From Candidatus Binatia bacterium (GTDB taxonomy: Bacteria; Desulfobacterota; Binatia; Bin18), in contig JAJDTY010000007.1 in assembly GCA_022826945.1 (NCBI GenBank), forward strand, positions 132,501 to 196,500: DNA of 64,000 nt, in the 5' to 3' direction. The translations under genes and the position numbers were made by a program. Positions 1 to 64,000 of the stretch are shown here, one piece after another. How positions within the stretch are numbered: the stretch's first letter is position 1; each line of letters opens with the position of its first letter. Under the pieces are notes generated by a model. The model worked only from the letters and a program-made list of their open reading frames with translations. It was not told where the DNA came from and ran no database searches.

Positions 1-1062
<1,062 letters not shown>

Positions 1063-1189
1063 AATGGAGTAAGGAAAACGAGTTTCCTTAATATAGGCTT
1101 AGGCATGTATTCTGCATACTGGCACTTCCTCCTGGTGGAGGAAGTTCTTACTACTGTTTAGCTTTCAAAGAGCTTTCCGCGAACTTCTA
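1063..1189 (-). other. rRNA operon leader with boxA-like element and hairpins
   Basis: This is the transcribed leader between the rRNA promoter and 16S. It contains a boxA-like GCTCTTTGAAA (1163-1173, minus strand), as used by the Nus antitermination complex. It also has a perfect 9-bp hairpin with a 4-base loop (1124-1145), a 7-bp hairpin (1071-1089) and a short stem directly before the 16S landmark (1054-1069). The hairpins are plausible RNase III or folding elements; that role is inferred. Confidence 0.65.
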
Positions 1190-1218
1190 CTTATAGAGAC
1201 TCGCCTCACCCTTGTCAA
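1190..1218 (-). promoter_or_regulatory. sigma-70-type rRNA promoter
   Basis: On the minus strand TTGACA (1218-1213) and TATAAG (1195-1190) are separated by exactly 17 bases, a near-consensus housekeeping promoter about 130 bases upstream of 16S. The orientation and distance fit an rrn P1-type promoter. Confidence 0.85.
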
Positions 1219-1405
1219 GCGGGACAAAAGTTTCGTACCGCTCAATGTGAATAAGGTCAGCAGGTCTCCACGGGAACTTACCTTCTCCCTTGAGCTCTGC
1301 GAAGAGGTCTTGTATCTTTACCGGCAAGCGAAGTCAACTCCTCAACCATATACACATAGTGTGGCAAGGCTCCCTGCCACGGGTGAATTCTAAGGATGTC
1401 ATCTT

Positions 1406-2851
1406 ATGAAAAATCCTCCGGTCGACTCTCAATCACAATTTCTTGATCAATATGACCTGACAGATCGGCAACTGGAGCAGGTTCTCGAGACCGCAGTTGA
1501 ACGTCGAGCAGATTATGCGGACATTTACTTTGAATCCCGAACGGCTGAAGCGCTCTCTCTCGAGGAAGGGATTGTGAAAAAAGCTTCTCGCTCGGTCTCT
1601 CAGGGTGCTGGCGTCCGTGTCCTTGCTGGTGATAAAACAGGCTACGCCCATTCTGACGAAATTACACAGGAAACACTCCAAGTCGCCGCACGAACAGCGA
1701 GGGCTATTACCCAAGAGACAACGCAGACCCAAGTTGTTCCTCTACAGCGTACTCAGCCACACAGAGACCTCTATCCTCTTGCCACTCCCCCTATCGCAGT
1801 TCCTCTCCAGGACAAGATCCAACTCCTCCAGCAAATCGATGAAGAAGCACGGGCGTATGACCCTCGGGTTACCAACGTTCTCGCCTCCGTTGCCGTTGAG
1901 CAGAAAAATGTTTTGATTCTCTCATCGGATGGCAGCGTCGCTGTAGACACCCGCCCGCTCCTGCGTCTCCAGGTGACCTGTATCGCTGAGGACGGTACGA
2001 CACGGCAACAGGGGAGTTATGGCGGTGGCGGGCGCGTCGAGTTTGATTTTGTCTATGATGATGCTCGCTGGAAAACTTTCACAAAGGAGGCAGCCCGCCA
2101 GGCGATTCTCGGGCTGGAGGCGATTGATGCTCCTGCAGGATCTCTTTCAGTTGTGCTGGGGTCCGGCTGGCCGGGCATTCTTCTGCATGAGGCGATTGGC
2201 CACGGTCTTGAGGGCGATTTCAACCGTAAGAAAGTCTCTGCCTTTAGTGATCGCCTGGGCCGGCGAGTTGCGTCCGAACTTTGTACGGTCGTTGACGACG
2301 GGACCCTACCGAACCGCCGCGGGTCTTTAAATTGCGACGATGAAGGCACGCCCACGGGTCGCACAGTCCTCATAGAAAACGGCACCCTCACCGGCTATCT
2401 GCAGGACCGTCTCAACGCCAAGCTGATGAATATGCAACCGACCGGGAACGGGCGGCGGGAGAGTTTTGCCCATGTTCCCATGCCCCGCATGACGAATACG
2501 TTCATGCTGCCCGGTGAATCAACACCGGAAGATATTATTCGTTCGGTTCCGAACGGCCTGTACGCCGTCTCTTTTGGGGGAGGCCAGGTTGACATTACCA
2601 GCGGGAAATTCGTCTTTTCAGCAAGTGAGGCCTATCTGATTGAAGATGGGAAAGTCACGCGCCCCGTCAAAGGCGCTACCCTGATTGGGAATGGGCCGGA
2701 TGTTCTAACGCGTATTTCCATGGTCGGCAATGATCTCAAGCTTGACGAAGGCATTGGTACCTGTGGCAAAGAAGGCCAGTCCGTCCCGGTTGGCGTCGGC
2801 CTTCCCACTATCCGCGTCGATGGACTGACTGTCGGCGGAACTCAGGCATAG
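1406..2851 (+). CDS. tldD: TldD metalloprotease subunit
   Basis: This is TldD of the TldD/TldE heterodimeric peptidase family, which in E. coli degrades unfolded peptides and helps mature microcin B17 and CcdA. The 481-residue length equals that of E. coli TldD. The catalytic HEXXXH-type motif HEAIGHGLEGD lies at residues 261-271, and the C-terminal half has the Gly-rich core typical of the family. The ATG at 1406 has an AAGGA about 10 bases upstream. The partner gene tldE follows 68 bases downstream. No RiPP precursor or other modification gene lies nearby, so a general proteolytic role is likeliest. Confidence 0.95.
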   Translation: MKNPPVDSQSQFLDQYDLTDRQLEQVLETAVERRADYADIYFESRTAEALSLEEGIVKKASRSVSQGAGVRVLAGDKTGYAHSDEITQETLQVAARTARAITQETTQTQVVPLQRTQPHRDLYPLATPPIAVPLQDKIQLLQQIDEEARAYDPRVTNVLASVAVEQKNVLILSSDGSVAVDTRPLLRLQVTCIAEDGTTRQQGSYGGGGRVEFDFVYDDARWKTFTKEAARQAILGLEAIDAPAGSLSVVLGSGWPGILLHEAIGHGLEGDFNRKKVSAFSDRLGRRVASELCTVVDDGTLPNRRGSLNCDDEGTPTGRTVLIENGTLTGYLQDRLNAKLMNMQPTGNGRRESFAHVPMPRMTNTFMLPGESTPEDIIRSVPNGLYAVSFGGGQVDITSGKFVFSASEAYLIEDGKVTRPVKGATLIGNGPDVLTRISMVGNDLKLDEGIGTCGKEGQSVPVGVGLPTIRVDGLTVGGTQA

Positions 2852-2919
2852 GAAGCGGAGTGCGCAACGACCACACTCCGCGTGCTGTGGAGTCTTCCCC
2901 CTCACAATAAAGGACAGAT

Positions 2920-4260
2920 ATGGACCTGACAGAACTTGCCGCAGATGTTCTTGATCAAGCCCGTCAGCAGGGTGCAACCGCAGGAGATTTAGTGATTGCG
3001 AGCGGGGAATCTTTTTCTGCAGGTATTCGCCTGGGAAAAGTTGAGAAAATTCAAAACTCCCAAGAGAAACGGATGGGGCTGCGCCTTTTTGCGGGTCAGA
3101 GCAGTGCTATTACCTCGACCGCAAATTTTACTCAGGCCGCATTACAGGCTTTTGTGACGGAAACCTTCGATCTTGCCAAAGCGACGGCGGCCGATGAATT
3201 CTCCGGTCTCCCCGCCCAGTCAGATTTGGCCCAGGACGTTCCAGACCTCGATCTCTCCGATACCAATGCGCCCCTTACGGTAGAGGAGAAACTTACGCGG
3301 GCCCGAGAAGCGGAGGAAGCAGCGTTTGCCAGCGATTCAAGAATTACGAATTCCGAGGGTGCCGAGTTTGCGAATGCATCTCGTGAAATGGTCTATGCAA
3401 ACTCCTTGGGATTTTGTGGCAGCTACCACACCACGAGCTTCTCGTTGAGTGTTGTTCCGGTCGCTTCCCAAGATGGAGGGATGCAGCGAGATTACTGGTA
3501 TTCATCACAACGCAAACTCAAGGATCTTGAAGCGGCAAAAGCGGTCGGCCAAAAAGCTGCAGAACGGACGGTCCGTCGTCTTGGGGCAAAACAAGTCCGG
3601 ACCCAAGACGCGCCGGTTGTCTTTGAACCGGAGATGGCGGCCAGTTTACTCCGTCATCTGGCCAGTGCGATTTCCGGCTCGGCCTTATATCGAAAGACTT
3701 CTTTCCTCCTGGATAAAGTCGGCGAGAAGATTGCGGCAGATGGGCTCTTTGTCGAAGACCACGCACGCATTCCCTCCGCTTTAGGTTCAAAACCTTTTGA
3801 TGGAGAAGGACTGCCGACCCGCCAGAATATTGTTGTTGAGGACGGGGTGCTCACGAGCTATCTCCTGGATACCTATTCTGCCCGTAAACTCGGCCTCCGG
3901 TCCACGGGCAACGCTAGCCGCTCTTTTGCTGATACTCCGGCCGCCAGCACAACGAATTTCTTCTTACGGCCCGGTACGACCCCACCCGAGGATATTATTC
4001 GTTCGGTTCGCTCCGGCTTATACGTCACCGAGTTGTCCGGATTCGGTGTCAACTCCGTGACGGGCGATTATTCGCGGGGGGCGGTTGGGCTGTGGATCGA
4101 AGACGGAGAGATCGCCTATCCGGTGGAGGAGATCACTATCGCCGGCAATCTGCTCGATATGTTCAAAAACATTGAGGTCATAGGCAACGACTTAGAACGG
4201 CGCGGGACGATCTCCGCACCAACAGTGAAAATTGCCCGTATGACGATTGCCGGAATATAA
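2920..4260 (+). CDS. tldE: TldE/PmbA protease subunit
   Basis: This is the partner subunit of TldD (PmbA/TldE), 446 residues, the usual family length. It shares the family fold with TldD (compare TPEDIIRSV and TPPEDIIRSV in the two proteins) but lacks the HEXXXH motif, as expected for the non-catalytic subunit that closes over the TldD active site. The ATG at 2920 is preceded by an AAAGGACA ribosome site. It sits 68 bases after tldD on the same strand, so the two are probably co-transcribed and assemble in the cytoplasm. Confidence 0.94.
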   Translation: MDLTELAADVLDQARQQGATAGDLVIASGESFSAGIRLGKVEKIQNSQEKRMGLRLFAGQSSAITSTANFTQAALQAFVTETFDLAKATAADEFSGLPAQSDLAQDVPDLDLSDTNAPLTVEEKLTRAREAEEAAFASDSRITNSEGAEFANASREMVYANSLGFCGSYHTTSFSLSVVPVASQDGGMQRDYWYSSQRKLKDLEAAKAVGQKAAERTVRRLGAKQVRTQDAPVVFEPEMAASLLRHLASAISGSALYRKTSFLLDKVGEKIAADGLFVEDHARIPSALGSKPFDGEGLPTRQNIVVEDGVLTSYLLDTYSARKLGLRSTGNASRSFADTPAASTTNFFLRPGTTPPEDIIRSVRSGLYVTELSGFGVNSVTGDYSRGAVGLWIEDGEIAYPVEEITIAGNLLDMFKNIEVIGNDLERRGTISAPTVKIARMTIAGI

Positions 4261-4268
4261 CCGTCCTT

Positions 4269-4297
4269 TTGTCAAATACCCGGGAAGGCGCTAGGTT
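4269..4297 (+). promoter_or_regulatory. promoter for a leaderless transcript
   Basis: TTGTCA (4269-4274), a 17-base spacer and TAGGTT (4292-4297) precede the GTG start at 4307 by only 9 bases. No Shine-Dalgarno sequence is present, so transcription would begin almost at the start codon. Confidence 0.5.
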
Positions 4298-4306
4298 ACG
4301 CTCCGC

Positions 4307-6205
4307 GTGCGACAAAAACTCTACGACTATCTCGCGGACCGGCCAGGCGGGGTAACCTCGACCGAGTTGCTCCACGAGATTTTCGTCTCAGGCGCGATTG
4401 CCCCCTTTCCTTCTCAACGTGATCCGGAACTGGGCGCCCGTCTCATCCATGCGGCCCTTGGTGCTGATCAGCACTGTTCCTACGATGCGAAAACGGACCG
4501 CTGGACGCTCACCCTCCATGCCGACCTCGATCGACCACTCCACGATATCCAGTTTGTCGTTCTTGACCTCGAAACAACCGGCCTCAAACCCGGTAAAGCG
4601 GCCATGACTGAAGTCGCCGCAATTCGAGTCAGCCACGGGAAGTTTGGCGAGGAGTTTCATACCCTACTCAATCCGGGCCGGCATGTTCCAGCCGGGATAA
4701 CCCGTTTGACCGGCATCACCGATGCCATGCTCAGAGACCAGCCCCGGATTGAAGATATCTTTCCTCAGTTGCAACGTTTTCTCGGCCAGGCAGTGATCGT
4801 TGCCCATAACGCCAGCTTTGACCTTGGCTTCCTCAACTTTGACGCGCACCGTCTCGTCGCTGCCCCTTTGCGTAACCTCTCCGTTTGCACCCTGAAGCTG
4901 GCCAGACGACTGCTATCCGGTATTCGGTCCCGTTCACTCGACTCGGTCGCCGCCCACCTTGGCGTCTCGTACCCGACCCAACATCGCGCCTTGGCCGATG
5001 CGCGGGTGACGGCGGAAGTCTTTTGTATTTTTCTGGAGCGACTCGCCCAACAAGGAGTCACCACGCTCGGCCAGCTAATCGAGTTTCAGCACAGCGCCCG
5101 CGATGGTCGCCGTTTTGAATGTTTTGTCCCCCGCCCGACTCTGGCAAATATTCCGGCAAGCCCCGGAGTATATCGGATGCTCGGCGCAGAGGGGAAGCTG
5201 CTCTACATCGGTAAGGCCAAGAATCTTCATCGTCGAGTCAACTCCTATTTCACCAATTCTTCGGGACATAGCGACAAGGTCCTCGACTTGGTCCGCCACG
5301 CACGCGACGTTGTCTACGAACAAACCGGCTCAGAGCTTGAGGCGTCTTTACGTGAGGCTAGTCTGATTCGCACCCTCAAACCGCCGTATAATCGACTTTC
5401 CAAGCACCTTCCCCGCGTCGCATTTCTCAAACTCAGCGTCAGGAATGCTTATCCCCGCCTGTCGGTCACGGCAAAACCGGGAAGTGATCGCGCCCTGTAT
5501 ATCGGTCCGTTCCGCAATCGCGACTTCGCCGAGCGAGCCCAACGACTCCTCGCTCGGCTTTTTGGTCTCAGAACCTGTCCAGGCAACCTCTCGCCAGCTC
5601 CCGAATCGTCGCCTTGCGTGAGCGGTCAAATTGGTGCCTGTACCGCACCGTGCGTAGGGTGGGTCTCACGCGAGGCATACCGGGAGCAAGTGCAGCGTTT
5701 CAACACAGCTCTCAATGGTGAAGTCTCAATACTGCGAGAAACATTACTAGTAAAACGTGACCGTCTTGCCGCGGATTTGCAATACGAAGGGGCCGCCCGC
5801 CTACAGCAGGATATCGAGTTGCTCGACCATATCCTCCATTTGCATCAGCGCTTTCATTGGATTGTGACGCGGGCGAATGCCTTGCTCTTATTGCCCAGCC
5901 GCCAAACTGAAACGGCCCAGGCCTATCTTGTCCTCAACGGCCGTCTGATCGAAAATCGCGCGGTCTCCAGTCTGGACGACCTGGAATATTTAGCGGCCCT
6001 CGCGGACGAACATTTTGATACAGATTGTAATGTCCCTTTGCGGCCGCACGAGATTGACGCCAGTGTGATTCTTTCCGCTTGGCTGCGGAACCCGGAGCAA
6101 GCACAGAGTGCTGTTTTTCCGATTGGTGCCCCGTCGACACTCAGCACTCAACTGGACGAGCTTCAAATAGCGCTGAGCGACCTCCAACGAATTGAGTGTG
6201 CATGA
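4307..6205 (+). CDS. DEDDh exonuclease fused to GIY-YIG (UvrC N-terminal-like) nuclease
   Basis: This 632-residue hybrid has a DnaQ-type 3'-5' exonuclease domain followed by a UvrC/Cho-like GIY-YIG domain. The exonuclease motif DLETTG begins at residue 87 and the late motif HRALADA lies near residue 227. The GIY-YIG signature runs from GVY (about residue 287) to LLYIGKAKN. A UVR-like helical segment (about 470-505) follows. Similar fusions are known from actinobacteria (the Rv2191 type) and other phyla and are presumed to act in DNA repair. It lacks the C-terminal RNase H-like and HhH regions of full UvrC. The GTG start has no ribosome site but sits 9 bases behind a promoter-like element. Confidence 0.88.
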   Translation: MRQKLYDYLADRPGGVTSTELLHEIFVSGAIAPFPSQRDPELGARLIHAALGADQHCSYDAKTDRWTLTLHADLDRPLHDIQFVVLDLETTGLKPGKAAMTEVAAIRVSHGKFGEEFHTLLNPGRHVPAGITRLTGITDAMLRDQPRIEDIFPQLQRFLGQAVIVAHNASFDLGFLNFDAHRLVAAPLRNLSVCTLKLARRLLSGIRSRSLDSVAAHLGVSYPTQHRALADARVTAEVFCIFLERLAQQGVTTLGQLIEFQHSARDGRRFECFVPRPTLANIPASPGVYRMLGAEGKLLYIGKAKNLHRRVNSYFTNSSGHSDKVLDLVRHARDVVYEQTGSELEASLREASLIRTLKPPYNRLSKHLPRVAFLKLSVRNAYPRLSVTAKPGSDRALYIGPFRNRDFAERAQRLLARLFGLRTCPGNLSPAPESSPCVSGQIGACTAPCVGWVSREAYREQVQRFNTALNGEVSILRETLLVKRDRLAADLQYEGAARLQQDIELLDHILHLHQRFHWIVTRANALLLLPSRQTETAQAYLVLNGRLIENRAVSSLDDLEYLAALADEHFDTDCNVPLRPHEIDASVILSAWLRNPEQAQSAVFPIGAPSTLSTQLDELQIALSDLQRIECA

Positions 6206-6238
6206 GACTCAGCGGAGAACATGAGGATCTTTAGGGAC

Positions 6239-6267
6239 TTGCGACCCGCCGAACCGCCCCCTATAGT
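6239..6267 (+). promoter_or_regulatory. promoter of the PEP-mutase-like operon
   Basis: TTGCGA (6239-6244) and TATAGT (6262-6267) are 17 bases apart. The ATG at 6277 follows the -10 element by 9 bases and has no Shine-Dalgarno sequence, so the message would be leaderless. This favours the ATG at 6277 over the in-frame TTG at 6268, which would lie upstream of the transcription start. Confidence 0.55.
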
Positions 6268-6276
6268 TTGCCCACC

Positions 6277-7947
6277 ATGACAGCAACGGCACGCCTGCAG
6301 GAATTACTCAAGCAGCCCGGACCAGCCTTAGTTCTAGGGGCCCACGACGCCCTGTCTGCCCGACTGGCCCAGGAGGCCGGATTTGATGCCATCTGGGCCA
6401 GCGGTTTTGGCATCTCGGCCACCAATGCCATGCCGGACGCTAATATACTCACAATGAGCGAGACTTTGGAGGCGGTACGGCGGATGAGCGCCGCAGTGAG
6501 CATTCCGGTGATTGCCGACTGTGATAACGGCTTTGGCAACGCCATTAACGTCATGCGCACGGTGACTGAGTACGAGCATGCTGGGGCAGCCGGCATTTGT
6601 ATTGAAGACAATATCTTTCCCAAACGGTGTAGCTTTTACGCCGGAGTCCAACGCGAACTCGTCCCGATTGACGAGCACGCCCGGAAAATCCAGGCTGCGA
6701 CGGCCGCACGGCAGAATGCCGACTTTGTCATCGTTGCTCGCACAGAGGCTTTTATCGCTGGCTGGGGGAAAAATGAGGCCCTGCATCGAGCCCGCGCTTA
6801 TGTTGAGGCAGGTGCTGATGCCATCCTCATCCATTCCAAAGCGGCAACGTTTGACGAAGAGCTGAGAGATTTTGCGGCGAGCTGGGACATGTCCTGTCCG
6901 CTCGTATCCGTACCAACGACCTATGCCGATATTACTGCTCACGACCTGGCCGCCGCCGGTTTTCAGCTCGTTATTTTTGCCAACCAGACCCTGCGCGCCG
7001 CCGTCACCGGGATGCGAAACGCACTGACGACTCTCAAACGGGAAGGCCGACCGGCAGCGGTTGACGAGCAGATTGTGACATTACCTGAAATCTACGACCT
7101 CGTTGGTGTTTCGGACCTTCAGGCCAACGAAAAGAAATTTCTCGTCCCCGGCGGCCATGAAGTGACCGCGATTATTATTGCGGCCGGCTTTGAGGAAGAC
7201 CTCTTACCCCTGATTGAGGACCGCCCAAAGGCCATGCTTGAAATTAGGGGCAAGACCATTCTGGAGCGACAGATTCAGGTACTGAACGAGTGTGGGGTCA
7301 AAGATATTGTCGTTGTCCGAGGCTATCATAAAGAGCAGATCAATCTGCCGAATATCCGTTATTATGACAACGACCGCTTCCGTGAGACTGGTGAGCTCGC
7401 CTCCCTCTTTCTGGCCGAGGCGGAGATGACGGACCGTTTTCTTTTTCTGTATTCGGACATTCTTCTCGATCCTTCCATTCTCGAAAAATTGCTCAAGTCT
7501 CAAGCTGAGATCAGCATCGTGGTTGACCGTGCTTGGAACGATCACGAACCTGGACAGGCAGAGGTACGGAGGAAGAAGCCGGACCTAGTGGTCACCCATC
7601 GACCGCCCAAGACGGGCTATCGCTACCTCCCAACCGCCGAGACCACGACGCTGACGCAGATAGGCCAGGAGATTATGCCGCAGGATGCCGATGGTGAATT
7701 TATTGGTCTCGCCATGTTCTCCGCCTCGGGAGCACACGTCTTGCGGACGACCTATCAGGAGCTTCAGACATGTAATGCGGCACATCGCTTCCATGAGGCA
7801 AGCACCCTGGAAACCGCAGCCTTCACCGACATGCTCCAAGAGCTCATTAACCGCAAACACGACATCGCCTGTGTGGACATTTATAAGGGTTGGCTTGAAA
7901 TCGACACCTTCGAAGATTACCGACGTGCCTGGGCAAAAATCCACTAG
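6277..7947 (+). CDS. PEP mutase/isocitrate lyase-family domain fused to a nucleotidyltransferase-like domain
   Basis: Residues 1 to about 280 form a PEP mutase/isocitrate-lyase superfamily TIM barrel: WASGFGISATN near residue 40, the metal-site loop ADCDNGFGN near 85, and EDNIFPKRCSF at 110-120. PEP mutases that make phosphonopyruvate normally carry EDK-x5-NS at the last site. Here it reads EDN-x5-CS, and KRC recalls the catalytic Cys of C-C lyases such as PrpB. From about residue 290 a LicC-like sugar/choline nucleotidyltransferase domain follows. It keeps RPKAMLEI, but the Gly-x-Gly-Thr-Arg loop is replaced by AAGFEEDLLPL. A phosphonate-cytidylylating enzyme is the nearest known architecture, but altered motifs make the reaction uncertain. 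It probably heads an operon with the next two genes. Confidence 0.8.
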   Translation: MTATARLQELLKQPGPALVLGAHDALSARLAQEAGFDAIWASGFGISATNAMPDANILTMSETLEAVRRMSAAVSIPVIADCDNGFGNAINVMRTVTEYEHAGAAGICIEDNIFPKRCSFYAGVQRELVPIDEHARKIQAATAARQNADFVIVARTEAFIAGWGKNEALHRARAYVEAGADAILIHSKAATFDEELRDFAASWDMSCPLVSVPTTYADITAHDLAAAGFQLVIFANQTLRAAVTGMRNALTTLKREGRPAAVDEQIVTLPEIYDLVGVSDLQANEKKFLVPGGHEVTAIIIAAGFEEDLLPLIEDRPKAMLEIRGKTILERQIQVLNECGVKDIVVVRGYHKEQINLPNIRYYDNDRFRETGELASLFLAEAEMTDRFLFLYSDILLDPSILEKLLKSQAEISIVVDRAWNDHEPGQAEVRRKKPDLVVTHRPPKTGYRYLPTAETTTLTQIGQEIMPQDADGEFIGLAMFSASGAHVLRTTYQELQTCNAAHRFHEASTLETAAFTDMLQELINRKHDIACVDIYKGWLEIDTFEDYRRAWAKIH

Positions 7948-8007
7948 CTCCGAGATGGCTGGTACGAGCATCCCAGGCTTGCTTCACAGTCTTGCGTGGA
8001 GTGACCT

Positions 8008-8973
8008 ATGGACTTTCAAAATATTGACACGCTTATCAAAAATGAGTACGCGTTTTTCTTGCGCGAGCAGAACAATTGGAGCCTTACCGCCGGCCCGCAG
8101 GACCTCGAGCTTGTTGCCCACGCGCTACGCGTCCTCTTGCACGCACGAAGCACTCCAGATTTCCTGGACGACTATTGTGCGCTCGTGGCCTGTCAGAATG
8201 GGGACGGCGGCTGGAGTCCTCTCTCTTCCGATACCGAGAGTACCGTTTGGGTGTCGGCGTTCTGCGGCCTCATGCTTATTCGCGGCAACCAGTTTCTTCT
8301 ACATGCGCAACTGACCCAGTCGGTCCAGCAGGCCATCGACTATTTTCTCGATACCCAACACCAGGACGGTCGGTGGGTTGACCCGGCCTGGGCCGACCTG
8401 GATACGACCAGCCATCCAGTCAGTTTTTTTAATGTAGTCATAGCCCTGGGTGAAACCCACAGGCAGCAAGAGGTTCGGCACGCCTGGCAGCAGGGCATGC
8501 GTTTTATCATCGACAACCAGAGCCCAGATGGCGGCTGGTATGATGATGAATTTCATCCGTCCGGCGTAGAGATTACTGCCCATTTAATCCAAGATGCACT
8601 GGTCGCCGACCTCGTTCTTGATCAACAGGTTAGCGGGGTTCGCGAGGCGTGCGCCAAAGGGGCCGCCCGGTTGTGTGACTGGCAGGCCCGATCCGGCTCG
8701 TGGGACGAAGAGAACGTTGACCACACCATGGACTGTACGCGATCGCTCATGCTGGTGACTCATATTCTGCAAGACTCCCACAAGCGTGAGACTATTCTGC
8801 GTGGCCTGAGTTGGATTCTGGACAATAAGAACGACCGCGGCTGGGGCGACTTTCCAGGCATGGAGACAAATCTGGAACGCACCTGCGATGGCATCGATAC
8901 CCTGCTGAAATATCAAGCCTATAGCAACAGCGGCACGCACGAGGTGGTCAAGCTCTGGGGGTATCTGCCCTAG
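8008..8973 (+). CDS. alpha/alpha-toroid QW-repeat protein (prenyltransferase/squalene cyclase-like)
   Basis: This 321-residue soluble protein has repeated QW-type motifs: QNGDGGW (about residue 64), QDGRW (about 120), SPDGGW (about 172), RSGSW (about 230) and NDRGWGD (about 275). These mark the prenyltransferase/squalene oxidase alpha-barrel fold. The DxDD acid motif of class II terpene cyclases is not visible, and no membrane insertion segment or signal peptide is seen. It could be a non-canonical cyclase or a binding or processing protein. It starts 60 bases after the PEP-mutase-like gene, behind a GGAG ribosome site, and is followed after 15 bases by a Rieske protein, so the three are very likely one operon. 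Confidence 0.75.
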   Translation: MDFQNIDTLIKNEYAFFLREQNNWSLTAGPQDLELVAHALRVLLHARSTPDFLDDYCALVACQNGDGGWSPLSSDTESTVWVSAFCGLMLIRGNQFLLHAQLTQSVQQAIDYFLDTQHQDGRWVDPAWADLDTTSHPVSFFNVVIALGETHRQQEVRHAWQQGMRFIIDNQSPDGGWYDDEFHPSGVEITAHLIQDALVADLVLDQQVSGVREACAKGAARLCDWQARSGSWDEENVDHTMDCTRSLMLVTHILQDSHKRETILRGLSWILDNKNDRGWGDFPGMETNLERTCDGIDTLLKYQAYSNSGTHEVVKLWGYLP

Positions 8974-8988
8974 AATTACGCCCGATTT

Positions 8989-9312
8989 ATGCCGTCTCAC
9001 GCTCCGGCAAAAAGCGGCTGGCAGGCAGTCTGCCAAGTCGACGAACTTCCCCCAGGGGAACGGAAGCTCGTCACAGTCGACGGCGTGGAGATTGCCCTTT
9101 TCAATATCGACGGAGCAGTCTTTGCTATCAACAATCGCTGTCCTCACCGAAAAGGCCCCTTGATTCGCGGCTATACAGACAGTGAGGGCGGCATCAAATG
9201 TCCGATGCACGGCTGGCGATTTGATCTCCGGACTGGACAGAGTCGACGGCCAGCCCAGGCCACGACGTACCGGACAAAAATCGAGGCTGGGACTGTTTGC
9301 CTGATGCTCTAG
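8989..9312 (+). CDS. small Rieske [2Fe-2S] ferredoxin-like protein
   Basis: This 107-residue protein consists of little more than one Rieske domain. The cluster ligands are in CPHRKGPL (about residues 46-53) and CPMHGWRF (about 67-74), the C-x-H...C-x2-H arrangement. It resembles NirD or ferredoxin components of Rieske oxygenase systems. There is no signal peptide or membrane anchor, so it would act in the cytoplasm as an electron carrier. No oxygenase alpha subunit or reductase lies nearby. The 15-base gap to the QW-repeat gene indicates co-transcription, which suggests a redox step in the same unknown pathway. Confidence 0.85.
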   Translation: MPSHAPAKSGWQAVCQVDELPPGERKLVTVDGVEIALFNIDGAVFAINNRCPHRKGPLIRGYTDSEGGIKCPMHGWRFDLRTGQSRRPAQATTYRTKIEAGTVCLML

Positions 9313-9359
9313 TTTTACTTATCGAACTCTCCTCTCTGACCTGCCGATCGACTGATGAC

Positions 9360-12300
9360 TCAGCCCTCAACCTGTCTGCGGGCTCGAAACTCCGCGACCC
9401 CGCAGTACAGGACCGGTACGACAAATACGGTCAGCAGAGCGATGGCCATGCCGCCGAAAGACGGGATGGCCATCGGCACCATGATGTCGGCCCCACGGCC
9501 CCGCGAGGTGAGCACGGGTAAGAGGGCCAAGAGTGTTGTTGCCGTAGTCATCAATGCCGGCCGGATACGCCGTTGAGCCGCCAATCGGACCGTAGCCCGA
9601 ATTCCCTCTCTCGTTCCGGGTCCATCTTTTTCAAACCGCTGTTCGAGATAGCTTGCCATCAGGACTCCGTTATCCGTCGCGATACCAAACAGCGCAATAA
9701 AGCCAACCCATACCGCTACGCTCAAATTAAAGGGACGGACCTGAAACAGGTCACGCAGATTGATCTCGCCTAGGCCGACGTTCAAAAACCAGTCCTGAGC
9801 ATACAGCCACAGCATAAGAAACCCGCCGGCCCACGCGACAAAGATACCCGAGAAGATGAAAAAGGTCGTTGTGACTGAACGGAATTGCAAATACAGAATA
9901 AGAAAAATCACAAGGAGGGTGAGTGGAATAACAATACTGAGTCGCTTCTTTGCCCGGAGCTGATTCTCATAGCTCCCGGCAAACGTATAGCTGACCCCGG
10001 CTGGCAGCTGCCATTCACCACGCGCAAGTTTGTCTTGCAGGTACACCTGTGCTTCCCTGACCACTTCTACTTCGGCATGGCCGGACTTTTTGTCAAAGAC
10101 CACATAGCTCGTCAGGAAGGTGTCCTCGCTCTTGATCACTTGCGCGCGGCGTTCGAATGAAATATCTGCGAGTTCACGGAGCGGGATGTGTTGGCCGAGG
10201 GGCGTGGGAATAAGAATCCCGCCCAAGGTTTCCAGGTCGTTCCGAAGTTCTCGGAGATATCGAATCCGCACCGGATACCGCTCCCGCCCTTCAACCGTCA
10301 GCGTCAGCGGCTTGCCACCAACGGCGACTTCGATGATGTCCTGGACGGCCTTGATCGTCAGCCCATAGCGGGCGATCTGGGCGCGGTTAATCCGAATCTC
10401 CAGATACGGCTTGCCAATGACGCGGTCCGCGATAACGGTTGCCGGTTCGATAGACGGCACTTCTTTCAGCCAAGTTTCAATCTGTTGCCCAGTGGTATCA
10501 ATAGTTTCCAGGGTCGGCCCTTTCACTTTTACTCCCATGGGCGCACGCATGCCGGATTGCAGCATAACGACACGAGCGACGATGGGTTGGAGCTTGGGCG
10601 CGGACGTGACACCTGGGATTGTGGTGACCCGGACAATTTCATTCCAGATATCATCGGGAGTACGAATGTGGGCCCGCCACTGCCGATACGGACGCCCGTT
10701 CCGGTCGGGGATAAGCTGCCCCTGTGCGTCGCGGACAAATGCGTCGGCGGATGTATCATAGCGAAAATAGGCCGGATACCCATTGGCATCGACGATGTAC
10801 TCCGACTTGTAGTTGATAATGTTCTCAAACATGGAAATAGGAGCTGGGTCGAGCGAAGAATCGACTCGTCCCAGTTTCCCCACGCTCAGTGAAACCTCGG
10901 GAATCGCGGCAACAGCCATATCAAGATTCTTCACCACCTCCAGCGCTTCTCCAATAGACGCATGGGGCATGGTCGTCGGCATATACAGAAATGACCCCTC
11001 GTCGAGCGGCGGCATAAACTCCTCGCCCATACGGGACCAGATCGCTCCACCTGCTACCACCACGCTGAGAGGAATGACTGCGAAGAGGAGTTTGTGTTGG
11101 AGGCACCAGCCGAGTATTCGTGGGTACACGTCCTGAAAAAACTTGAAGCCGGTCAACGACAGGGCAATCAGTACTCCCACAAAGACCATATTGATGGGTG
11201 TTCCTGTTCCAATTCCAATGGGGAGCCAAGACCGGGCCAGAAAGAACAGGGTGATGACGATAATGCCAGCCAGAGCGAGGGAACGGGAAAGCCACACATA
11301 ACGGGAGAGAAACGTCTCACGCGCCAAGTTATAGACACCCAGCAGCATCAGGATGAGACCAGGAAAGAGGTAGGTCCACATCAGCAAGAGGCCAGCGATG
11401 CTCTCGGCGAGGTAGAGCCCTCGCCTCAGTCCGGTTCGCCCCATCCAATCCCGAAAAAGGAGATAAGCCGCTGGTGGGATCACGACGAGCGAAACAAACA
11501 GCGCCCCCAGAAGAGCAAATGTCTTGGTGTAGGCAAGCGGTGTAAACAGTTTTCCTTCCGCGGCCTGGAGGGCAAACACGGGCAGAAAACTCACAACCGT
11601 CGTCAGGACTGCAGTGCGTAAAGCCCCGGCAACTTCGATGGTTGCTTCATAGACTATCTCCAGACGGCTCTTACCGGGCGGGGCAGCGTTGAGGTGGAAG
11701 AGAATATTCTCACACAAGACAATACCCATATCGACCATAGTGCCAATAGCAATGGCAATCCCAGAGAGCGCCACAATATTGGCCGACACTTGAAACGACT
11801 GCATAAGGATGAAGGCAATAAGGATCGCCAAGGGAAGCACTAGAGCAATGAGGAAAGCACTCATCAGGTGGAAGACCATGACGACCACCACAATGATGGT
11901 CACAAGGATTTCCTCTGTAAGCGCGGCCCGGAGCGTCCCGAGCGTCTCAAGAATCAATCCAGTCCGGTCATAGAAAGGCACGATCGTGAGTTTTGATACC
12001 GTACCATCAGCAAGCGTCTTTTCCGGCATGCCGGGAGAGATTTCGTCGATCTTCGCTTGGACGTTCTGGATTGTCGTGAGAGGATTCTCGCCATAGCGGA
12101 CAGCCACGACTCCCCCCACGACCTCAGCCCCATCTTTGTCAAGCGCCCCGCGTCGTAGCGCCGGACCAAGACGCACCCGCGCGACATCTTTGACCTGAAC
12201 CGGGATATTGTTCTCCCGAACGGTGATGGCGATGTCCTCAATGTCCTGGAGGGTTTGAATAAAGCCCACGCCGCGGACGATATATTCCACCCGGTTCACC

Positions 12301-13019
12301 TCGATAGTGCGCGCACCGACATCGAGATTGGAGTGACGAACCGCGTTGATGATCTCGGCAAGACTGACATCATACGCCCGAAGCGCATCGGGGTTGATGT
12401 CGATTTGGTATTCTTTGACAAACCCGCCGATAGAGGCTACCTCAGCAACGCCGTCCGCTCCTTGCAACGCATAGCGGACGTACCAGTCCTGGACGCTACG
12501 GATCTCGTCCAGATTCCAGCCGCCAGTTGGATTACCATCAGGGTTACGGCCTTCGAGCGTATACCAGAAGATTTGTCCCAGGGCGGTCGCATCCGGCCCC
12601 AGAGCGGGCGAGACATCGTCTGGCAACATGCCCTGTGGGAGGCTGGAGAGTTTCTCCAACACCCGGGAACGGGACCAGTAGAAATCAACGTCATCTTTGA
12701 AAATGACATAGATGGAGGAGTATCCAAAATACGAAAAGCTTCGGATGGTTTTGACACCGGGTATCCCCAGCAGAGAGACGGTCAGCGGATAGCTGATTTG
12801 ATCCTCGACATCACGCGGAGATCGTCCCGGCCATTTCGTAAAGACAATCTGCTGATTCTCGCTAATGTCCGGGATAGCGTCGACCATGACCGGGTTCCGA
12901 GGGAGAAAATCGAGCTTCCAATCAAACGGGGCGACTATAAAGCCCCACGCTGTAATGAAGACAACGAAGAGGGCAACGACCAGCTTATTTTCGAGACAAA
13001 AGCGGATAGCGGTGTTCAT
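9360..13019 (-). CDS. cusA: CusA/CzcA-type heavy-metal RND efflux pump
   Basis: This is the inner-membrane proton-driven RND transporter of a Cus-type system that moves Cu(I)/Ag(I) or related metals to the outside. The N-terminus has the family features DIPDISENQQIV-like and GRSPRDVEDQISYPL; transmembrane clusters flank two large periplasmic loops; and the GMRAPMGVKVKG segment lies in the porter domain. At 1219 residues it is about 170 longer than E. coli CusA. Extra sequence includes additional hydrophobic helices between the first helical bundle and GEEFMPPLDEG (about residues 530-660) and an Asp/Tyr-rich insert after NYKSEYIVD (about 730). It is the last gene of a cusC-cusB-cusA operon. 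The metal specificity is inferred from neighbours. Confidence 0.93.
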   Translation of the reverse strand: MNTAIRFCLENKLVVALFVVFITAWGFIVAPFDWKLDFLPRNPVMVDAIPDISENQQIVFTKWPGRSPRDVEDQISYPLTVSLLGIPGVKTIRSFSYFGYSSIYVIFKDDVDFYWSRSRVLEKLSSLPQGMLPDDVSPALGPDATALGQIFWYTLEGRNPDGNPTGGWNLDEIRSVQDWYVRYALQGADGVAEVASIGGFVKEYQIDINPDALRAYDVSLAEIINAVRHSNLDVGARTIEVNRVEYIVRGVGFIQTLQDIEDIAITVRENNIPVQVKDVARVRLGPALRRGALDKDGAEVVGGVVAVRYGENPLTTIQNVQAKIDEISPGMPEKTLADGTVSKLTIVPFYDRTGLILETLGTLRAALTEEILVTIIVVVVMVFHLMSAFLIALVLPLAILIAFILMQSFQVSANIVALSGIAIAIGTMVDMGIVLCENILFHLNAAPPGKSRLEIVYEATIEVAGALRTAVLTTVVSFLPVFALQAAEGKLFTPLAYTKTFALLGALFVSLVVIPPAAYLLFRDWMGRTGLRRGLYLAESIAGLLLMWTYLFPGLILMLLGVYNLARETFLSRYVWLSRSLALAGIIVITLFFLARSWLPIGIGTGTPINMVFVGVLIALSLTGFKFFQDVYPRILGWCLQHKLLFAVIPLSVVVAGGAIWSRMGEEFMPPLDEGSFLYMPTTMPHASIGEALEVVKNLDMAVAAIPEVSLSVGKLGRVDSSLDPAPISMFENIINYKSEYIVDANGYPAYFRYDTSADAFVRDAQGQLIPDRNGRPYRQWRAHIRTPDDIWNEIVRVTTIPGVTSAPKLQPIVARVVMLQSGMRAPMGVKVKGPTLETIDTTGQQIETWLKEVPSIEPATVIADRVIGKPYLEIRINRAQIARYGLTIKAVQDIIEVAVGGKPLTLTVEGRERYPVRIRYLRELRNDLETLGGILIPTPLGQHIPLRELADISFERRAQVIKSEDTFLTSYVVFDKKSGHAEVEVVREAQVYLQDKLARGEWQLPAGVSYTFAGSYENQLRAKKRLSIVIPLTLLVIFLILYLQFRSVTTTFFIFSGIFVAWAGGFLMLWLYAQDWFLNVGLGEINLRDLFQVRPFNLSVAVWVGFIALFGIATDNGVLMASYLEQRFEKDGPGTREGIRATVRLAAQRRIRPALMTTATTLLALLPVLTSRGRGADIMVPMAIPSFGGMAIALLTVFVVPVLYCGVAEFRARRQVEG

Positions 13020-13045
13020 GCTGCGTTCCCGTATGTCTTTGGATG

Positions 13046-14419
13046 TCAGTGGGCATGCGCACCGACCGACCGCCCACCGTGGGGGTTCATCATGCTACGT
13101 TTACCCCGAATCTGGAGGTCTGCATCAATTTTGAACGAGCCGCTTGAAACGACCCGCTCCCCCTCATGGACGCCCGCTTTGACCACGTAATAGTCCCCCG
13201 CGCGCGGACCGAGCGTAACGGTTCGGCCCTCGTACGTCCCCGCGTCCGGTTTCTGTACGTACACAATGGCGCGCTTCCCCGTAATGAGCGGCGCGGACGC
13301 AGGAATGACCAGCGGTGGCCCTGCCTGGTGTTCATGGCTGTGGCCAAGCAGAGGCAGGCTGTCGGCCAGGACCAAGTTCATGCCACAAATGGGACAACTG
13401 CCCGTCGCCTCGCGTATCACCTCTGGATGCATGGGGCAGATATACTGACCGGTGTAAGAAGGCCCCACGACGGTTCCCTGGTCCGAAATCTGGGCCTGGA
13501 TCGTTGCGGTGACGAATAATCCAGGCTTCAGCCTGAGGTCGAGGTTTTCCACATTTACCCGTACCCGGACTGTACGGGTTCTCTCGTCCAGGAAGGGTTG
13601 AACGAAAGAGACCACTCCGTGAAACTCTTCTCCGGGGAACGCTTCGGCACGAAAGGCCACCTGTTGCCCGTAGCGAATCCAGGGCAGATCAGACTCGTAG
13701 GCATCCAGATACAGCCACAGGCGTGACAGGTCGGCAATCGTGTAAATCTCGGTGCCCGTGTCCACATACATACCCTCGTTGATCTGCTTCTCCACCACAA
13801 TTCCGCCTATAGGAGCGTAGATGGTGACCTGCTCATCGGCCTGTCCCCGTTTCTCAATTTGACCCACCTGCGTACTCGTCAGCCCCAGCAGGCGTAGCTT
13901 GTCTCGGGCAGCTTGCGCCGAGCGCTCCGACGAGCGTTTCACGATGGTACTGGTGCTCCCACGAAGCCGGTCAAGTGAACGGACCGCCTGAATCAGCTCT
14001 TCCTGAGCAGACAGGAGTTCCGGGCTGTAGAGAGAGACCATATGGTCGCCCTGGTTGACGCGAATCCCAGTATAGTTCACGTACAGGCGATCCACACGCC
14101 CGGGCACCCAGGCAGTAATGTGCTTGAGCCGCGTTTCGTCATAATCAATCTTCCCGACCAGCCTCACCTCTCGGGCGACCCATTTCCGCTCCACCAGCGC
14201 GGTCTCAAGCTGGATCAAACGCTTGGCAGTGTCACTGAGCAGAATCTCCTGACCGGAGGTCTCCGCTTCTCCGCCCTGTGTGGCGGGGGCATGTGAGGCG
14301 TGTCCCTGCGTGTCATGACCTGCGTGCTGAGCAATACTCTTCTCAACCCCTGTCAATATCGTCAGACACAGGAGTAACTCCGTCATCATGAAAACGTTGA
14401 TATGTCTCATTGGATTCAC
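13046..14419 (-). CDS. cusB: CusB-type periplasmic adaptor with metal-binding domain
   Basis: This is the membrane fusion protein linking the RND pump to the outer-membrane factor (457 residues). An N-terminal hydrophobic signal is followed by the lipoyl/beta-barrel adaptor body. From about residue 325 there is a heavy-metal-binding (YHS-like) segment, CPMHPEVIREATGSCPICGM, whose Cys/His/Met residues would bind metal; the C-terminus is also His-rich (GHSHEHQ, HAH end). The GTG start overlaps the cusC stop codon by four bases, so translation is coupled. cusA starts 26 bases downstream. Confidence 0.92.
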   Translation of the reverse strand: MNPMRHINVFMMTELLLCLTILTGVEKSIAQHAGHDTQGHASHAPATQGGEAETSGQEILLSDTAKRLIQLETALVERKWVAREVRLVGKIDYDETRLKHITAWVPGRVDRLYVNYTGIRVNQGDHMVSLYSPELLSAQEELIQAVRSLDRLRGSTSTIVKRSSERSAQAARDKLRLLGLTSTQVGQIEKRGQADEQVTIYAPIGGIVVEKQINEGMYVDTGTEIYTIADLSRLWLYLDAYESDLPWIRYGQQVAFRAEAFPGEEFHGVVSFVQPFLDERTRTVRVRVNVENLDLRLKPGLFVTATIQAQISDQGTVVGPSYTGQYICPMHPEVIREATGSCPICGMNLVLADSLPLLGHSHEHQAGPPLVIPASAPLITGKRAIVYVQKPDAGTYEGRTVTLGPRAGDYYVVKAGVHEGERVVSSGSFKIDADLQIRGKRSMMNPHGGRSVGAHAH

Positions 14420-15864
14420 CTTCCCCTCTCCTCATCAGAGAGGAAATCGCTATACCCACCGCTCAGCATAAAAAGCTTCGCAATGGCGATGGCTCGGTCC
14501 GTTCGAGCCCGGCTCAACGACAGTTCGAAATCCAACAACCTCCGGCCTGAATCGAGCACATCCAAGAAGCCTGTCTCGCCGCTCTCATAGGTAGTAAAGC
14601 TGGCTTCAATAGACTCTTCTGCTTTGGGCAGTAGTGTATGAGTAAAGAGGGCAATCTTGCGCTCGGCATCGCGGAGCGCAAACCGCGCCCTGGCAAAGTC
14701 TGAGGCTAACATAGCGGCGCTATCCCGCCGCTGTGCTTCGAGGCTGTATTGTCTCCATATCGCTTCTTCAACGCTTGCCCGATTCTTCTGCCCATAGATC
14801 GGGAGGGTCATTGAGAGTGTCGGCATCAGGGCATCTTTGCCGCTGTCGATTGGCCCCGGACGTTTATCCGTCGCGAGATAATCAAGGCCGAGTGCAAAAT
14901 CGGGATAAGCCTTCTTTCCTGCCAGTTCGACCCCCACCCGTCTCGCCTGGATGAGGGCGTCGAAGCGCACCAGCTCTGGATTACCCTTGAGGATGATCTC
15001 TTCGGTCAGTTGCCGGGCCACACGCGCTTCCGCATTCAGAGCCGTATCCAGGAGCAGGCTGGAAGAAATATGAATGGCAGTTGTCGTGGGACGATTCAAC
15101 AGCGCGTTAAACGCTACTTGAGTCGGTTGGATGACCTCGCGGAATTCCACGAGGCGATCCTCTAATTGCCCCAGTTCGGTCTGTACGCGAACCAGATCGC
15201 TATGGGTGCCAATACCAGAACGGAAACGGACCTGGAGAACTTTTTCCCAGGATTGAACAAGTTGGAGAGTATCCTCGGTAATGCGGACCGTGGCGTGTAG
15301 ATAGACCAGGTCGGCATACGTCTTGGCCACGTCAAAAACGAGTTCGTTTTTGAGACTCAGAAAACGATAAAAGGCAGCGCGCGCTTCGAAATCCGCCTCA
15401 TCACCACGCAGTGCCAGCGTTCCGAACCACGGAAACGCCTGGCTCAGGCCGAGCCGATGCTGTTGCGCGCCGACCCGGGTCTCGACCGAACGCAAGAAAT
15501 ATCTATAGGTCAGTCGGGGGTCGGCAAGAGCCGTGACTTGAGGCCGCTTCTTGAGGGTCGCCTGATAGGCTGCAAAACTCCCTCTCAGCCTCGCGCTGTT
15601 TTCGAGCGCATGAAGGACATAGCCATGGAGGGTCTTCGGAAATCGTCCTGTCGTGGAGACGGTAGACTTCGCTTGTCTCCCCAGAGCGCTGTCCATGTCA
15701 GCCGTATCTTCTCCCAGAAGAGGACGTAAAACCTGCCTCTGTGGCATGGGAGGGGATCCTCCTCCGGTACGTGCCGTGAAGATGGAAGCCATCATACACC
15801 CCGACGACAGAGGAGTTACGATGACAAGTGCCACAATAAGAAATCGCCACGCGGGACTGTTCAT
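14416..15864 (-). CDS. cusC: CusC/TolC-type outer-membrane efflux lipoprotein
   Basis: This is the outer-membrane factor of the RND system, 482 residues with two TolC-type helical halves. The N-terminus is a lipoprotein signal (hydrophobic core then LSSGC, Cys at about residue 23), as in CusC. The family core includes LGLSQAFPWFG near residue 135 and GxDYLATDK near 325. It is the first of three tightly spaced genes on the minus strand. The 133-base upstream gap to a small exported Cys-rich gene contains two hairpins. Confidence 0.9.
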   Translation of the reverse strand: MNSPAWRFLIVALVIVTPLSSGCMMASIFTARTGGGSPPMPQRQVLRPLLGEDTADMDSALGRQAKSTVSTTGRFPKTLHGYVLHALENSARLRGSFAAYQATLKKRPQVTALADPRLTYRYFLRSVETRVGAQQHRLGLSQAFPWFGTLALRGDEADFEARAAFYRFLSLKNELVFDVAKTYADLVYLHATVRITEDTLQLVQSWEKVLQVRFRSGIGTHSDLVRVQTELGQLEDRLVEFREVIQPTQVAFNALLNRPTTTAIHISSSLLLDTALNAEARVARQLTEEIILKGNPELVRFDALIQARRVGVELAGKKAYPDFALGLDYLATDKRPGPIDSGKDALMPTLSMTLPIYGQKNRASVEEAIWRQYSLEAQRRDSAAMLASDFARARFALRDAERKIALFTHTLLPKAEESIEASFTTYESGETGFLDVLDSGRRLLDFELSLSRARTDRAIAIAKLFMLSGGYSDFLSDEERGR

Positions 15865-15898
15865 TATCAGGGTCTACTTTCTCACTACTGGTATGAGC

Positions 15899-15946
15899 GT
15901 GCGTCTTCGGCAGACGCACAGAGGGCGGTTCGGCGTCAATACGCCG
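15899..15946 (-). other. paired hairpins upstream of cusC
   Basis: Two stems lie between the small Cys-rich gene and cusC: an 8-bp stem with a 5-base loop (15899-15919) and a 6-bp CGGCGT/ACGCCG stem with a 4-base loop (15931-15946). Neither is followed by a clear U-run on the minus strand. They may be an mRNA stability or regulatory leader for the efflux genes. Confidence 0.4.
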
Positions 15947-15997
15947 TCGCGGACACAGAAATGGGCAGCTATCACCTGCTAGGTGATGGGACGGGAT

Positions 15998-16399
15998 TTA
16001 GAGACGGAGGATGGAAAAGGACAGATACCGTGGAACAGAATGTTGGGCTCGCCCTTCTGAGGATCGAAGATCAAGGGAGAGTAGCCGGGGGGAAAAACCA
16101 GCCGACGCATCCAAGAACGAAAGAGCGCGCGCCGCAGGTGAGCTTGCAGACAGTTCCACACCTACCACTAACAAAGACTTGAGAAAGAAATGCTCTCCAC
16201 AGTCTGGGCATTTTTCAGGAGCGGAATGAGACTCCCTGTCCGGTGTATGACACGGAGTTTTCTGAGCGCTCTGCGCTGCGTCAGGAGGAGAAACGCTGGT
16301 CGTCCGGGTATGGCCGGCGGCAAAGCACATCTGTGTGCAATGCAGGAGTACCACCAGGAAAAGAAAGGTGACACAACACCGCTGGTAAACTCGGCCCAT
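15998..16399 (-). CDS. small exported Cys/His-containing protein upstream of metal efflux genes
   Basis: This is a 133-residue hypothetical protein. Residues 1-28 form a signal peptide ending in a small-residue cleavage site (MCFAAG). The middle contains Cys and His residues in a metal-ligand-like pattern (CHTPDRESHS then CPDCGEHFF, about residues 50-73), followed by a hydrophobic stretch. Small proteins of this kind (DUF2946/CopL-like) often precede Cu/Ag efflux operons, and this one is on the same strand as cusCBA. A periplasmic metal-binding or regulatory role is inferred from position; the ribosome site is weak. Confidence 0.55.
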   Translation of the reverse strand: MGRVYQRCCVTFLFLVVLLHCTQMCFAAGHTRTTSVSPPDAAQSAQKTPCHTPDRESHSAPEKCPDCGEHFFLKSLLVVGVELSASSPAARALSFLDASAGFSPRLLSLDLRSSEGRAQHSVPRYLSFSILRL

Positions 16400-16515
16400 A
16401 GTGGTAGGCTAGCATAGAAGGAAGAAGGATTGAAACCATGCAATCTACTCGGAGGGTCTCAGACCAGCCGTGCCAGCCATTCAGGAGATAGCCCAGCCGA
16501 GAAGCGAGCACACCG

Positions 16516-17667
16516 ATGGAATGCCAGCGCGATTTATTCTCTTTGCCCGACGGCCAACACTATCTCAACTGTGCCTATATGTCGCCGTTGTTAAAGACTG
16601 TTGAAACGGCCGGTATCAACGGCCTGCGACGCAAAGCCGTGCCCGCCGAGATTGGGACGGCTGATTTCTTTGATCCCGTAGAAGAACTACGCCAGTCATT
16701 CGCTCGGCTCATTCACACCTCGCCCGAGCGGATCGCTCTCATCCCAGCGGTCAGCTACGGAATGGGGATCGCGACCTATAACATCCCACTCAGACCTGAC
16801 CAGAACGTTGTGATTCCCGGCGAGGAGTTCCCGAGCAATGTCTATCCCTGGCTGGAGCAGTGCAAGCGCACGCGCGCTACCTTGCACCGAGTTGACCGAC
16901 CCCGAGAAGCGTACACGCAGGGGACGGTCTGGAACGCTCGATTTCTCGAAGCCATCGATACCAATACTGCTGTCGTGGCCCTGAGCAGTGTGCACTGGAC
17001 GGATGGTACGCTCTTTGATCTGGAACAGATTGGACAGCGGGTCCGCGAGGTGGGCGCCCTGTTTATTGTGGATGGCACCCAGTCGGTCGGCGCCCTGCCG
17101 TTTGATTTCGAGCGGGTTCAGCCCGACCTTTTGGTCTGCGCCGGCTATAAATGGCTGCTCGGCCCCTACCAGTACAGCTTCGCGGCTGTCGGCGATCGTT
17201 TGTTGGAAGGGGAGCCGTTTGAGCACAACTGGATTAACCGCAAAAACAGCAAGAATTTCAGCGCCTTAATCAACTATCAGTCCGAATACCAACCAGGGGC
17301 GCGGCGCTTTGATACCGGGGAGCACTCGAATCTTATTATGGTTCCCATGCTCCTCGCAGCCCTCAAGCAGATCGGCGAATGGGGGGTAAGCAATATCCAG
17401 ACTTACTGCACGCGGCTGAGCAAAGAACTTGGTCAGGTTCTTGACGGAACTCCCTACACGGTCGCGCCACCACACGAGTGCGCCGCCCACTTGTTTGGTG
17501 TTCGGATTGCCGATGCCGAACAGATTCCCGCTATTCTCGAAGCATTACGTCAGCGCGACGTGTACGTCTCACAGCGCGGCAGTTCCATTCGCGTGTCGCC
17601 CCATGTCTACAATACGGAGGAAGATATTCTGGCGCTGGCCGAGGCACTGCGGGCAGTCATACGCTAA
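16516..17667 (+). CDS. class V aminotransferase (cysteine desulfurase/isopenicillin N epimerase-like)
   Basis: This is a PLP fold-type I enzyme of 383 residues. The PLP-binding lysine is K212 in AGYKWLLGPY, preceded by VDGTQSVGALPFDF, the family's Asp/His-equivalent region. The N-terminus LNCAYMSPL resembles the substrate entrance of the epimerase/kynureninase-like branch. It lacks the Cys-containing loop near the C-terminus that defines NifS/IscS desulfurases, so an aminotransferase or lyase on an amino-acid substrate is more likely. It stands alone, divergent from the metal-efflux genes. The substrate cannot be read from sequence. Confidence 0.85.
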   Translation: MECQRDLFSLPDGQHYLNCAYMSPLLKTVETAGINGLRRKAVPAEIGTADFFDPVEELRQSFARLIHTSPERIALIPAVSYGMGIATYNIPLRPDQNVVIPGEEFPSNVYPWLEQCKRTRATLHRVDRPREAYTQGTVWNARFLEAIDTNTAVVALSSVHWTDGTLFDLEQIGQRVREVGALFIVDGTQSVGALPFDFERVQPDLLVCAGYKWLLGPYQYSFAAVGDRLLEGEPFEHNWINRKNSKNFSALINYQSEYQPGARRFDTGEHSNLIMVPMLLAALKQIGEWGVSNIQTYCTRLSKELGQVLDGTPYTVAPPHECAAHLFGVRIADAEQIPAILEALRQRDVYVSQRGSSIRVSPHVYNTEEDILALAEALRAVIR

Positions 17668-17912
17668 TCCCCGCCGGTAGCTTTTGACCGCGCTTGTGAG
17701 CTTGTCGATTTTGACTATTTGCTATATGCCTTTGATTTTCTTATGGTGAATGGCTAAATGACAGGCTGGACGGCCTCTTCTTTGGCGAGCTCTCCAAAGG
17801 AGAATGGCGGGAAATATATGGTGGAAATACGGAGCGATTTCTGAAACGCTAGATGGACAAACCAGAACAAGAATTGTTCAGTATGAGCAAGGGTTAAAGA
17901 AGGGGGAAAATC

Positions 17913-18344
17913 ATGCGTACGAATACGTCTCTCGCTGTAGTGGTGCTCATGGCCGCCTTGACCTGGACCGGATGCGAGTTGGGGGCGGACCCAGAAGAAG
18001 TCGACAAAGTTGAAACGAGAACCAGCAGTATTACGATCACCGAAGTCGACGACTTTGAGTGTTATCGAGCGGAGATCCAGTCCGTAGAGCAGCCACCCCA
18101 GTTTTTTCCTGAGAACGAAGGGGAAACCGGAAAGGTCGTCAATGGCGAGACCACGATTCCGGTCCAGGTACTCCGCGGCACCTTCACCATTACCAAGGTC
18201 CGGCTTGTTATTCCGGAAAATTGCGGATCGGCAAGTGGAGAAATGGAATATAGAGGTGATCCTAAGTCTAATGTGTCTCGCCCTTTCCCGCTTACTTTTA
18301 ACTTGGGTGACACCGAGATCTTTCCGCGGCACACCTTCAAATAG
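17913..18344 (+). CDS. small lipoprotein, function unknown
   Basis: This 143-residue protein has a clear lipoprotein signal: positively charged MRTNTS, a hydrophobic run, and a lipobox ending at Cys22 (LTWTGC). The mature part is acidic and beta-rich with two further cysteines (about residues 50 and 103). No known family was recognised. The ATG has a strong AAGGGGGAAA ribosome site. A hairpin region follows before the methyltransferase gene. It is likely anchored to the periplasmic face of a membrane. Confidence 0.7.
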   Translation: MRTNTSLAVVVLMAALTWTGCELGADPEEVDKVETRTSSITITEVDDFECYRAEIQSVEQPPQFFPENEGETGKVVNGETTIPVQVLRGTFTITKVRLVIPENCGSASGEMEYRGDPKSNVSRPFPLTFNLGDTEIFPRHTFK

Positions 18345-18393
18345 CGTCTCTGTCACCGCCGCAGACGGTCTAGATTCAATCCCTTTTGAGACC

Positions 18394-18440
18394 GACCCCT
18401 TAGCGCTAATGCGCTGAGGGGTCCCCACCCGAGATGGGGA
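18394..18440 (+). promoter_or_regulatory. tandem hairpins; the second covers the ribosome site of the next gene
   Basis: A 13-bp stem with one G-T pair and a TAAT loop spans 18394-18423. A second stem, TCCCCA/TGGGGA, spans 18422-18440 and includes the GGGGAGA that would act as Shine-Dalgarno for the GTG at 18448. The first stem could end the upstream lipoprotein transcript (no U-run is present) and the second could limit translation of the methyltransferase. Confidence 0.45.
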
Positions 18441-18447
18441 GACGAGC

Positions 18448-19044
18448 GTGGGTAACACGGCGGCTCGGCAGGCGGAGTGGGAAACTCGCTATCACAAAGG
18501 CCAAACCGCTTGGCAGCGGGAATCAGCCAATCCGGCCCTTCTCACCTGGATGGAGCAAGGGCTGCTGCACCCGTGTCGCATCCTGATTCCCGGCTGTGGG
18601 CGTTGCCACGAGGTCGTCACCCTGGCGCAGCGGGGGTTTGACGTTACCGGCATTGATCTCGCTCCGTCAGCAATCCAGGGCGCCCGACAGCTGATCGAGA
18701 AGGCGGGTGTAACCGCACAAGTGATTCAGGCCGATTTACTCGACTGGGACGCACCGGACCGCTTCGATACGGTCTATGACCAGACCTGTCTGTGTGCCCT
18801 CGCCCCCTCAACCCGCCAAGACTACGAACGCCAACTTTTCTCGTGGCTCAAGCCAGGCGGACAACTGCTTGCCCTCTTCATGCAGGCAACCAATCCGGAT
18901 GGTCCACCGTTTCCATGTGACCTCGACACCATGCACCAGCTTTTTCAGGACTCTCGCTGGGAATGGCGAGACGCTGAGCCGCTCTCCATTCCGCATCCGG
19001 CCGGACTGCACGAATTGGGCTGTATCCTGACGCGTCGGGCCTAG
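18448..19044 (+). CDS. SAM-dependent methyltransferase, thiopurine/thiol methyltransferase-like
   Basis: This 198-residue class I methyltransferase belongs to the TPMT-like family. The SAM-binding motif I is ILIPGCGRCHEV (about residues 45-56), followed by the acidic VTGIDLAP. The N-terminal WETRYHKGQTAWQ and the DQTCLCAL segment match bacterial thiopurine/thiol methyltransferases that act on small thiols, selenium or tellurium compounds. The GTG start is 7 bases from a GGGGAGA ribosome site held in a hairpin. The substrate is not predictable. Confidence 0.85.
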   Translation: MGNTAARQAEWETRYHKGQTAWQRESANPALLTWMEQGLLHPCRILIPGCGRCHEVVTLAQRGFDVTGIDLAPSAIQGARQLIEKAGVTAQVIQADLLDWDAPDRFDTVYDQTCLCALAPSTRQDYERQLFSWLKPGGQLLALFMQATNPDGPPFPCDLDTMHQLFQDSRWEWRDAEPLSIPHPAGLHELGCILTRRA

Positions 19045-19116
19045 CAGGTCCGTTCGTCTCCTTAAACACCGTCCCCTCGTGGCGTGGGAGCAACAGCTGG
19101 GGAAACCAGGTACAGA

Positions 19117-20016
19117 TTACGCTCCCCCTCTTTCGTAGTACTCAAAAACCCGAAAGATAATCCGTGTCGGTCGAAAATAGGAGGCGTTCTTATTGACGAC
19201 CTGTCGCTTGACCGTTTGGGTCGTCCAATTGCCAAAAGCATCGTATCGATAGGTAAACATCTCTGTGTAGCGCTGCCGACCACTGTCCACGTGCACAATA
19301 CGCTCGGTCGGATCACCGTTATTATTGAAGTGGATATCCGTTCGCTCACTCAGCCGAGAGTTCGCCGCATAGACAAAAGAGACTCGGGTCACCAGGGTAC
19401 CCCGAAAATCGCGGTGGTAGACGACCTTCTTCACGAGCGTCTCTGCTGCGTCATACCACAACTGTTCTTCAATATTTCCCTGGACATCGTAGCGTGAGGT
19501 CGTGCGGTTCTTCAGCTCACCGTTCAGCTGATAGGTATGGGACTCAATCTCCCTTCCATTGGCGTCATACTGAAAGACCACTCGTTCCGTCAGCACATCC
19601 CTGGCCGAATAGGAATGCGACTCAGCCCGGGATCCATGCTCAGCATAGGATAATACAACGCGTCCGGACAGGCTGTTCTCCGGCCCGTAGCGTCGCACTT
19701 CTCTTTCATTGGTACCCGCATCGTACAAGAAGACCGCTCGCTCGCGGAGCGTTCCATCCAGGTCATAGGACAGGCGTTCGGTGAGATTACCCCACCGATC
19801 AAACCGATCATTACGGACCGGCAATTCTTCCTGCGACTCCCACCTGTCACCCTGTTTCTCTACGTCGGCCCGAAAGATGGACAACGATCTAACGGGACCC
19901 CGTAGTCCGAGAGTATCTCTTTCGGTCTCCGTTTGCTGCCTCGCGCCGGGAGCGCCCACACCTTCGCAAGACAGGCAGAGCAACCCAAGGAGAAAGACGC
20001 TGCGGAGCCGATACAT
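19117..20016 (-). CDS. YD-repeat-like lipoprotein
   Basis: This is a predicted lipoprotein: MYRLRSVFLLGLLCLSC gives a lipobox at Cys17. The start at 20016 is chosen over an upstream in-frame ATG because AAGGGG lies six bases before it. The mature protein consists of about nine degenerate 20-25-residue units with patterns like YDxxGxxxER and V(F/Y)xYDA, resembling the YD/RHS repeats of wall-associated or toxin-delivery proteins and MORN-like strand repeats. It has no toxin domain and is short, so a surface beta-structure is the best reading. It is convergent with the methyltransferase gene. Confidence 0.65.
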   Translation of the reverse strand: MYRLRSVFLLGLLCLSCEGVGAPGARQQTETERDTLGLRGPVRSLSIFRADVEKQGDRWESQEELPVRNDRFDRWGNLTERLSYDLDGTLRERAVFLYDAGTNEREVRRYGPENSLSGRVVLSYAEHGSRAESHSYSARDVLTERVVFQYDANGREIESHTYQLNGELKNRTTSRYDVQGNIEEQLWYDAAETLVKKVVYHRDFRGTLVTRVSFVYAANSRLSERTDIHFNNNGDPTERIVHVDSGRQRYTEMFTYRYDAFGNWTTQTVKRQVVNKNASYFRPTRIIFRVFEYYERGGA

Positions 20017-20112
20017 AGTGCCCCTTAGTCGTGACATTATTTTCTTTCCTTCCGTGAAGAAGGTATGATACGTTTTACGCTGTTGGTCTTACCCGGATGA
20101 AGAGCGCTTATC

Positions 20113-21150
20113 ATGCTGTTTCGCGAACTCAACCGCAGCGCCATCAAGACTTATCTAATTGGATGCGAAAAAACACAGGAAGTCGCCCTCATTGATCCAG
20201 TCCTGGAAAAAACCGACCGCTATCTCGCCCTGCTCGCCTATTATGGGTATACGCTCAACAGCATTATCGATACGCACACCCACGCCGATCACCTGACGGG
20301 GAGTTGGGAATTACGGGATCTCACCGATGCGCCCGTAATCATGCATAGGCGTGCCCCCGCCCCGCATGTCGATATGCATGTCGAAGACGGACAGCTCATC
20401 CGAGTTGGGACACTCACCCTACACGTGCTCGCGACCCCAGGCCATACGTCCGACAGTATGTGCCTGCACGCCATGGATAGGGTTTTCACCGGAGATACCC
20501 TCTTCATCCACGGTACCGGACGAACCGACTTTCCCGGCGGCGACCCCGGCGCCCAGTACGACAGCATTTATCATAAGCTGTTTCCGCTGCCCGACAGCAC
20601 CCTCGTCTTTCCTGGTCATGATTATCGAGGTCACACCCAATCCACTATCGGCGAAGAAAAACAGACCAATCCACGCGTTGCCGGTCGCAGCCGCGAGGAA
20701 TATGTCGATTTGATGAACAACCTCCAGCTCTCGCTGCCGGATAAAATTCAGGAGGTTCTCCAACCGAACCAGTCCGCCATTGAAGACCAATCCATCCAGT
20801 TTCCGAGCCTCTCCGCGCTGAATGGTGTGCGACAGCTTTCCGCACAAGAAGTCCAAGCCCAACGGGAGGGCGCTTCCCCCCCGTTCCTGCTCGATGTTCG
20901 CGAGCCAGACGAGTATAGCGACGACCTTGGCCATATACCGGGTAGCATCCTTATCCCTCTCAAAGAGGTGCCGGCTCGCGCGGGAGAAATTGAGCACCAT
21001 AAAGACGGTAATATCATTGTTGTATGTCGGGCCGGAGTCCGCAGCACAACGGCCGCCGCTATTCTCACCGGTCTTGGATTCGAGCGCGTCTCAAATCTCA
21101 AAGGGGGGATGCTGGACTGGAACGAGCAACAGTTGCCCATTGCACGCTAG
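20113..21150 (+). CDS. persulfide dioxygenase-rhodanese fusion (ETHE1/CstB-like)
   Basis: Residues 1-225 are an ETHE1-like metallo-beta-lactamase domain: THTHADHLTG (about 56-65), FTGDTLFIHGTGRTDF (about 120-135) and FPGHDYRG (about 172-179) supply the iron ligands. Residues 240-345 are a rhodanese domain with the catalytic loop VVCRAGVRS near 303. Such fusions oxidise glutathione persulfide or related persulfides to sulfite and can transfer sulfane sulfur. The next genes encode a SoeABC-like sulfite-oxidising complex and a SulP transporter, so this enzyme probably supplies sulfite in the cytoplasm. There are 60 bases to the next start. Confidence 0.9.
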   Translation: MLFRELNRSAIKTYLIGCEKTQEVALIDPVLEKTDRYLALLAYYGYTLNSIIDTHTHADHLTGSWELRDLTDAPVIMHRRAPAPHVDMHVEDGQLIRVGTLTLHVLATPGHTSDSMCLHAMDRVFTGDTLFIHGTGRTDFPGGDPGAQYDSIYHKLFPLPDSTLVFPGHDYRGHTQSTIGEEKQTNPRVAGRSREEYVDLMNNLQLSLPDKIQEVLQPNQSAIEDQSIQFPSLSALNGVRQLSAQEVQAQREGASPPFLLDVREPDEYSDDLGHIPGSILIPLKEVPARAGEIEHHKDGNIIVVCRAGVRSTTAAAILTGLGFERVSNLKGGMLDWNEQQLPIAR

Positions 21151-21210
21151 TTGGGAGGGCGCGGCGGCTCGTTCGAGATCCGACGCGTATCACGGGAAGG
21201 AGCAGACCAC

Positions 21211-22755
21211 ATGGAAGCAGCCACTCACGAAGCATCCCCAGCAGCACCCGGAGTGAGATGGGCCAAGGTCATTGATCATACCAAATGTATTGGGTGCCAT
21301 GCGTGCAGCACGGCCTGTAAATCAGAGAACCATGTCCCGGTCTCGGTCAATCGCACCTATGTGAAATACACCGACGTGGGCACCTTCCCAAACGCTCGGC
21401 GGGCTTTTCAGGTCACCCGGTGCAATCAGTGTCAGGACGCACCCTGCACCCATGCCTGTCCGACCGCAGCCATGTACGCCCGGTCTGACGGTATTGTGGA
21501 TTTCGACAAGTCCATCTGTATTGGCTGCAAAGCCTGTATTGCAGCCTGCCCGTACGACGCGATCTTCATCAACCCCGAAGACCATTCGGCCGAGAAGTGC
21601 AATTTTTGTGCGCATCGGATCGATATGAACCTGGAGCCTGCCTGCGTCGTGGTGTGCCCGACAGAGGCGATCATAGTGGGTGACCTGAATGCCCCCGATT
21701 CAAGCGTAGCAACAGTCGTGGGCCGAGAGCCCGTTGCCGTCCGTCGACCCGAAAAGGAAACTCACCCCAAACTGTTCTACACCGGTGCACACCAAGCCAC
21801 ACTCGACCCACTGGCTGCCACACGACCCGACGGCGGCCTCTTTATGTGGAGTGAGCAGGGCGGGGGAGGACAGCAAGTGACCTCAGGCCACCCAACCCGG
21901 CACAATAGCTCCACTCAAGCTATGCTGGCCTATGACGTACCGCACCGTGCCCCGTGGGATTGGCGACTGAGCCTGTATACCTGGACCAAGGGGATTGCCT
22001 CAGGAGCCTATCTGATTCCGGCTCTTCTGGTGCTCTTTGGAATGCTGAGTCCCGAGCATATGCTCTGGCAATGGCTTGCTCCAATTCTGAGCGGGATATT
22101 TCTCGCTCTCACAGGCCTGATCCTCATTGCTGATTTGGACCACCCCGAACGCTTTGTGCTGATCTTTACCCGCCCGCAGTGGAGGAGTTGGTTGGTCCGG
22201 GGCGCTTTTATCATCCTGGGTTTTGGCGGTGTTCTGATCCTCCACTTTTTGGCCACCTTTTTTACAGGCGGGACGGTCTGGCAGGCGGGACTGGTGCTGC
22301 TCGGTATTCCCCTTGGCGTACTGACCAGTGTGTACACCGCCTATCTCTTTGCCCAATCTACTGCCCGGGACCTGTGGCAAAACCCGCTCCTTCCCCTTCA
22401 TTTTCTCGTCCAAACGCTTATTGCGGGAGCCGCTACGCTCCTCCCCTGCGCGGTCTGGTGGGCACCCGTCGTGGCTTCACCAGTCGCCACGCTCCTGGGA
22501 ATCGCGTGCGCGCTACATCTCCTTCTGGTGAGCGGGGAATTCACCCTGCACCATCCCACCGTCCATGCCCATCTCGCCGCTACCGAGATGACGAAGGGTC
22601 AATACCGGACGTATTTCTGGGGTGGCATGCTCCTTGTCTCTCTCGGCCTGCTCGCGCCGTGGGCCGGCATACCGGCAGGATGTGCGGCCCTCATTGGGTT
22701 GCTGGCATATGAACACGCCTACGTGCAGGCCGGGCAAAGCGTACCGCTCTCCTAG
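21211..22755 (+). CDS. fused [4Fe-4S] ferredoxin-NrfD/PsrC membrane subunit (SoeB-SoeC-like)
   Basis: Residues 20-185 form a four-cluster ferredoxin subunit of the DmsB/PsrB/SoeB type: CIGCHACSTAC (26-36), CNQCQDAPC (about 73), CIGCKACIAAC (about 98) and CNFCAHRI (about 131). From about residue 250 to 515 the protein has roughly eight hydrophobic helices of the NrfD/PsrC/SoeC quinone-interacting family. These two subunits are usually separate polypeptides. The ATG at 21211 follows GGAAGGAG by eight bases. The catalytic subunit gene begins 11 bases downstream. Electrons from the molybdoenzyme would pass through the clusters to quinone. Confidence 0.88.
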   Translation: MEAATHEASPAAPGVRWAKVIDHTKCIGCHACSTACKSENHVPVSVNRTYVKYTDVGTFPNARRAFQVTRCNQCQDAPCTHACPTAAMYARSDGIVDFDKSICIGCKACIAACPYDAIFINPEDHSAEKCNFCAHRIDMNLEPACVVVCPTEAIIVGDLNAPDSSVATVVGREPVAVRRPEKETHPKLFYTGAHQATLDPLAATRPDGGLFMWSEQGGGGQQVTSGHPTRHNSSTQAMLAYDVPHRAPWDWRLSLYTWTKGIASGAYLIPALLVLFGMLSPEHMLWQWLAPILSGIFLALTGLILIADLDHPERFVLIFTRPQWRSWLVRGAFIILGFGGVLILHFLATFFTGGTVWQAGLVLLGIPLGVLTSVYTAYLFAQSTARDLWQNPLLPLHFLVQTLIAGAATLLPCAVWWAPVVASPVATLLGIACALHLLLVSGEFTLHHPTVHAHLAATEMTKGQYRTYFWGGMLLVSLGLLAPWAGIPAGCAALIGLLAYEHAYVQAGQSVPLS

Positions 22756-22766
22756 GGAGTATGGTC

Positions 22767-25691
22767 ATGAATACTAAACGACCCAATAAACGCGTGTCTG
22801 CCGCTCGTCAGGATACAGAGGCACGAGGGGAGACATTTTACCCAGGGCCAAGTCGCAATCACCTCGCGTCGTTTCCTCCTAAGGAGCGCTGGGACGATTG
22901 GGTTGAGTTGGACGCCCGTGCCTGGCCGCAGCGCGTCGAACAACATTCTATACTTGTTCCCACCACATGTTTTAACTGCGAGTCGGCCTGCGGCCTGCTG
23001 GCCTATGTTGATCCAGAGACGCTCAGCATCAGAAAATTCGAGGGTAATCCTGAACATCCGGCCTCACGGGGCCGGAACTGCGCCAAGGGCCCAGCCACAC
23101 TCAACCAGATCAACGACCCTGATCGCATTCTCTATCCTCTGAAACGGGCGGGCAAACGTGGCGAAGGAAAGTGGCACCAAGTCTCCTGGGACGAGGCGCT
23201 CGGTGATATTGCCGGCCGTCTCCAGCGGGCGCTCCGGGAAGGCCGTCACAACGAAATTATGTACCACGTTGGCCGCCCTGGCGAGGATGGCTATACCGAG
23301 CGCGTCCTGGCCGCCTGGGGTGTCGATGGCCACAACTCTCATACCAATATCTGCTCGTCTGGGGCTCGCGCCGGATATCATTTTTGGATGGGTGCTGACC
23401 GCCCCAGCCCCGACCACGAGCATGCCGACGTGATCCTTCTCATCAGCGCCCACCTGGAATCGGGCCATTATTTTAATCCGCACGCCCAGCGCATTATGGA
23501 TGCCAAGCGACGTGGGGCCAAGCTCATCGTCTTTGACGTCCGCCTGTCCAATAGCGCCACCCATGCCGACCATTGGGTTGCACCCTATCCAGGTAGCGAG
23601 GCCGCCATCCTGCTGGCCATAGCCAACCACCTTATTCAGACTGAACAATACAACAGTACCTTCGTGCATGACTGGTGGAACTGGCAGGAATATCTCCAGG
23701 AAGAACGGCCTGACCTGGAGCCCACGTTTGAGAACTTTGAGGCCGTGCTGAAACAGCTCTATACGCAGTACAGCTTCGCCTTTGCAGCCCAGGAATCCGG
23801 AGTCAGTGCGCAGACTGTTGAGGCTATTGCCACGCTGGTTGCCTCGGCTGGAACGCGACTGGCGACCCACACCTGGCGGAGCGCGGCCGCTGGGAATCTC
23901 GGCGGTTGGCAGGTTGCGCGGGCGCTGTTTTTCCTCAACGCCCTCATGGGCGCAGTGGCGACACCGGGTGGGACATATCCCAACGCGTGGAACAAATTTG
24001 TACCGCGGCCCATCCATACCCCCCCCCATCCAGCCATGTGGAATACGCTTTCCTGGCCGGCCGAATACCCGCTGGCCATCCACGAACTCTCTTTTCTGCT
24101 GCCGCATTTTCTGAAAGAAGAGCGCGCTCAACTCGATGTCTATTTTACCCGCGTGTATAACCCGGTCTGGACCAACCCCGATGGGTTTTCGTGGATTGAG
24201 ACCCTCAGCGATGAACAGAAAATCGGTCTGCACGTCGCCCTGACTCCAACCTGGAACGAGAGTGCCTATTTCGCCGATTACATTCTGCCCATGGGCGTCG
24301 GCAGCGAGCGCCACGACACGCATTCCTACGAAACACATGACGCCCAGTGGATCGGGTTCCGCCAGCCCGTCCTGCGGGCCGCCAGAGAACGCCTCGGCCA
24401 GCCGGTGACAGACACGCGCCAGGCGAACCCAGGCGAGGTCTGGGAAGAGAACGAGTTCTGGATCGAGTTATCCTGGCAGGTCGACCCGGACGGCGCACTA
24501 GGGATACGCCAATATTTTGAATCCAAAGCCCATCCAGGCCAGAAACTCACCCTTGACGAGTATTATGGGTTTATTTTTGAGCAGTCAGTCCCAGGGCTTC
24601 CGGAACAGGCTGCTGCTCAGGAACTCTCGCCGCTGGCCTATATGCGTCGCTACGGCGCGTTTGAAATTCAAAAAAACATCGGAGCGGTCCACGCGCAAAC
24701 AGTCCCACCAGCTGAACTGGACAATACCCAGGTTGACCATCTGGGCCGCGTCTTTACCGCAAGCCCCAAACCCGCCGGTCCGAATATCGTCCCCCTGCCC
24801 TCGCCGGACGGGGATACAGATGGCCGTCGCCGTGTTGGCGTCCAAATAGCGAGCCAAGATGGTAACGTGTATCGTGGCTTTCCAACCCCAAGCGGACGCC
24901 TCGAGTTTTATTCAAAGACACTCAAGGACTGGGGCTGGCCGGAATACGCCCTCCCCACGTATAGCAAGAGTCATATCCATCCCGACCGGCTCGCCGACGA
25001 CCAAATGGTCCTGATACCAACCTTTCGCCTACCGGTCCAGATTCACACGCGGAGCGCGAATGCCAAATGGCTGGACGAGATTGCCCATACCAACCCGCTC
25101 TGGCTACATCCCGGTGATGCCAAACGCCTGGGTGTGGGCACGGGAGACCTCGTCCGGGTTGAAACCGAGATCGGCTATTTTGTGCTCAAAGCCTGGGTAA
25201 CGGAAGGGATTCGACCCGGGGTCGTTGGCTGTAGTCACCACATGGGCCGCTGGAAACTCGATCAGGCCGGCCAGCGTCAGATGATGGCCACGGTCGGACT
25301 CGACCGCAACGGCAGTCAGTGGCACTTGTCTCGCAAACAGGGGGTCCACAGCTATCCGAGCGAAGATGCCGACAGCGAACGCGTCTGGTGGACGGATACC
25401 GGTGTGCATCAGAATCTCACCTTTCCGGTCCACCCTGACCCGATCTCCGGCATGCACTGCTGGCACCAAGCCGTCCGAGTCCTCCCCGCCCAAAAGGGCG
25501 ATCAGTATGGAGATATCCAGGTCGATACGGACAAGGCACATGCTGCGTATAAGAGGTGGCTCGAACTGACCCGGCCAGCCAGTCAGGTCTCGCCCGACGG
25601 CACGCGTCGGCCCTACTGGATGTTACGCCCGCTCAAGCCGGGTCGAGAGAATTATCAACTACCTGAGACGGAGCGACCGTCTAAGGACTGA
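22767..25691 (+). CDS. molybdopterin oxidoreductase catalytic subunit, SoeA-like sulfite dehydrogenase
   Basis: This is a large Mo-bisPGD enzyme of the DMSO reductase family (about 974 residues). An N-terminal [4Fe-4S] site is formed by C68, C71, C75 and a Cys in GRNCAKG near 106; TNICSSGA near residue 193 is a plausible Mo-ligand loop. No twin-arginine signal is present, so the enzyme should stay in the cytoplasm, as SoeA does; periplasmic relatives (PsrA, PhsA, TtrA) carry one. The ATG at 22767 is preferred to 22761 because its spacing to AGGGAG is better. With the fused electron-transfer subunit and the upstream persulfide dioxygenase, oxidation of sulfite to sulfate is the most likely reaction; a reductase acting on a sulfur compound is the alternative. 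Confidence 0.8.
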   Translation: MNTKRPNKRVSAARQDTEARGETFYPGPSRNHLASFPPKERWDDWVELDARAWPQRVEQHSILVPTTCFNCESACGLLAYVDPETLSIRKFEGNPEHPASRGRNCAKGPATLNQINDPDRILYPLKRAGKRGEGKWHQVSWDEALGDIAGRLQRALREGRHNEIMYHVGRPGEDGYTERVLAAWGVDGHNSHTNICSSGARAGYHFWMGADRPSPDHEHADVILLISAHLESGHYFNPHAQRIMDAKRRGAKLIVFDVRLSNSATHADHWVAPYPGSEAAILLAIANHLIQTEQYNSTFVHDWWNWQEYLQEERPDLEPTFENFEAVLKQLYTQYSFAFAAQESGVSAQTVEAIATLVASAGTRLATHTWRSAAAGNLGGWQVARALFFLNALMGAVATPGGTYPNAWNKFVPRPIHTPPHPAMWNTLSWPAEYPLAIHELSFLLPHFLKEERAQLDVYFTRVYNPVWTNPDGFSWIETLSDEQKIGLHVALTPTWNESAYFADYILPMGVGSERHDTHSYETHDAQWIGFRQPVLRAARERLGQPVTDTRQANPGEVWEENEFWIELSWQVDPDGALGIRQYFESKAHPGQKLTLDEYYGFIFEQSVPGLPEQAAAQELSPLAYMRRYGAFEIQKNIGAVHAQTVPPAELDNTQVDHLGRVFTASPKPAGPNIVPLPSPDGDTDGRRRVGVQIASQDGNVYRGFPTPSGRLEFYSKTLKDWGWPEYALPTYSKSHIHPDRLADDQMVLIPTFRLPVQIHTRSANAKWLDEIAHTNPLWLHPGDAKRLGVGTGDLVRVETEIGYFVLKAWVTEGIRPGVVGCSHHMGRWKLDQAGQRQMMATVGLDRNGSQWHLSRKQGVHSYPSEDADSERVWWTDTGVHQNLTFPVHPDPISGMHCWHQAVRVLPAQKGDQYGDIQVDTDKAHAAYKRWLELTRPASQVSPDGTRRPYWMLRPLKPGRENYQLPETERPSKD

Positions 25692-27457
25692 TGAAGCGCT
25701 TTCTCCCGTTTCTCGACCTCCGGACCTACCAGCTTCGCCATCTCCCTCGGGACTTGCTCGCCAGCCCGAGCGTGACCTTTCTCGATATTCCTCAGGGTGT
25801 GGCCTATGCCATGATCGCCGGTCTTCCCCCGGCTATGGGTCTGTATGCGGCCGCCCTGCCGGCCATAGTGGGCGCGCTGTTCCGCAGTTCCCGCCATGTT
25901 GTGACTGGTCCCACGAACGCCGTGAGTCTGCTGGTTGGTACTGCCGTCGCTGCCGAGGTGGCGCACAGCGGTGCAAGTCCCATGGCTGTTGGAGTTACTC
26001 TGGCCTTTATGGTTGGGGTGGTCCAATTTCTCGCCGGTGTGCTGCGACTCGACGCGGTAGCCGATTATATCTCACAGCCGGTTGTCCGTGGATATATTTC
26101 AGGAGCCGCGCTCCTGATTATGATCGGCCAGCTTCCCAATGCAACCGGCACGGTTCGCATTGTGGGCAATCCTATCCAGATGACCGGTGGCTGGTTGTCT
26201 TCGCTCTCTGATGTCCAGTTGCTCGCCGTTCTTTTCACTCTCGGCACAATTGTTTGTGTCCTGTATCTGCGTCACTTTTATCCCCGTCTGCCAGCCGCGA
26301 TTATCGCCCTGGGGCTCAGCATCGTGGTGGCACGCATCTTTCAGTTGTCTGACGCCGGGCTCCACCTAGTTGCCGACCTCGCCCCTCTGCCAACCGGTCT
26401 GCCGCCGTTCACCGTACCACACCTGGACCAGTGGGTGGGCCTGCTCCCGACGGCAATTGCTTGCGCTGTCCTGTCCCTGGTTGAGTCCAGTTCTGTGGCT
26501 CGTACGCTTGCGGCCCAGTCGGGGCAGCGGCTCGATATGGCCGCCGAATTTTCAGGCCAAGGACTGGCGAATATCGTCGCGGCCTTCTCGGGCGGCTATC
26601 CGGTCAGCGGCAGTCTGGCCCGTTCGACCTTAAATCAGCAAGCCGGTGCCCAGAGTCGTCTGTCGGCGCTTTTTTGCGGACTGTTGATGCTGGCCGTGCT
26701 GCTTTTTCTCGGACCTGCCGTCAATCAGACGCCGATTGCGAGTCTAGCCGGTCTATTGTTCATCCTAGCTTCAGATCTCATCGACAGGGATCGTATTCGT
26801 ATGATACTGCGCGGCACCCGAGGAGACCGGGTGGCGTTTCTCGCCACGCTCGTCGGGACGTGGCTCGTACCGCTCGACCAAGCCATTTACATTGGCGTCG
26901 GGATCAGCATCCTCCTCTTTTTACGTCGCGCCCGCCTCCTCACGATCCGAGAGATGACGATCAGCGAGAAGGGCCGCTTTCGAGAGGTTGACCACGAACA
27001 AGAAGAGCGAGGGCAGCACTGTTCCGCCATTTGTATCCTCAACCTGACGGGTCCCTTATTTTTTGCGGCATCCGGAGAACTCCAAGACGCGCTTGATCGC
27101 ATGAATGCCAAGCCTAATATCCGCGTCGTTATTCTCCGTATCCGTCAGACGCAAGGCTTGGACATCACCATCGCCAGCCTGCTCGAATCCAGCCAACGTC
27201 AATTGGAAAGCGTTGGCAAAACCCTCCTCGTCCTGGGTCTGCGCCCCGACGCCATGCAGTTATTTGAAAAAACCGGTATCGCTATACCGATCGGGCCGGA
27301 GAATCTCTTTCCTGCCCAATCCGGCTGGTTTACCGCCATGGAGGCCGCCCTCCGCCGTGCCCTCACGTTGGCAGGAGAGCATAGCTGCGGTACGCACTGT
27401 CCTTTTGCCACCTACCTGACCGACCAAGAGACGCTCCGGGACCGTCTTGAAGGATAG
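25691..27457 (+). CDS. SulP family anion (sulfate) transporter with STAS domain
   Basis: This 588-residue membrane protein begins with the SulP signature region (DIPQGVAYAMIAGLPPAMGLY, about residues 35-55) and VVTGPTNAVSLLVG, and continues through about 10-14 helices. A cytoplasmic STAS domain occupies about residues 430-555. SulP proteins carry sulfate, bicarbonate or dicarboxylates. The ATG overlaps the TGA of the molybdoenzyme gene by one base, so the genes are translationally coupled. This position suggests sulfate movement tied to sulfite oxidation. Bicarbonate transport remains possible. Confidence 0.9.
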   Translation: MKRFLPFLDLRTYQLRHLPRDLLASPSVTFLDIPQGVAYAMIAGLPPAMGLYAAALPAIVGALFRSSRHVVTGPTNAVSLLVGTAVAAEVAHSGASPMAVGVTLAFMVGVVQFLAGVLRLDAVADYISQPVVRGYISGAALLIMIGQLPNATGTVRIVGNPIQMTGGWLSSLSDVQLLAVLFTLGTIVCVLYLRHFYPRLPAAIIALGLSIVVARIFQLSDAGLHLVADLAPLPTGLPPFTVPHLDQWVGLLPTAIACAVLSLVESSSVARTLAAQSGQRLDMAAEFSGQGLANIVAAFSGGYPVSGSLARSTLNQQAGAQSRLSALFCGLLMLAVLLFLGPAVNQTPIASLAGLLFILASDLIDRDRIRMILRGTRGDRVAFLATLVGTWLVPLDQAIYIGVGISILLFLRRARLLTIREMTISEKGRFREVDHEQEERGQHCSAICILNLTGPLFFAASGELQDALDRMNAKPNIRVVILRIRQTQGLDITIASLLESSQRQLESVGKTLLVLGLRPDAMQLFEKTGIAIPIGPENLFPAQSGWFTAMEAALRRALTLAGEHSCGTHCPFATYLTDQETLRDRLEG

Positions 27458-27470
27458 AGGAGCATATCAA

Positions 27471-27737
27471 TTAGTAGTGATAGCGCGCCTGAAGAAAGTC
27501 GATCCGCCCATCGCTGACAATGGACACAATGCGGTGTTCCTCAGTCAGGCGTTGCGACCACGTTCCGCTTGGCAAGTATTTAAGAGGCTCAGGCTTACCA
27601 ACCCCGGTAAACGGATCTCGCAAAACAGCCTGCACCAAGTCCAAGGCGCGAAGGGCAACCTTTCCGTTTGTCGTGACCCAGCACCTGAGGTCCTCCACAA
27701 ATTCGGGCTGGAACACCGCAACCCAGTCACGAGACAC
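27471..27737 (-). CDS. yoeB: YoeB/Txe family mRNA-interferase toxin
   Basis: This 88-residue protein is a RelE-superfamily toxin that cleaves mRNA at the ribosome. It shows WVAVFQPEFVEDL at the N-terminus, GxGKPEPLKYLPSGTWSQRL with the catalytic Glu/Arg region, and the family-typical end QARYHY. A GTG at 27737 gives the normal family length and lies 16 bases after the antitoxin stop. The reading frame is open further upstream but overlaps the antitoxin. It is the second gene of a toxin-antitoxin pair. Confidence 0.88.
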   Translation of the reverse strand: MSRDWVAVFQPEFVEDLRCWVTTNGKVALRALDLVQAVLRDPFTGVGKPEPLKYLPSGTWSQRLTEEHRIVSIVSDGRIDFLQARYHY

Positions 27738-27753
27738 AAGCCTTTGGCTTCGC

Positions 27754-28044
27754 TTACTTCGCCGCTTGGCCAAGGCCCAACTCGTTTCGGAGTTCTTCAA
27801 CCGATGACGGCGGGAGATTACGACCCCGAGCCCGTGCAAGAGTTGCCAGCAGCCGCTCAGCATTTTTAGGCGAGCGCAGGAGATGTGCCGTTTCAATCAA
27901 GCTCTCAAGCTCTGCCGCTGAAACCAGTGCGACATCCTCCGCGTCCCGGCGTCGGATGATTACCGGCCCGCGGGTCGAGGCAACCTGATCGCAGAGCGCC
28001 GCAAGAGTTGCCCGTGCGTTCGTGTATGTGGTTACTGTAGACAT
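27754..28044 (-). CDS. yefM: YefM/Phd family antitoxin
   Basis: This is a 96-residue antitoxin. The N-terminal DNA-binding and dimerisation region (TYTNARATLAALCDQV, then PVIIRRRDAEDVALVSAAELESL) is typical of YefM/Phd. The C-terminal part would wrap YoeB. The ATG has a GGGAGAA ribosome site, and an inverted repeat with TGTACA cores lies just upstream. It is placed first in the operon, as usual, which lets antitoxin be made ahead of toxin. Confidence 0.9.
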   Translation of the reverse strand: MSTVTTYTNARATLAALCDQVASTRGPVIIRRRDAEDVALVSAAELESLIETAHLLRSPKNAERLLATLARARGRNLPPSSVEELRNELGLGQAAK

Positions 28045-28061
28045 ATATTCTCCCGCATAAA

Positions 28062-28082
28062 ATGTACATAAATACCGTACAT
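28062..28082 (-). promoter_or_regulatory. YefM-YoeB operator-like inverted repeat
   Basis: ATGTAC (28062-28067) and GTACAT (28077-28082) form an inverted repeat with a 9-base spacer, starting 17 bases upstream of yefM. TGTACA-core palindromes are the known recognition sites of YefM, so autorepression is expected. Confidence 0.6.
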
Positions 28083-28291
28083 ATTCACCGTCTTGACCTC
28101 AAGTAGGTAACGCCCGGCATAAGGGGCTTTTGTTAAGCATGTTGCGAGGATGGCTCTTATCTGCGTCTGCCCTGCGGTTTCTTACGCTTTCGACCCAAAA
28201 GGCACGATAACGCTGGAAGTCCGCAATAAATACAGGTTCCAGTAAGAGCTGACCGGAACCGATTCTTCCTCTGGTGGTTAGACTCAATTCG

Positions 28292-28963
28292 TCAAAAGGA
28301 GGTTGCCAACAGGTACCACAATCCATCCTTCTTTCTCCATCGTCCCTTAACCTTTACGAACGAGTAATTGGGGATATCCTTCGCGATGACCTGTGAAAAC
28401 ACGAATGGGTACAGGCGGCTGCCAGCCTCAATCTCCACGATGGCTAATGGAGGGAGCCAACATGGCGAGTTGGGGAGGAAGTGAAATACGCATGGTAGCT
28501 CGTAGAGTGCATCATTGTCCGCGACAAAGCCAGTGAGTACGAGTGTGTATGCCCACTTCCTAGGTTTTGTGACTTCGAGTCCTTGTGGCCTGTAGAAACC
28601 CCCATTGAATCCCATGGACTCTAGGTGACTCTCAATTCTACTAGCGACATTCGGGGGGACATCATTCGCTATTTTACTAGAGACGTACTCCTCCCAACAG
28701 GCATGGATAGGCCAGGGCTAACCAAGAGAATCGAATAGGGCACAACCACCGCTCTCATCCCTAAAGAAGTACACCTCTCCTCCGCACCACCAACAGGACG
28801 TCGGATGCGTCAGCCTCGACCCTTTGTCTTGCAGCGCCCAGGAATGAGTCTGTTGACTAGCGCCCGAAGTATCCCAGTACGTCTCTGAACTCCGACGGCC
28901 TAAGTGCCCCTCCCCGCCAAACCCACAGGTACATCCGGGTGGGTGGTTCTAGGCATTACACAT
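28292..28963 (-). pseudogene. zinc-ribbon-type gene interrupted by two in-frame TAG codons
   Basis: From an ATG at 28963 one frame reads through to TGA at 28292 (223 codons) with only two interruptions, both TAG: codon 5 (28949-28951) and 28718-28720. Around them the sequence looks coding: MCNA-TAG-NHPPGCTCGFGGEGH, then CWWCGGEVYFF, FDSLG-TAG-PWPIHACW and a 120-residue C-terminal part. The Cys/His pattern and the PPGCxCGFGG and LGxPWPxHxC phrases match a family of uncharacterised bacterial proteins that I recognise only from memory. No frameshift is present. It may be a decaying gene or one read through at UAG. TAG serves as an ordinary stop elsewhere in the window (for example tldD). Confidence 0.6.
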
Positions 28964-29165
28964 AAGTGCGAGTTATACAGACGGACCGGACAAAGATACA
29001 GGAGCAGTCCGAAGGTTAGAGAGCAGCGAGTTGGAATCTCTTGTCCCTGAAGTATTCTTCGCTTACTCTCTCCGTTCCAAAATCCCCTTGCCTTGGCCTC
29101 TGCGTCTGGTTACGTTGATGCCGTTTTGTAGGAGGGGCCCTCATACAGGGGAAGGATGTCACCGG

Positions 29166-30551
29166 ATGTCGCAGTACGTCGAAGGACCAGACGCAGGTCT
29201 TATTGTTGAAGACCATGCCCAACTCATCGAATACTTTTTTGACGCCGCAAAGCCCCGAGCAGACTGGCGTATTGGCACGGAGTACGAACTGCTCGGTGTG
29301 TCACGTCGGAGTGGCCGTGCCGCGCGTTACTCCGGTCGGCGCGGCATTGAGTATATCTTGAGCCGCCTGGCCGACTCCCTGGAATGGGAACCCCAGGAAG
29401 AAGAAGGCCGCATTATCGCCCTCCAGGGTGAGCGCGCCAATATCGCGCTTGAACCCGGCGCGCAACTCGAACTCTCTGGCGAACAGTGCGAGACCGTCCA
29501 TTGTGCGGACAAAGAACTCCGTCGTCATCTCAAGCATCTGCTGCCCATTGCGGACGAATTGGACATTGATTTCGTGAACTTGGGTGTCCAGCCAATCAGC
29601 CCGCTCAACGACATCCAGTGGATTCCTAAAACGCGCTATCAGATCATGGCCCCGTATATGGAGAAGGTCGGCACGCTGGGGCATCGCATGATGAAGCAAA
29701 CTGCGTCCATTCAGGTCAATTTCGACTTTAGCGACGAAGCCGACGCCATGCTGAAATTTAAGACCAGCATGGGGCTCGTGCCCATCCTGTCCGCCATGTT
29801 TGCCAACTCCCCGATTTCAGACGGCAGTCTGAACGGGTTTATGACCATGCGCGGCCACGTTTGGACCGAGACGGACAAACGCCGCTGTGGCTTACTGCCC
29901 TTTGCTTTTGCCGACGCGCCGACGTTTGAAGACTATGCCGAATACGCGCTGAATATTCCCATGTATTTTATTGTACGCCAGGGCCAGTGGATCAACATGA
30001 CCCATATATCCTTTCGCCAATTCCTGGAGGACGGTTATGAAGGCGAACGCCCCACCCTGGAGGACTGGAGCATTCACCTGACGACCCTCTTTCCAGAAGT
30101 GCGGATCAAAAAATACCTGGAGATTCGCTGCTTCGACAATCAGCCGTTCGAATACATGCTGGCCATACCGGCCCTCACCAAGGGCATTTTTTTTGATACC
30201 GACCCGCTGCTGGCTGCCTGGGATCTGGTCAAGAAGTGGAGCTGGGACGAACGTCTCGAAGCCTACCATCAAGCCCATCGTCAAGCCTTAGGCGCACGCG
30301 TGCGGGGCATCCGCCTGCTCGACTTGGCTAAAGAATTGGTGGCAATTGCCTGGGAGGGCCTGGAGCGGCATAACGATTGCAACGAGGCCGGAGCAAATGA
30401 GACTATCTATCTTGAACGGCTGCGTGATGAGATCGACAAAGGCCAGTGTCCAGCCTATCGCGTGATTGAAGAGTGGATGACCCACTGGAACTACGACACT
30501 AAGCGCCTCGTTGACGGTACGGCCTACCAGCTGCCGGATGAGGATGAATAA
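29166..30551 (+). CDS. gshA: glutamate-cysteine ligase, plant/proteobacterial type
   Basis: This enzyme makes gamma-glutamylcysteine, the first step of glutathione synthesis (461 residues from the chosen ATG). RIGTEYELLG near residue 36 is the GCS2 active-site start. TASIQVNFDFSDEADAM, FANSPISDGSLNGF and RGHVWTETDKRRCG are typical of the plant-type enzyme. The start at 29166 lies 10 bases after GGGAAGG; upstream in-frame sequence is unlike the family. The product fits the glutathione-persulfide chemistry expected from the sulfur module at 20-27 kb. No gshB is seen nearby. Confidence 0.92.
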   Translation: MSQYVEGPDAGLIVEDHAQLIEYFFDAAKPRADWRIGTEYELLGVSRRSGRAARYSGRRGIEYILSRLADSLEWEPQEEEGRIIALQGERANIALEPGAQLELSGEQCETVHCADKELRRHLKHLLPIADELDIDFVNLGVQPISPLNDIQWIPKTRYQIMAPYMEKVGTLGHRMMKQTASIQVNFDFSDEADAMLKFKTSMGLVPILSAMFANSPISDGSLNGFMTMRGHVWTETDKRRCGLLPFAFADAPTFEDYAEYALNIPMYFIVRQGQWINMTHISFRQFLEDGYEGERPTLEDWSIHLTTLFPEVRIKKYLEIRCFDNQPFEYMLAIPALTKGIFFDTDPLLAAWDLVKKWSWDERLEAYHQAHRQALGARVRGIRLLDLAKELVAIAWEGLERHNDCNEAGANETIYLERLRDEIDKGQCPAYRVIEEWMTHWNYDTKRLVDGTAYQLPDEDE

Positions 30552-30684
30552 GCACAGCCTCCACCCCCGTGTGCTAGCACAGCGCCACCTCGTCCCGATC
30601 TAACCTCCATCCCTTTTTCTGTTTCCCCCCTTCACGTTTCGTGTTATGAAGCCGGTACACAACGATTGAAATAAGGAGGGTCGT

Positions 30685-31653
30685 ATGGATATTCCCAAAG
30701 ACAAACTCCTCTGGATCTATGAGCGCATGCAGCTCATCCGGGTGTTTGAAACCAGGGTCAGTAGCGAGTTTGGGAAGGGGAAAATCCCAGGCTTTGTGCA
30801 TCTCTATGCCGGGGAAGAAGCGGTTGCGGTCGGGATTTGTGCTAATCTCACAGACGCCGACTATATGACCTCGACCCATCGCGGACACGGCCACTGTGTG
30901 GCAAAAGGGGTGGACGTGCGGGGCATGATGGCTGAACTGTTCGGCAAAGCCACCGGGATTTGCAAGGGCAAGGGCGGCTCCATGCATATTGCCGATATGG
31001 ATAAAGGCATGCTGGGAGCCAACGGGATTGTCGGCGGGGGTCCACCGCTGGCCTGCGGATCCGGCCTAACGGCCAAAACCACGGGTACTGATCAGGTGAC
31101 GATCTGCTTCTTTGGCGATGGAGCGTCGGAACAAGGCACCTTGCACGAGAGCCTCAACCTAGCCGCAATCTGGAAGCTGCCGATTATTTTTGTGGCTGAG
31201 AACAACGGCTATGCAGAGTCGACACCGGCGCATTATCATTGCAGTGTCGAGAATATCGCCGACCGTGCGGCGGCGTATAATATGCCGGGTGTCACCATAG
31301 ACGGGAACGATTTGTTTGCCGTGTATGAAGCGGCGCATGAGGCCGTTGCGCGAGCCCGGGCCGGACAGGGGCCGAGCCTGCTGGAGTGCAAGACCTATCG
31401 TCACTACGGCCATTTTGAGGGCGATGCACAGACCTATAAAATCGCCGGAGAAAATGAGCGATACCAAAACGAACTCGATCCGATCAAACGCTTCACGGAC
31501 GCCGTCCTGTCTCGCGAATTGATATCTGAAACCGAGATGGCGGACATCGATGGGCAGGTCAACGCTGCGATTGATGAAGCCGTCAAATTCGCGGAAGACA
31601 GCCCCTTCCCCGAGGTCCAGGAAACCTTCACTGATGTGTATGTGAGTTATTAG
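30685..31653 (+). CDS. acoA: thiamine-pyrophosphate dehydrogenase E1 alpha subunit (AcoA/PdhA-like)
   Basis: This is the E1 alpha subunit of a 2-oxoacid or acetoin dehydrogenase complex, 322 residues. The TPP-binding motif is GDGASEQGTLHESLNLAAIWKLPIIFVAENN (about residues 140-172), with HRGHGHC near 70. The ribosome site AAGGAGG is strong. The E1 beta subunit gene follows after 19 bases and an AcoX-like gene after that, which points to the acetoin-type (TPP-dependent acetoin dehydrogenase) branch rather than pyruvate dehydrogenase. E2 and E3 genes are absent from the window. Confidence 0.9.
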   Translation: MDIPKDKLLWIYERMQLIRVFETRVSSEFGKGKIPGFVHLYAGEEAVAVGICANLTDADYMTSTHRGHGHCVAKGVDVRGMMAELFGKATGICKGKGGSMHIADMDKGMLGANGIVGGGPPLACGSGLTAKTTGTDQVTICFFGDGASEQGTLHESLNLAAIWKLPIIFVAENNGYAESTPAHYHCSVENIADRAAAYNMPGVTIDGNDLFAVYEAAHEAVARARAGQGPSLLECKTYRHYGHFEGDAQTYKIAGENERYQNELDPIKRFTDAVLSRELISETEMADIDGQVNAAIDEAVKFAEDSPFPEVQETFTDVYVSY

Positions 31654-31672
31654 GAACTTGCGGAGAAACATT

Positions 31673-32686
31673 ATGGCAGAGCGAGAATTGAATTTTGGTG
31701 AGGCGCTGAATGAAGCCATGCGCCAGGAGATGCAGCGCGACCCGAAAGTGGTGATCATGGGTGAGGACGTGGCCGGTGGAGCCGACGTCGATCACCTCGA
31801 AGGCGACGAAGCCTGGGGCGGCGTCCTGGGCGTGACAAAAGGCTTGGTCAAGGAATTTGGCCGGGAGCGTGTTATCGATACGCCTATCAGCGAGTCCGGT
31901 TTTATTGGCGCGGCGGTTGGTGCCGCGGCCACCGGCTTGCGCCCTATTGCCGAGATGATGTTCGTCGGGTTTATGGGTGTGTGTTTCGATCAGCTTCTGA
32001 ACCAGGGCGCAAAACTCCGCTATATGTTTGGCGGCAAAGCAAAAGTCCCGCTGGTGATTCGGACCATCTGCGGGGGCGGCTACCGCGCCGCGGCCCAGCA
32101 TTCTCAGGTGTTGCACTCCCTCTTTACCCATATCCCAGGCCTCAAAACGGTCGTCCCCTCGACACCGTATGACGCCAAAGGACTCCTGATTTCGGCGATC
32201 CGGGATGACGATCTGGTGATTTTCTTTGAGGATATCACCTTCGGCGGCATCAAGGGCGCTGTGCCGGAGGAAGACTACAGCATTCCGTTTGGAAAAGCGG
32301 ACGTTAAGCGCGCCGGCGAGGATGTCACGATCGTAGCTATCGGCAAGATGGTCCACCATTCCCTAGCCGCAGCCACGGAACTGGAAAAGCAGGGCAAGAG
32401 CGCGGAGGTTATCGATCCCCGGACACTTTCGCCTTTTGACGAAGACACGGTGCTGTCATCGGTCGAGAAGACGGGCCGGCTGGTGATCGCCGACGAATCG
32501 CACCCGCGCTGTAACGTGGCAACCGATATTGCTGCCCTGGTCGCGGACAAGGGGTTTGATTACTTGAACGCGCCCATAAAAATGGTGTCCGCCCCGCACA
32601 CCCCGGTGCCGTTCAGCCCACCCCTGGAAGATCACTATCTGCCCAACCCGCAGAAGATCAGCGAGGCGGCTCTGGGACTGTTTTAG
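31673..32686 (+). CDS. acoB: thiamine-pyrophosphate dehydrogenase E1 beta subunit (AcoB/PdhB-like)
   Basis: This is the E1 beta subunit, 337 residues, pairing with the preceding alpha subunit to form the alpha2beta2 decarboxylase. MGEDVAGGADVDHLEG near residue 24, DTPISESGFIGAAVGAA near 72 and EDYSIPFGKADVKR near 200 are conserved in the family. The ATG at 31673 follows CGGAGA. A putative E2 lipoyl-domain partner is not encoded nearby. The alpha and beta genes are spaced for co-translation. Confidence 0.9.
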   Translation: MAERELNFGEALNEAMRQEMQRDPKVVIMGEDVAGGADVDHLEGDEAWGGVLGVTKGLVKEFGRERVIDTPISESGFIGAAVGAAATGLRPIAEMMFVGFMGVCFDQLLNQGAKLRYMFGGKAKVPLVIRTICGGGYRAAAQHSQVLHSLFTHIPGLKTVVPSTPYDAKGLLISAIRDDDLVIFFEDITFGGIKGAVPEEDYSIPFGKADVKRAGEDVTIVAIGKMVHHSLAAATELEKQGKSAEVIDPRTLSPFDEDTVLSSVEKTGRLVIADESHPRCNVATDIAALVADKGFDYLNAPIKMVSAPHTPVPFSPPLEDHYLPNPQKISEAALGLF

Positions 32687-32750
32687 GGATAAGGAACTAG
32701 GGGTTAGATTTCTCCAGCCCCCAGTTTCCACCCCCAACCCCCAATTTCTC

Positions 32751-33728
32751 ATGTCATCCGTCGGCATTATTGCAAACCCGCGTGCGGGCAAGGATATCCG
32801 CCGCCTTGTGGCACACGGCTCGATTCTCGACACCCAGGAAAAAGTCTATATCGTCCGGCGGGCCATTCTCGGCATTCAGGGTGCCGGGGTGGACGAAGTC
32901 GTCCTCTTTCCTGATCCGGCCAATATCTTTACCAAAGCCCTGTCCGGGATCGAGAATGAGCTGCGTCTGACCACACGTTTTCTTGAAATGTCGATCTTCG
33001 ACGAGGCCAGCGACTCAACCCGAGCGGCACAGCTCATGTGCGAACAGGGGGTGGCCTGCGTGATTGTTATCGGCGGCGACGGTACCAACCGGGTGGTCAC
33101 CAAAGGCAGCGGTAGCATGCCGCTCGTTCCACTTTCAACCGGAACGAACAACGCCTTTCCCCAGTTTTTGGAGTCCACCCTGGCAGGCTTGGCCGCGGGC
33201 TATTATGCGGTCCGACACTTCTCTCCGGAAACGTGTACCCGTCCGACCAAGCGGCTCAACCTGTACCATAACGGAACGCTCGAAGACATTGCCCTGGTTG
33301 ATGCGGCCGTGTGTGACTACCAGTTTGTTGGTGCCAGGGCCGTGTGGGAGGCCGAGCGCCTCAAAGAACTCTTTCTCACTCAGGGCCAGCCCACGAATAT
33401 CGGTCTGGCCTCAATCGGCGGCAGCCTGCATCCTATCCGACCGGCTGACGACGCTGGTCTGTATGTTCTTTTCGGGGGTGATACCCGCTCGATCAACGCG
33501 CCCATTGCGCCGGGGATGGTGGTTCCCGTTCCTATCCAACGTCACGGTCTGATGGAACTCGGCACTCGGATGCCTGTTACGTTCACGCCCTCAATTATCG
33601 CACTCGACGGCGAGCGGGAACTGGTGGTGAATGCAGACGACCGGTGGGAAGTTGAACTCTCCTGGGACGGCCCGCGCGTGCTGGATATTGAAAAGGTCAT
33701 GGACGCCGCACGTCAGCCCACCGAGTGA
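32751..33728 (+). CDS. acoX: AcoX-like ATP-NAD kinase-family protein
   Basis: This 325-residue protein begins VGIIANPRAGKDIRRLVAHG and has the kinase nucleotide motif IVIGGDGTNRVV (about residue 105), with PLSTGTNNAFP following. These mark the ATP-NAD kinase-like AcoX family found in acetoin catabolic clusters, where its exact role is unsettled. Its position right after acoA and acoB supports the name. There is no obvious ribosome site. The 64-base gap before it is rich in C/A repeats and could hold a separate signal. Confidence 0.82.
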   Translation: MSSVGIIANPRAGKDIRRLVAHGSILDTQEKVYIVRRAILGIQGAGVDEVVLFPDPANIFTKALSGIENELRLTTRFLEMSIFDEASDSTRAAQLMCEQGVACVIVIGGDGTNRVVTKGSGSMPLVPLSTGTNNAFPQFLESTLAGLAAGYYAVRHFSPETCTRPTKRLNLYHNGTLEDIALVDAAVCDYQFVGARAVWEAERLKELFLTQGQPTNIGLASIGGSLHPIRPADDAGLYVLFGGDTRSINAPIAPGMVVPVPIQRHGLMELGTRMPVTFTPSIIALDGERELVVNADDRWEVELSWDGPRVLDIEKVMDAARQPTE

Positions 33729-33757
33729 GCCACCCCCAACCCAGGAAGACGCGCCGC

Positions 33758-34723
33758 ATGAAAATCGTTCTGTGCTCCACCCACTTTCCCCACTGTTCCG
33801 AGACGCTCCGACACCATCTGCCGGGTGACACGATCATTGCCTGTCCGGCGGAGGAGGTGCTGAGCGCGACGCGCGACGCCGATGTAGTTGTGCCAACCAT
33901 GCACCGCGTGGACGCGGAGATTATTCGGGCCACCTCGGCCCGCATGATCCACCAATTCGGCGTCGGGCTCGAAGGCGTGGATATTCCGGTTGCAACCGAA
34001 CAGGGCATCTATGTAGCCAACGTCCCCGGCCAGGAAGGGGCGGGCAACGCCGCCTCAGTCTCGGAGCACGCTGTTTTTCTCATGCTCGCTCTAGCTCGAA
34101 AATTTCCCCAGGCGGCTGAAAACGTGCGGAGCGGTGTCTTTGGCTCGCCTATGGGCAAGGGGCTGCTGGATAAGACGGTCGCCATTCTCGGCGTCGGGAG
34201 TATCGGAACGGAACTGGCCAGCCGCCTACGCCACTTTAACGTGCGTCTGCTGGGTCTGAAGCAACATCCGTCTGAGCGCGTCAAAGAAGAATACGGGTTT
34301 GACTTCCTTGGCGGACCGAACGACCTTGGTCATGTCCTGGCAGAAGCCGACTTCGTTGTTCTTTCTCTTCCGGTCACACCCCATACGCGGGAGATCATCA
34401 ATACGCAGGCCCTCCTCAGCATGAAGAACACGGCCTACCTCATTAACGTTGGGCGCGGCCCGGTCATCGATCATGACGCCCTGGTTACGGCCCTGACTAA
34501 TAAAAATATTGCCGGAGCGGCCCTGGATGTGTTTTGGGACGAGCCGACCGACCCGGCCGACCCGCTGTTCCAATACAATGTGATTGCCACGCCCCATACC
34601 GCAGGTGTGACCGATTTATCGTATAACGACATCGCGCACGGCCTAGCCGCCAATGTCAACCGCCTGCGCGCCGGCGAGCCGCCCATCAACTGCGTCAATC
34701 TGGCGGAAGTCCAAGCCAAATAA
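33758..34723 (+). CDS. D-isomer-specific 2-hydroxyacid dehydrogenase
   Basis: This is an NAD-dependent 2-hydroxyacid dehydrogenase, 321 residues. The Rossmann motif is VAILGVGSIGTELA (about residues 140-153). The catalytic Arg, Glu and His lie in QFGVGLEGVD, NVGRGPVIDHD, DVFWDEP and TPHTAGVT. The ATG at 33758 has a GGAAG ribosome site; a GTG overlapping the AcoX stop is an alternative start. It is probably co-transcribed with the aco-like genes, so its substrate may be linked to that pathway. Substrate specificity (glycerate, lactate, phosphoglycerate) cannot be read. Confidence 0.88.
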   Translation: MKIVLCSTHFPHCSETLRHHLPGDTIIACPAEEVLSATRDADVVVPTMHRVDAEIIRATSARMIHQFGVGLEGVDIPVATEQGIYVANVPGQEGAGNAASVSEHAVFLMLALARKFPQAAENVRSGVFGSPMGKGLLDKTVAILGVGSIGTELASRLRHFNVRLLGLKQHPSERVKEEYGFDFLGGPNDLGHVLAEADFVVLSLPVTPHTREIINTQALLSMKNTAYLINVGRGPVIDHDALVTALTNKNIAGAALDVFWDEPTDPADPLFQYNVIATPHTAGVTDLSYNDIAHGLAANVNRLRAGEPPINCVNLAEVQAK

Positions 34724-34734
34724 CCCCTTGCTCT

Positions 34735-35505
34735 ATGCGTTGTTCTCAATCGGTCTGGCTGATTTCCATGGGAGCCCTGCTCTCTCTTCTCTTAGCCTGC
34801 AACGACTCGACGCCGTCCAAGCCGCCCCGCCAGCCCACTCCGCTCGACCTATCTACGGTGGGCACGATTTCCGGGAGCGTCCACTTCGAGGGTCCCGTGC
34901 CGGCGCAAAGCGTCGTCCAGCTTGGCGGTTGGTCGGAATGTGCCGCCCAACACGAGGATACGGTCTACGCCGGCGATGTGCTGGTCACCAACGGCAAACT
35001 ACAAAATGCCCTGGTGTATATCAAAGACGGGCTGGGCGGGCAGGTTTTTGCCGTTCCTGAAGAACCGGTTGAGAACGACCAAAAAGGCTGCGTCTTTCTG
35101 CCGCGTATTATGGCGATTCGGGTCGATCAACCGATTCGCTATCTCAATAGCGACCCCATGGCCCATAATGTCCACGGCCTGCCGCGCAATTCGTCACACT
35201 GGAATTTCAGTCTGGGGCTCAAAGGCACCTCGCGGAGTATAACCATTGATGCAGGGGAAGTCGGCATCGAGGTCAAATGCGACATTCACGGCTGGATGCG
35301 AGGTTATCTGGGCGTTTTCGACCATCCGTATTTTGCCCTGAGCAATCAGGACGGAGCCTTCCGACTCCACAACGTCCCGCCCGGCGAATACACCATCGCG
35401 GCCTGGCACGAGCGATTTGGTACGCGCTCACAGAAGATTGCTCTGCCTGAAAAGGGAGAAGCTGTTGTCGCGTTCACGTTTCAGGCAAACGTACAGCAGG
35501 AATAG
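34735..35505 (+). CDS. cupredoxin-like lipoprotein
   Basis: This is a 256-residue lipoprotein: a hydrophobic N-terminus ends at the lipobox LLLAC (Cys22). The mature part holds a plastocyanin-like fold with candidate copper ligands in HNVHGLP (about 143-149) and CDIHGWM (about 182-188; Cys, His, Met). A C-terminal carboxypeptidase-regulatory-like strand region (FRLHNVPPGEYTIAAWHE) follows. It is probably a periplasmic copper electron carrier. Its stop lies four bases from the end of a convergent PuuD-like membrane gene. Confidence 0.75.
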   Translation: MRCSQSVWLISMGALLSLLLACNDSTPSKPPRQPTPLDLSTVGTISGSVHFEGPVPAQSVVQLGGWSECAAQHEDTVYAGDVLVTNGKLQNALVYIKDGLGGQVFAVPEEPVENDQKGCVFLPRIMAIRVDQPIRYLNSDPMAHNVHGLPRNSSHWNFSLGLKGTSRSITIDAGEVGIEVKCDIHGWMRGYLGVFDHPYFALSNQDGAFRLHNVPPGEYTIAAWHERFGTRSQKIALPEKGEAVVAFTFQANVQQE

Positions 35506-35509
35506 CCCG

Positions 35510-36133
35510 TCACTCCTCTACCGGCCAGTCCTTAGCGACTTTCCCGCCAACCTGGAAAATCAGGTGATAGGCCAGACCGAAGCCAAGCACCAGGACAATC
35601 ATCAGCCACAGCGGTCCAAAGGTAATCGACGGATAATGCCCGGAGCCGGTGATCATGCCGAACAGCATGGGGACGGACAGAAAGGTATTCGTGCGAGAAG
35701 CGAGCAAGGCTCGCTTAGGCAGGGCCGGATCTGGTGTCTCGCCCTTGACCGTAGCAGTGATAATCTGCTGCTGGGCTGGCCAGATAATGAACCAGACGTT
35801 GAACCACATGATCGTACCGAACAACGCGCCCATGCTGATCCACAGCCCAGCGCTTGACCCGAACAAGCCGGCATCGCCGGTGAAGCCACTCCCCAGCAGG
35901 AAATACTTCCAGAGAATCATCAACAAACCGGACAGAAAGGTGAACATGGCTCCCCAGCGGAACCACCACAGCGTACGTGGCATGATTTGCGGAACAACCT
36001 GTTTGCGGACATCTGCTTCAAGCGCACCCTGAAAGTGGGCGTTGATCAGATTGAAATAGTACAGCAGCCCGATCCAGGTGATACCGGCCAGTAGGTGAAT
36101 CCAGCGGAATAGCGCTTGTAGAATATCGTCCAT
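35510..36133 (-). CDS. PuuD-like (urate oxidase N-terminal type) membrane protein
   Basis: This 207-residue protein has about six hydrophobic helices. The first helix carries HLLAGITWIGLLYYFN, and TLWWFRWGAMFTFLSGLL follows, both typical of the membrane domain of PuuD-type urate hydroxylases. Full-length relatives end in a cytochrome c domain (CxxCH); none is seen here. The start at 36133 is set by GGAGGG six bases upstream; longer in-frame extensions lack membrane character. It may be a heme-binding electron-transfer anchor rather than a urate enzyme, since no other purine-degradation genes are present. Confidence 0.75.
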   Translation of the reverse strand: MDDILQALFRWIHLLAGITWIGLLYYFNLINAHFQGALEADVRKQVVPQIMPRTLWWFRWGAMFTFLSGLLMILWKYFLLGSGFTGDAGLFGSSAGLWISMGALFGTIMWFNVWFIIWPAQQQIITATVKGETPDPALPKRALLASRTNTFLSVPMLFGMITGSGHYPSITFGPLWLMIVLVLGFGLAYHLIFQVGGKVAKDWPVEE

Positions 36134-36314
36134 CGTCTTCCCTCCGTACCACGTTTCTTTATTTCCCGTACTACCATCACTAAAGACCGTCGCGAAGCAC
36201 CAGTCAATAACGGGACGGCGTGACAGGTGAAGAGGACGGCCTATCTCCGGACGAAGCGCTTCGTTAAGAAAAAAACGAGAATCACATGTGCTCGTACACA
36301 AAGGGGGAAATCGC

Positions 36315-36686
36315 GTGCAATATCTTCTGATTGGACTTGGTGGCTTCTTGGGGGCAAACGCGCGCTTTCTGGTTTCAAGCTGGGCGGCACGGCTCTTGGG
36401 AACGAGCTTTCCGTACGGGACCTTTCTCGCCAACATAAGTGGCAGTTTGCTTATGGGCGTCGCCATCGCCGTCCTGCACGACCGCGCGCTTCTGACATCC
36501 CCACAGCGACACTTTTTCGTCGTGGGGTTTCTGGGCGCCTATACCACCTTCTCGACGTTCTCGTATGAATCCATGCAGTTGTTTCAGAACGGTACCGTTC
36601 TGCTCGGCATGTTGAATATTGTCGGTAGCGTTGTAGTCGGCCTGCTAGCTGTTGTGTGTGGTTTCTGGATCGGCAGATTGTTGTAA
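36315..36686 (+). CDS. crcB: fluoride channel CrcB/Fluc
   Basis: This is a 123-residue, four-helix fluoride export channel. GGFLGANARFLVSSW is the N-terminal signature, GTFLANISGSLLMG gives the conserved Asn, and GAYTTFSTFSYE the conserved Thr/Phe region that lines the pore. The GTG start follows AGGGGGAAA by four bases. The usual fluoride riboswitch was looked for upstream and not recognised. It stands alone and would function as a dual-topology dimer in the inner membrane. Confidence 0.92.
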   Translation: MQYLLIGLGGFLGANARFLVSSWAARLLGTSFPYGTFLANISGSLLMGVAIAVLHDRALLTSPQRHFFVVGFLGAYTTFSTFSYESMQLFQNGTVLLGMLNIVGSVVVGLLAVVCGFWIGRLL

Positions 36687-36761
36687 ACGCCCGTAGCTTC
36701 CATTACCTATGCATGACACAGACCTGTTTCACAGGTCATACCTGGAAGAGAAGGAACACCG

Positions 36762-37841
36762 ATGGAATATACGCCGCCAGGCTGGACCCAACCGGAAACC
36801 GTGGCCGTTCGTCCGGAAGCCACGCTTGACCTGAACGTGGTGGATACCTATGTGCGTGAGCGTCTGCCTAAGGCTAACGGCCCGCTAACGGTTGTACAGT
36901 TTGCCGGTGGGCATGCCAATCTGACCTATCTGGTGCGCTTTGGTACCCACGAATACGTTCTCCGCCGGCCGCCTAGCGGTCCGTTGGCCGTGGGTGCGTA
37001 CGACATGGCTCGGGAATTTCGGGCGCTGTCTGCCCTGTGGCCGGTTTTCTCACCGGCCTCGCGTCCCTATTTTTTTTGTGACGACACGAGCGTCCTGGGT
37101 GCGCCATTTTTTGTTATGGAACGTAGAAGCGGCTTGGTCATCCATAAAGACCTGCCGGCGGAGCACCTCGGACAGCCGGACGTGTATACCCGCCTCAGCG
37201 AAGCCGTTGTGGACACCCTGGTTGACTACCACGCGGTAGACTACCGAGCGGTCGGACTCGAAACCTTGGGCAGACCCCAGGGCTTTGTCGAGCGCCAGGT
37301 TCGTAACTGGCGCAAGCGGTGGGAGTCGGCCAAGGTCGAAGAACTCCCGCTTATGGATGAACTCGGGCAGTGGCTAGCCACCCATGTGCCAACCTCGCCC
37401 CCTCCGACCCTGCTGCATAATGACTATAAGCTCGACAATCTAATGGTCGATCCAACGGACATCACCCGGATTATTGCCCTCTTTGACTGGGACCAATGCA
37501 CACTTGGTGACCCCCTCATTGACCTGGGTCTGCTGCTCAATTATTGGACCCAGCACGATGACCCGCCGGGCCGGCGGGAGATTGCCCAAATGCCCGTTTT
37601 ACCGGGGTTCCTGTCCCGAGACGAAATCGTCCAACGTTATGCTCAGCGGAGCGGCCGTAACGTCGGTAATATCAGATTTTATGAAACCTTCGCGCTGTGG
37701 AAAACAGCCGTCGTGGGGATGCAACTCTTTGTATTGTACAAGAACGGCCAGCTCAGGGATGAGCGGCTCAGCGATTTTGATCACCGCGCCGTCATCCTGG
37801 CTGAGACCGCGCATGCGGTCGCTCATCCCAACCAGTTTTGA
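36762..37841 (+). CDS. aminoglycoside phosphotransferase-fold kinase (ACAD10/11-like)
   Basis: This 359-residue kinase-fold protein has the catalytic loop LLHNDYKLDNLMVD (about residues 219-232) and the metal-binding FDWDQCTLGDPLIDLG (about 244-259) of the APH family. The N-terminal GGHANLTYLV is the nucleotide loop. Similar proteins fused or adjacent to acyl-CoA dehydrogenases phosphorylate 4-hydroxy fatty acyl-CoAs; no dehydrogenase is adjacent here, so the substrate is open. The ribosome site GAAGGAAC lies before the ATG. Confidence 0.85.
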   Translation: MEYTPPGWTQPETVAVRPEATLDLNVVDTYVRERLPKANGPLTVVQFAGGHANLTYLVRFGTHEYVLRRPPSGPLAVGAYDMAREFRALSALWPVFSPASRPYFFCDDTSVLGAPFFVMERRSGLVIHKDLPAEHLGQPDVYTRLSEAVVDTLVDYHAVDYRAVGLETLGRPQGFVERQVRNWRKRWESAKVEELPLMDELGQWLATHVPTSPPPTLLHNDYKLDNLMVDPTDITRIIALFDWDQCTLGDPLIDLGLLLNYWTQHDDPPGRREIAQMPVLPGFLSRDEIVQRYAQRSGRNVGNIRFYETFALWKTAVVGMQLFVLYKNGQLRDERLSDFDHRAVILAETAHAVAHPNQF

Positions 37842-37889
37842 TAGATGAGTCGATATTCCTCGGAGAGGCCCATTAAGTTGCGACTGCGC

Positions 37890-38081
37890 ATGAACAATAC
37901 ATTATTTACACGATTCGGCTGGCTGCTGATCTGCTGTCTTGTTTTGAGCCAGTGTACTCCAGCGCACCGCACGCCGCTGCCGCCTGTGCCCCAGCCGCTC
38001 AGTGTGGCCCCGCCGTCTACGCCGCCAGTTTCGGCAGAAGAGTTGCTCAATCGCTTCAACGTCACTCTGGACCGGGCATAA
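37890..38081 (+). CDS. very small lipoprotein
   Basis: From the ATG at 37890 a 63-residue protein has a lipoprotein signal (hydrophobic WLLICCLVL, lipobox LSQC, Cys at about residue 20) followed by a Pro-rich stretch of about 25 residues and a short acidic end. No ribosome site is seen, but a TAAGTT element lies 10 bases upstream. Small Pro-rich lipoproteins of this kind are common and uncharacterised. An in-frame start at 37845 would overlap the end region of the kinase gene less plausibly. Confidence 0.5.
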   Translation: MNNTLFTRFGWLLICCLVLSQCTPAHRTPLPPVPQPLSVAPPSTPPVSAEELLNRFNVTLDRA

Positions 38082-38135
38082 TCCAAGTGGGGTTACGCCC
38101 GGCTCATCGACCCTGTGGATAAATACCCAGAGAAG

Positions 38136-38729
38136 TTACTGAGTGGAGGAGGCTTGCGTCTCCTGCTCCTGAGCGGTCTCTGCGGGGTGCAGCGGGCAGG
38201 TCTGTCCGATCTCCAGACCGAGTACATGAATCAACCGACCATAGCCGACAAAAGTCACTATCCGCCAGCCCAGTTCCAGGATTTCCGGCTCGGTAAAATG
38301 TTCGCGTAAATCGTCAAACAGCGCAGGCGAAGCCAAGCGATGATCTCCGGCCAGGATGTCCGCAAAGCGAATGGCGACTTTTTCGCGTGGCGTAAAGAGT
38401 TCGCTGGTTTCGTACTGGGGCAGCGCTGCAATCAGTTCTTCCGTCACCCCTTGTTGCCTTGCCAAGGCAAACCGGGCGTGCATTCATAAATTGCAGTTGT
38501 TGCGCTCGGCCACCTTGAGGCGGGCCAACTCGGTCAGTTTGACATTAACTTCGCCCCGTTCGCCTGACACCAACGGAAAATAAAAATTGATAAACGACTT
38601 GAACACCTCAGGCGCGTGGGCAAACACCTGTACGAACTCCGACCCACCGAGTTCCTGGTCATACTCGCGCATGATTGCCTGAAGCTCGGCGTCAACCTGA
38701 TCAAAGGGAACCTTGCTCATCCGATCCAT
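38136..38729 (-). CDS. candidate selenoprotein: AhpD/carboxymuconolactone decarboxylase-like, UGA as selenocysteine
   Basis: Two adjacent open frames on the minus strand are one gene split only by an in-frame TGA at 38484-38486. The joined protein is 197 residues and belongs to the carboxymuconolactone decarboxylase/AhpD family. The stop falls exactly in the redox motif: ERNNCNL-U-MHARFALA, giving C79-x-x-U82 where relatives have C-x-x-C. A SECIS-like hairpin lies 20 bases after the TGA. AhpD-like proteins with Sec in this motif are a known selenoprotein group. If read through, it would be a thiol- or selenol-dependent peroxidase. The alternative is a recent nonsense mutation. selA, selB, selC and selD are not in this window. 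Confidence 0.75.
38454..38470 (-). promoter_or_regulatory. SECIS-like hairpin in the AhpD-like gene
   Basis: The minus-strand transcript contains TTGCCTT-GGC-AAGGCAA, a perfect 7-bp stem with a 3-base loop starting with G. The loop begins 20 bases after the in-frame TGA. Bacterial SECIS elements are hairpins inside the coding region with a G in the first two loop positions and 16-37 bases between UGA and loop; this one satisfies those rules. Confidence 0.65.
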
Positions 38730-38857
38730 AACACTCCTCCTGCTTTCAGTCTTTTTCCTCTCTTCTGCGATTTTTCAGAAAAAAGCAAGCACTGGTCTAC
38801 CGCACCGATGAGTCGCATTGACAGGGAGTTGTGTTTTCTGAACCATAAGAGATCAGC

Positions 38858-39532
38858 ATGCCCGTCTACCAACTGACTGAGGACCTCGTCTTTCCCAATC
38901 CTGAATGGGCCAACCCGGAAGGGCTGCTGGCGGTGGGCGGGGACCTGAGTCTCAAACGGTTATTGCTGGCCTACCAACTTGGTATTTTTCCGTGGTATAG
39001 CGACGATTCCCCGATTCTGTGGTGGAGTCCGCCGCAACGTTGCGTCATCGACCCGGACGGGTTTCACATCTCCCGCAGTTTGCGCCGGCTGCTCCGGCAG
39101 GAACGCTTTGCCGTCACGTTTGACCGGGCCTTTGAAGAAGTGATTTACGCCTGCGCGGAAACTCGGCTGCGGAGCGGCGAAGGCACTTGGATTACGTCCG
39201 ATATGCTGACCGCCTACTGCACTTTGCACGAGGCCGGCTTTGCCCATTCGGCTGAGGTCTGGGACGAAGGCGAGCTTGTTGGGGGGATTTACGGGGTGAG
39301 TTTGGGGCGCGCGTTTTTCGGCGAGTCGATGTTCAAACGCGTGGCCAATGCCTCAAAAGTCGCCTTCTGCCGCTTAACGCAGCAGCTCCATCAATGGCAG
39401 TTTCAACTGATCGACTGTCAGATCACCAATTCGCATCTGCAACGGCTCGGGGCGTATGAAATTCCACGCGGTGTTTTTCTGCAACGCCTCGCCGATGCCC
39501 AGCAGTTCCCAACCCGGCGCGGGAAGTGGTGA
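38858..39532 (+). CDS. aat: leucyl/phenylalanyl-tRNA-protein transferase
   Basis: This enzyme of the bacterial N-end rule adds Leu or Phe to proteins with N-terminal Arg or Lys, marking them for ClpS/ClpAP. The 224-residue protein shows FPNPEWANPEGLLAVGGDLS (about 11-30), LGIFPWYSDDSPILWWSPPQR and GEGTWITSDM, all diagnostic, and SLGRAFFGESMF near residue 148. No strong ribosome site precedes the ATG; TTGACA at 38818-38823 may be its -35 element. It is divergent from the AhpD-like gene. Confidence 0.95.
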   Translation: MPVYQLTEDLVFPNPEWANPEGLLAVGGDLSLKRLLLAYQLGIFPWYSDDSPILWWSPPQRCVIDPDGFHISRSLRRLLRQERFAVTFDRAFEEVIYACAETRLRSGEGTWITSDMLTAYCTLHEAGFAHSAEVWDEGELVGGIYGVSLGRAFFGESMFKRVANASKVAFCRLTQQLHQWQFQLIDCQITNSHLQRLGAYEIPRGVFLQRLADAQQFPTRRGKW

Positions 39533-39555
39533 AACGGCGGGGTGGGGTCGCCGCC

Positions 39556-40359
39556 TTACAGCCCTAATACATCTTTCATCGAATACAGCCCGTTAGGCTG
39601 ATTCGCCAACCACAGGGCAGCACGAACCGCGCCACGGGCCAGGCATTCGCGGTTCAAGGCCCGATGGGTCAGCTCCAAGCGTTCGCCAAAGCCGGCAAAG
39701 TGCACGGTGTGCTCGCCCACCGTATCGCCGCCGCGTAAGGTCATCATGCCGATTTCTTCGTCTGTCCGCTGGCCTGTAATGCCCTGACGGCCATACTTTG
39801 CGCTCTGATCGAAATCCTTGCCCTGCGCCTCGGCAATAATCCGGCCCAGAGCGAGCGCGGTTCCGCTGGGTGCGTCAATTTTGAAGCGATGGTGTATTTC
39901 CACCACCTCGGGATCAAAGTCTTTGCCCACAATCCTGGCCACGTCCTCCACGACCTTCATTAAGACGTTCACCCCAACACTCATATTCGGGGCGATCAGA
40001 ACCCGGCTCTGGGGAGCGATGCGTTCCGCCTCGGCCCGCTGTTCAGCCGACAGACCAGTCGTCCCAATGGCTATGCCGGCTCCGCTGGCGACTGCCGTCC
40101 GCAGATGGTTCATTGCCGCATCGGCCAGGGTAAAGTCCAGGGTAACAGTATCCGGCCCAGCTGCCACCGTATAATCGCTCGTCACCGGCACCCCGAGTGG
40201 TCCAATAGCCGCGACTTCGCCGGCGTCCGAGCCGAGGGCGGAATGGCCGGTCGCTTCGATTGCGCCAACGAGTTGGGCATCAGGATGTTCGTGAATGAGA
40301 CGCACCAGCATTTTTCCCATGCGCCCGGCCGCACCGCAGATAACAATATTCGTTCCCAT
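39556..40359 (-). CDS. dapB: 4-hydroxy-tetrahydrodipicolinate reductase
   Basis: This enzyme catalyses the NAD(P)H-dependent second step of the diaminopimelate/lysine pathway (267 residues). The N-terminal VICGAAGRMGKML is the nucleotide-binding motif. EIHHRFKIDAPSGTAL (about 155-170) contains the catalytic His/Lys region. The ATG follows GGGGAAGAG. It is the last gene of the arg-dap block, separated from dapA by a terminator-like hairpin, so it may be expressed at a lower level than dapA. Confidence 0.96.
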   Translation of the reverse strand: MGTNIVICGAAGRMGKMLVRLIHEHPDAQLVGAIEATGHSALGSDAGEVAAIGPLGVPVTSDYTVAAGPDTVTLDFTLADAAMNHLRTAVASGAGIAIGTTGLSAEQRAEAERIAPQSRVLIAPNMSVGVNVLMKVVEDVARIVGKDFDPEVVEIHHRFKIDAPSGTALALGRIIAEAQGKDFDQSAKYGRQGITGQRTDEEIGMMTLRGGDTVGEHTVHFAGFGERLELTHRALNRECLARGAVRAALWLANQPNGLYSMKDVLGL

Positions 40360-40385
40360 GTCTCTTCCCCTATTTTGCCCCGTAT

Positions 40386-40421
40386 AAAGAAAACCCCCTC
40401 ACCCTGGCCAGAGTGAAGGGG
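40386..40421 (-). terminator. Rho-independent terminator between dapA and dapB
   Basis: On the minus strand a GC-rich imperfect stem (CCCCTTCAC...GTGAGGGG, 40394-40421) is followed directly by TTTTCTTT. It lies just past the dapA stop and would end or attenuate the arg-dap transcript. Confidence 0.7.
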
Positions 40422-40444
40422 CAAGGACGCGTTATTCAGCGTTT

Positions 40445-41320
40445 CTAAATCAGTTCGTACTTCTTGAGCATGGCTTTCAGTTTTTCCTTGTTAGCCGCGG
40501 CCATGGGGGCCAGCGGCTGACGCAATTCGGCTTCACACATGCCCATCAGCGCCAGTGCGGTCTTGGCCGGAATGGGGTTGGTCTCGATAAACAAAGCGCG
40601 GATGAGCGGGACGAGGCTGAGTTGCAGAGCGGATGCCTTGTCCCACTCTTTGTTCAGCCCGGCGTTTGCCAGCTCGGCCATAGCCTTGGGCGCAACATTG
40701 GCTGCGGTGCTGATAACACCGGCGCCGCCCAGCGCCATCATGGAAAAGGTGAGTGTATCTTCACCGGACAAAATGGCCAGATTGTCGCCGCAGGCGAGCC
40801 GGATGTCGATCACCTGATCGACTGATCCGGAGGCTTCCTTAACGCCAACGATGTTCTCGATCTGAGACAGACGGGCCATGGTCTCGGGCAGGATGTTCGA
40901 GCCCGTTCGGCTCGGGATATTGTAAAAGACGATGGGGAAGCCCTGTGCGGCCTCGGCCACCGCCTTGTAATGTTGGTAAATGCCTTCTTGTGGCGGCCGG
41001 TTATAATACGGTGAGATCATAAGCGCGCCGTCGGCCCCAATTTCTTGGGCCTCGCACGTCATCTGGATGGCTTCTGCGGTTGAATTCGATCCCGTCCCGG
41101 CCACCACGGGCACACGCTTCTTGGCGACCTCGACAACCAGTTTGACCACCCGCGTGTGTTCTTGGTGAGAGAGCGTCGCAGACTCACCCGTTGTCCCACA
41201 CGGAACGATCCCATGCGTCCCGCTTTTAATATGCCATTCAACGAGGTCTACCAGCCGTTGCTCATCGACGGCATTGTTCTTGAACGGCGTAACTAGCGCA
41301 ACCAGTGATCCTGAAAACAT
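40445..41320 (-). CDS. dapA: 4-hydroxy-tetrahydrodipicolinate synthase
   Basis: This enzyme condenses pyruvate with aspartate semialdehyde, the first committed step to lysine and diaminopimelate (291 residues). The N-terminus GSLVALVTPF, GTTGESATLS, YYNRPPQEGIYQHY and the Schiff-base lysine in IVGVKEASGS are all present. The ATG at 41320 is chosen because AGGAGGG lies six bases upstream; an in-frame upstream start at 41359 adds a non-conserved charged tail. dapF lies upstream in the same operon. Confidence 0.97.
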   Translation of the reverse strand: MFSGSLVALVTPFKNNAVDEQRLVDLVEWHIKSGTHGIVPCGTTGESATLSHQEHTRVVKLVVEVAKKRVPVVAGTGSNSTAEAIQMTCEAQEIGADGALMISPYYNRPPQEGIYQHYKAVAEAAQGFPIVFYNIPSRTGSNILPETMARLSQIENIVGVKEASGSVDQVIDIRLACGDNLAILSGEDTLTFSMMALGGAGVISTAANVAPKAMAELANAGLNKEWDKASALQLSLVPLIRALFIETNPIPAKTALALMGMCEAELRQPLAPMAAANKEKLKAMLKKYELI

Positions 41321-41364
41321 GCTGCCCTCCTGTTCCCTTTCGCGGTGAGAGAAGAACACCCATC

Positions 41365-42204
41365 CTACTCGACTTCGACACTTCCTTCAAAGACTTCTTC
41401 CGCCGCGCCGGTCATATAGACATGATTATCTTCGGCACGCCACTCTATTTCCAGGTCGCCACCGCGCAGATGGACGGTGACCCGGCGCTCGGATTTCTCG
41501 TTGAGAATCGCAGCCACAACCGCCCCACAGGCCCCCGTACCACACGCCCAGGTTTCCCCGGACCCACGCTCCCACACCCGCATATTGAGCTCGGACGGGC
41601 TGACCACCTGAATAAATTCGGTATTGACCCGGTTGGGGAAGAAGGCGTGCCGCTCAAACTGCGGACCGATTTTTTCCAACGCTATGGCCTCAACATCGTC
41701 GACAAAAGTGACACAGTGCGGATTACCCATGGAGACACAGGTCACGGCGTAGGCTTGCCCGTCAACGTGCAGCGGCTGATTGACAATGTGGCCGGTTGCG
41801 GCAACGGGGATCTGTGGTCCGTCAAGGATGGGCTCGCCCATATCGACCGTTACACGAGCCACAAGGCCGTCTTCAACTTCGAGAAAGAGCACCTTGAGCC
41901 CAGCGTCGGTATCCACTCGGAGCGGATTGTCGGTCGCAATACCGTGGTCGTAGAGATATTTCCCGACACAGCGAATCCCATTGCCACACATCTCCCCGCG
42001 GCTGCCATCCGCGTTATACATCTCCATGCGGGCATGGGTCGTTTCCGAGGGACAAATCAGAATGAGCCCATCCCCACCAATACCCGTCCGGCGCTGGCTT
42101 ACCTGCCGGGCGACCCTGGCGGGATCAGAAAGCTGAGTGTCGAACGCGTTGACATAGATATAGTCGTTGCTGATGCCGTGCATCTTGGTAAACGGAAGTT
42201 TCAT
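41365..42204 (-). CDS. dapF: diaminopimelate epimerase
   Basis: This cofactor-free epimerase converts LL- to meso-diaminopimelate for peptidoglycan and lysine (279 residues). The two catalytic cysteines are in MCGNGIRC (about 74-81) and ETWACGTGACGA (about 219-230). The N-terminus FTKMHGISNDYIY is typical. A GGAAGG ribosome site precedes the ATG. It follows the small lipoprotein gene after 30 bases and precedes dapA, forming the dap half of the arg-dap operon. Confidence 0.97.
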   Translation of the reverse strand: MKLPFTKMHGISNDYIYVNAFDTQLSDPARVARQVSQRRTGIGGDGLILICPSETTHARMEMYNADGSRGEMCGNGIRCVGKYLYDHGIATDNPLRVDTDAGLKVLFLEVEDGLVARVTVDMGEPILDGPQIPVAATGHIVNQPLHVDGQAYAVTCVSMGNPHCVTFVDDVEAIALEKIGPQFERHAFFPNRVNTEFIQVVSPSELNMRVWERGSGETWACGTGACGAVVAAILNEKSERRVTVHLRGGDLEIEWRAEDNHVYMTGAAEEVFEGSVEVE

Positions 42205-42234
42205 GCGTACTGCCTTCCATTGACTGCCTGCCGG

Positions 42235-42699
42235 CTAGGCCCCTCCGGCCTGCTCCTGCCAGACCAACTCAACCGTATTTGAGACATTGCCCAGATAGCC
42301 GTCCAAAGTAACGGCCAGTACGCGGTAGCGGTACAAGGTTCCGGCCGTCAGCGGCTCGTCCGCATAGCTGAACCTTTTCTCTTGTTGAAAGCGGTCACGG
42401 TCTTCTACCGGAATCAGTGCCAGCCGGGTGAAGGGCTGCCGGTCTGCCCCGTCTCGTTGCGCTCGTAGTACCACAAATCCGCCCAAGTCGTCCATCTGGC
42501 TACCATCGGCATAGCGTTGGGGGCGACCCCAGCGCAGCGTGACCCCCCGCTCTCCTATGGTCAGAGCTAAGTCACTAATCGCTTCGGGTGCAACCAGCGA
42601 GGGGGGACGAATATCGGTTTTATGTCCGCAGGCGGACAGCGGGAGCAGCACGCCAACTCCAAGCAGGCAGGCGAGAACGTATTGCCTCAGCACGGTCAT
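42235..42699 (-). CDS. small lipoprotein with fibronectin-III-like domain
   Basis: This is a 154-residue lipoprotein: the signal ends in LPLSAC (Cys24), then GHKTDIRPP. The remainder looks like a single fibronectin type III strand domain (ISDLALTIGERGVTLRW... TLYRYRVLAVTLDGYLGNVSNTV). Its start overlaps the argH stop by four bases and it precedes dapF. Small lipoproteins with a Cys-Gly-x-Lys...Pro-Pro start sit at the same place (lptM/yifL-like, or between argH and lysA in deltaproteobacteria). Function unknown; probably envelope-associated. Confidence 0.78.
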   Translation of the reverse strand: MTVLRQYVLACLLGVGVLLPLSACGHKTDIRPPSLVAPEAISDLALTIGERGVTLRWGRPQRYADGSQMDDLGGFVVLRAQRDGADRQPFTRLALIPVEDRDRFQQEKRFSYADEPLTAGTLYRYRVLAVTLDGYLGNVSNTVELVWQEQAGGA

Positions 42700-44072
42700 A
42701 CTCCTGCCGAGCGAAGCTGACGCTCAACGTTTTTTTGCGCCGTCCCACCATAGGACTGACGCCGCTCGACCGCAGCTTCCAGGCTGAGGCGCGGTAGCAG
42801 GTCGGCCTCGAACAAGGGAGAAAACTGCTGCCAGTCCTGAAGCGTCAACTGGTGGAGTTCTTTTCCTTCAGCCACACACCACTGGACTACCGCACCGACA
42901 ACGCTATGGGCCTGACGAAACGGCATTTTCTTCTCAACCAGATAGTCGGCAACATCGGTGGCCAGCATGAATCCGCCCAGCGCCGCCTCGGTCAGTTGCT
43001 CGGTGCGGAAGCGCAACTGCCCCAGCATAGGCTCAAGGACAGTCAGAATGCTCTTGAGCGTATCTACCGTATCAAACAGCGGCTCCTTGTCCTCTTGCAG
43101 GTCACGATTATAGGTCAACGGTAATCCCTTAAGTACGGTCAGTAGAGCGAACAGGTTACCGTACAGACGGCCGGTCTTGCCGCGAATAATCTCCGGTACG
43201 TCGGGATTCTTTTTTTGGGGCATCATGGAACTGCCGGTCGAAAATGCCTCCGGCAAATCAATAAAGCCAAATTCGCTGCTCGACCACAGCACAAGCTCTT
43301 CGGACAAACGGCTGAGATGCATCCCTAGAATCGCTCCGCTGGACAGAAACTCGACCACAAAGTCCCGGTCGGCCACCGTATCCAGGCTGTTTTCACTCAC
43401 CCGGGCAAAACCGAGCAAACGTGCAACATAGGCGCGATCAATCGGCAGTGTGGTCCCGGCCAGCGCCCCGGCCCCCAGGGGCAGGACATTGACGCGCTCG
43501 CCGCACTGTTGGAGACGCTCTGCATCGCGGCTGAACATCTCGTGGTAGGCGAGCAGATGATGGGCCAGCAGCACCGGCTGGGCACGTTGGAGATGGGTAT
43601 AGCCGGGCAGCACAACGGCCCGGTGGCGTTTGGCCACTCTGGCTAGCCGTTTCTGCAGGCGGCTGAGGAGTTTGAGAATCGCCGCGATCTCGTCGCGCAC
43701 AAAGAGGCGCACATCCAGCAGGACCTGATCATTGCGGCTCCGGGCCGTATGCAGCTTCCCGCCGAGCGGGCCGATTTTTTGCGTGAGCCGCCGCTCGATG
43801 GCCATATGAATATCCTCATCCGACGGCAGAAAGGGAAAGCGATCCCGCTCCAACTCACGCTCGATGTTTTTGAGCCCGGTCAGGATTTTCTGTCCCTCGG
43901 CTCGACTCAGTAACTTCTGTTTGACCAACATCTTACAGTGCGCCACGCTGCCCTGGATGTCGTAGCGGGCCAGGCGTCGATCAAAGGCCAGCGAAGACGT
44001 GAAGGCTTCCATACGCGGGTCGGCCGCGGCAGCGAATCGTCCGGCCCAGGCTTTTGTGTTTTTTGATTTCAT
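42696..44072 (-). CDS. argH: argininosuccinate lyase
   Basis: This is the last enzyme of arginine synthesis, splitting argininosuccinate into arginine and fumarate (458 residues from the chosen ATG). The fumarase-superfamily signature GSSMMPQKKNPD lies near residue 280, and the N-terminal WAGRFAAAADPRMEAFTSS and HTARSRNDQV are characteristic. The ATG at 44072 fits the family start (MKSKNTKAWAGRF); a GTG-type extension to 44099 is possible. No strong ribosome site is seen. It follows argG by 72 bases. Confidence 0.96.
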   Translation of the reverse strand: MKSKNTKAWAGRFAAAADPRMEAFTSSLAFDRRLARYDIQGSVAHCKMLVKQKLLSRAEGQKILTGLKNIERELERDRFPFLPSDEDIHMAIERRLTQKIGPLGGKLHTARSRNDQVLLDVRLFVRDEIAAILKLLSRLQKRLARVAKRHRAVVLPGYTHLQRAQPVLLAHHLLAYHEMFSRDAERLQQCGERVNVLPLGAGALAGTTLPIDRAYVARLLGFARVSENSLDTVADRDFVVEFLSSGAILGMHLSRLSEELVLWSSSEFGFIDLPEAFSTGSSMMPQKKNPDVPEIIRGKTGRLYGNLFALLTVLKGLPLTYNRDLQEDKEPLFDTVDTLKSILTVLEPMLGQLRFRTEQLTEAALGGFMLATDVADYLVEKKMPFRQAHSVVGAVVQWCVAEGKELHQLTLQDWQQFSPLFEADLLPRLSLEAAVERRQSYGGTAQKNVERQLRSAGV

Positions 44073-44144
44073 CGAGATATGCTGGACGGGGACGCGCAAC
44101 TGGCCCCACCCCGTCTATTCTTGCCCATCGGGAGGCGTTCGTCC

Positions 44145-45344
44145 CTACTTTTGGGCCAGCCCACGGATCCGCAAACGCAGGGAGTTGAGGCGGATAAATC
44201 CTTCCGCGTCTGCCTGTTGATACTCGCCGCTCTCGTCGAAAGACGCGACCTCAGGATTGTAGAGGGTGCGATCGGATTTGCGACCCACAACCATCACATT
44301 GCCTTTATACAGCTTGAGCCGGACTGTGCCGGTGACGTTTTTCTGCGACTCATCAATAGCCGCCTGGAGCATCTCGCGTTCAGGCGCAAACCAATAACCA
44401 TAATAGATCATCTCTGCGTAGCGCGGGATCAGCGAGTCGCGCAGATGCACGACTTCGCGGTCCAGGGTCAGCGTCTCCAGCGCCCGGTGCGCCGCATGCA
44501 GAATCGTGCCGCCAGGCGTTTCATACACACCCCGCGCCTTCATGCCCACATAGCGGTTCTCGACCAAGTCGCACCTTCCAATGCCGTGTTTCCCACCTAG
44601 CTCGTTGGCCTTGGCCAGCAGACTGGCCGGAGACAGCGCTTCACCGTTAATCGCCGTGGGGTCGCCGGCCACAAAATCAATTTCAATATATTCCGGTTGG
44701 TCGGGGGCGTTCTCCGGCGAAACCGACAGCACGAACATATCTTCGTACGGTTCACGCCAGGGGTCTTCCAGGATGCCGCCCTCAAAACTCAAATGCAGCA
44801 GGTTGCGGTCCGTACTGTAGGGCTTCTCCCGGCTGACTGGAATAGGAATCTGCCGCTCTTCGGCATAGGCGATAAGGTCGGCGCGGCCCTGCATATCCCA
44901 CTCCCGCCAGGGCGCAATCACGATGATATGCGGCTCCAGGGCGTAATAGGTCAGCTCAAAGCGCACTTGGTCGTTGCCCTTTCCCGTCGCGCCATGCGAG
45001 ACCGCATCCGCGCCTTCCTGGCGGGCGATTTCAATTTGGCGCTTGGCGATCAGTGGCCGGGCGATGGATGTCCCCAGCAGATAGCCGTCCTCGTAAGACG
45101 TGTTGGCGCGCAGCATGGGAAACACATACTCACGCACAAACTCCTCGCGCAGGTCTTCGATGTAGATCGCGCTGGCCCCGACCGCCTTGGCTTTCTCCTC
45201 AACGGGGTCGAGTTCCTCCCCTTGGCCAAGGTCGGCACAAAAGGCAATTACCTCGCAGCCATAGGTATCAATCAGCCAGCGCAGAATGACTGAGGTATCG
45301 AGTCCGCCACTATAGGCAAGCACGACTTTTTTCACATCCGTCAC
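44145..45344 (-). CDS. argG: argininosuccinate synthase
   Basis: This enzyme joins citrulline and aspartate using ATP (399 residues, the usual length). The P-loop-like [13 protein letters not shown] begins at residue 9, and [13 protein letters not shown] (about 116) and SHGATG mark the synthase. The start is GTG with AAAGGA eight bases upstream. It lies between argF and argH in the minus-strand arginine operon. Confidence 0.97.
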
Positions 45345-45381
45345 AAGCGATTTCCTTTCAATCCAGACGGCTCAGCGCCGC

Positions 45382-46293
45382 CTACCTTTGAAGCAGCCAG
45401 ACCATAATGGCCTTTTGGATATGCAGACGGTTTTCGGATTGGTCAAAAACGACCGACTGCGGACCGTCCAGAACGTCCGCCGTGATCTCCTCCCCCCGAT
45501 GAGCGGGCAGACAGTGCATGACCAAGGCGTCCGGTTTTGCCAGGCTCATCACCTCGGCATTGACCTGATAGTCGGCAAACGCCTGGCGGCGAACCGTCCC
45601 TTCCTCCTCCTGACCCATGCTTGTCCATACATCGGTATAGACCGCATCAGCCTCACGCACAGCCTCGGCGACGGTATGAGTGACCGTCACCCGCGCACCA
45701 GCCTGGCGCGTCTGCTCCAGAACAGCCCGGTCCGGCTCATATCCGGGCGGGCAGGCCAGCACAAAACGAAACGGCAGTTTCAGCGCGGCGTGTAGCCAGG
45801 AATGCACCATGTTATTGCCGTCGCCGACAAAGGCGATTTTCAGGCCCTCAAGAGCGCCCCGATGTTCGATCAGGGTCAAGCAGTCGGCCAGAACCTGGCA
45901 AGGGTGAAGCAGGTCGGACAGCCCGTTGATGACCGGAATCGTTGCGGCCTGGGCGAGTTCGGTCAGCGCCTGATGCGAGAAGGTCCGGGCCATGATGAGA
46001 TCGACCCAACGTGAGAGGTTCTTGGCAACATCGGGAACGGTTTCCCGCGTACCCAGACCGATATCCTGGGGTGAGAGATAAATCGCATACCCACCCAGTT
46101 GGTCCATGCCGGCCTCAAACGTCACCCGGGTACGCAAGCTTGGTTTCTCAAAAATCATCGCTAGCGTTTTGCCCGCCAGAATCGGGTGCGGCCAGCCTTT
46201 TTGGCGGTCGGCCTTGAGCCGTAGTGCTAGCGAAAAAAGCTCTTCCACCTCGTCCCGGGTCAAATCGCCGATACTGATCAGATCACGTTTCAT
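45382..46293 (-). CDS. argF: ornithine carbamoyltransferase
   Basis: This enzyme forms citrulline from ornithine and carbamoyl phosphate (303 residues). Carbamoyl-phosphate binding is by FEKPSLRTRVTFE (about 50-62) and HPCQVLADCLT (about 130), and the ornithine loop is MHCLPAHRGEEI (about 262-273). The ATG overlaps the argD stop by four bases (ATGA), so translation is coupled. The catabolic or anabolic direction is set by its place in a biosynthetic operon: anabolic. Confidence 0.97.
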   Translation of the reverse strand: MKRDLISIGDLTRDEVEELFSLALRLKADRQKGWPHPILAGKTLAMIFEKPSLRTRVTFEAGMDQLGGYAIYLSPQDIGLGTRETVPDVAKNLSRWVDLIMARTFSHQALTELAQAATIPVINGLSDLLHPCQVLADCLTLIEHRGALEGLKIAFVGDGNNMVHSWLHAALKLPFRFVLACPPGYEPDRAVLEQTRQAGARVTVTHTVAEAVREADAVYTDVWTSMGQEEEGTVRRQAFADYQVNAEVMSLAKPDALVMHCLPAHRGEEITADVLDGPQSVVFDQSENRLHIQKAIMVWLLQR

Positions 46294-47477
46294 TGCTGGG
46301 CCAATACTTTTTCAAGGATGTCCAAGCCTTCGTCGATCTCATCCTTGGTGATAATCAGCGGCGGGAGAAACCGCAGGACTTTTCCCGCGGCGCAATTGAT
46401 CATCACCCCTTCGGTCAGACAGGTGTCCGCGATTTTTCCGCCTTCACGGTCAAGTTCAGCCCCCAGAATCAGTCCTTTGCCGCGCACATCGGTAATAAAG
46501 GAAAATTTTTCTTTCAGCGCCTGAAGCCGGCTCAGAAAATAGGCTCCCATCTCGGCACAATTGTCGAGCACACCCTCGTTGAGCAGGGTTTCAACCACCG
46601 CAATACCGGCGGCGCAGGCAATCGCGTTACCACCGAACGTTGAGCCGTGCGTGCCGAGGCTGAGGCTTTCCGCCACCTCGGCTGTCGTCAGCATGGCTCC
46701 AATCGGCACCCCCCCACCCAGCGCCTTGGCGAGCGGCATAATATCCGGGGTCACCCCTTCGTGTTCATGGGCGAAAAGTTTTCCGGTTCGGCCGATACCC
46801 ACTTGCACCTCGTCAAAAATGAGCAGCAGCCCGTTGCGGTCGCACAACTCGCGCAACCCTCTGAGATAGCCGTCGGGCGGCACGACCACCCCGCCTTCGC
46901 CCTGAATCGGTTCGACGAGAATCGCGACAGTTTTATCCGACAGGGCCGCTTCCATGGCCGTCAGATCCCCAAACGGCACATAACGGAAACCCTCCAGCAC
47001 CGGTCCGAACCCCTGGCGGACTTTTTCCTGGCCGGTGGCGGCAATCGTGGCCATGGTCCGACCGTGAAACGAGCCCAGCGTGGAGAGAATCTCGTAGCGC
47101 CCCTCGCGCTTATCCACCCCATATTTGCGCGCCAGTTTAATCGAGGCTTCGTTAGCCTCGGCCCCGCTGTTGCAAAAGAACACCTTATCGGCAAACGAGT
47201 GGGTACATAGCAGCTCGGCCAGACGCGCCTGCGGAATAATATAGTGCAGATTGGAAATATGCGTGAGCGTCGCAACCTGCTCCTGCACGGCTTTGACTAC
47301 TGCGGGATGACATTGCCCCAGGTTCATCACTGCCAGGCTTGCAAAAAAATCCAGGTAGGACTTCCCTTCTGCGTCCCACAGACGACAGCCTTCACCCCGG
47401 ACAAAGGCAACCGGAAAACGGGCATAGGTGGAACACAGATATTGATTATTCAGGTCAATGATTTCCTGGCTGTTCAT
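46290..47477 (-). CDS. argD: acetylornithine aminotransferase
   Basis: This is a PLP-dependent class III aminotransferase (395 residues) forming N-acetylornithine; family members can also serve the succinyl-diaminopimelate step. FFCNSGAEANEAS (about 98-110), FDEVQVGIGRTGK (about 219-231) and the PLP lysine in MPLAKALGGGVPIGA (about 248) are present. The ribosome site GGGGGAAAA precedes the ATG. It sits between argB and argF. No separate dapC was seen, so a dual role is possible. Confidence 0.96.
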   Translation of the reverse strand: MNSQEIIDLNNQYLCSTYARFPVAFVRGEGCRLWDAEGKSYLDFFASLAVMNLGQCHPAVVKAVQEQVATLTHISNLHYIIPQARLAELLCTHSFADKVFFCNSGAEANEASIKLARKYGVDKREGRYEILSTLGSFHGRTMATIAATGQEKVRQGFGPVLEGFRYVPFGDLTAMEAALSDKTVAILVEPIQGEGGVVVPPDGYLRGLRELCDRNGLLLIFDEVQVGIGRTGKLFAHEHEGVTPDIMPLAKALGGGVPIGAMLTTAEVAESLSLGTHGSTFGGNAIACAAGIAVVETLLNEGVLDNCAEMGAYFLSRLQALKEKFSFITDVRGKGLILGAELDREGGKIADTCLTEGVMINCAAGKVLRFLPPLIITKDEIDEGLDILEKVLAQQ

Positions 47478-47614
47478 ATGCTTTTCCCCCTGGCTGCTTT
47501 GTCAGAAAAACTACGCTTTTACAGTCACCGTGCGTCTGTGCCTCTCGCGATTCTGGCGGAAGTTCACCCCTATACACCTGCACCCTATTTTTGCCAAGAG
47601 CGCGAGGAAAAGCG

Positions 47615-48496
47615 TTACACCGTGTGTCGGACCACTTCGGTCCCGATACCGGTTCTCGTCAGAATCTCCAGCAGGATGGCGTGACGCACGCGTCCATCAA
47701 GAATATGCGCCTTTTGCGCCCCGCCGTGCAGCGCGGCAATACAGCACTCGACCTTGGGGATCATCCCGGCGTGAATGACGCCCTCGGCGATAAGGGCCTC
47801 AGCCTCAGCCGCGGTCAGTGTCGGTAGGAGCTTATCGTCCTTATCCTGAATCCCCGTGACATCGGTCAGTAAAATAAACTTTTCGGCTTGGAGGGCCTCG
47901 GCGATTTTCCCGGCAACCAGATCGGCGTTGATATTATACGTTTCACCATCCAGGCCAATGCCGATCGGGGCGATCACCGGAATAAAGTCCTGAGCGGTCA
48001 GGGCATGAATCACGCGTGGATTCACTCCAACAATTTCTCCTACATAACCAATATCGCGCTGCACGACCCGCCCATTTTCTTCCTCATCCACGAGCATTTG
48101 ACGCGCCACGACGAGTTCGCCGTCTTTGCCGGTAACTCCAACCGCGGGGTTTCCCTGTTGATTGATGAGGGTCACGATCTCCTTATTGACCCGGTTGAGC
48201 ACCATCTCGACCACTTCCATGGTCGGGGCATCGGTCACGCGCATGCCGCGTACAAAGTGAGAGGGAATGTCCAGGCGTGTGAGCAACTGACCAATCTGCG
48301 GACCACCACCATGCACGACAACCGGCTTCATACCCACGTATTTGAGCAGGACGATGTCCTCGGCAAAATGCTGCTTGAGGTCTTCGTCCTGCATGGCATG
48401 TCCGCCGTATTTAATGACAATGGTCTTGCCGGAAAAACGACGAATAAACGGCAGGGCTTCCAGCAGGATATCGGCCTTTTGAATGAGTTCGTCCAT
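47615..48496 (-). CDS. argB: N-acetylglutamate kinase
   Basis: This is the second step of arginine synthesis and commonly the arginine-regulated step (293 residues). TIVIKYGGHAM (about 26-36), VHGGGPQIG (about 62) and the later KFILLTDVTGI (about 198) define the amino-acid kinase fold. In this family an N-terminal helix before the kinase core is associated with arginine-sensitive hexameric enzymes; an N-terminal helix (DELIQKADILLEALPFIRRF) is present here. The ATG at 48496 is preferred, with a GTG six bases further upstream. It is the first gene of the arg-dap block, followed by a 137-base gap to argD. Confidence 0.95.
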   Translation of the reverse strand: MDELIQKADILLEALPFIRRFSGKTIVIKYGGHAMQDEDLKQHFAEDIVLLKYVGMKPVVVHGGGPQIGQLLTRLDIPSHFVRGMRVTDAPTMEVVEMVLNRVNKEIVTLINQQGNPAVGVTGKDGELVVARQMLVDEEENGRVVQRDIGYVGEIVGVNPRVIHALTAQDFIPVIAPIGIGLDGETYNINADLVAGKIAEALQAEKFILLTDVTGIQDKDDKLLPTLTAAEAEALIAEGVIHAGMIPKVECCIAALHGGAQKAHILDGRVRHAILLEILTRTGIGTEVVRHTV

Positions 48497-48576
48497 ATAC
48501 ACATCCGTGCTCAGGCATACTGCCTGGCGTTCTCTGTCTCACTGTGTAGTGTGCCTTGCCCTGGGTCAAGAGCGGC

Positions 48577-48604
48577 TTGGTTTCTGGTTTTACTCGACTA
48601 TAAT
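48577..48604 (+). promoter_or_regulatory. promoter for leaderless DUF4124 gene
   Basis: A perfect TATAAT (48599-48604) lies eight bases before the ATG at 48613, with TTGGTT 16 bases upstream of it. There is no Shine-Dalgarno sequence. The arrangement suggests a leaderless or nearly leaderless transcript. Confidence 0.5.
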
Positions 48605-48612
48605 GGCAAACC

Positions 48613-49467
48613 ATGCGGTCACGTCTATTTCTTTGGCCGACGTATTTCGTTGGATTCCTCTATCTGGGCGGTCTTGGGTACCCGGCTGAGGCAAGGGCCG
48701 ACCTCTATCGTTGGACCGATGCGAGGGGAGTTATTCACCTTGTGGATGAAAGCGTGGAGATTCCTGAAACGTATCGGGAGCAGGTTCGAATCTATCGTTC
48801 TTCCTCTTCGGACGTTGAAGCATCCCCAGCCCTCATCACCCCGAGCCGCGAGTATTCCGCACGCAGCCAGGGAGCCTTTGCCCAAAAAATTGCCGTGGAT
48901 TTTGGTCTGATTAAAGACGGAAGTATAGACGCCTTAGGTCCGCTGAACGGGGTCGGCATCCAGCCCCCGGGAGGTTGGCAGGTAAGCCGCAGCCTTGACC
49001 CTGACAGTGTAGACCAGTTGGTGGCGACGGTGCGGCGTGCGGCAACAGCCCAGCGACTGACACTTTCCGCTGATGGAGCCGAAGCGATTATCCGCCAGGC
49101 CGCAATTGACTTTATTCCGCCATCACCGGCCCCCGACCCCGTAGTCCAGGCAGAGCCGGACGTTGTCATTGTCGAACAACCGCCGCGCATTATCGAAGTT
49201 GTCCGAGAACCCTATTATGTTGAAACACCAGTGGTCGTGCACGCCCTGCGACCTTATCGTCCATATAGGAGGCTCCGTCGCTTCCCCCGTCAAGAGCGCA
49301 GAGAGCGGGAGGTTTACCGTCCGCTGCATACGATTCAGCGCCGCAATCCCTCAATTCGTCCTTCAAAACCGTCCATCACCCGTAAGTCTTTCGGCCACTC
49401 AATTCGGCGTGGCCCCTTTATCGCCACCACAACGACCCAGACCGCAGCGCCGTTTATCCGACGGTAA
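48613..49467 (+). CDS. DUF4124-domain exported protein
   Basis: This 284-residue protein has an N-terminal hydrophobic signal (about residues 3-28) followed by ADLYRWTDARGVIHLVDESVEIPETYR, the DUF4124 signature (about 29-56). The middle is Ser/Pro/Glu-rich, and the C-terminal third is strongly basic (YRPYRRLRRFPRQERREREVY) and probably disordered. DUF4124 domains occur in many proteobacterial envelope proteins of unknown function. It is divergent from the arginine operon and precedes chdC on the same strand by 23 bases. Confidence 0.8.
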   Translation: MRSRLFLWPTYFVGFLYLGGLGYPAEARADLYRWTDARGVIHLVDESVEIPETYREQVRIYRSSSSDVEASPALITPSREYSARSQGAFAQKIAVDFGLIKDGSIDALGPLNGVGIQPPGGWQVSRSLDPDSVDQLVATVRRAATAQRLTLSADGAEAIIRQAAIDFIPPSPAPDPVVQAEPDVVIVEQPPRIIEVVREPYYVETPVVVHALRPYRPYRRLRRFPRQERREREVYRPLHTIQRRNPSIRPSKPSITRKSFGHSIRRGPFIATTTTQTAAPFIRR

Positions 49468-49490
49468 ATTTCTCAGGGAGTTGTAGAAAA

Positions 49491-50342
49491 ATGGAAGCGC
49501 ATCCCGCAGCCATCCCCCCCGTACCGCTCGCCCTTGAAGGCTCGGCCATACTCCACCAGATGTTTCGCGTACGCTGGACGGACTGGAGGGCCGTATCCGC
49601 CAGAGCCCAGAACGAAATTCTGGACGACGCCGTGCAAACCTTTGCCGCCATGGAAGCGGAAGGCTCCGAACAAACCGGGCTTTTTTCCCTCCTGGGTCAT
49701 AAAGGTGATCTCATGCTTGTCCACTTTCGACGCACATTTGATGCGGCGAACGAGGCAGAGTTGCAGGTCGCAAGGCTCGGGCTGAGCGATTTTCTTGAGC
49801 CCACGACTTCGTACGTCTCGGTGGTTGAACTCGGGCTGTATGAAGCCTCGATCCATCTGTACCATAGTCTGGTCGAACAAGGCCTCCAGCCGGACACGCC
49901 CGAATGGCGTGAGGCTGTAGAAAAAGAGTTGGCTCAAAAACGCGAAGCCATGGCCGGTCGGGTCTGGCCGTCCATTCCGGCCCGCCGCTACCTCAGCTTT
50001 TATCCCATGGACAAGAAGCGCGGCGAGGACAAAAACTGGTATCAGCTTCCCATTGCCACACGGCAGCAGATGATGCGCGAGCACGGCATGATCGGTCGGC
50101 GCTACGCCGGACAGGTCACCCAGATCATTTCGGGTTCGATTGGCTTCGACGACTGGGAGTGGGGTGTAGACCTTTTTGCCGACGATCCCCTGGTGTTCAA
50201 AAAACTGGTCTATGAGATGCGCTTTGACGAGGCCAGCGCTGTGTATGGGCTTTTTGGGTCGTTCTATCTCGGGCTGCGTTTTCCGGCCGCGGAACTCAGC
50301 AGTCTGCTGACCGGACGCGCCCCGGCCTTTCGGCAAGGTTAA
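49491..50342 (+). CDS. hemQ: coproheme decarboxylase-like (ChdC/HemQ, chlorite dismutase family)
   Basis: This 283-residue chlorite-dismutase-family protein converts coproheme to heme b in the coproporphyrin-dependent pathway. YLSFYPMDKKRGEDKNWY (about 163-180) includes the conserved catalytic Tyr region, and MMREHGMIGRRYAG (about 199-212) carries the proximal heme His; GFDDWEWGVDLFADDP follows. The true chlorite dismutase distal Arg is not evident, so ChdC is favoured. A GGGAG ribosome site lies 10 bases before the ATG. No other heme genes are in the window. Confidence 0.85.
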   Translation: MEAHPAAIPPVPLALEGSAILHQMFRVRWTDWRAVSARAQNEILDDAVQTFAAMEAEGSEQTGLFSLLGHKGDLMLVHFRRTFDAANEAELQVARLGLSDFLEPTTSYVSVVELGLYEASIHLYHSLVEQGLQPDTPEWREAVEKELAQKREAMAGRVWPSIPARRYLSFYPMDKKRGEDKNWYQLPIATRQQMMREHGMIGRRYAGQVTQIISGSIGFDDWEWGVDLFADDPLVFKKLVYEMRFDEASAVYGLFGSFYLGLRFPAAELSSLLTGRAPAFRQG

Positions 50343-50400
50343 GCCTCAGGCGTATCGCTTGCTCTTTCTTTTCCGCAGGCGATCATTACAATAGCGGGCC

Positions 50401-51546
50401 ATGACAAGTGCAGATGTCGTCGTTCTTGGGGCGGGCGTAATCGGCAGTTCCATTGCCCACACCTTTGCCCGGCACAAACACAAGACTATCCTGGTCGACA
50501 AACAGCAGCCGGGCCAGGAAGCGTCAGCCGCCGCGGCCGGGATTCTGGCCGTTTCCAGCGGCCGCTCGAAGCGTGGCCCGATGTATCAGCTCAAGAAGGC
50601 CAGCCAAACGCTCTATCCCGCACTGATTCAGGAGATTCAGCAGGCAACCGGCATTGATATTGAACATCAGACCGTCGGAGTCCTCTGTCTCATCCGTAAC
50701 GACGCCGACGAAAAAAAATACCGCAAACTGTATGAACTCAGACAGGAACAGGGCCATCTCGTCACCTGGCTGTCAGCCGAGGCGCTCCGGCAGGCCGAGC
50801 CGGCCCTGAACCCAGCTCTGCGCGGGGCCGTTCATTTTTCGGGCGATCACCATCTGCATAACGGCAAACTGGCGGAGGCCTGGGCACTAACCGCGGAAAA
50901 ATGCGGCGCCCAACTGAGAACCGGCACAACGGTGACCGAGGTTCGCCGGACAGGGGGACGCATCCACTCTGTTCGTATTGGTGATGAGTGGGTTGAAGCC
51001 GGGACGGTGGTGATTGCCACGGGCTCTTGGTCGCGTCAGGTCGGGGAGCTGTTTGATATTACGATACCTGTCGAGCCGGCCAAAGGCCAGATGTTGGCCG
51101 TTCGCGCCACTCAGCTCAACCACGTGATCTCGTGCGACGAACACTATCTGGTCCCACGCAAAAACGGCGAGGTTATTATCGGCTCAAGCGTCGAGTATGT
51201 CGGTCATACAAAAGACGTCACGCTGGACACGGTTCAAGCTTTTATTGACCGTTCAGAGGCGCTTGTGCCAGGGATCAGCAAGGCCCCACTCAGCCGGTTT
51301 TGGGCCGGGTTACGACCCTATTCACCGACGCGTCGGCCTCTCCTGTGTCAAGCGCCCGACCTCGACAACGTTGTCCTGGCTACTGGTCACCATCGCAACG
51401 GCATTGTCCTGGCCCCTATTACCGGTCAGTTAATTTACGAACTGATCACGACGGACCAACCCTCGCTGGACCTGACCCCTTTCGCCCTGCCCAGGGAGCC
51501 CCTTCCGCCACCGGGGCCGGACGAATCGCCCGATGAGGCAGACTGA
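50401..51546 (+). CDS. thiO: FAD-dependent glycine/D-amino-acid oxidase (ThiO-like)
   Basis: This is a DAO-family flavoenzyme, 381 residues. The FAD-binding VVLGAGVIGSSIAHTFARH starts at residue 6, and PGQEASAAAAGILAV (about 37-51) and GTVVIATGSWS follow. FWAGLRPYSPTRRPLL and ATGHHRNGIVLAPITGQ near the C-terminus resemble glycine oxidase ThiO, which makes iminoacetate for thiamine thiazole. No other thi genes are nearby, so a general D-amino-acid or sarcosine oxidase is possible. TACAAT lies eight bases before the ATG and no ribosome site is seen, a leaderless arrangement. Confidence 0.82.
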   Translation: MTSADVVVLGAGVIGSSIAHTFARHKHKTILVDKQQPGQEASAAAAGILAVSSGRSKRGPMYQLKKASQTLYPALIQEIQQATGIDIEHQTVGVLCLIRNDADEKKYRKLYELRQEQGHLVTWLSAEALRQAEPALNPALRGAVHFSGDHHLHNGKLAEAWALTAEKCGAQLRTGTTVTEVRRTGGRIHSVRIGDEWVEAGTVVIATGSWSRQVGELFDITIPVEPAKGQMLAVRATQLNHVISCDEHYLVPRKNGEVIIGSSVEYVGHTKDVTLDTVQAFIDRSEALVPGISKAPLSRFWAGLRPYSPTRRPLLCQAPDLDNVVLATGHHRNGIVLAPITGQLIYELITTDQPSLDLTPFALPREPLPPPGPDESPDEAD

Positions 51547-51638
51547 AATCCGTGCCGCATTGCCACACCCATGGCAGTGTGCGATAATCCATCCCGTTCA
51601 GGCAGAGGGAAAGTCATATTCCAGAGGGAGGAATTTTC

Positions 51639-51842
51639 ATGGACGAGGTCAGAATCCGAGTGCTCAAGAATGGGCCATACGAGGTCAAAGGCGCAGTCAC
51701 GCTCACAGACCAGAAACGTAACCCGTATAAGGTTGAGGACGACGCCATTTATCTGTGCCGCTGTGGTCAATCGGCAAACAAGCCGTTCTGCGACGGCGCC
51801 CACGCCGAAGCCGGCTTTAAGGCTGAAGAAACGGCCGAATAG
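51639..51842 (+). CDS. CDGSH-type [2Fe-2S] protein
   Basis: This is a 67-residue protein with one CDGSH (mitoNEET-like) iron-sulfur motif: CRCGQSANKPFCDGAH (about residues 40-55), i.e. three Cys and one His as ligands. It has no signal peptide. Small bacterial CDGSH proteins are implicated in iron-sulfur or redox handling. GGAGG lies just before the ATG. It is separated by 18 bases from the next gene, which encodes an unrelated secreted repeat protein. Confidence 0.92.
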   Translation: MDEVRIRVLKNGPYEVKGAVTLTDQKRNPYKVEDDAIYLCRCGQSANKPFCDGAHAEAGFKAEETAE

Positions 51843-51860
51843 CCTCTTAAGAAAACATCA

Positions 51861-52328
51861 ATGATAAGACGTCTGTCGACCGCATTGGCGCTTGCTTTCT
51901 TTATCGGCTTCGGTCTGTACGGAGATAGTGAGGCCGCCTGTAGTTCCCAGAACATCGGGGAAACGACCTTCCACTCATGTTCTGACGGCTCGACTGGCGT
52001 TTCTCGTAACCTTGGTGGGACCACCTTCCACACTTGGTCTGACGGCTCGGTAGGTGCTTCACAAAACTTTGGTGGTACTACCTTTCACAACTGGTCTGAC
52101 GGCTCGGTAGGGAGTTCTCAAAACCTTGGTGGGGCCACCTTTCATAATTGGTCTGACGGCTCAGCCGGCGTTTCTCGTAACCTTGGTGGGACCACCTTCC
52201 ACACTTGGTCTGACGGCTCGATAGGCGCCTCCCAAAACCTTGGCGATACAACCTTTCACACTTGGTCTGGCGGCTCGGCAGGCACTTCTCGCAACCTTAG
52301 TGGTACGACCTTGCATAATCGGGACTAG
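51861..52328 (+). CDS. secreted tandem-repeat protein (19-residue units)
   Basis: This 155-residue protein has a signal peptide (residues 1 to about 25, cleavage near SEA-AC) followed by six full and one partial 19-residue repeats from residue 31. The unit is close to NLGGTTFHTWSDGSVGASQ, with Asn, Gly, Thr-Phe-His, Ser-Asp-Gly-Ser and Gly strictly or nearly conserved. Conserved His, Trp and Asp in each turn suggest a beta-solenoid or ligand-binding array. Two Cys (27 and near 40) lie at the N-terminal end. I recognise no family. Its stop codon overlaps the stop of the convergent DUF2231 gene (shared CTAG). Confidence 0.75.
   Translation: MIRRLSTALALAFFIGFGLYGDSEAACSSQNIGETTFHSCSDGSTGVSRNLGGTTFHTWSDGSVGASQNFGGTTFHNWSDGSVGSSQNLGGATFHNWSDGSAGVSRNLGGTTFHTWSDGSIGASQNLGDTTFHTWSGGSAGTSRNLSGTTLHNRD
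51951..52325 (+). repeat. 57-bp tandem repeat array
   Basis: Six 57-base units plus a partial seventh, in frame within the secreted-protein gene. Units keep long nearly identical stretches (for example around GACGGCTCG), so copy number may change by recombination or slippage. Confidence 0.9.
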
Positions 52329-52951
52329 TCGTGCTTTAGGTTCTTATCAGCCTCGGGCATTCTCATGTTTTCTAATGTGGTCGGTTGTGCAGCATCACTC
52401 AGCACCTGAACCGCTCGCACACCAGCCCCGTAGCGATAGACCATTTCCCCACCCCAATACCCCTGGATCGTCAAACCGACCAATCCCATTCCGGCCAGGA
52501 TGATATACAGGAGCGGCAACTGCTCGCGAATTTGTAAGCGCGCCACAAGCAGGATGGTAAAAAATCCGAGCAGTACATATCCACCATATTCGTGATAGAA
52601 AAGCAGATCCGCGACTTGGGGATCAAAAGCACTGCTGGGCTGTGGGAGCTGTTGTTCGATCCAGCCACTAAGGACAGCCAGGCCCACCGCACCAACACCA
52701 ACACAAAAACCGACTTTACCAGACTGCTGCCAGTCTCTCCGTCCGCCAAGGCTTCCACCGCAGTCAAGAAGCACACCAAAGACAATCAGGGCAACGGCAA
52801 AGTGCACACATACAGGATGCAGCAGGACCATGAGTCCGGCGTCAATCGGAGGCTCAGAGACGCCTTCATCAGCCCAACTGAAGCTAACAGTCAGCACACT
52901 ACTAGCACCGAGTATACAGCAGGTATGCCTCCAGATTTTCTCGCTTTTCAT
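52325..52951 (-). CDS. DUF2231-type membrane protein
   Basis: From the ATG at 52951 this is a 208-residue protein with an N-terminal signal-like helix and four further hydrophobic helices: HPVCVHFAVALIVFGVLLDC, VGFCVGVGAVGLAVLSGW, YGGYVLLGFFTILLVA and LLYIILAGMGLVGLTIQGYWGGEMVYRYG. HPxxVHFAVALxxFGxLLD and the final GGxMVYxYG are typical of DUF2231, a family linked with heme or electron-transfer membrane proteins. Several upstream in-frame starts exist; this one begins the signal sequence. It diverges from the Rieske gene and is convergent with the repeat gene. Confidence 0.78.
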   Translation of the reverse strand: MKSEKIWRHTCCILGASSVLTVSFSWADEGVSEPPIDAGLMVLLHPVCVHFAVALIVFGVLLDCGGSLGGRRDWQQSGKVGFCVGVGAVGLAVLSGWIEQQLPQPSSAFDPQVADLLFYHEYGGYVLLGFFTILLVARLQIREQLPLLYIILAGMGLVGLTIQGYWGGEMVYRYGAGVRAVQVLSDAAQPTTLENMRMPEADKNLKHD

Positions 52952-53039
52952 GGTACCGTGTGTGGGCCGATTTCTCTCTCCATAGCTCGATGCTAGACTA
53001 TCTATGTTGAAATGCATGCAGATACTACAGGAGGTCGGA

Positions 53040-53417
53040 GTGCCACCGTTTGAGACGCCCCCTTCAGTCACTATCGCCCAGTTGGGAGAGATCGAGCCGG
53101 GAAAGACCAAAAAGTTTCTATTGTCAGTCGAGGGACGAGAAACCGAGTGTTTTGTGGTGAACTACGACGGTCAGTACTTTGCGTACATCAACCGCTGTGC
53201 CCACGTGCCCATGACCATGGACTGGATCGATAACCAGTTCTTGACCGAAGACGGCCGCTATATCCTGTGCGCAACGCATGGAGCCGCCTTTGAGCCGGAT
53301 ACGGGAGAGTGTGTATTTGGTCCGCCGTGCGGAAAATTTTTAGTCCGCGTGCCGCTCACCATAGATGGCGACCGGATCCTGGCCGGTCAGCCGATTGAAG
53401 ACGAGGTAGTGGACTGA
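53040..53417 (+). CDS. Rieske [2Fe-2S] protein
   Basis: This is a single-domain Rieske protein (about 125 residues from GTG 53040, chosen because AGGAGG lies five bases upstream). The ligands are in CAHVPMTMD (about 50-58) and CATHGAAFEPDTG (about 76-88), with CVFGPPCG after, two extra Cys in the typical proline-loop position. No signal peptide is present. It is divergent from the DUF2231 membrane protein gene (89-base gap), and the two could share a redox function; that link is only positional. Confidence 0.85.
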   Translation: MPPFETPPSVTIAQLGEIEPGKTKKFLLSVEGRETECFVVNYDGQYFAYINRCAHVPMTMDWIDNQFLTEDGRYILCATHGAAFEPDTGECVFGPPCGKFLVRVPLTIDGDRILAGQPIEDEVVD

Positions 53418-53459
53418 TCCGTCGAGCCGCCGGGACCTAGGGGCGTCCGCACTCAGCCG

Positions 53460-53711
53460 TTATTCCCACTCGTCGCCGAAGTGGGCGCGCAGCAGACGCT
53501 GTTTGAGATAGTCCAGACTGCCGAGGTCTTCGATGATATCGCCGCCGGTATCATAAAAGAAAATCTCACCGCGCTTATTACGCCCGATCGCCACCAGCCA
53601 TTCGAGCTCATCGCGATCTTCAAGCAAGTAATTAATGGTCTGTGAGACCCCTTTGGCAGGAATCAGCGTGACTTTTGGAGAGTGTGGTTTTTCTTGTGTG
53701 TTTGATGGCAT
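53460..53711 (-). CDS. small acidic protein, function unknown
   Basis: This 83-residue protein has no signal peptide or membrane segment. It contains a compact stretch (VSQTINYLLEDRDELEWLVAIGRNKRGEIFFYDTGGDIIEDLGSL in outline, residues 23-66) that looks folded, and an acidic C-terminus. GGAGATAG lies before the ATG, so it is likely expressed. No family was recognised. It is 73 bases downstream of the 23S methyltransferase start in the opposite sense of expression order (both minus strand, methyltransferase upstream). Confidence 0.6.
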   Translation of the reverse strand: MPSNTQEKPHSPKVTLIPAKGVSQTINYLLEDRDELEWLVAIGRNKRGEIFFYDTGGDIIEDLGSLDYLKQRLLRAHFGDEWE

Positions 53712-53784
53712 CTTCTATCTCCACCGAAGCACTTTTCCAGATGCGGTACGGGGATGTTGGAGGAAGCATAGGAGGCTGTTTTCA

Positions 53785-55092
53785 TCAAGTCAATACAGCA
53801 ACTGCGATTGTTTCAACATGGTAGGTATGGGGGAAAAGATCGACAGGTTGAAGGCTCTCGACCCGGTATCCCCATTGACCCAGACGGTGTAGATCACGGG
53901 CGAGAGTCGTGGGGTCGCACGAGACGTAGACCACCTTGTGAATCTTCAGTCGAGGGATATCGTCGAGACTATCGGCGGCCCCTGCCCGAGGCGGGTCCAG
54001 TACCAGGACATCAGCCTTTTCCTCACGCTGGACGAGTGTTTGCAGCCCGATCCGGGCCGAGGCGTGAACGAAGGCGACATTGTCCAGCCCCGTCCGGGCA
54101 ACGTTCTCACGGGCGTCGGCAAGCGCATACGAGTCCTGTTCGATACCGATGAGCGCGCGGACTCGCCGGGCGATCGGCAAACTCAGATTGCCCGCCCCTG
54201 CATGGCATTCGATCACTTTTTGTGATTTATCAAAATCGGCCAACTGAAGAAGGGCAGCAATCAGCACTCGGTTGCCCGCAGGATTGACCTGCGTAAACCC
54301 GCCCCGCTTGACCTCCAGAACCAAGTCGTCAACGCCCAGGTCCAGTACAATCCGGGTCTCACCCCACACGCGGCGCCAGCCGCGGCCAAAGAGTATCAAC
54401 CCGGCAACCTCGTCGTGCTCAGCGACAAAGGCCGCACATTCTTCCTCATCATCAGCCTGAAAACGCCCTTGCGCATTCCCGATCAGAACCACTCCGCCGG
54501 TCGCCGCCCAGAGGGGGTCGCTCGTGATCAGCTCGATGCGTCGTACCGTGGTCCGCAGCCGGGTCAGCCAGGTGCGGGCGTACACCAAATGCGTGGCACA
54601 ATCCTCCCCGGCAATGAGACAGTCCTCGAGTTCGACCAACTCGTGCGACTGAGACTGATAAAAGCCGAGCCGGGCAGGCGGTTCGGTCCGCAGGCGGATA
54701 CGATGACGATAGCGCCACTCTTGCGGACTGGGAAGAATCGGGAGTACGGGCGGGTCCTCCACCCCTCCAATACGCCGTATATGCTCTCGGACGAGCGCTT
54801 CCTTGGCCCTGAGTTGTTCCGCGTAGGTCACGTGTTGCCACGGACAGCCACCGCAGCGCGGCACATAGCGACACGGCGGCATCCGCCGGGCCGGAGCGGG
54901 TTGCCGTACAGCAATAAGTTGGCCGTGTGCGTACCGTTTTTTTTCTCCAGTCAGGATAACGTCTACTCGGTCCCCAGGGGCCGTCTGCGGGACAAAGACG
55001 ACCTTCCCGCCGTCTTTGCCGTTCACCCGTCCAATGCCCGCCGGACCGTAGGACAGCCTGTCAATTATGAGGGAGATGGGAGCCGAGGGCAT
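53785..55092 (-). CDS. rlmD: 23S rRNA (uracil-5-)-methyltransferase, RlmD/RumA-like
   Basis: This is a TRAM-domain RNA uracil methyltransferase, 435 residues. Residues 1-60 are the TRAM beta-barrel. The [4Fe-4S] site is formed by CRYVPRCGGC (about 73-82) plus a later Cys. The SAM-binding and catalytic parts include VIECHAGAGNLSLPIAR (about 293), VLDPPRAGA (about 373) and the nucleophile motif VSCDPTTLARDL near residue 400. The target in E. coli RlmD is U1939. Paralogues (RlmC, TrmA) have similar sequence, so the exact site is uncertain. Confidence 0.9.
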   Translation of the reverse strand: MPSAPISLIIDRLSYGPAGIGRVNGKDGGKVVFVPQTAPGDRVDVILTGEKKRYAHGQLIAVRQPAPARRMPPCRYVPRCGGCPWQHVTYAEQLRAKEALVREHIRRIGGVEDPPVLPILPSPQEWRYRHRIRLRTEPPARLGFYQSQSHELVELEDCLIAGEDCATHLVYARTWLTRLRTTVRRIELITSDPLWAATGGVVLIGNAQGRFQADDEEECAAFVAEHDEVAGLILFGRGWRRVWGETRIVLDLGVDDLVLEVKRGGFTQVNPAGNRVLIAALLQLADFDKSQKVIECHAGAGNLSLPIARRVRALIGIEQDSYALADARENVARTGLDNVAFVHASARIGLQTLVQREEKADVLVLDPPRAGAADSLDDIPRLKIHKVVYVSCDPTTLARDLHRLGQWGYRVESLQPVDLFPHTYHVETIAVAVLT

Positions 55093-55196
55093 GTAACCTT
55101 CAATTGGGGCCTTTTCTTTACCGGACGATCACCCACCTGCAGACGGCGAGCGACTGGTATTCCTGGCTTATGTCAATATGTGGTAGGAGACAAGCC

Positions 55197-55631
55197 ATGC
55201 TCACTATCCGCCGCGGAAGACGAACCGACCTCGCCGCCTGCCAAGCGGTGCTCTTCCCGGATACTCCTGACGAGGGGTGGTGCAAAGCGGAAGTTCGTCA
55301 CTGGCGGCGGCTCGCTCGAGACCCGGCGCTCGATTTCTACGTTGCCCAGCAGGACGGCAAGCTCCAGGGGATGATCCTCGTCAGTTATATTCGTCGTCTC
55401 CGCCGCTCCAGTTGGCAGGCAATTGTCGATATCGCGGTCTTCCCTTCTGCACCGGCGCAGGTCGGGCAAGCACTGCTCAATTTCGCAAAGGAGCGTGCCA
55501 AGCAACGGGCGTGCCCCAGCGTGGTCTGGCTGCCGTGTTCGGGCCAATCAACAGTGCCGCTTACCCCCACCTTTTTCAGGGATAACGGCTTTCAACAGGT
55601 CGGAGAGTTCTGGTCGTGCCTCCTGGAATAG
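55197..55631 (+). CDS. GNAT family acetyltransferase
   Basis: This is a small (144-residue) GNAT fold protein. The N-terminal MLTIRRGRRTDLAACQAVL is typical, followed by DFYVAQQDGKLQGMILVSYIRR (strand 4), AIVDIAVFPSAPAQVGQALLNFAKERAKQRAC, the acetyl-CoA-binding region, and FFRDNGFQQVGEFWSCLLE at the end. The ATG at 55197 follows GGAG. The acceptor cannot be predicted. It is divergent from rlmD and just upstream of a tRNA gene. Confidence 0.82.
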   Translation: MLTIRRGRRTDLAACQAVLFPDTPDEGWCKAEVRHWRRLARDPALDFYVAQQDGKLQGMILVSYIRRLRRSSWQAIVDIAVFPSAPAQVGQALLNFAKERAKQRACPSVVWLPCSGQSTVPLTPTFFRDNGFQQVGEFWSCLLE

Positions 55632-55727
55632 GAGTCGGGCGGATGGACAACACCACGCCGGACACCAGTCCCCTACTTGACCCTGGAACCCGGCCCGCGT
55701 TATTAGGAAGCGAATAGTGCGACGTGT

Positions 55728-55804
55728 CGGGGTGTGGCTCAGCCTGGTAGAGCACACGGTTCGGGACCGTGGGGTCGCTGGTTCAAATCCAGTCACCCCG
55801 ACCA
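55728..55804 (+). tRNA. tRNA-Pro (anticodon CGG), CCA encoded
   Basis: A 77-nt cloverleaf can be read: acceptor CGGGGTG/CACCCCG, anticodon stem CACGG/CCGTG around the loop TTCGGGA giving anticodon CGG, and the T-loop TTCAAAT. The 3' ACCA is encoded. It decodes CCG proline codons. Confidence 0.95.
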
Positions 55805-55876
55805 TTGCTCTCTCGCTTTCCAGGAACCCGGACATATCCGCCAGTGATACCGGTGGGTGAGGTAGACTCGGATATC

Positions 55877-56500
55877 ATGCTCTCAGACCTCGACCTGGGC
55901 GTTCTGATCCTTTCCAGTATTGCGGCCTATCTATGTGGCTCTATTCCAACTGGCGCGCTCATCGCCAAGCGCCAAGGCATCGCTGTCCAGGAGGCGGGGA
56001 GTGGGAATATAGGGGCAACGAATGTTGCACGTACAGCAGGGAAAAGGGCCGGCATACTGACTCTCATAGGAGATATCCTCAAAGGTCTCTTCCCCGTTCT
56101 CATCGTCCGCTGGCTAGGACTGGGCGAGGTTGTTCAGGCCAGCACTGCCGTGATGGCAACCCTGGGTCACCTTTTTCCTGTCTTTCTCCGTTTTGCGGGG
56201 GGAAAGGGGGTCGCCACCGGACTGGGTGTCTTTCTGGGTCTCGCGCCAACCGCCATCCTGGCGGCACTGCTTGGTTTTGTCCTGGTATTCGCGGTGTTCC
56301 GTATTGTCTCGCTTGCGTCTCTCGTGGCGGCAGCGCTCACCCCCTGCTTCATCTTCTTTTTTGCCTATCCGCGGCCTGTTCTTCTTGCGGGCACCGTGGT
56401 CGCCGGGCTGATTATTGTCCGCCATCACGAAAATATCGGGCGCCTGCTGAAAGGTGAGGAGCAAAAGTTTCGAGTAGGAAAATCAGCCTCCTCTGCCTAA
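55877..56500 (+). CDS. plsY: glycerol-3-phosphate acyltransferase PlsY
   Basis: PlsY transfers the acyl group from acyl phosphate to glycerol-3-phosphate in the inner membrane (207 residues, about five to seven helices). CGSIPTGALIAKRQGI (about 20-35), GSGNIGATNVART (about 40-52), GHLFPVFLRFAGGKGVATGLG (about 97-117) and a later RHHENIGRLLKGEE are the signature segments. The ATG at 55877 matches the family start; TAGACT lies eight bases upstream and no ribosome site is visible. It follows tRNA-Pro. Confidence 0.94.
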   Translation: MLSDLDLGVLILSSIAAYLCGSIPTGALIAKRQGIAVQEAGSGNIGATNVARTAGKRAGILTLIGDILKGLFPVLIVRWLGLGEVVQASTAVMATLGHLFPVFLRFAGGKGVATGLGVFLGLAPTAILAALLGFVLVFAVFRIVSLASLVAAALTPCFIFFFAYPRPVLLAGTVVAGLIIVRHHENIGRLLKGEEQKFRVGKSASSA

Positions 56501-56592
56501 AAAAAGAGCGCTGCCTGGGAACTAGGCAGCATGAGCCGCCTGTATCTATGCTGTTTCTTAAGGAATTTCCCGCTCCTGAGGTCTGTGCAGAC

Positions 56593-56608
56593 TGGCATTT
56601 GTCTTGCT
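56593..56608 (+). promoter_or_regulatory. sigma-54-type promoter of glnB-glnA
   Basis: TGGCAT-TTGTC-TTGCT has the invariant GG and GC dinucleotides separated by 10 bases, matching the -24/-12 consensus TGGCAC-N5-TTGCA. It lies about 105 bases upstream of glnB, a gene commonly under NtrC/sigma-54 control. Confidence 0.6.
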
Positions 56609-56617
56609 CATGTCTAG

Positions 56618-57061
<444 letters not shown>

Positions 57062-57121
57062 TGCCGACCGCGAGCATCTGCACGGAACATCATTGCTAGT
57101 GTAAGGAGGAAAAGAGTCACT

Positions 57122-58534
57122 ATGACGCCACAAGAAGCTATCGCTCTGGCAAAGGAGAAGGGCGCTGAGTTAGTCGACCTCAAGTTCATGGACCTGATCG
57201 GAACCTGGCAACATTTCACCATACCGCTGAGTGAATATAACGAAGACCTCTTCGAAGACGGGTCGGGCTTTGACGGCTCTTCGATTCGTGGCTGGCAGCC
57301 GATTAACGCCTCGGACATGCTGGTCATACCCGACCCCAGCACGGCCGTCATGGACCCGTTCTACGTACGCCCGACGCTCAGCCTGCTCTGTAATATCGTG
57401 GATCCGATCACGCGTGAGTCCTACTCGCGTGACCCGCGTGGCATCGCCAAGAAGGCCGAAGCCTACGTCCAGTCCGGCGGGTTCGGCGAAGTGGCGTATT
57501 TCGGGCCTGAGCCGGAATTCTTCATTCTTGACGAAGTCCGTTTCGATCAGAATGCGTACGAAGGCTATTATCACGTCAATTCGATTGAAGGCGTCTGGAA
57601 TTCCGGCCGGGAAGAAGGTCCCAATCTCGGATATAAGCCCCGGCACAAAGAAGGCTACTTCCCGGTATCGCCTCTTGACTCGTATCAAGACGTCCGCACT
57701 GAGATGGTTCAGATGATGGAGCAGGTTGGGATTCGGGTTGAGAAGCACCATCACGAGGTCGCCACCGCTGGCCAGGCGGAGATCGACCTGCGCTTCCTGC
57801 CTCTGGTTCAAATGGCCGATGCGCTGCAATGGTATAAATATATTGTCAAGAACGTGGCCAAGAAACATGGGAAGACCGCGACTTTTATGCCCAAGCCGGT
57901 CTTTGGCGACAATGGCTCGGGGATGCATACCCACCAGTCGGTCTGGAAGGACGGCAATCCGCTCTTCGCCGGTGATGGCTATGGCGGCATGAGCGAATTT
58001 GCCATGCACTATATTGCCGGCGTCTTGGCCCACGCACCGGCCATTTGCGCTTTTGCCGCTCCAACGGCCAATTCTTATCGTCGCCTGGTTCCGGGATTTG
58101 AAGCGCCGGTCAACCTAGCCTACTCTTCCCGTAACCGTTCGGCGGCGGTGCGTATTCCCATGTATTCCATGAGTCCCAAGGCGAAGCGCATTGAGGTCCG
58201 CTTCCCGGATGCAACCAGTAATGGCTATCTGGCCTTTTCGGCGATGCTGATGGCTGGTCTCGACGGGGTTGAGCGGAAACTGAACCCAGGCGACCCGCTG
58301 GATAAAGACATCTATGCCCTGACTCCCGAAGAGTTGGCCAATGTCCCGTCCGTACCCGGCTCATTGCCGGAAGCCCTGGACGCCTTGGAAAAGGATTACG
58401 ATTTCCTGTTGAAGGGCGATGTATTCACCCAAGATGTGGTAGAGACGTGGGTCGAATACAAGCGGACACAGGAGATTGACGAACTCCGCCTGCGTCCTCA
58501 CCCCTACGAATTTGCGCTGTATTACGACGCCTAA
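57122..58534 (+). CDS. glnA: glutamine synthetase type I
   Basis: This is the main ammonia-assimilating enzyme (470 residues, dodecamer). [17 protein letters not shown] (about 50-66), [25 protein letters not shown] (about 264-278), [18 protein letters not shown] (about 316-333) and the adenylylation region [10 protein letters not shown] with Y398 are present, indicating a GSI-beta-type enzyme regulated by adenylylation. AAGGAGG lies before the ATG. It follows glnB and ends at a strong terminator. Confidence 0.97.
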
Positions 58535-58560
58535 CGCAGGAGATTCCGCCTGACCTCAAA

Positions 58561-58599
58561 AGCCCTGGAGGATGAAGTCTTCCAGGGCTTTTTCTTTTG
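58561..58599 (+). terminator. Rho-independent terminator of glnBA
   Basis: AGCCCTGGA and TCCAGGGCT form a perfect 9-bp stem (58561-58589), followed immediately by TTTTCTTTT, 26 bases past the glnA stop. Confidence 0.9.
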
Positions 58600-58700
58600 T
58601 CAGACGAATCGACGCCTTGACAAAGCAAGGCGTCTCAGGCAGACAAGGGTGGCGTAAACACTCTGGTTTACTGAAAAAATTGGACTAAGGAGAAGAATCT

Positions 58701-59639
58701 ATGCTGCTCGACGGAAGAGTCGCTATTGTGACAGGAGCCGGACGTGGAATTGGCCGTGAAGAAGCCCTACTCCTGGCAAAAAACGGAGCCAAGGTTGTGG
58801 TCAACGACCTGGGTGGCAGCTTCGATGGTACCGGCTCGGATGACAGCCCGGCCCAGCAGGTGGTTGATGAAATTAAAGCTGCGGGCGGGGAAGCCGTGGC
58901 GAACTTTGAGAGCGTTACTGACTTCGCGGGTGCCAAACGTATTGTCGAATGTGCACTCGACTCCTTTGGTAAGCTCAATATTCTCGTCAACAACGCTGGC
59001 ATCCTGCGGGACCGGATGATCTTCAATATGTCCGAAGACGAGTGGGACGCTGTTCTGAACGTCCACCTGAAGGGGTCTTTCAACTGTTCCCGTCACGCCT
59101 GTGAATACTGGCGCGAGCAGCATAAGCAGGGGAATCTTTTGAACGGTCGCGTGATTAACACATCCTCGGACGCCGGTCTGCTTGGCAGTCCCGGCCAACC
59201 GAACTATGGTCCGGCAAAGGCGGCGCTGGCCACCATGGCCATCATCATTGACCGAGAGATGCAGAAATATGGGGTTACCGGTAATGCTATCGCCCCGCTC
59301 GCGCGTACGCGGATGACCGTGGATGCGACGCCACAAACCGCTGGCCTGATGGCGGGACCGGAAAAAGAGGGCGAGCATGACTATTTTGATCCCGGCCATA
59401 TTGCGCCTCTGGTCGCCTGGCTGGCGAGTGAAGATGCGGCAGATGTCCACGGTGAAGTCTTTCGTGTCGGCGGCGGATGTGTGTGGCTGATGCAGGGCTG
59501 GCATTCTGTCGGAACCGTCAGGAAAAAAGGCACGTGGGACGCAACCGAATTGGGCGAGCAGCTCAAGACCGAACTGGCCAAGGGGAACACGGCCAAAGAA
59601 GACCTGGGATCAATCTTCAAGTCCCTCAAACAGGACTGA
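58701..59639 (+). CDS. short-chain dehydrogenase/reductase, HSD17B4/multifunctional-enzyme-like
   Basis: This NAD(P)-dependent SDR has 312 residues, longer than the usual 250. TGAGRGIGREEALLLA (about 12-27) is the cofactor loop, VVNDLGGSFDGTGSDDSPAQQVVDEI is typical of the (3R)-hydroxyacyl-CoA dehydrogenase domain of multifunctional beta-oxidation enzymes, NNAG is near residue 95, and the catalytic YGPAK is near 173. An AAGGAGA ribosome site is present. It is probably an acyl-CoA dehydrogenase/reductase. A strong terminator follows. Confidence 0.88.
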   Translation: MLLDGRVAIVTGAGRGIGREEALLLAKNGAKVVVNDLGGSFDGTGSDDSPAQQVVDEIKAAGGEAVANFESVTDFAGAKRIVECALDSFGKLNILVNNAGILRDRMIFNMSEDEWDAVLNVHLKGSFNCSRHACEYWREQHKQGNLLNGRVINTSSDAGLLGSPGQPNYGPAKAALATMAIIIDREMQKYGVTGNAIAPLARTRMTVDATPQTAGLMAGPEKEGEHDYFDPGHIAPLVAWLASEDAADVHGEVFRVGGGCVWLMQGWHSVGTVRKKGTWDATELGEQLKTELAKGNTAKEDLGSIFKSLKQD

Positions 59640-59660
59640 GTCGTTGACACTAGACAACCT

Positions 59661-59707
59661 GGACAAGAAGAGGAGGGGCCCCCTGCCCTTCTTGTCCATC
59701 TTCCTCT
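59661..59707 (+). terminator. terminator after the SDR gene
   Basis: GGACAAGAAG (59661-59670) pairs perfectly with CTTCTTGTCC (59688-59697); the loop itself contains AGGGGCCCCCT. A T-rich tail (ATCTTCCTCTTT) follows. Confidence 0.75.
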
Positions 59708-59740
59708 TTACTCCAGGACATTCAGAACCCGGACATTTTT

Positions 59741-60232
59741 GTGAGCCAGCCATCTCCCTATAACATTCTTATTGTGTGTCACGCGAATACCAGCCGGAGC
59801 GTGATGGCTCACGTCCTCTTGGAAAAAATGTTGGGAGATCGTGATGTCCAGCATATTGACGTTCGCTCCGGTGGCATAGCCATTTACGCCAGGGACGGCA
59901 TGATTGCGTCCCTCGATGCCTATTTTATCTTGCAGGAGCACGGGATTCAGATTAAACGTGACGAGTTTGTTTCAACCGACCTCAAACGGCATCGAGAGCT
60001 TATTGCTGACGCCGACCTTATCCTGACGATGACGAATGAGCAGAAATCCATGCTCGACGCCTATCCCGAAGCAGACGGCAAGGCGGCCTTTACGCTCAAG
60101 GAGTTTGCCGGCGAGCAGGGAGACATAGAGGACCCGGCCATGCAGGGGGAGGAAGCCTTTCGGGCGCGCATGGTCGAAATCAAACGCTGTCTTGAGCACT
60201 CGTTTGACGATCTTCTGCAGCGGGCCGCGTGA
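59741..60232 (+). CDS. low-molecular-weight protein phosphatase/arsenate reductase-like
   Basis: This 163-residue protein is of the low-molecular-weight phosphotyrosine phosphatase fold. The P-loop VCHANTSRS (about residues 11-19) gives C-x5-R, and the general-acid Asp is in GDIEDPAMQG (about 129). The same fold includes ArsC-type arsenate reductases, but the extra Cys residues those need are not seen, so a phosphatase is favoured. The start is GTG. Its stop overlaps the next start (GTGA). Confidence 0.85.
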   Translation: MSQPSPYNILIVCHANTSRSVMAHVLLEKMLGDRDVQHIDVRSGGIAIYARDGMIASLDAYFILQEHGIQIKRDEFVSTDLKRHRELIADADLILTMTNEQKSMLDAYPEADGKAAFTLKEFAGEQGDIEDPAMQGEEAFRARMVEIKRCLEHSFDDLLQRAA

Positions 60233-60672
60233 CCACCATGTCGCATCCGTCACCCTGGGCCGGTTTTACCAATCCGGCCGACGCTACGATCCGGGATATT
60301 CTGGCAACTCCGCGGACGATTGCCGTTGTCGGCTGTTCGCCTGACCCGAGCCGTGACAGCCATCAGATCGCAGCTCTGCTCAAAGCCAAGGGTCACACCA
60401 TGATCCCGGTGAACCCGCACTGCCAGGAAGTGCTGGGCGAGCCATGTTTTCCGAGTCTGCGTTCCGTGCCGACTCGCATAGAGATGGTTGACGTGTTCCG
60501 GCGCTCGCAGTTCGTCAGTCAAGTCGCCGAGGAGTCCATAGCCATAGGCGCGTCCATACTGTGGCTGCAATTAGGCGTCATTGACCCTGCGGCGGCACAA
60601 CGGGCGCGGGCCGCAGGGCTGACCGTGGTCATGGATCGCTGCCCGGCTATTGAATACCGGCGACTGTTTTAG
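60229..60672 (+). CDS. CoA-binding domain protein (YccU-like)
   Basis: This 147-residue single-domain Rossmann-type CoA-binding protein has TIAVVGCSPDPSRDSHQIAALLKAKGHTMIPVNP (residues 30-63 in outline), then VDVFRRSQFV and LWLQLGV with a conserved MDRCPAIEY at the end. The YccU family is widespread and its role is not settled. GTG 60229 overlaps the phosphatase stop; ATG 60238 is an alternative. It is translationally coupled to its neighbour. Confidence 0.9.
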   Translation: MTTMSHPSPWAGFTNPADATIRDILATPRTIAVVGCSPDPSRDSHQIAALLKAKGHTMIPVNPHCQEVLGEPCFPSLRSVPTRIEMVDVFRRSQFVSQVAEESIAIGASILWLQLGVIDPAAAQRARAAGLTVVMDRCPAIEYRRLF

Positions 60673-60681
60673 CGTTGCGTT

Positions 60682-61254
60682 ATGTCCGATTCGCCACCGA
60701 GCAAGCTCAAGCCCTGGCAGCGTCTCGACTCTGAAACCGTCTATTCGTGCCGCATCTTTTCGCTGCAAAAGAACCGCTCCCGTTCGCCCCGGACAAACGA
60801 AGAGCATGACTTCTTCGTGCTCGACAGCGGTGATTGGGTCAATATCATCCCCGTGACAGCCGATGACCACGTTGTGCTGATCCGGCAATATCGGCACGGG
60901 ACGGACGATATGACCCTCGAAATTCCGGGGGGCATGGTAGACCGAGAAGACCCTTCACCGCTGCACGCCGCCCGGCGGGAAATGCAAGAAGAGACCGGCT
61001 ACGACTCGGAGGATATTATTCCGCTGGGCGCGATCCACCCCAACCCGGCCATTCAGGGCAACCGCTGTCACAGCTTTCTGGCCCGTAATGTTGAAAAACG
61101 TTTCGATCCCAACTTCGATACCACAGAGGAAACCGAAGTGATCTTAGTCCATACGGGCGAGCTTCCTGAACTCGTCCGCCAAGAACGTATTACTCACGCC
61201 TTGGTCGTTGTAGCGTTTTATTGGTATGACCTGCTCAAGCGCAGAGCTGGGTAG
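60682..61254 (+). CDS. Nudix hydrolase, ADP-ribose pyrophosphatase-like
   Basis: This 190-residue Nudix protein has GGMVDREDPSPLHAARREMQEETGY (segments around residue 91-115) as Nudix box, with the catalytic REMQEETGY intact; the first Glu of the box is displaced by a two-residue insertion (REDPSP). The upstream FFVLDSGDWVNIIPVTADDHVVLIRQYRHG is characteristic of ADP-ribose/sugar-nucleotide pyrophosphatases. It starts nine bases after the CoA-binding gene, so three small genes probably form one transcript. It is convergent with leuB. Confidence 0.88.
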   Translation: MSDSPPSKLKPWQRLDSETVYSCRIFSLQKNRSRSPRTNEEHDFFVLDSGDWVNIIPVTADDHVVLIRQYRHGTDDMTLEIPGGMVDREDPSPLHAARREMQEETGYDSEDIIPLGAIHPNPAIQGNRCHSFLARNVEKRFDPNFDTTEETEVILVHTGELPELVRQERITHALVVVAFYWYDLLKRRAG

Positions 61255-61264
61255 CCCCCCTCTT

Positions 61265-62347
61265 TTAGCTTTCCCCACCCAGCTTTTCTCGCACCAGCTT
61301 GCCCATTTCCTGACAGCCAACCACCCGGCACTCGGGCTGAGCAATATCCGGCGTCCGGTAACCATTTCCCAGCACCTGATCAACCGCCTCTTCAATCGCC
61401 AGGGCGGCCTCGTCCTGGCCAAAGGAGAGACGCAACATCAGCGCGGTGGACAGAATCATGGCCAGCGGGTTGGCCTTGTCCTGACCCGCAATGTCCGGCG
61501 CCGTGCCATGAATGGGTTCAAACAGACCGCGGCTGCCCTCGCCGAGCGACGCAGAGGGCAGCAGGCCCATGGACCCGGCCAGCATTGAGGCTTCGTCCGT
61601 TAAAATATCGCCAAACATATTTTCCGCGGCAATCACGTCGAAGTCGGCAGGTCGCCGGATCAGATGCATCGACATGGCGTCCACCAACACGTCTTCATAC
61701 TCGACATCAGGATACTCTTGGGCGACTTCATTGGCGACTTCGCGCCACATGCGTGAGGACGCCATGATATTGGCCTTATCGACCGAAGTGAGTTTCTTGC
61801 GCCGCTTCCGCGCCAGGTCGAATGAGGCCCGCATGAGTCGTTCGACCTCTCCCTCGGTATAGAAAATCGTATCGACCGCCTCCCGCCCGGACGGTCCGGT
61901 CCGGCGCTCGCTCGGCCGGCCATAATAGACACCCCCGGTCAGCTCTCGGACAACCATGAGATCGACGCCTTCCAGGACTTCGGGTTTCAAGGTCGAGGCG
62001 TGCAGCAGATGACGGTTGACCTGGACCGGCCGCAGGTTGGCGAAGAGTGCCAACTCTTTGCGCAGCCCAAGAATAGCTTGCTCGGGTCGGACCGAGGCTT
62101 TCGGGTCGTCCCATTTCGGCCCCCCGACGGCACCGAGCAGGACGGCGTCGCTTTCTTTGGCGAGCCGCAGGGCCGAGTCCGCCAGGGCCACGCCGTGTTC
62201 GTCAATCGAGCAGCCGCCCGCCAGAGCCGGCTCAAAAGAAAACGCAATGCCAAATCGTGAGCCAACAATCCCGAGGACTTCGATTGCCTCGCCCATGACC
62301 TCGGGGCCAATGCCGTCACCGCTAAATACTGCAATATTATGCGCCAT
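61265..62347 (-). CDS. leuB: 3-isopropylmalate dehydrogenase
   Basis: This NAD-dependent oxidative decarboxylase of leucine synthesis has 360 residues. GDGIGPEVM (about 10-18), VGGPKWDD, the substrate loop [10 protein letters not shown] (about 134) and the metal-binding [27 protein letters not shown] (about 240-266) are present. AAGGAGAAA precedes the ATG. It lies downstream of leuA on the same strand after a hairpin; leuC and leuD are not between them. Confidence 0.96.
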
Positions 62348-62400
62348 GCTTTCTCCTTATTCGTCGGTCAAATCCATCACAAACGAGAGCACAAGCAAAT

Positions 62401-62424
62401 AGGGGCGACCGTCTGGCCGCCCCT
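62401..62424 (-). terminator. hairpin between leuA and leuB
   Basis: AGGGGCG...CGCCCCT is a 10-bp stem with one mismatch; on the minus strand it is followed by a loosely T-rich stretch. It could partially end the leuA transcript or protect it. The U-run is weak. Confidence 0.4.
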
Positions 62425-62452
62425 TGATACTCACCCGTCACGCAGATAAGGC

Positions 62453-64000
62453 TTATGGCCCCTCGCGATGAACGCCGGACCGGTCTCCATAGCGTTCCAT
62501 TTGAGCGAACTTATTGAGCGCATTAGTGAAGGCCAACGCACTGGCCATAATAATGTCAGTGTGGGAGCCCTGGCCGTTCACGGAGGTGCCGTTTTTGCGC
62601 AGGAGGCACGAGACCTCGCCCTGGGCATCGGTCCCGCCGGTGATGGATTTGACCGAGTAGCGCTCTAACTTCAGGTCCATTTGCGCAATCTGCGCAATCG
62701 CCTTATAACAGGCGTCAACCATACCGTCGCCGGAGGCGTTCTCGATCAATTCCTCGCCGTTCACCTTCATCTTCACCGTGGCATGCGGAACCGCCATGCT
62801 GGATGAGGTAACATTCATATACAGCAACTCGTATTTCTCGGGGATACGGGCCGTCTCTTCCATCACAATCGCCATCAGGTCTTCATCGTAGACGCTCTTT
62901 TTCTTGTCGGCCAAGGCCTTAAAACGCATGAAGGCCTTATTCATATCGGTCCCCGTATAATCAATGCCCAGGAATTTCAGCCGCTCAATAAAAGCGTGCC
63001 GACCCGAGTGTTTTCCCAAGACGAGTCTATTGCTGTCCAAGCCTATTGTCTGGGGCTGCATGATTTCATAGGTCAGCTTGTATTTCAGGACGCCGTCCTG
63101 ATGAATGCCGGCTTCGTGGGCAAAGGCATTATCACCGACCACCGGCTTGTTGATGGGGACGGTAATGCCGGTGATTTGAGACAGGAGTTGACTGGAGGGG
63201 TAAATCTGTTCGGTCACGACCTGGGTGGCGACATTGGCGAACACATCCTCGCGCGTTCGGAGTGCCATGACCACTTCTTCCATGGAGGTATTCCCCGCGC
63301 GTTCGCCTATACCGTTAATCGTGCACTCCACTTGGCGGGCGCCGTTCTCAATGGCCGCCAGGGAGTTCGCTACGGCCAAGCCCAAATCGTTATGGCAATG
63401 CGCACTCCACGTCACATCTTCACCGCCGGGAACCATTTCCCGCAGATACTGAAACAGAGCACCGAACTGATGAGGAATGGCATAGCCGGTGGTATCCGGG
63501 ACGTTAATGGTCACGGCTCCGGCCCGAATGACCTCACCGAAAATCTGGACCAGAAAGTCACGGTCCGTGCGGGAGGCGTCTTCAGCTGAGAACTCGACAT
63601 AGTCAAGGTGTTTTTTCGCATATTCGACCGCCCAGACCGCAGCGTCAACGCACTCCTGACGACTCATCATGAGTTTATGTTTGAGATGAATGTCGGAGGT
63701 AGCAATAAAAATATGCACCCCAGGATGCTTGGCCTGCTCGACGGCCCGAATCGCGCGCCGAATATCGTCCTCCTTGGTACGCGACAGACTCAGGACAATA
63801 GGCGTTGAGACGAGTTCGGCAACACGCCGGACCGATTCAAAGTCTCCCTCTGATGACGCGGCGAAGCCGGCCTCGATCACGTCCACATTGAGCTTTTCGA
63901 GCTGTCCGGCGACCATCACTTTTTCTTCAATATTCATGGTCGCGCCGGGCGACTGCTCACCGTCGCGCAGCGTGGTATCAAAAATTCTTACAAATTCGCG
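62453..64000 (-). CDS. leuA: 2-isopropylmalate synthase (N-terminus outside window)
   Basis: This is the first step of leucine synthesis. The frame is open to the window edge, reading REFVRIFDTTLRDGEQSPGA before MNIEEKV, so the gene begins beyond 64000 and only a few residues are missing. DTTLRDGEQSPG, SAHCHNDLGLAVANS and CTINGIGERAGN are diagnostic of the HMGL-like synthase. The C-terminal part (VKMKVNGEELIENASGDGMVDACY onwards) is the leucine-binding regulatory domain, so leucine feedback is expected. About 515 residues lie in the window. Confidence 0.96.
   Translation of the reverse strand, partial: REFVRIFDTTLRDGEQSPGATMNIEEKVMVAGQLEKLNVDVIEAGFAASSEGDFESVRRVAELVSTPIVLSLSRTKEDDIRRAIRAVEQAKHPGVHIFIATSDIHLKHKLMMSRQECVDAAVWAVEYAKKHLDYVEFSAEDASRTDRDFLVQIFGEVIRAGAVTINVPDTTGYAIPHQFGALFQYLREMVPGGEDVTWSAHCHNDLGLAVANSLAAIENGARQVECTINGIGERAGNTSMEEVVMALRTREDVFANVATQVVTEQIYPSSQLLSQITGITVPINKPVVGDNAFAHEAGIHQDGVLKYKLTYEIMQPQTIGLDSNRLVLGKHSGRHAFIERLKFLGIDYTGTDMNKAFMRFKALADKKKSVYDEDLMAIVMEETARIPEKYELLYMNVTSSSMAVPHATVKMKVNGEELIENASGDGMVDACYKAIAQIAQMDLKLERYSVKSITGGTDAQGEVSCLLRKNGTSVNGQGSHTDIIMASALAFTNALNKFAQMERYGDRSGVHREGP

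Follow-up and report, generated by a model that had tools for sequence, protein, structure and literature searches.

The first gene of a three-gene cassette in the window (the whole stretch of 64,000 nucleotides analysed here, from Candidatus Binatia, an uncultured soil bacterium) probably encodes, as judged from its sequence and genomic context, a PEP mutase (Ppm) that has a non-standard active-site motif and serves an aminoethylphosphonate (AEP) pathway. We propose that this pathway is split over two loci, with the fusion protein encoded by this gene (FUS) as its Ppm. The N-terminal domain of FUS, with its variant active site (Cys for Asn122), would convert PEP to phosphonopyruvate. Another contig (C84) encodes the Ppd pair, AEP transaminase, and PntC, which, going by their gene families, would carry this on to phosphonoacetaldehyde, AEP, and CMP-AEP. 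The CMP-AEP would then be spent on cell-envelope tailoring; among possible acceptors we favour a hopanoid or a lipid associated with hopanoids.

The cassette comprises FUS (556 amino acids, counted from the ATG), a toroid protein (TOR, 321 amino acids), and a Rieske protein (RIE, 107 amino acids), with 60 bp between the first two genes and 15 bp between the last two. These are genuine genes, as a sequence-only reading of the window had proposed: they are open reading frames with Pfam domains, they are under purifying selection (dN 0.04-0.10 versus dS 0.5-0.7 between same-genus orthologues), and the order FUS-TOR-RIE is repeated in all sufficiently long contigs of one Binatota family (f1). The single promoter assumed in that reading did not hold up, as the 9/12 sigma-70 match at 6239-6267 is at chance level (2 found versus 1.8 expected). 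FUS starts 71 bp downstream of a co-directional exonuclease gene that we do not think is part of the pathway. The features are as follows:

4307-6205, forward strand: DEDDh exonuclease/GIY-YIG gene, the conserved upstream neighbour of FUS (63-92% identity, same position in L002-L007, L009, and L025)
6277-7947, forward strand: FUS, a divergent PEP mutase domain (about residues 1-290) and a nucleotidyltransferase-like domain (about residues 295-556), from PF13714, PF12804, PDB matches, and the tree
6604-6633, forward strand: EDNIFPKRCS, where PEP mutases carry the motif EDKxxxxxNS, from alignment with 1M1B, 5UNC, 2DUA, and 33 homologues
7180-7230, forward strand: AAGFEEDLLPLIEDRPK, the fused domain's nucleotide-binding signature in degenerate form, with GxGxR gone and PK retained, from alignment
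8008-8973, forward strand: TOR, a toroid-type protein of one domain, with QW repeats and a likeness to class II cyclases (PF13243, 33.6 bits; squalene-hopene cyclase profile match, E 1.8e-13)
8395-8409, forward strand: DLDTT (DxDTT), at the DxDD (D374) of squalene-hopene cyclase, from agreeing but weak local alignments
8989-9312, forward strand: RIE, a small Rieske [2Fe-2S] ferredoxin (PF00355, 78.6 bits, over the gathering score)
9139-9147 and 9199-9210, forward strand: the RIE cluster motifs CPH (residues 51-53) and CPMH (residues 71-74), the Rieske ligands CxH...CxxH

The PEP mutase domain of FUS scores 206 bits against PF13714 (gathering score 31.5), and its PDB matches include 5unc (275 bits) and 2dua (249 bits); against the PEP mutase model TIGR02320 it reaches 274.1 bits, below the equivalog cut-off of 319.55. 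FUS shares the scaffold and most active-site residues of phosphonopyruvate hydrolase (PPH; 2DUA) and Mytilus PEP mutase (1M1B), and the alignment shows that D81, D83, E110, K116, R155, and H186 are retained. The Ppm motif EDKxxxxxNS is absent, however, and FUS homologues instead keep ED[NS]-x-FPK[RK]CS. A homologue of FUS is also encoded by Minicystis rosea DSM 24000 (L016). Specifically, Cys118 is aligned at Asn122 of the Mytilus enzyme; the two reference proteins have Thr or Asn at this position, and, opposite Asn112 of FUS, Lys. A search of the genome itself turned up no further PEP mutase: paralogues with a readable motif are of the lyase-type EDQ, and no EDKxxxxxNS is credible. Two pattern matches to EDKxxxxxNS in this genome were rejected, one with an in-frame stop and the other antisense to an aldehyde dehydrogenase gene.

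The genomic context is that of AEP synthesis. Contig C84 of the same genome (G000:C84) carries Ppd-N/Ppd-C, an AEP transaminase (TIGR03301, 358 bits), and a PntC with an intact AAGVGKR, and the window and C84 together hold Ppm (presumably FUS), Ppd, AEP transaminase, and PntC. FUS-type genes of other phyla and of further Binatota families lie next to Ppd, AEP transaminase, and stand-alone PntC, directly adjoining all three in L013, L022, L080, L081, and L082 and a partial set elsewhere. Across 148 genomes of the class, AEP transaminase is found in 31 of the 33 genomes with FUS and in 7 of the 115 without (Fisher p = 8e-23), a comparison in which related Binatota genomes are not independent cases, having inherited their common arrangements. 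The phosphonate activation proposed from the sequence alone gains from these neighbours and from this co-occurrence, but not from the fused domain, which lacks GxGxR while an intact PntC is encoded on another contig. Nor is the fusion itself unfamiliar, as fusions of PEP mutase and nucleotidyltransferase are well known (PMC6697681). The phosphonyl tailoring clusters described there combine PEP mutase-PF12804 fusions (MobA-like NTP transferase) with Ppd, AEP transaminase, and a separate, stand-alone PntC in the pathway; FUS differs from them in having EDNxFPKRCS rather than EDKxxxxxNS, and the window's family in its two-locus pathway with toroid and Rieske neighbours.

A hopanoid or hopanoid-associated lipid is favoured as the acceptor because the AEP genes of C84 lie between hpnN and hpnK-hpnI-hpnJ. 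HpnI, HpnJ, and HpnK score above their curated cut-offs and the HpnN-type protein below its own; a squalene-hopene cyclase (SHC) is also present in this genome, where FUS and the hpn genes are on separate contigs and we identified no transferase joining CMP-AEP to a hopanoid. HpnJ is within 19 kb of FUS or the AEP transaminase in 18 genomes, and the genus's seven genomes have it at 2.9-3.5 kb. This adjacency is stronger evidence than the presence of HpnJ, which is only modestly associated with FUS in the class (27 of 33 genomes with FUS versus 55 of 115 without, p 4e-4, 148 genomes); most class genomes with HpnJ have no FUS (55 of 82), and in a phylum-wide sample of 118 genomes the numbers are small (FUS in 6, HpnJ in 11, both in 5). 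Roseomonas and Mycetohabitans likewise have AEP genes within or beside their hpn clusters (L087, L088, and L090); in Roseomonas marmotae they are beside the cluster. Those aepX-aepY clusters share with the window's genome a degenerate-nucleotidyltransferase fusion, a separate PntC, an AEP transaminase, and adjoining hopanoid genes, but they have the canonical EDKxFPKTNS, HpnL, and a CDP-alcohol phosphotransferase, and toroid and Rieske genes are not annotated alongside. The 'hybrid' clusters of Roseomonas were noted earlier (PMC8776678). A literature search for hopanoid and phosphonopyruvate returned nothing, and among the papers examined for hopanoid and phosphonate only an Acetobacteraceae survey proposes a terpene-phosphonate.

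The same neighbourhood could be a mere clustering of outer-membrane genes, with AEP placed on an ordinary glycan or glycerophospholipid, and we give this nearly even chances. According to PMC6697681, most Ppm clusters probably supply glycans and phosphonolipids, and one genome (G021) combines the AEP operon, HpnJ, and a CDP-alcohol phosphotransferase but lacks SHC. The neighbours on C84, however, are hopanoid-specific head-group and transport genes, and the hopanoid link recurs with full hpn clusters in Roseomonas and Mycetohabitans. That a hopanoid is itself the AEP acceptor seems to us a serious but somewhat doubtful proposition. More broadly, these observations suggest, without proving, an AEP-modified hopanoid or other membrane lipid, that is, an undescribed phosphonate-bearing lipid. 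In its fullest form the proposal is tentative, and we think it rather unlikely to hold in every part: Binatota, and separately Roseomonas and Burkholderiaceae, may make AEP-carrying hopanoids, an undescribed phosphonolipid class, with the C-P bond formed by an overlooked Cys-type PEP mutase and, in the window's family, the isoprenoid part further modified by a DxDTT toroid protein and a Rieske ferredoxin.

TOR has QW repeats, as does squalene-hopene cyclase, and a cyclase domain (SQHop_cyclase_C, PF13243, gathering score 26.1). The general-acid motif DxDD is absent, as the sequence-only reading had stated, but its site is occupied by DLDTT, a DxDTT variant like that of class II cyclases such as drimenol and drimenyl diphosphate synthases when aligned with DxDD. 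This variant, together with the hopanoid link, strengthens what had been a guess at terpenoid chemistry. TOR differs from both kinds of cyclase in its single domain of 321 residues and its very weak overall similarity (33.6 bits). The DxDTT is invariant in the aligned f1 sequences and L057, and is absent from L011-L013. RIE has dioxygenase ferredoxins as its nearest solved relatives and resembles the Rieske ferredoxins of ring-hydroxylating dioxygenases (HcaC, biphenyl dioxygenase ferredoxin) in CxH-x17-CxxH and size, but it has no adjoining oxygenase gene and scores below the curated HcaC cut-off. It may, tentatively, be a ferredoxin for an oxygenase encoded elsewhere; an oxidative step for it is a guess.

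Most other lineages have the fusion without TOR and RIE, which had been named as the outcome that would make the cassette coincidental. Within f1, however, the three-gene arrangement does not vary, and of the 18 genomes with TOR, 17 have it no more than 3 kb from FUS; in the single exception (L060 in G008), a short contig carries TOR next to a gyrB/parE-like gene and has no FUS. We therefore regard the arrangement as a lineage-specific accessory and not as coincidence. As a tentative assignment, TOR most likely binds or cyclises an isoprenoid. The cassette is not a self-contained operon: the other genes for AEP are found in the hopanoid locus. We consider it unlikely that TOR and RIE belong to a small pathway of their own (cyclising and oxidising a short isoprenoid, for example) and share the FUS operon by chance in one family. 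Such a pathway would fit with RIE adjoining FUS in f1 only, with the absence of both genes from most FUS loci outside f1, and with the retained DxDTT; against it, TOR is also next to FUS in genus g23 of family f5, lies 2.7 kb from FUS in G045 (g27), and stands between FUS and Ppd in L011-L013.

The fused domain scores 48.5 bits against NTP_transf_3 (PF12804, gathering score 27), but it does not have the nucleotidyltransferase consensus GXG(T/S)RX4-8PK (PMC6697681), and without the PPi-binding GxGxR it is probably no longer catalytic and may act as a scaffold or channel. An active domain working on a second phosphonate, with PntC activating AEP, is improbable in our view: the fusions retain PK, the Asp residues that bind metal, and W-x-E-[IV]-D-[TS]-[FL]-x-D-Y, but GxG(T/S)R is absent from all aligned FUS homologues and from the EDK-type fusions of Roseomonas and Mycetohabitans, and PntC R15A keeps less than 10% of its activity (PMC6697681).

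In the tree, FUS falls in one clade with the EDK-type PEP mutases and PPH, apart from the EDQ-type lyases (support 100/100), and it has PKRCSF rather than the PKRCG of the lyase-type K[KR]CGH, the Cys being common to both. Least probable is that FUS is a C-C lyase or hydrolase related to isocitrate lyase or phosphonopyruvate hydrolase, with the neighbouring TPP enzyme and aminotransferase using a non-phosphonate 2-oxoacid: Cys118, typical of C-C lyases at this position, and Thr156 agree with the lyases (PKRC, ARTD/E) and not with PEP mutase, and the PPH and PEP mutase models score FUS alike (273.8 and 274.1 bits), but its place in the tree, neighbours that score as AEP transaminase and PntC-like cytidylyltransferase and suit a phosphonate rather than a carboxylic product, and Ppd-type N and C domains of up to 326 bits, joined in G005, all point to the PEP mutase reading. 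The AU test of one clade (p 0.16) does not establish the EDN group as a mere grade giving rise to the EDK mutases.

If FUS is a working mutase, the EDKxxxxxNS filter used for counting phosphonate producers overlooks a family that occurs in Binatota, Myxococcota, Planctomycetota, Acidobacteriota, and others. The recurrence of AEP genes amid hopanoid genes, in three lineages that are far apart, leads to the testable prediction of a phosphonate-bearing triterpenoid lipid, which would be of interest as a biomarker, and shows where to look for it in lipid extracts.

Three genes run in the same direction on contig C83 of the draft genome (G000, 4.7 Mb), between a DEDDh exonuclease gene that ends 71 bp upstream, a position directly 5' of the first gene that is kept across the family (f1), and a convergent CusA-type gene on the downstream side:

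4307-6205, fusion of a DEDDh exonuclease with a GIY-YIG/UvrC-like part
6277-7947, + strand, PEP mutase-like/nucleotidyltransferase fusion (FUS), ORF of 556 aa; PEP_mutase (206 bits) and NTP_transf_3 (48.5 bits) domains
8008-8973, + strand, QW-repeat toroid protein (TOR), ORF of 321 aa; squalene-hopene cyclase C domain match (33.6 bits)
8989-9312, + strand, small Rieske protein (RIE), ORF of 107 aa; Rieske match (78.6 bits)

All three are alike under purifying selection. The close spacing described in the sequence-only reading was borne out (60 bp between FUS and TOR, 15 bp between TOR and RIE); the single promoter it placed ahead of FUS was not, as the match is at chance level.

The genome collection was scanned (38 loci), and we found the order FUS-TOR-RIE in all f1 contigs that show the region. 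A census counted FUS in 33 and TOR in 18 of 148 genomes from the class, and 17 of these 18 carry TOR at most 3 kb from FUS (16 as immediate neighbours). Part of the G004 copy of FUS is masked and the G005 copy is split in two; the sole TOR exception (G008) lies on a short contig. TOR and FUS presence are associated (p 1e-10, from genome counts in which related genomes are not independent). Beyond f1, TOR adjoins FUS in genus g23 of family f5, is placed between FUS and the phosphonopyruvate decarboxylase (Ppd) gene at loci L011-L013 (profile matches of L011 and L012, neither of which had gone into the profile, E 1e-26 to 1e-28), and lies 2.7 kb from FUS in G045 (59% identical), where a glycosyl hydrolase family 1 gene separates the two (L057:6032-7282). 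RIE was seen next to FUS in f1 only. The cassette had been expected to be coincidental if most genomes held FUS without TOR and RIE; only the fusion is indeed widespread, but the constant f1 order and the proximity of TOR to FUS in 17 of 18 genomes mean that the trio is not coincidental.

In the alignment, the N-terminal domain of FUS retains D54 (equivalent of Asp58 in the Mytilus enzyme), D81, D83, E110, K116, R155 and H186, and has EDNIFPKRCS at the site of EDKxFPKxNS in PEP mutases, with Cys118 in place of Asn122; we take the roles of these residues and of the Cys118 site to be those generally held for the family. ED[NS]-x-FPK[RK]CS is common to close homologues in Binatota, Myxococcota, Planctomycetota, Acidobacteriota, Omnitrophota and Actinomycetota, the exceptions being the EDK-type Amycolatopsis proteins L034 and L037. 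In a phylogenetic tree, FUS-type proteins, EDK-type PEP mutases and phosphonopyruvate hydrolases form one clade against C-C lyases (100/100), and the EDK-type proteins a subclade (98/91); for FUS-type proteins as one clade, AU p is 0.16. A published inventory retained only EDKxxxxxNS proteins and discarded 22 fused ones lacking the motif (PMC6697681). We infer that FUS is a divergent PEP mutase with mutase activity. Streptomyces and Phycisphaerales also have EDN..PK[RK]CS in stand-alone PEP mutase-like proteins (L030, L033, also L029 and L031); the L033 gene adjoins aminotransferase I/II, ATP-grasp and MFS genes and the L030 gene an ATP-grasp gene, possibly as small natural-product clusters.

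In the nucleotidyltransferase domain of FUS, GxG(T/S)R is lost and the PK and metal-binding Asp positions are retained. Because the R15A mutant of the stand-alone cytidylyltransferase PntC keeps less than 10% activity (PMC6697681), and EDK-type fusions of Roseomonas and Mycetohabitans have likewise lost the motif and are accompanied by an intact separate PntC, this domain is probably non-catalytic or altered.

Downstream of FUS-type genes elsewhere, we found a TPP enzyme split into Ppd-N and Ppd-C, together with a class V aminotransferase and another nucleotidyltransferase. Such sets are complete at L013, L022, L080 (other genes interspersed), L081 and L082; FUS-type genes accompany Ppd and PntC at L016, L019 and L020, Ppd at L011, L012 and L024, and Ppd with aminotransferase at L035. 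In G000, Ppd, aminotransferase and nucleotidyltransferase are grouped on contig C84 (19645 to about 22530), with no PEP mutase in that group; the aminotransferase scores 358 bits for TIGR03301 PhnW-AepZ (cut-off 360.8), and the nucleotidyltransferase has AAGVGKR...PK intact. Across the class, TIGR03301 scores either reach 301-476 bits or stay at 225 bits or less; the upper group is present in 31/33 FUS genomes vs 7/115 others (p 8e-23), and completeness is 70% and 88% for the two FUS genomes that lack it. Of the other G000 paralogues with PF13714 that were examined, two have EDQ..PKRCG, one has EDQDVPRRCG in the alignment and a fourth gave no readable motif, and no credible EDKxxxxxNS was found in this 90% complete genome. 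FUS is therefore the only PEP mutase candidate found for an otherwise full gene set from aminoethylphosphonate (AEP) to CMP-AEP, and AEP would be the product. The L013 record (CAMBZJ010000034.1), titled Klebsiella pneumoniae MAG, is 100% identical to Binatota G031 contig C34 over the AEP genes compared and appears mislabelled.

Around the AEP genes of G000 are hopanoid (Hpn) genes and a MlaA gene:

HpnN-type RND transporter, TIGR03480 604 bits (below the cut-off of 752)
HpnK, 318 bits (cut-off 233)
HpnI, 370 bits (cut-off 310)
HpnJ, 729 bits (cut-off 578)
MlaA gene

G000 also has a full squalene-hopene cyclase (SHC; 670 bits). HpnI, HpnK and HpnJ make bacteriohopanetetrol cyclitol ether and HpnN carries hopanoids to the outer membrane (PMC12583986). 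The AEP/hopanoid pairing recurs in differing arrangements in other Binatota families: HpnJ is divergent from FUS at 203-236 bp in five f8 genomes and 1.1 kb away in the sixth, PntC is followed by a YdjC/HpnK homologue at L013 and L082, and the AEP transaminase is 8-19 kb from HpnJ in G019, G231 and G021. In total, 18 genomes have HpnJ at most 19 kb from FUS or the transaminase; presence of HpnJ alone is only modestly associated with FUS. In Roseomonas marmotae and Mycetohabitans endofungorum, HpnL and a CDP-alcohol phosphotransferase accompany AEP genes that are within or adjoin hopanoid clusters, and an Acetobacteraceae survey found PEP mutase next to hopene cyclase and mooted an undiscovered terpene-phosphonate (PMC8776678). 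Against a hopanoid link speak the lack of a known transferase and G021, whose AEP operon (L081, G021:C3) is accompanied by a CDP-alcohol phosphotransferase and, 18 kb off, HpnJ, with no detectable SHC. A hopanoid acceptor of AEP is speculative.

Speculative, too, are the roles of TOR and RIE. TOR is predicted to be a single-domain protein of toroid type, and its DLDTT (aa 130-134) aligned with the SHC DxDD in two alignments with weak scores. DxDTT is a functional DxDD variant in drimenol synthases (PMC9128629) and is invariant among the f1 TOR sequences aligned and in L057. It is absent from the aligned TOR of L011-L013, so a cyclase activity cannot be general to all TOR relatives. RIE has no oxygenase gene beside it and is similar to dioxygenase ferredoxins. 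In Polyangiaceae, a plant-type 2Fe-2S (Fer2) ferredoxin gene lies directly 5' of the FUS homologue (L016:7424-7828, L017:7430-7744), a possible parallel.

Follow-up and report, generated by a model that had tools for sequence, protein, structure and literature searches.

The minus-strand gene at positions 38136..38729 of the window, the 64,000-nucleotide stretch of Candidatus Binatia DNA analysed here by computation, almost certainly encodes a full-length AhpD-like selenoprotein of 197 residues with a CMD fold, in which the UGA of codon 82 would be read as selenocysteine (Sec). AhpD-like selenoproteins with a CxxU motif, described from Sargasso Sea and GOS data, have been known since 2005 (PMC1088965, PMC2398784), in agreement with the initial annotation, which had stated that AhpD-like proteins with Sec in this motif exist, and they appear in current lists (PMC9312934, PMC13188914). 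The window gene joins this group, in a lineage that uses such proteins heavily. Among the papers searched, none links the Binatota with selenoproteins. Automatic annotation would shorten the enzyme or split it into two fragments.

Reading frame and SECIS hairpin

The coding sequence is formed of two minus-strand frames, 38484-38729 (81 codons and the TGA) and 38136-38483, which lie in the same phase and are interrupted only by the TGA at 38484..38486; the gene ends with a TAA. A Shine-Dalgarno sequence, AGGAGG, can be read from the sequence at 38736..38741 (minus strand), 6 nt upstream of the ATG, while scans for a sigma-70 promoter and a terminator found none. The read-through product contains the segment ERNNC-N-L-U-M-H. 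It matches the Pfam family CMD (PF02627) with 37 bits, against a gathering cut-off of 23 (E 3.4e-9), and the domain spans residues 40-123, across the TGA. Phase and Pfam match confirm the initial annotation, which had described a single CMD/AhpD-like protein broken by this TGA alone. The stop was also expected to take the place of the second Cys of a CxxC motif, and Cys is indeed found there in the Cys-coding homologues.

A hairpin with a perfectly paired 7-bp stem (TTGCCTT/AAGGCAA) and the loop GGC is located at 38454..38470 of the minus strand. The published model of bacterial SECIS elements has a loop of 3-9 nt with a G in the first two positions, a stem of 4-16 bp, a distance of 16-37 nt from the UGA and an MFE of -7.5 or lower (PMC13188914). 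The hairpin lies within all of these limits, with its GGC loop, 7 bp, a distance of 20 nt and a 40-nt stretch at -13.0 kcal/mol. The hairpin with a G-starting 3-base loop had been recognised before and placed 20 bases downstream; it stands as described, except that the 20 nt lead to the start of the loop, and the stem starts at 13 nt. Taken by itself, the energy with which the raw region folds (z -1.4) is not convincing; only the comparative evidence for the hairpin is.

When synonymous codons were drawn for the same peptide, with the codon usage of long window frames, all 7 pairs formed in about 0.1% of the draws (3.9 pairs expected); the full stem is likewise rare in such draws for most homologues. 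Among orthologues, synonymous differences occupy 7 of 308 pairwise cells in codons 83-94 and 1051 of 4165 elsewhere, the cells not being independent of one another. For the window gene and its most distant orthologue, the corresponding counts are 1/11 and 66/124 (Fisher P 0.009). Across 22 different homologous hairpins, pairing holds in 98.1% of the cells, compared with 69% after shuffling and 32-54% in slid versions of the structure. Double changes are seen at 7/7 pairs, and there are 52 compensatory cells versus 14 ± 3 in the shuffles, which ignore the relatedness of the 22 sequences. Single positions show four different pair types across families; notwithstanding the caveat on the shuffles, this would be hard to explain without selection on pairing. 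In ten Cys-coding homologues, 0-4 of the 7 pairs are formed in that register. Judged from these comparisons, the hairpin is under selection.

Fold and proposed chemistry

The AlphaFold2 model of the protein (pLDDT 81) has the all-helical AhpD fold and aligned to AhpD of D. radiodurans with a Z of 19.5 over 176 residues at 2.6 Å. The debrominase Bmp8, the first Foldseek match, aligned with a Z of 18.9, less than one unit below the best AhpD, and PA0269 with a Z of about 17. By sequence, the relative in the PDB is PA0269 (E 2e-12); a profile search gave, as further PDB relatives, other AhpD-like proteins and Bmp8, which matches less well in sequence than PA0269 does.

Residues Glu67 (codon at 38529..38531, minus strand), Cys79 (38493..38495, minus strand), the partner of Sec82, and Sec82 itself are invariant in alignment A1. 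Glu67 is located 12 residues before Cys79, a spacing identical to that of the relay Glu in M. tuberculosis AhpD (Glu118/Cys130) and in PA0269 (Glu36/Cys48) (PMC3141380), and Sec82 stands at the position of Cys133 and Cys51 of these two proteins, respectively. The second canonical feature of AhpD, a His at +4 from the second Cys (His55 in PA0269), is replaced by Arg86 (38472..38474, minus strand). The Cys homologues in alignment A3 have this Arg too, and it is invariant in that alignment. The term AhpD-like, used in the initial annotation, is therefore appropriate for the fold, the CMD domain and the relay Glu, but the protein is not a canonical AhpD, since Arg86 takes the place of the family His; for the same reason, a peroxidase relay in this protein would not be canonical.

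In the mechanism that we propose, the selenolate of Sec82 would be the attacking residue, oxidised by a hydroperoxide or a related oxidised substrate. The oxidised Sec82 would be resolved by Cys79 to give a selenenylsulfide, which a cellular thiol/disulfide reductase (dithiol) could recycle, and Glu67 would relay the proton. The chemistry is probably the reduction of peroxides or disulfides. The substrate is a presumed one, because in fold the protein resembles the debrominase Bmp8 no less than the AhpD peroxidases, and so is the reductant named here.

Less probable, though it deserves consideration, is that the protein is not a peroxidase itself but keeps a partner peroxidase reduced as a thiol/selenol adaptor, in the way that AhpD serves AhpC. 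Mycobacterial AhpD has such a role (PMC3141380), and an Arg at the position of the relay His may weaken direct peroxidase activity. Against an adaptor stands the lack of an ahpC nearby in the window: neither ahpC nor a reductase gene adjoins the window gene, and its conserved neighbours, kept in same-genus orthologues, are aat, dapB and an APH-like gene.

It is quite improbable that the Sec protein is a reductive dehalogenase like Bmp8, using its selenol as thyroid deiodinase does and not acting on peroxides. Sponges are rich in organobromines. The Binatota have been reported from sponges (PMC9999580), and the structural match to Bmp8 described above points in the same direction. However, Bmp8 has a Trp at the Glu67 site and is the more distant relative by sequence, and similarity of fold does not indicate the substrate. 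The broader version is just as doubtful, namely that the Arg86-type CxxU proteins are selenoenzymes expanded in the Binatota for a non-peroxide chemistry, such as selenol dehalogenation of organobromines on an AhpD fold, in the manner of deiodinases. Reduction of peroxides or disulfides at Sec82 is preferred over these roles.

Selenium machinery and conservation of the TGA

The source genome assembly (4.7 Mb, 86 contigs, contamination 5.2%) contains selA (604 bits), selB (385 bits), selD (309 bits) and a tRNA-Sec with the anticodon UCA (70.7 bits), which adjoins selA. SelB, holding Sec-tRNA(UCA) and docked on the hairpin that closely follows UGA82, would insert selenocysteine at codon 82, and the product would carry a C79-x-x-U82 redox pair in the AhpD-like fold. 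The machinery, the conserved TGA and the covarying hairpin support the earlier suggestion that this organism makes selenoproteins.

A search of the same genome with the window protein gave six matches with exactly one TGA each (99, 62, 53, 37, 31 and 30% identity). A search with CMD added two further TGA genes, with the segments CHYUTQSH and CHYURSSH, which have the classical AhpD motif (CxxUxxxH) including the His, and hairpins of their own with the loop GTT; a further ten CMD matches lack a TGA. The AhpD-family TGA genes of the genome are the window gene, five relatives and the two of the CxxUxxxH type. A covariance model of the CxxU motif and the hairpin, run on the whole genome, found exactly the six family members and nothing else. 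The two CxxUxxxH paralogues were not expected from it, because their hairpins have a different register. Two of the six matches lie in two copies, about 90% identical, of a segment of at least 5.8 kb that comprises one AhpD-like Sec gene and its flanks (loci L128 and L129, contigs C16 and C7). The repeated segment may be a segmental duplication or, given the contamination of the assembly, a mixture of two strains, and the number of genes is therefore given as seven or eight.

A scan independent of homology, covering about 2.3 Mb or roughly half of the genome, ranked the genes of the family high and also produced false joins, for example of an enoyl-CoA hydratase gene with a luciferase-like gene. 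Other genes with an in-frame TGA were observed in the genome. The gene at L180:3195-3797 (contig C12) belongs to the UGSC family (NF041046, 146.6 bits, above the cut-off of 125) and has its TGA in the UGSC motif, with an 8-bp SECIS-like hairpin. A PrdB/GrdB-like gene at L194:2036-3262 (C29, the contig of selA and tRNA-Sec) has a TGA in UPLC. An Rv2258c-like methyltransferase gene at L154:2566-3636 (contig C54), with a TGA read as CMHU and a hairpin, may encode a further selenoprotein. A bacterial 16S rRNA gene on the minus strand is cut by the window edge, with its 5' part at positions 1-1062.

The TGA is found at the same codon in 7/7 orthologues (77-98% identity) from other genomes, which are named Candidatus Binatia/Binatota or bear older names. 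In two of these related genomes, G399 and G400, each a single contig, the TGA gene and selA lie on one contig, which excludes a binning artefact or mixed bins. TGA-bearing homologues are present in 35 of the 148 genomes of the class; selA accompanies them in 35/35, compared with 123/148 of the class overall (P 6e-4). The tree shows about four interchanges between Sec and Cys forms, whose direction is unsure because several branches are long. One homologue from another genome of the same family (L068) has a TAG in addition to the TGA and is perhaps a decaying copy. As many such genes occur in Binatota genomes, the use of selenium in these uncultured bacteria is probably under-counted. Furthermore, the diverged Sec copies within one genome, together with the Cys homologues, lend themselves to a comparison of what an AhpD fold gains from Sec.

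At other places in the genome UGA does act as a normal stop, for instance between the enoyl-CoA hydratase and luciferase-like genes, but a decaying CMD gene in which the TGA is a true stop by nonsense mutation or a sequencing error is very hard to credit, with the TGA shared by the seven orthologues and by paralogues down to about 30% identity, a covarying hairpin and the selenium machinery present. The initial annotation had held that a displaced TGA or further frameshifts in relatives would indicate a pseudogene; in the orthologues the TGA keeps its codon and the frame has no further damage. Decoding as another residue such as Trp, whether through near-cognate readthrough or an altered genetic code, found no evidence in its favour and is just as implausible with Cys, not Trp, in the homologues, tRNA-Sec and selA, selB and selD in the genome and a hairpin of SECIS geometry. 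Conservation and the selenium machinery were the grounds for rejecting a pseudogene, a frameshift and a change of code.

Comparison with known proteins

The best NCBIfam models for the window protein are the YciW-related (seleno)protein family and peroxidase-related enzymes, with scores below the curated cut-offs for NF053654 GroundWater_YciW (69.5 bits against 310) and TIGR01926 peroxid_rel (44.7 against 81.8). NF053654 is the best model (E 3e-19, residues 1-154 aligned), and its score places the window protein in another subfamily. PA0269 (PDB 2ijc, 2o4d), an AhpD-like weak peroxidase with 27-30% identity, shares the Glu and both Cys positions; it differs in having Cys instead of Sec and, at +4, a His in place of Arg86. 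The debrominase Bmp8 (6ohi, 6ohj) is alike in fold, length and place of the CxxC motif, but it has Cys and not Sec, a Trp at the Glu67 site and 16% identity to the window protein. The known AhpD-like CxxU selenoproteins (COG2128/YciW and pfam02627 types) agree with the window protein in family, in Sec at the second Cys and in a SECIS element right after the UGA (PMC1088965, PMC2398784, PMC13188914). What sets the present case apart from them is the noteworthy and unusual number of such genes, seven or eight, that a single genome carries.
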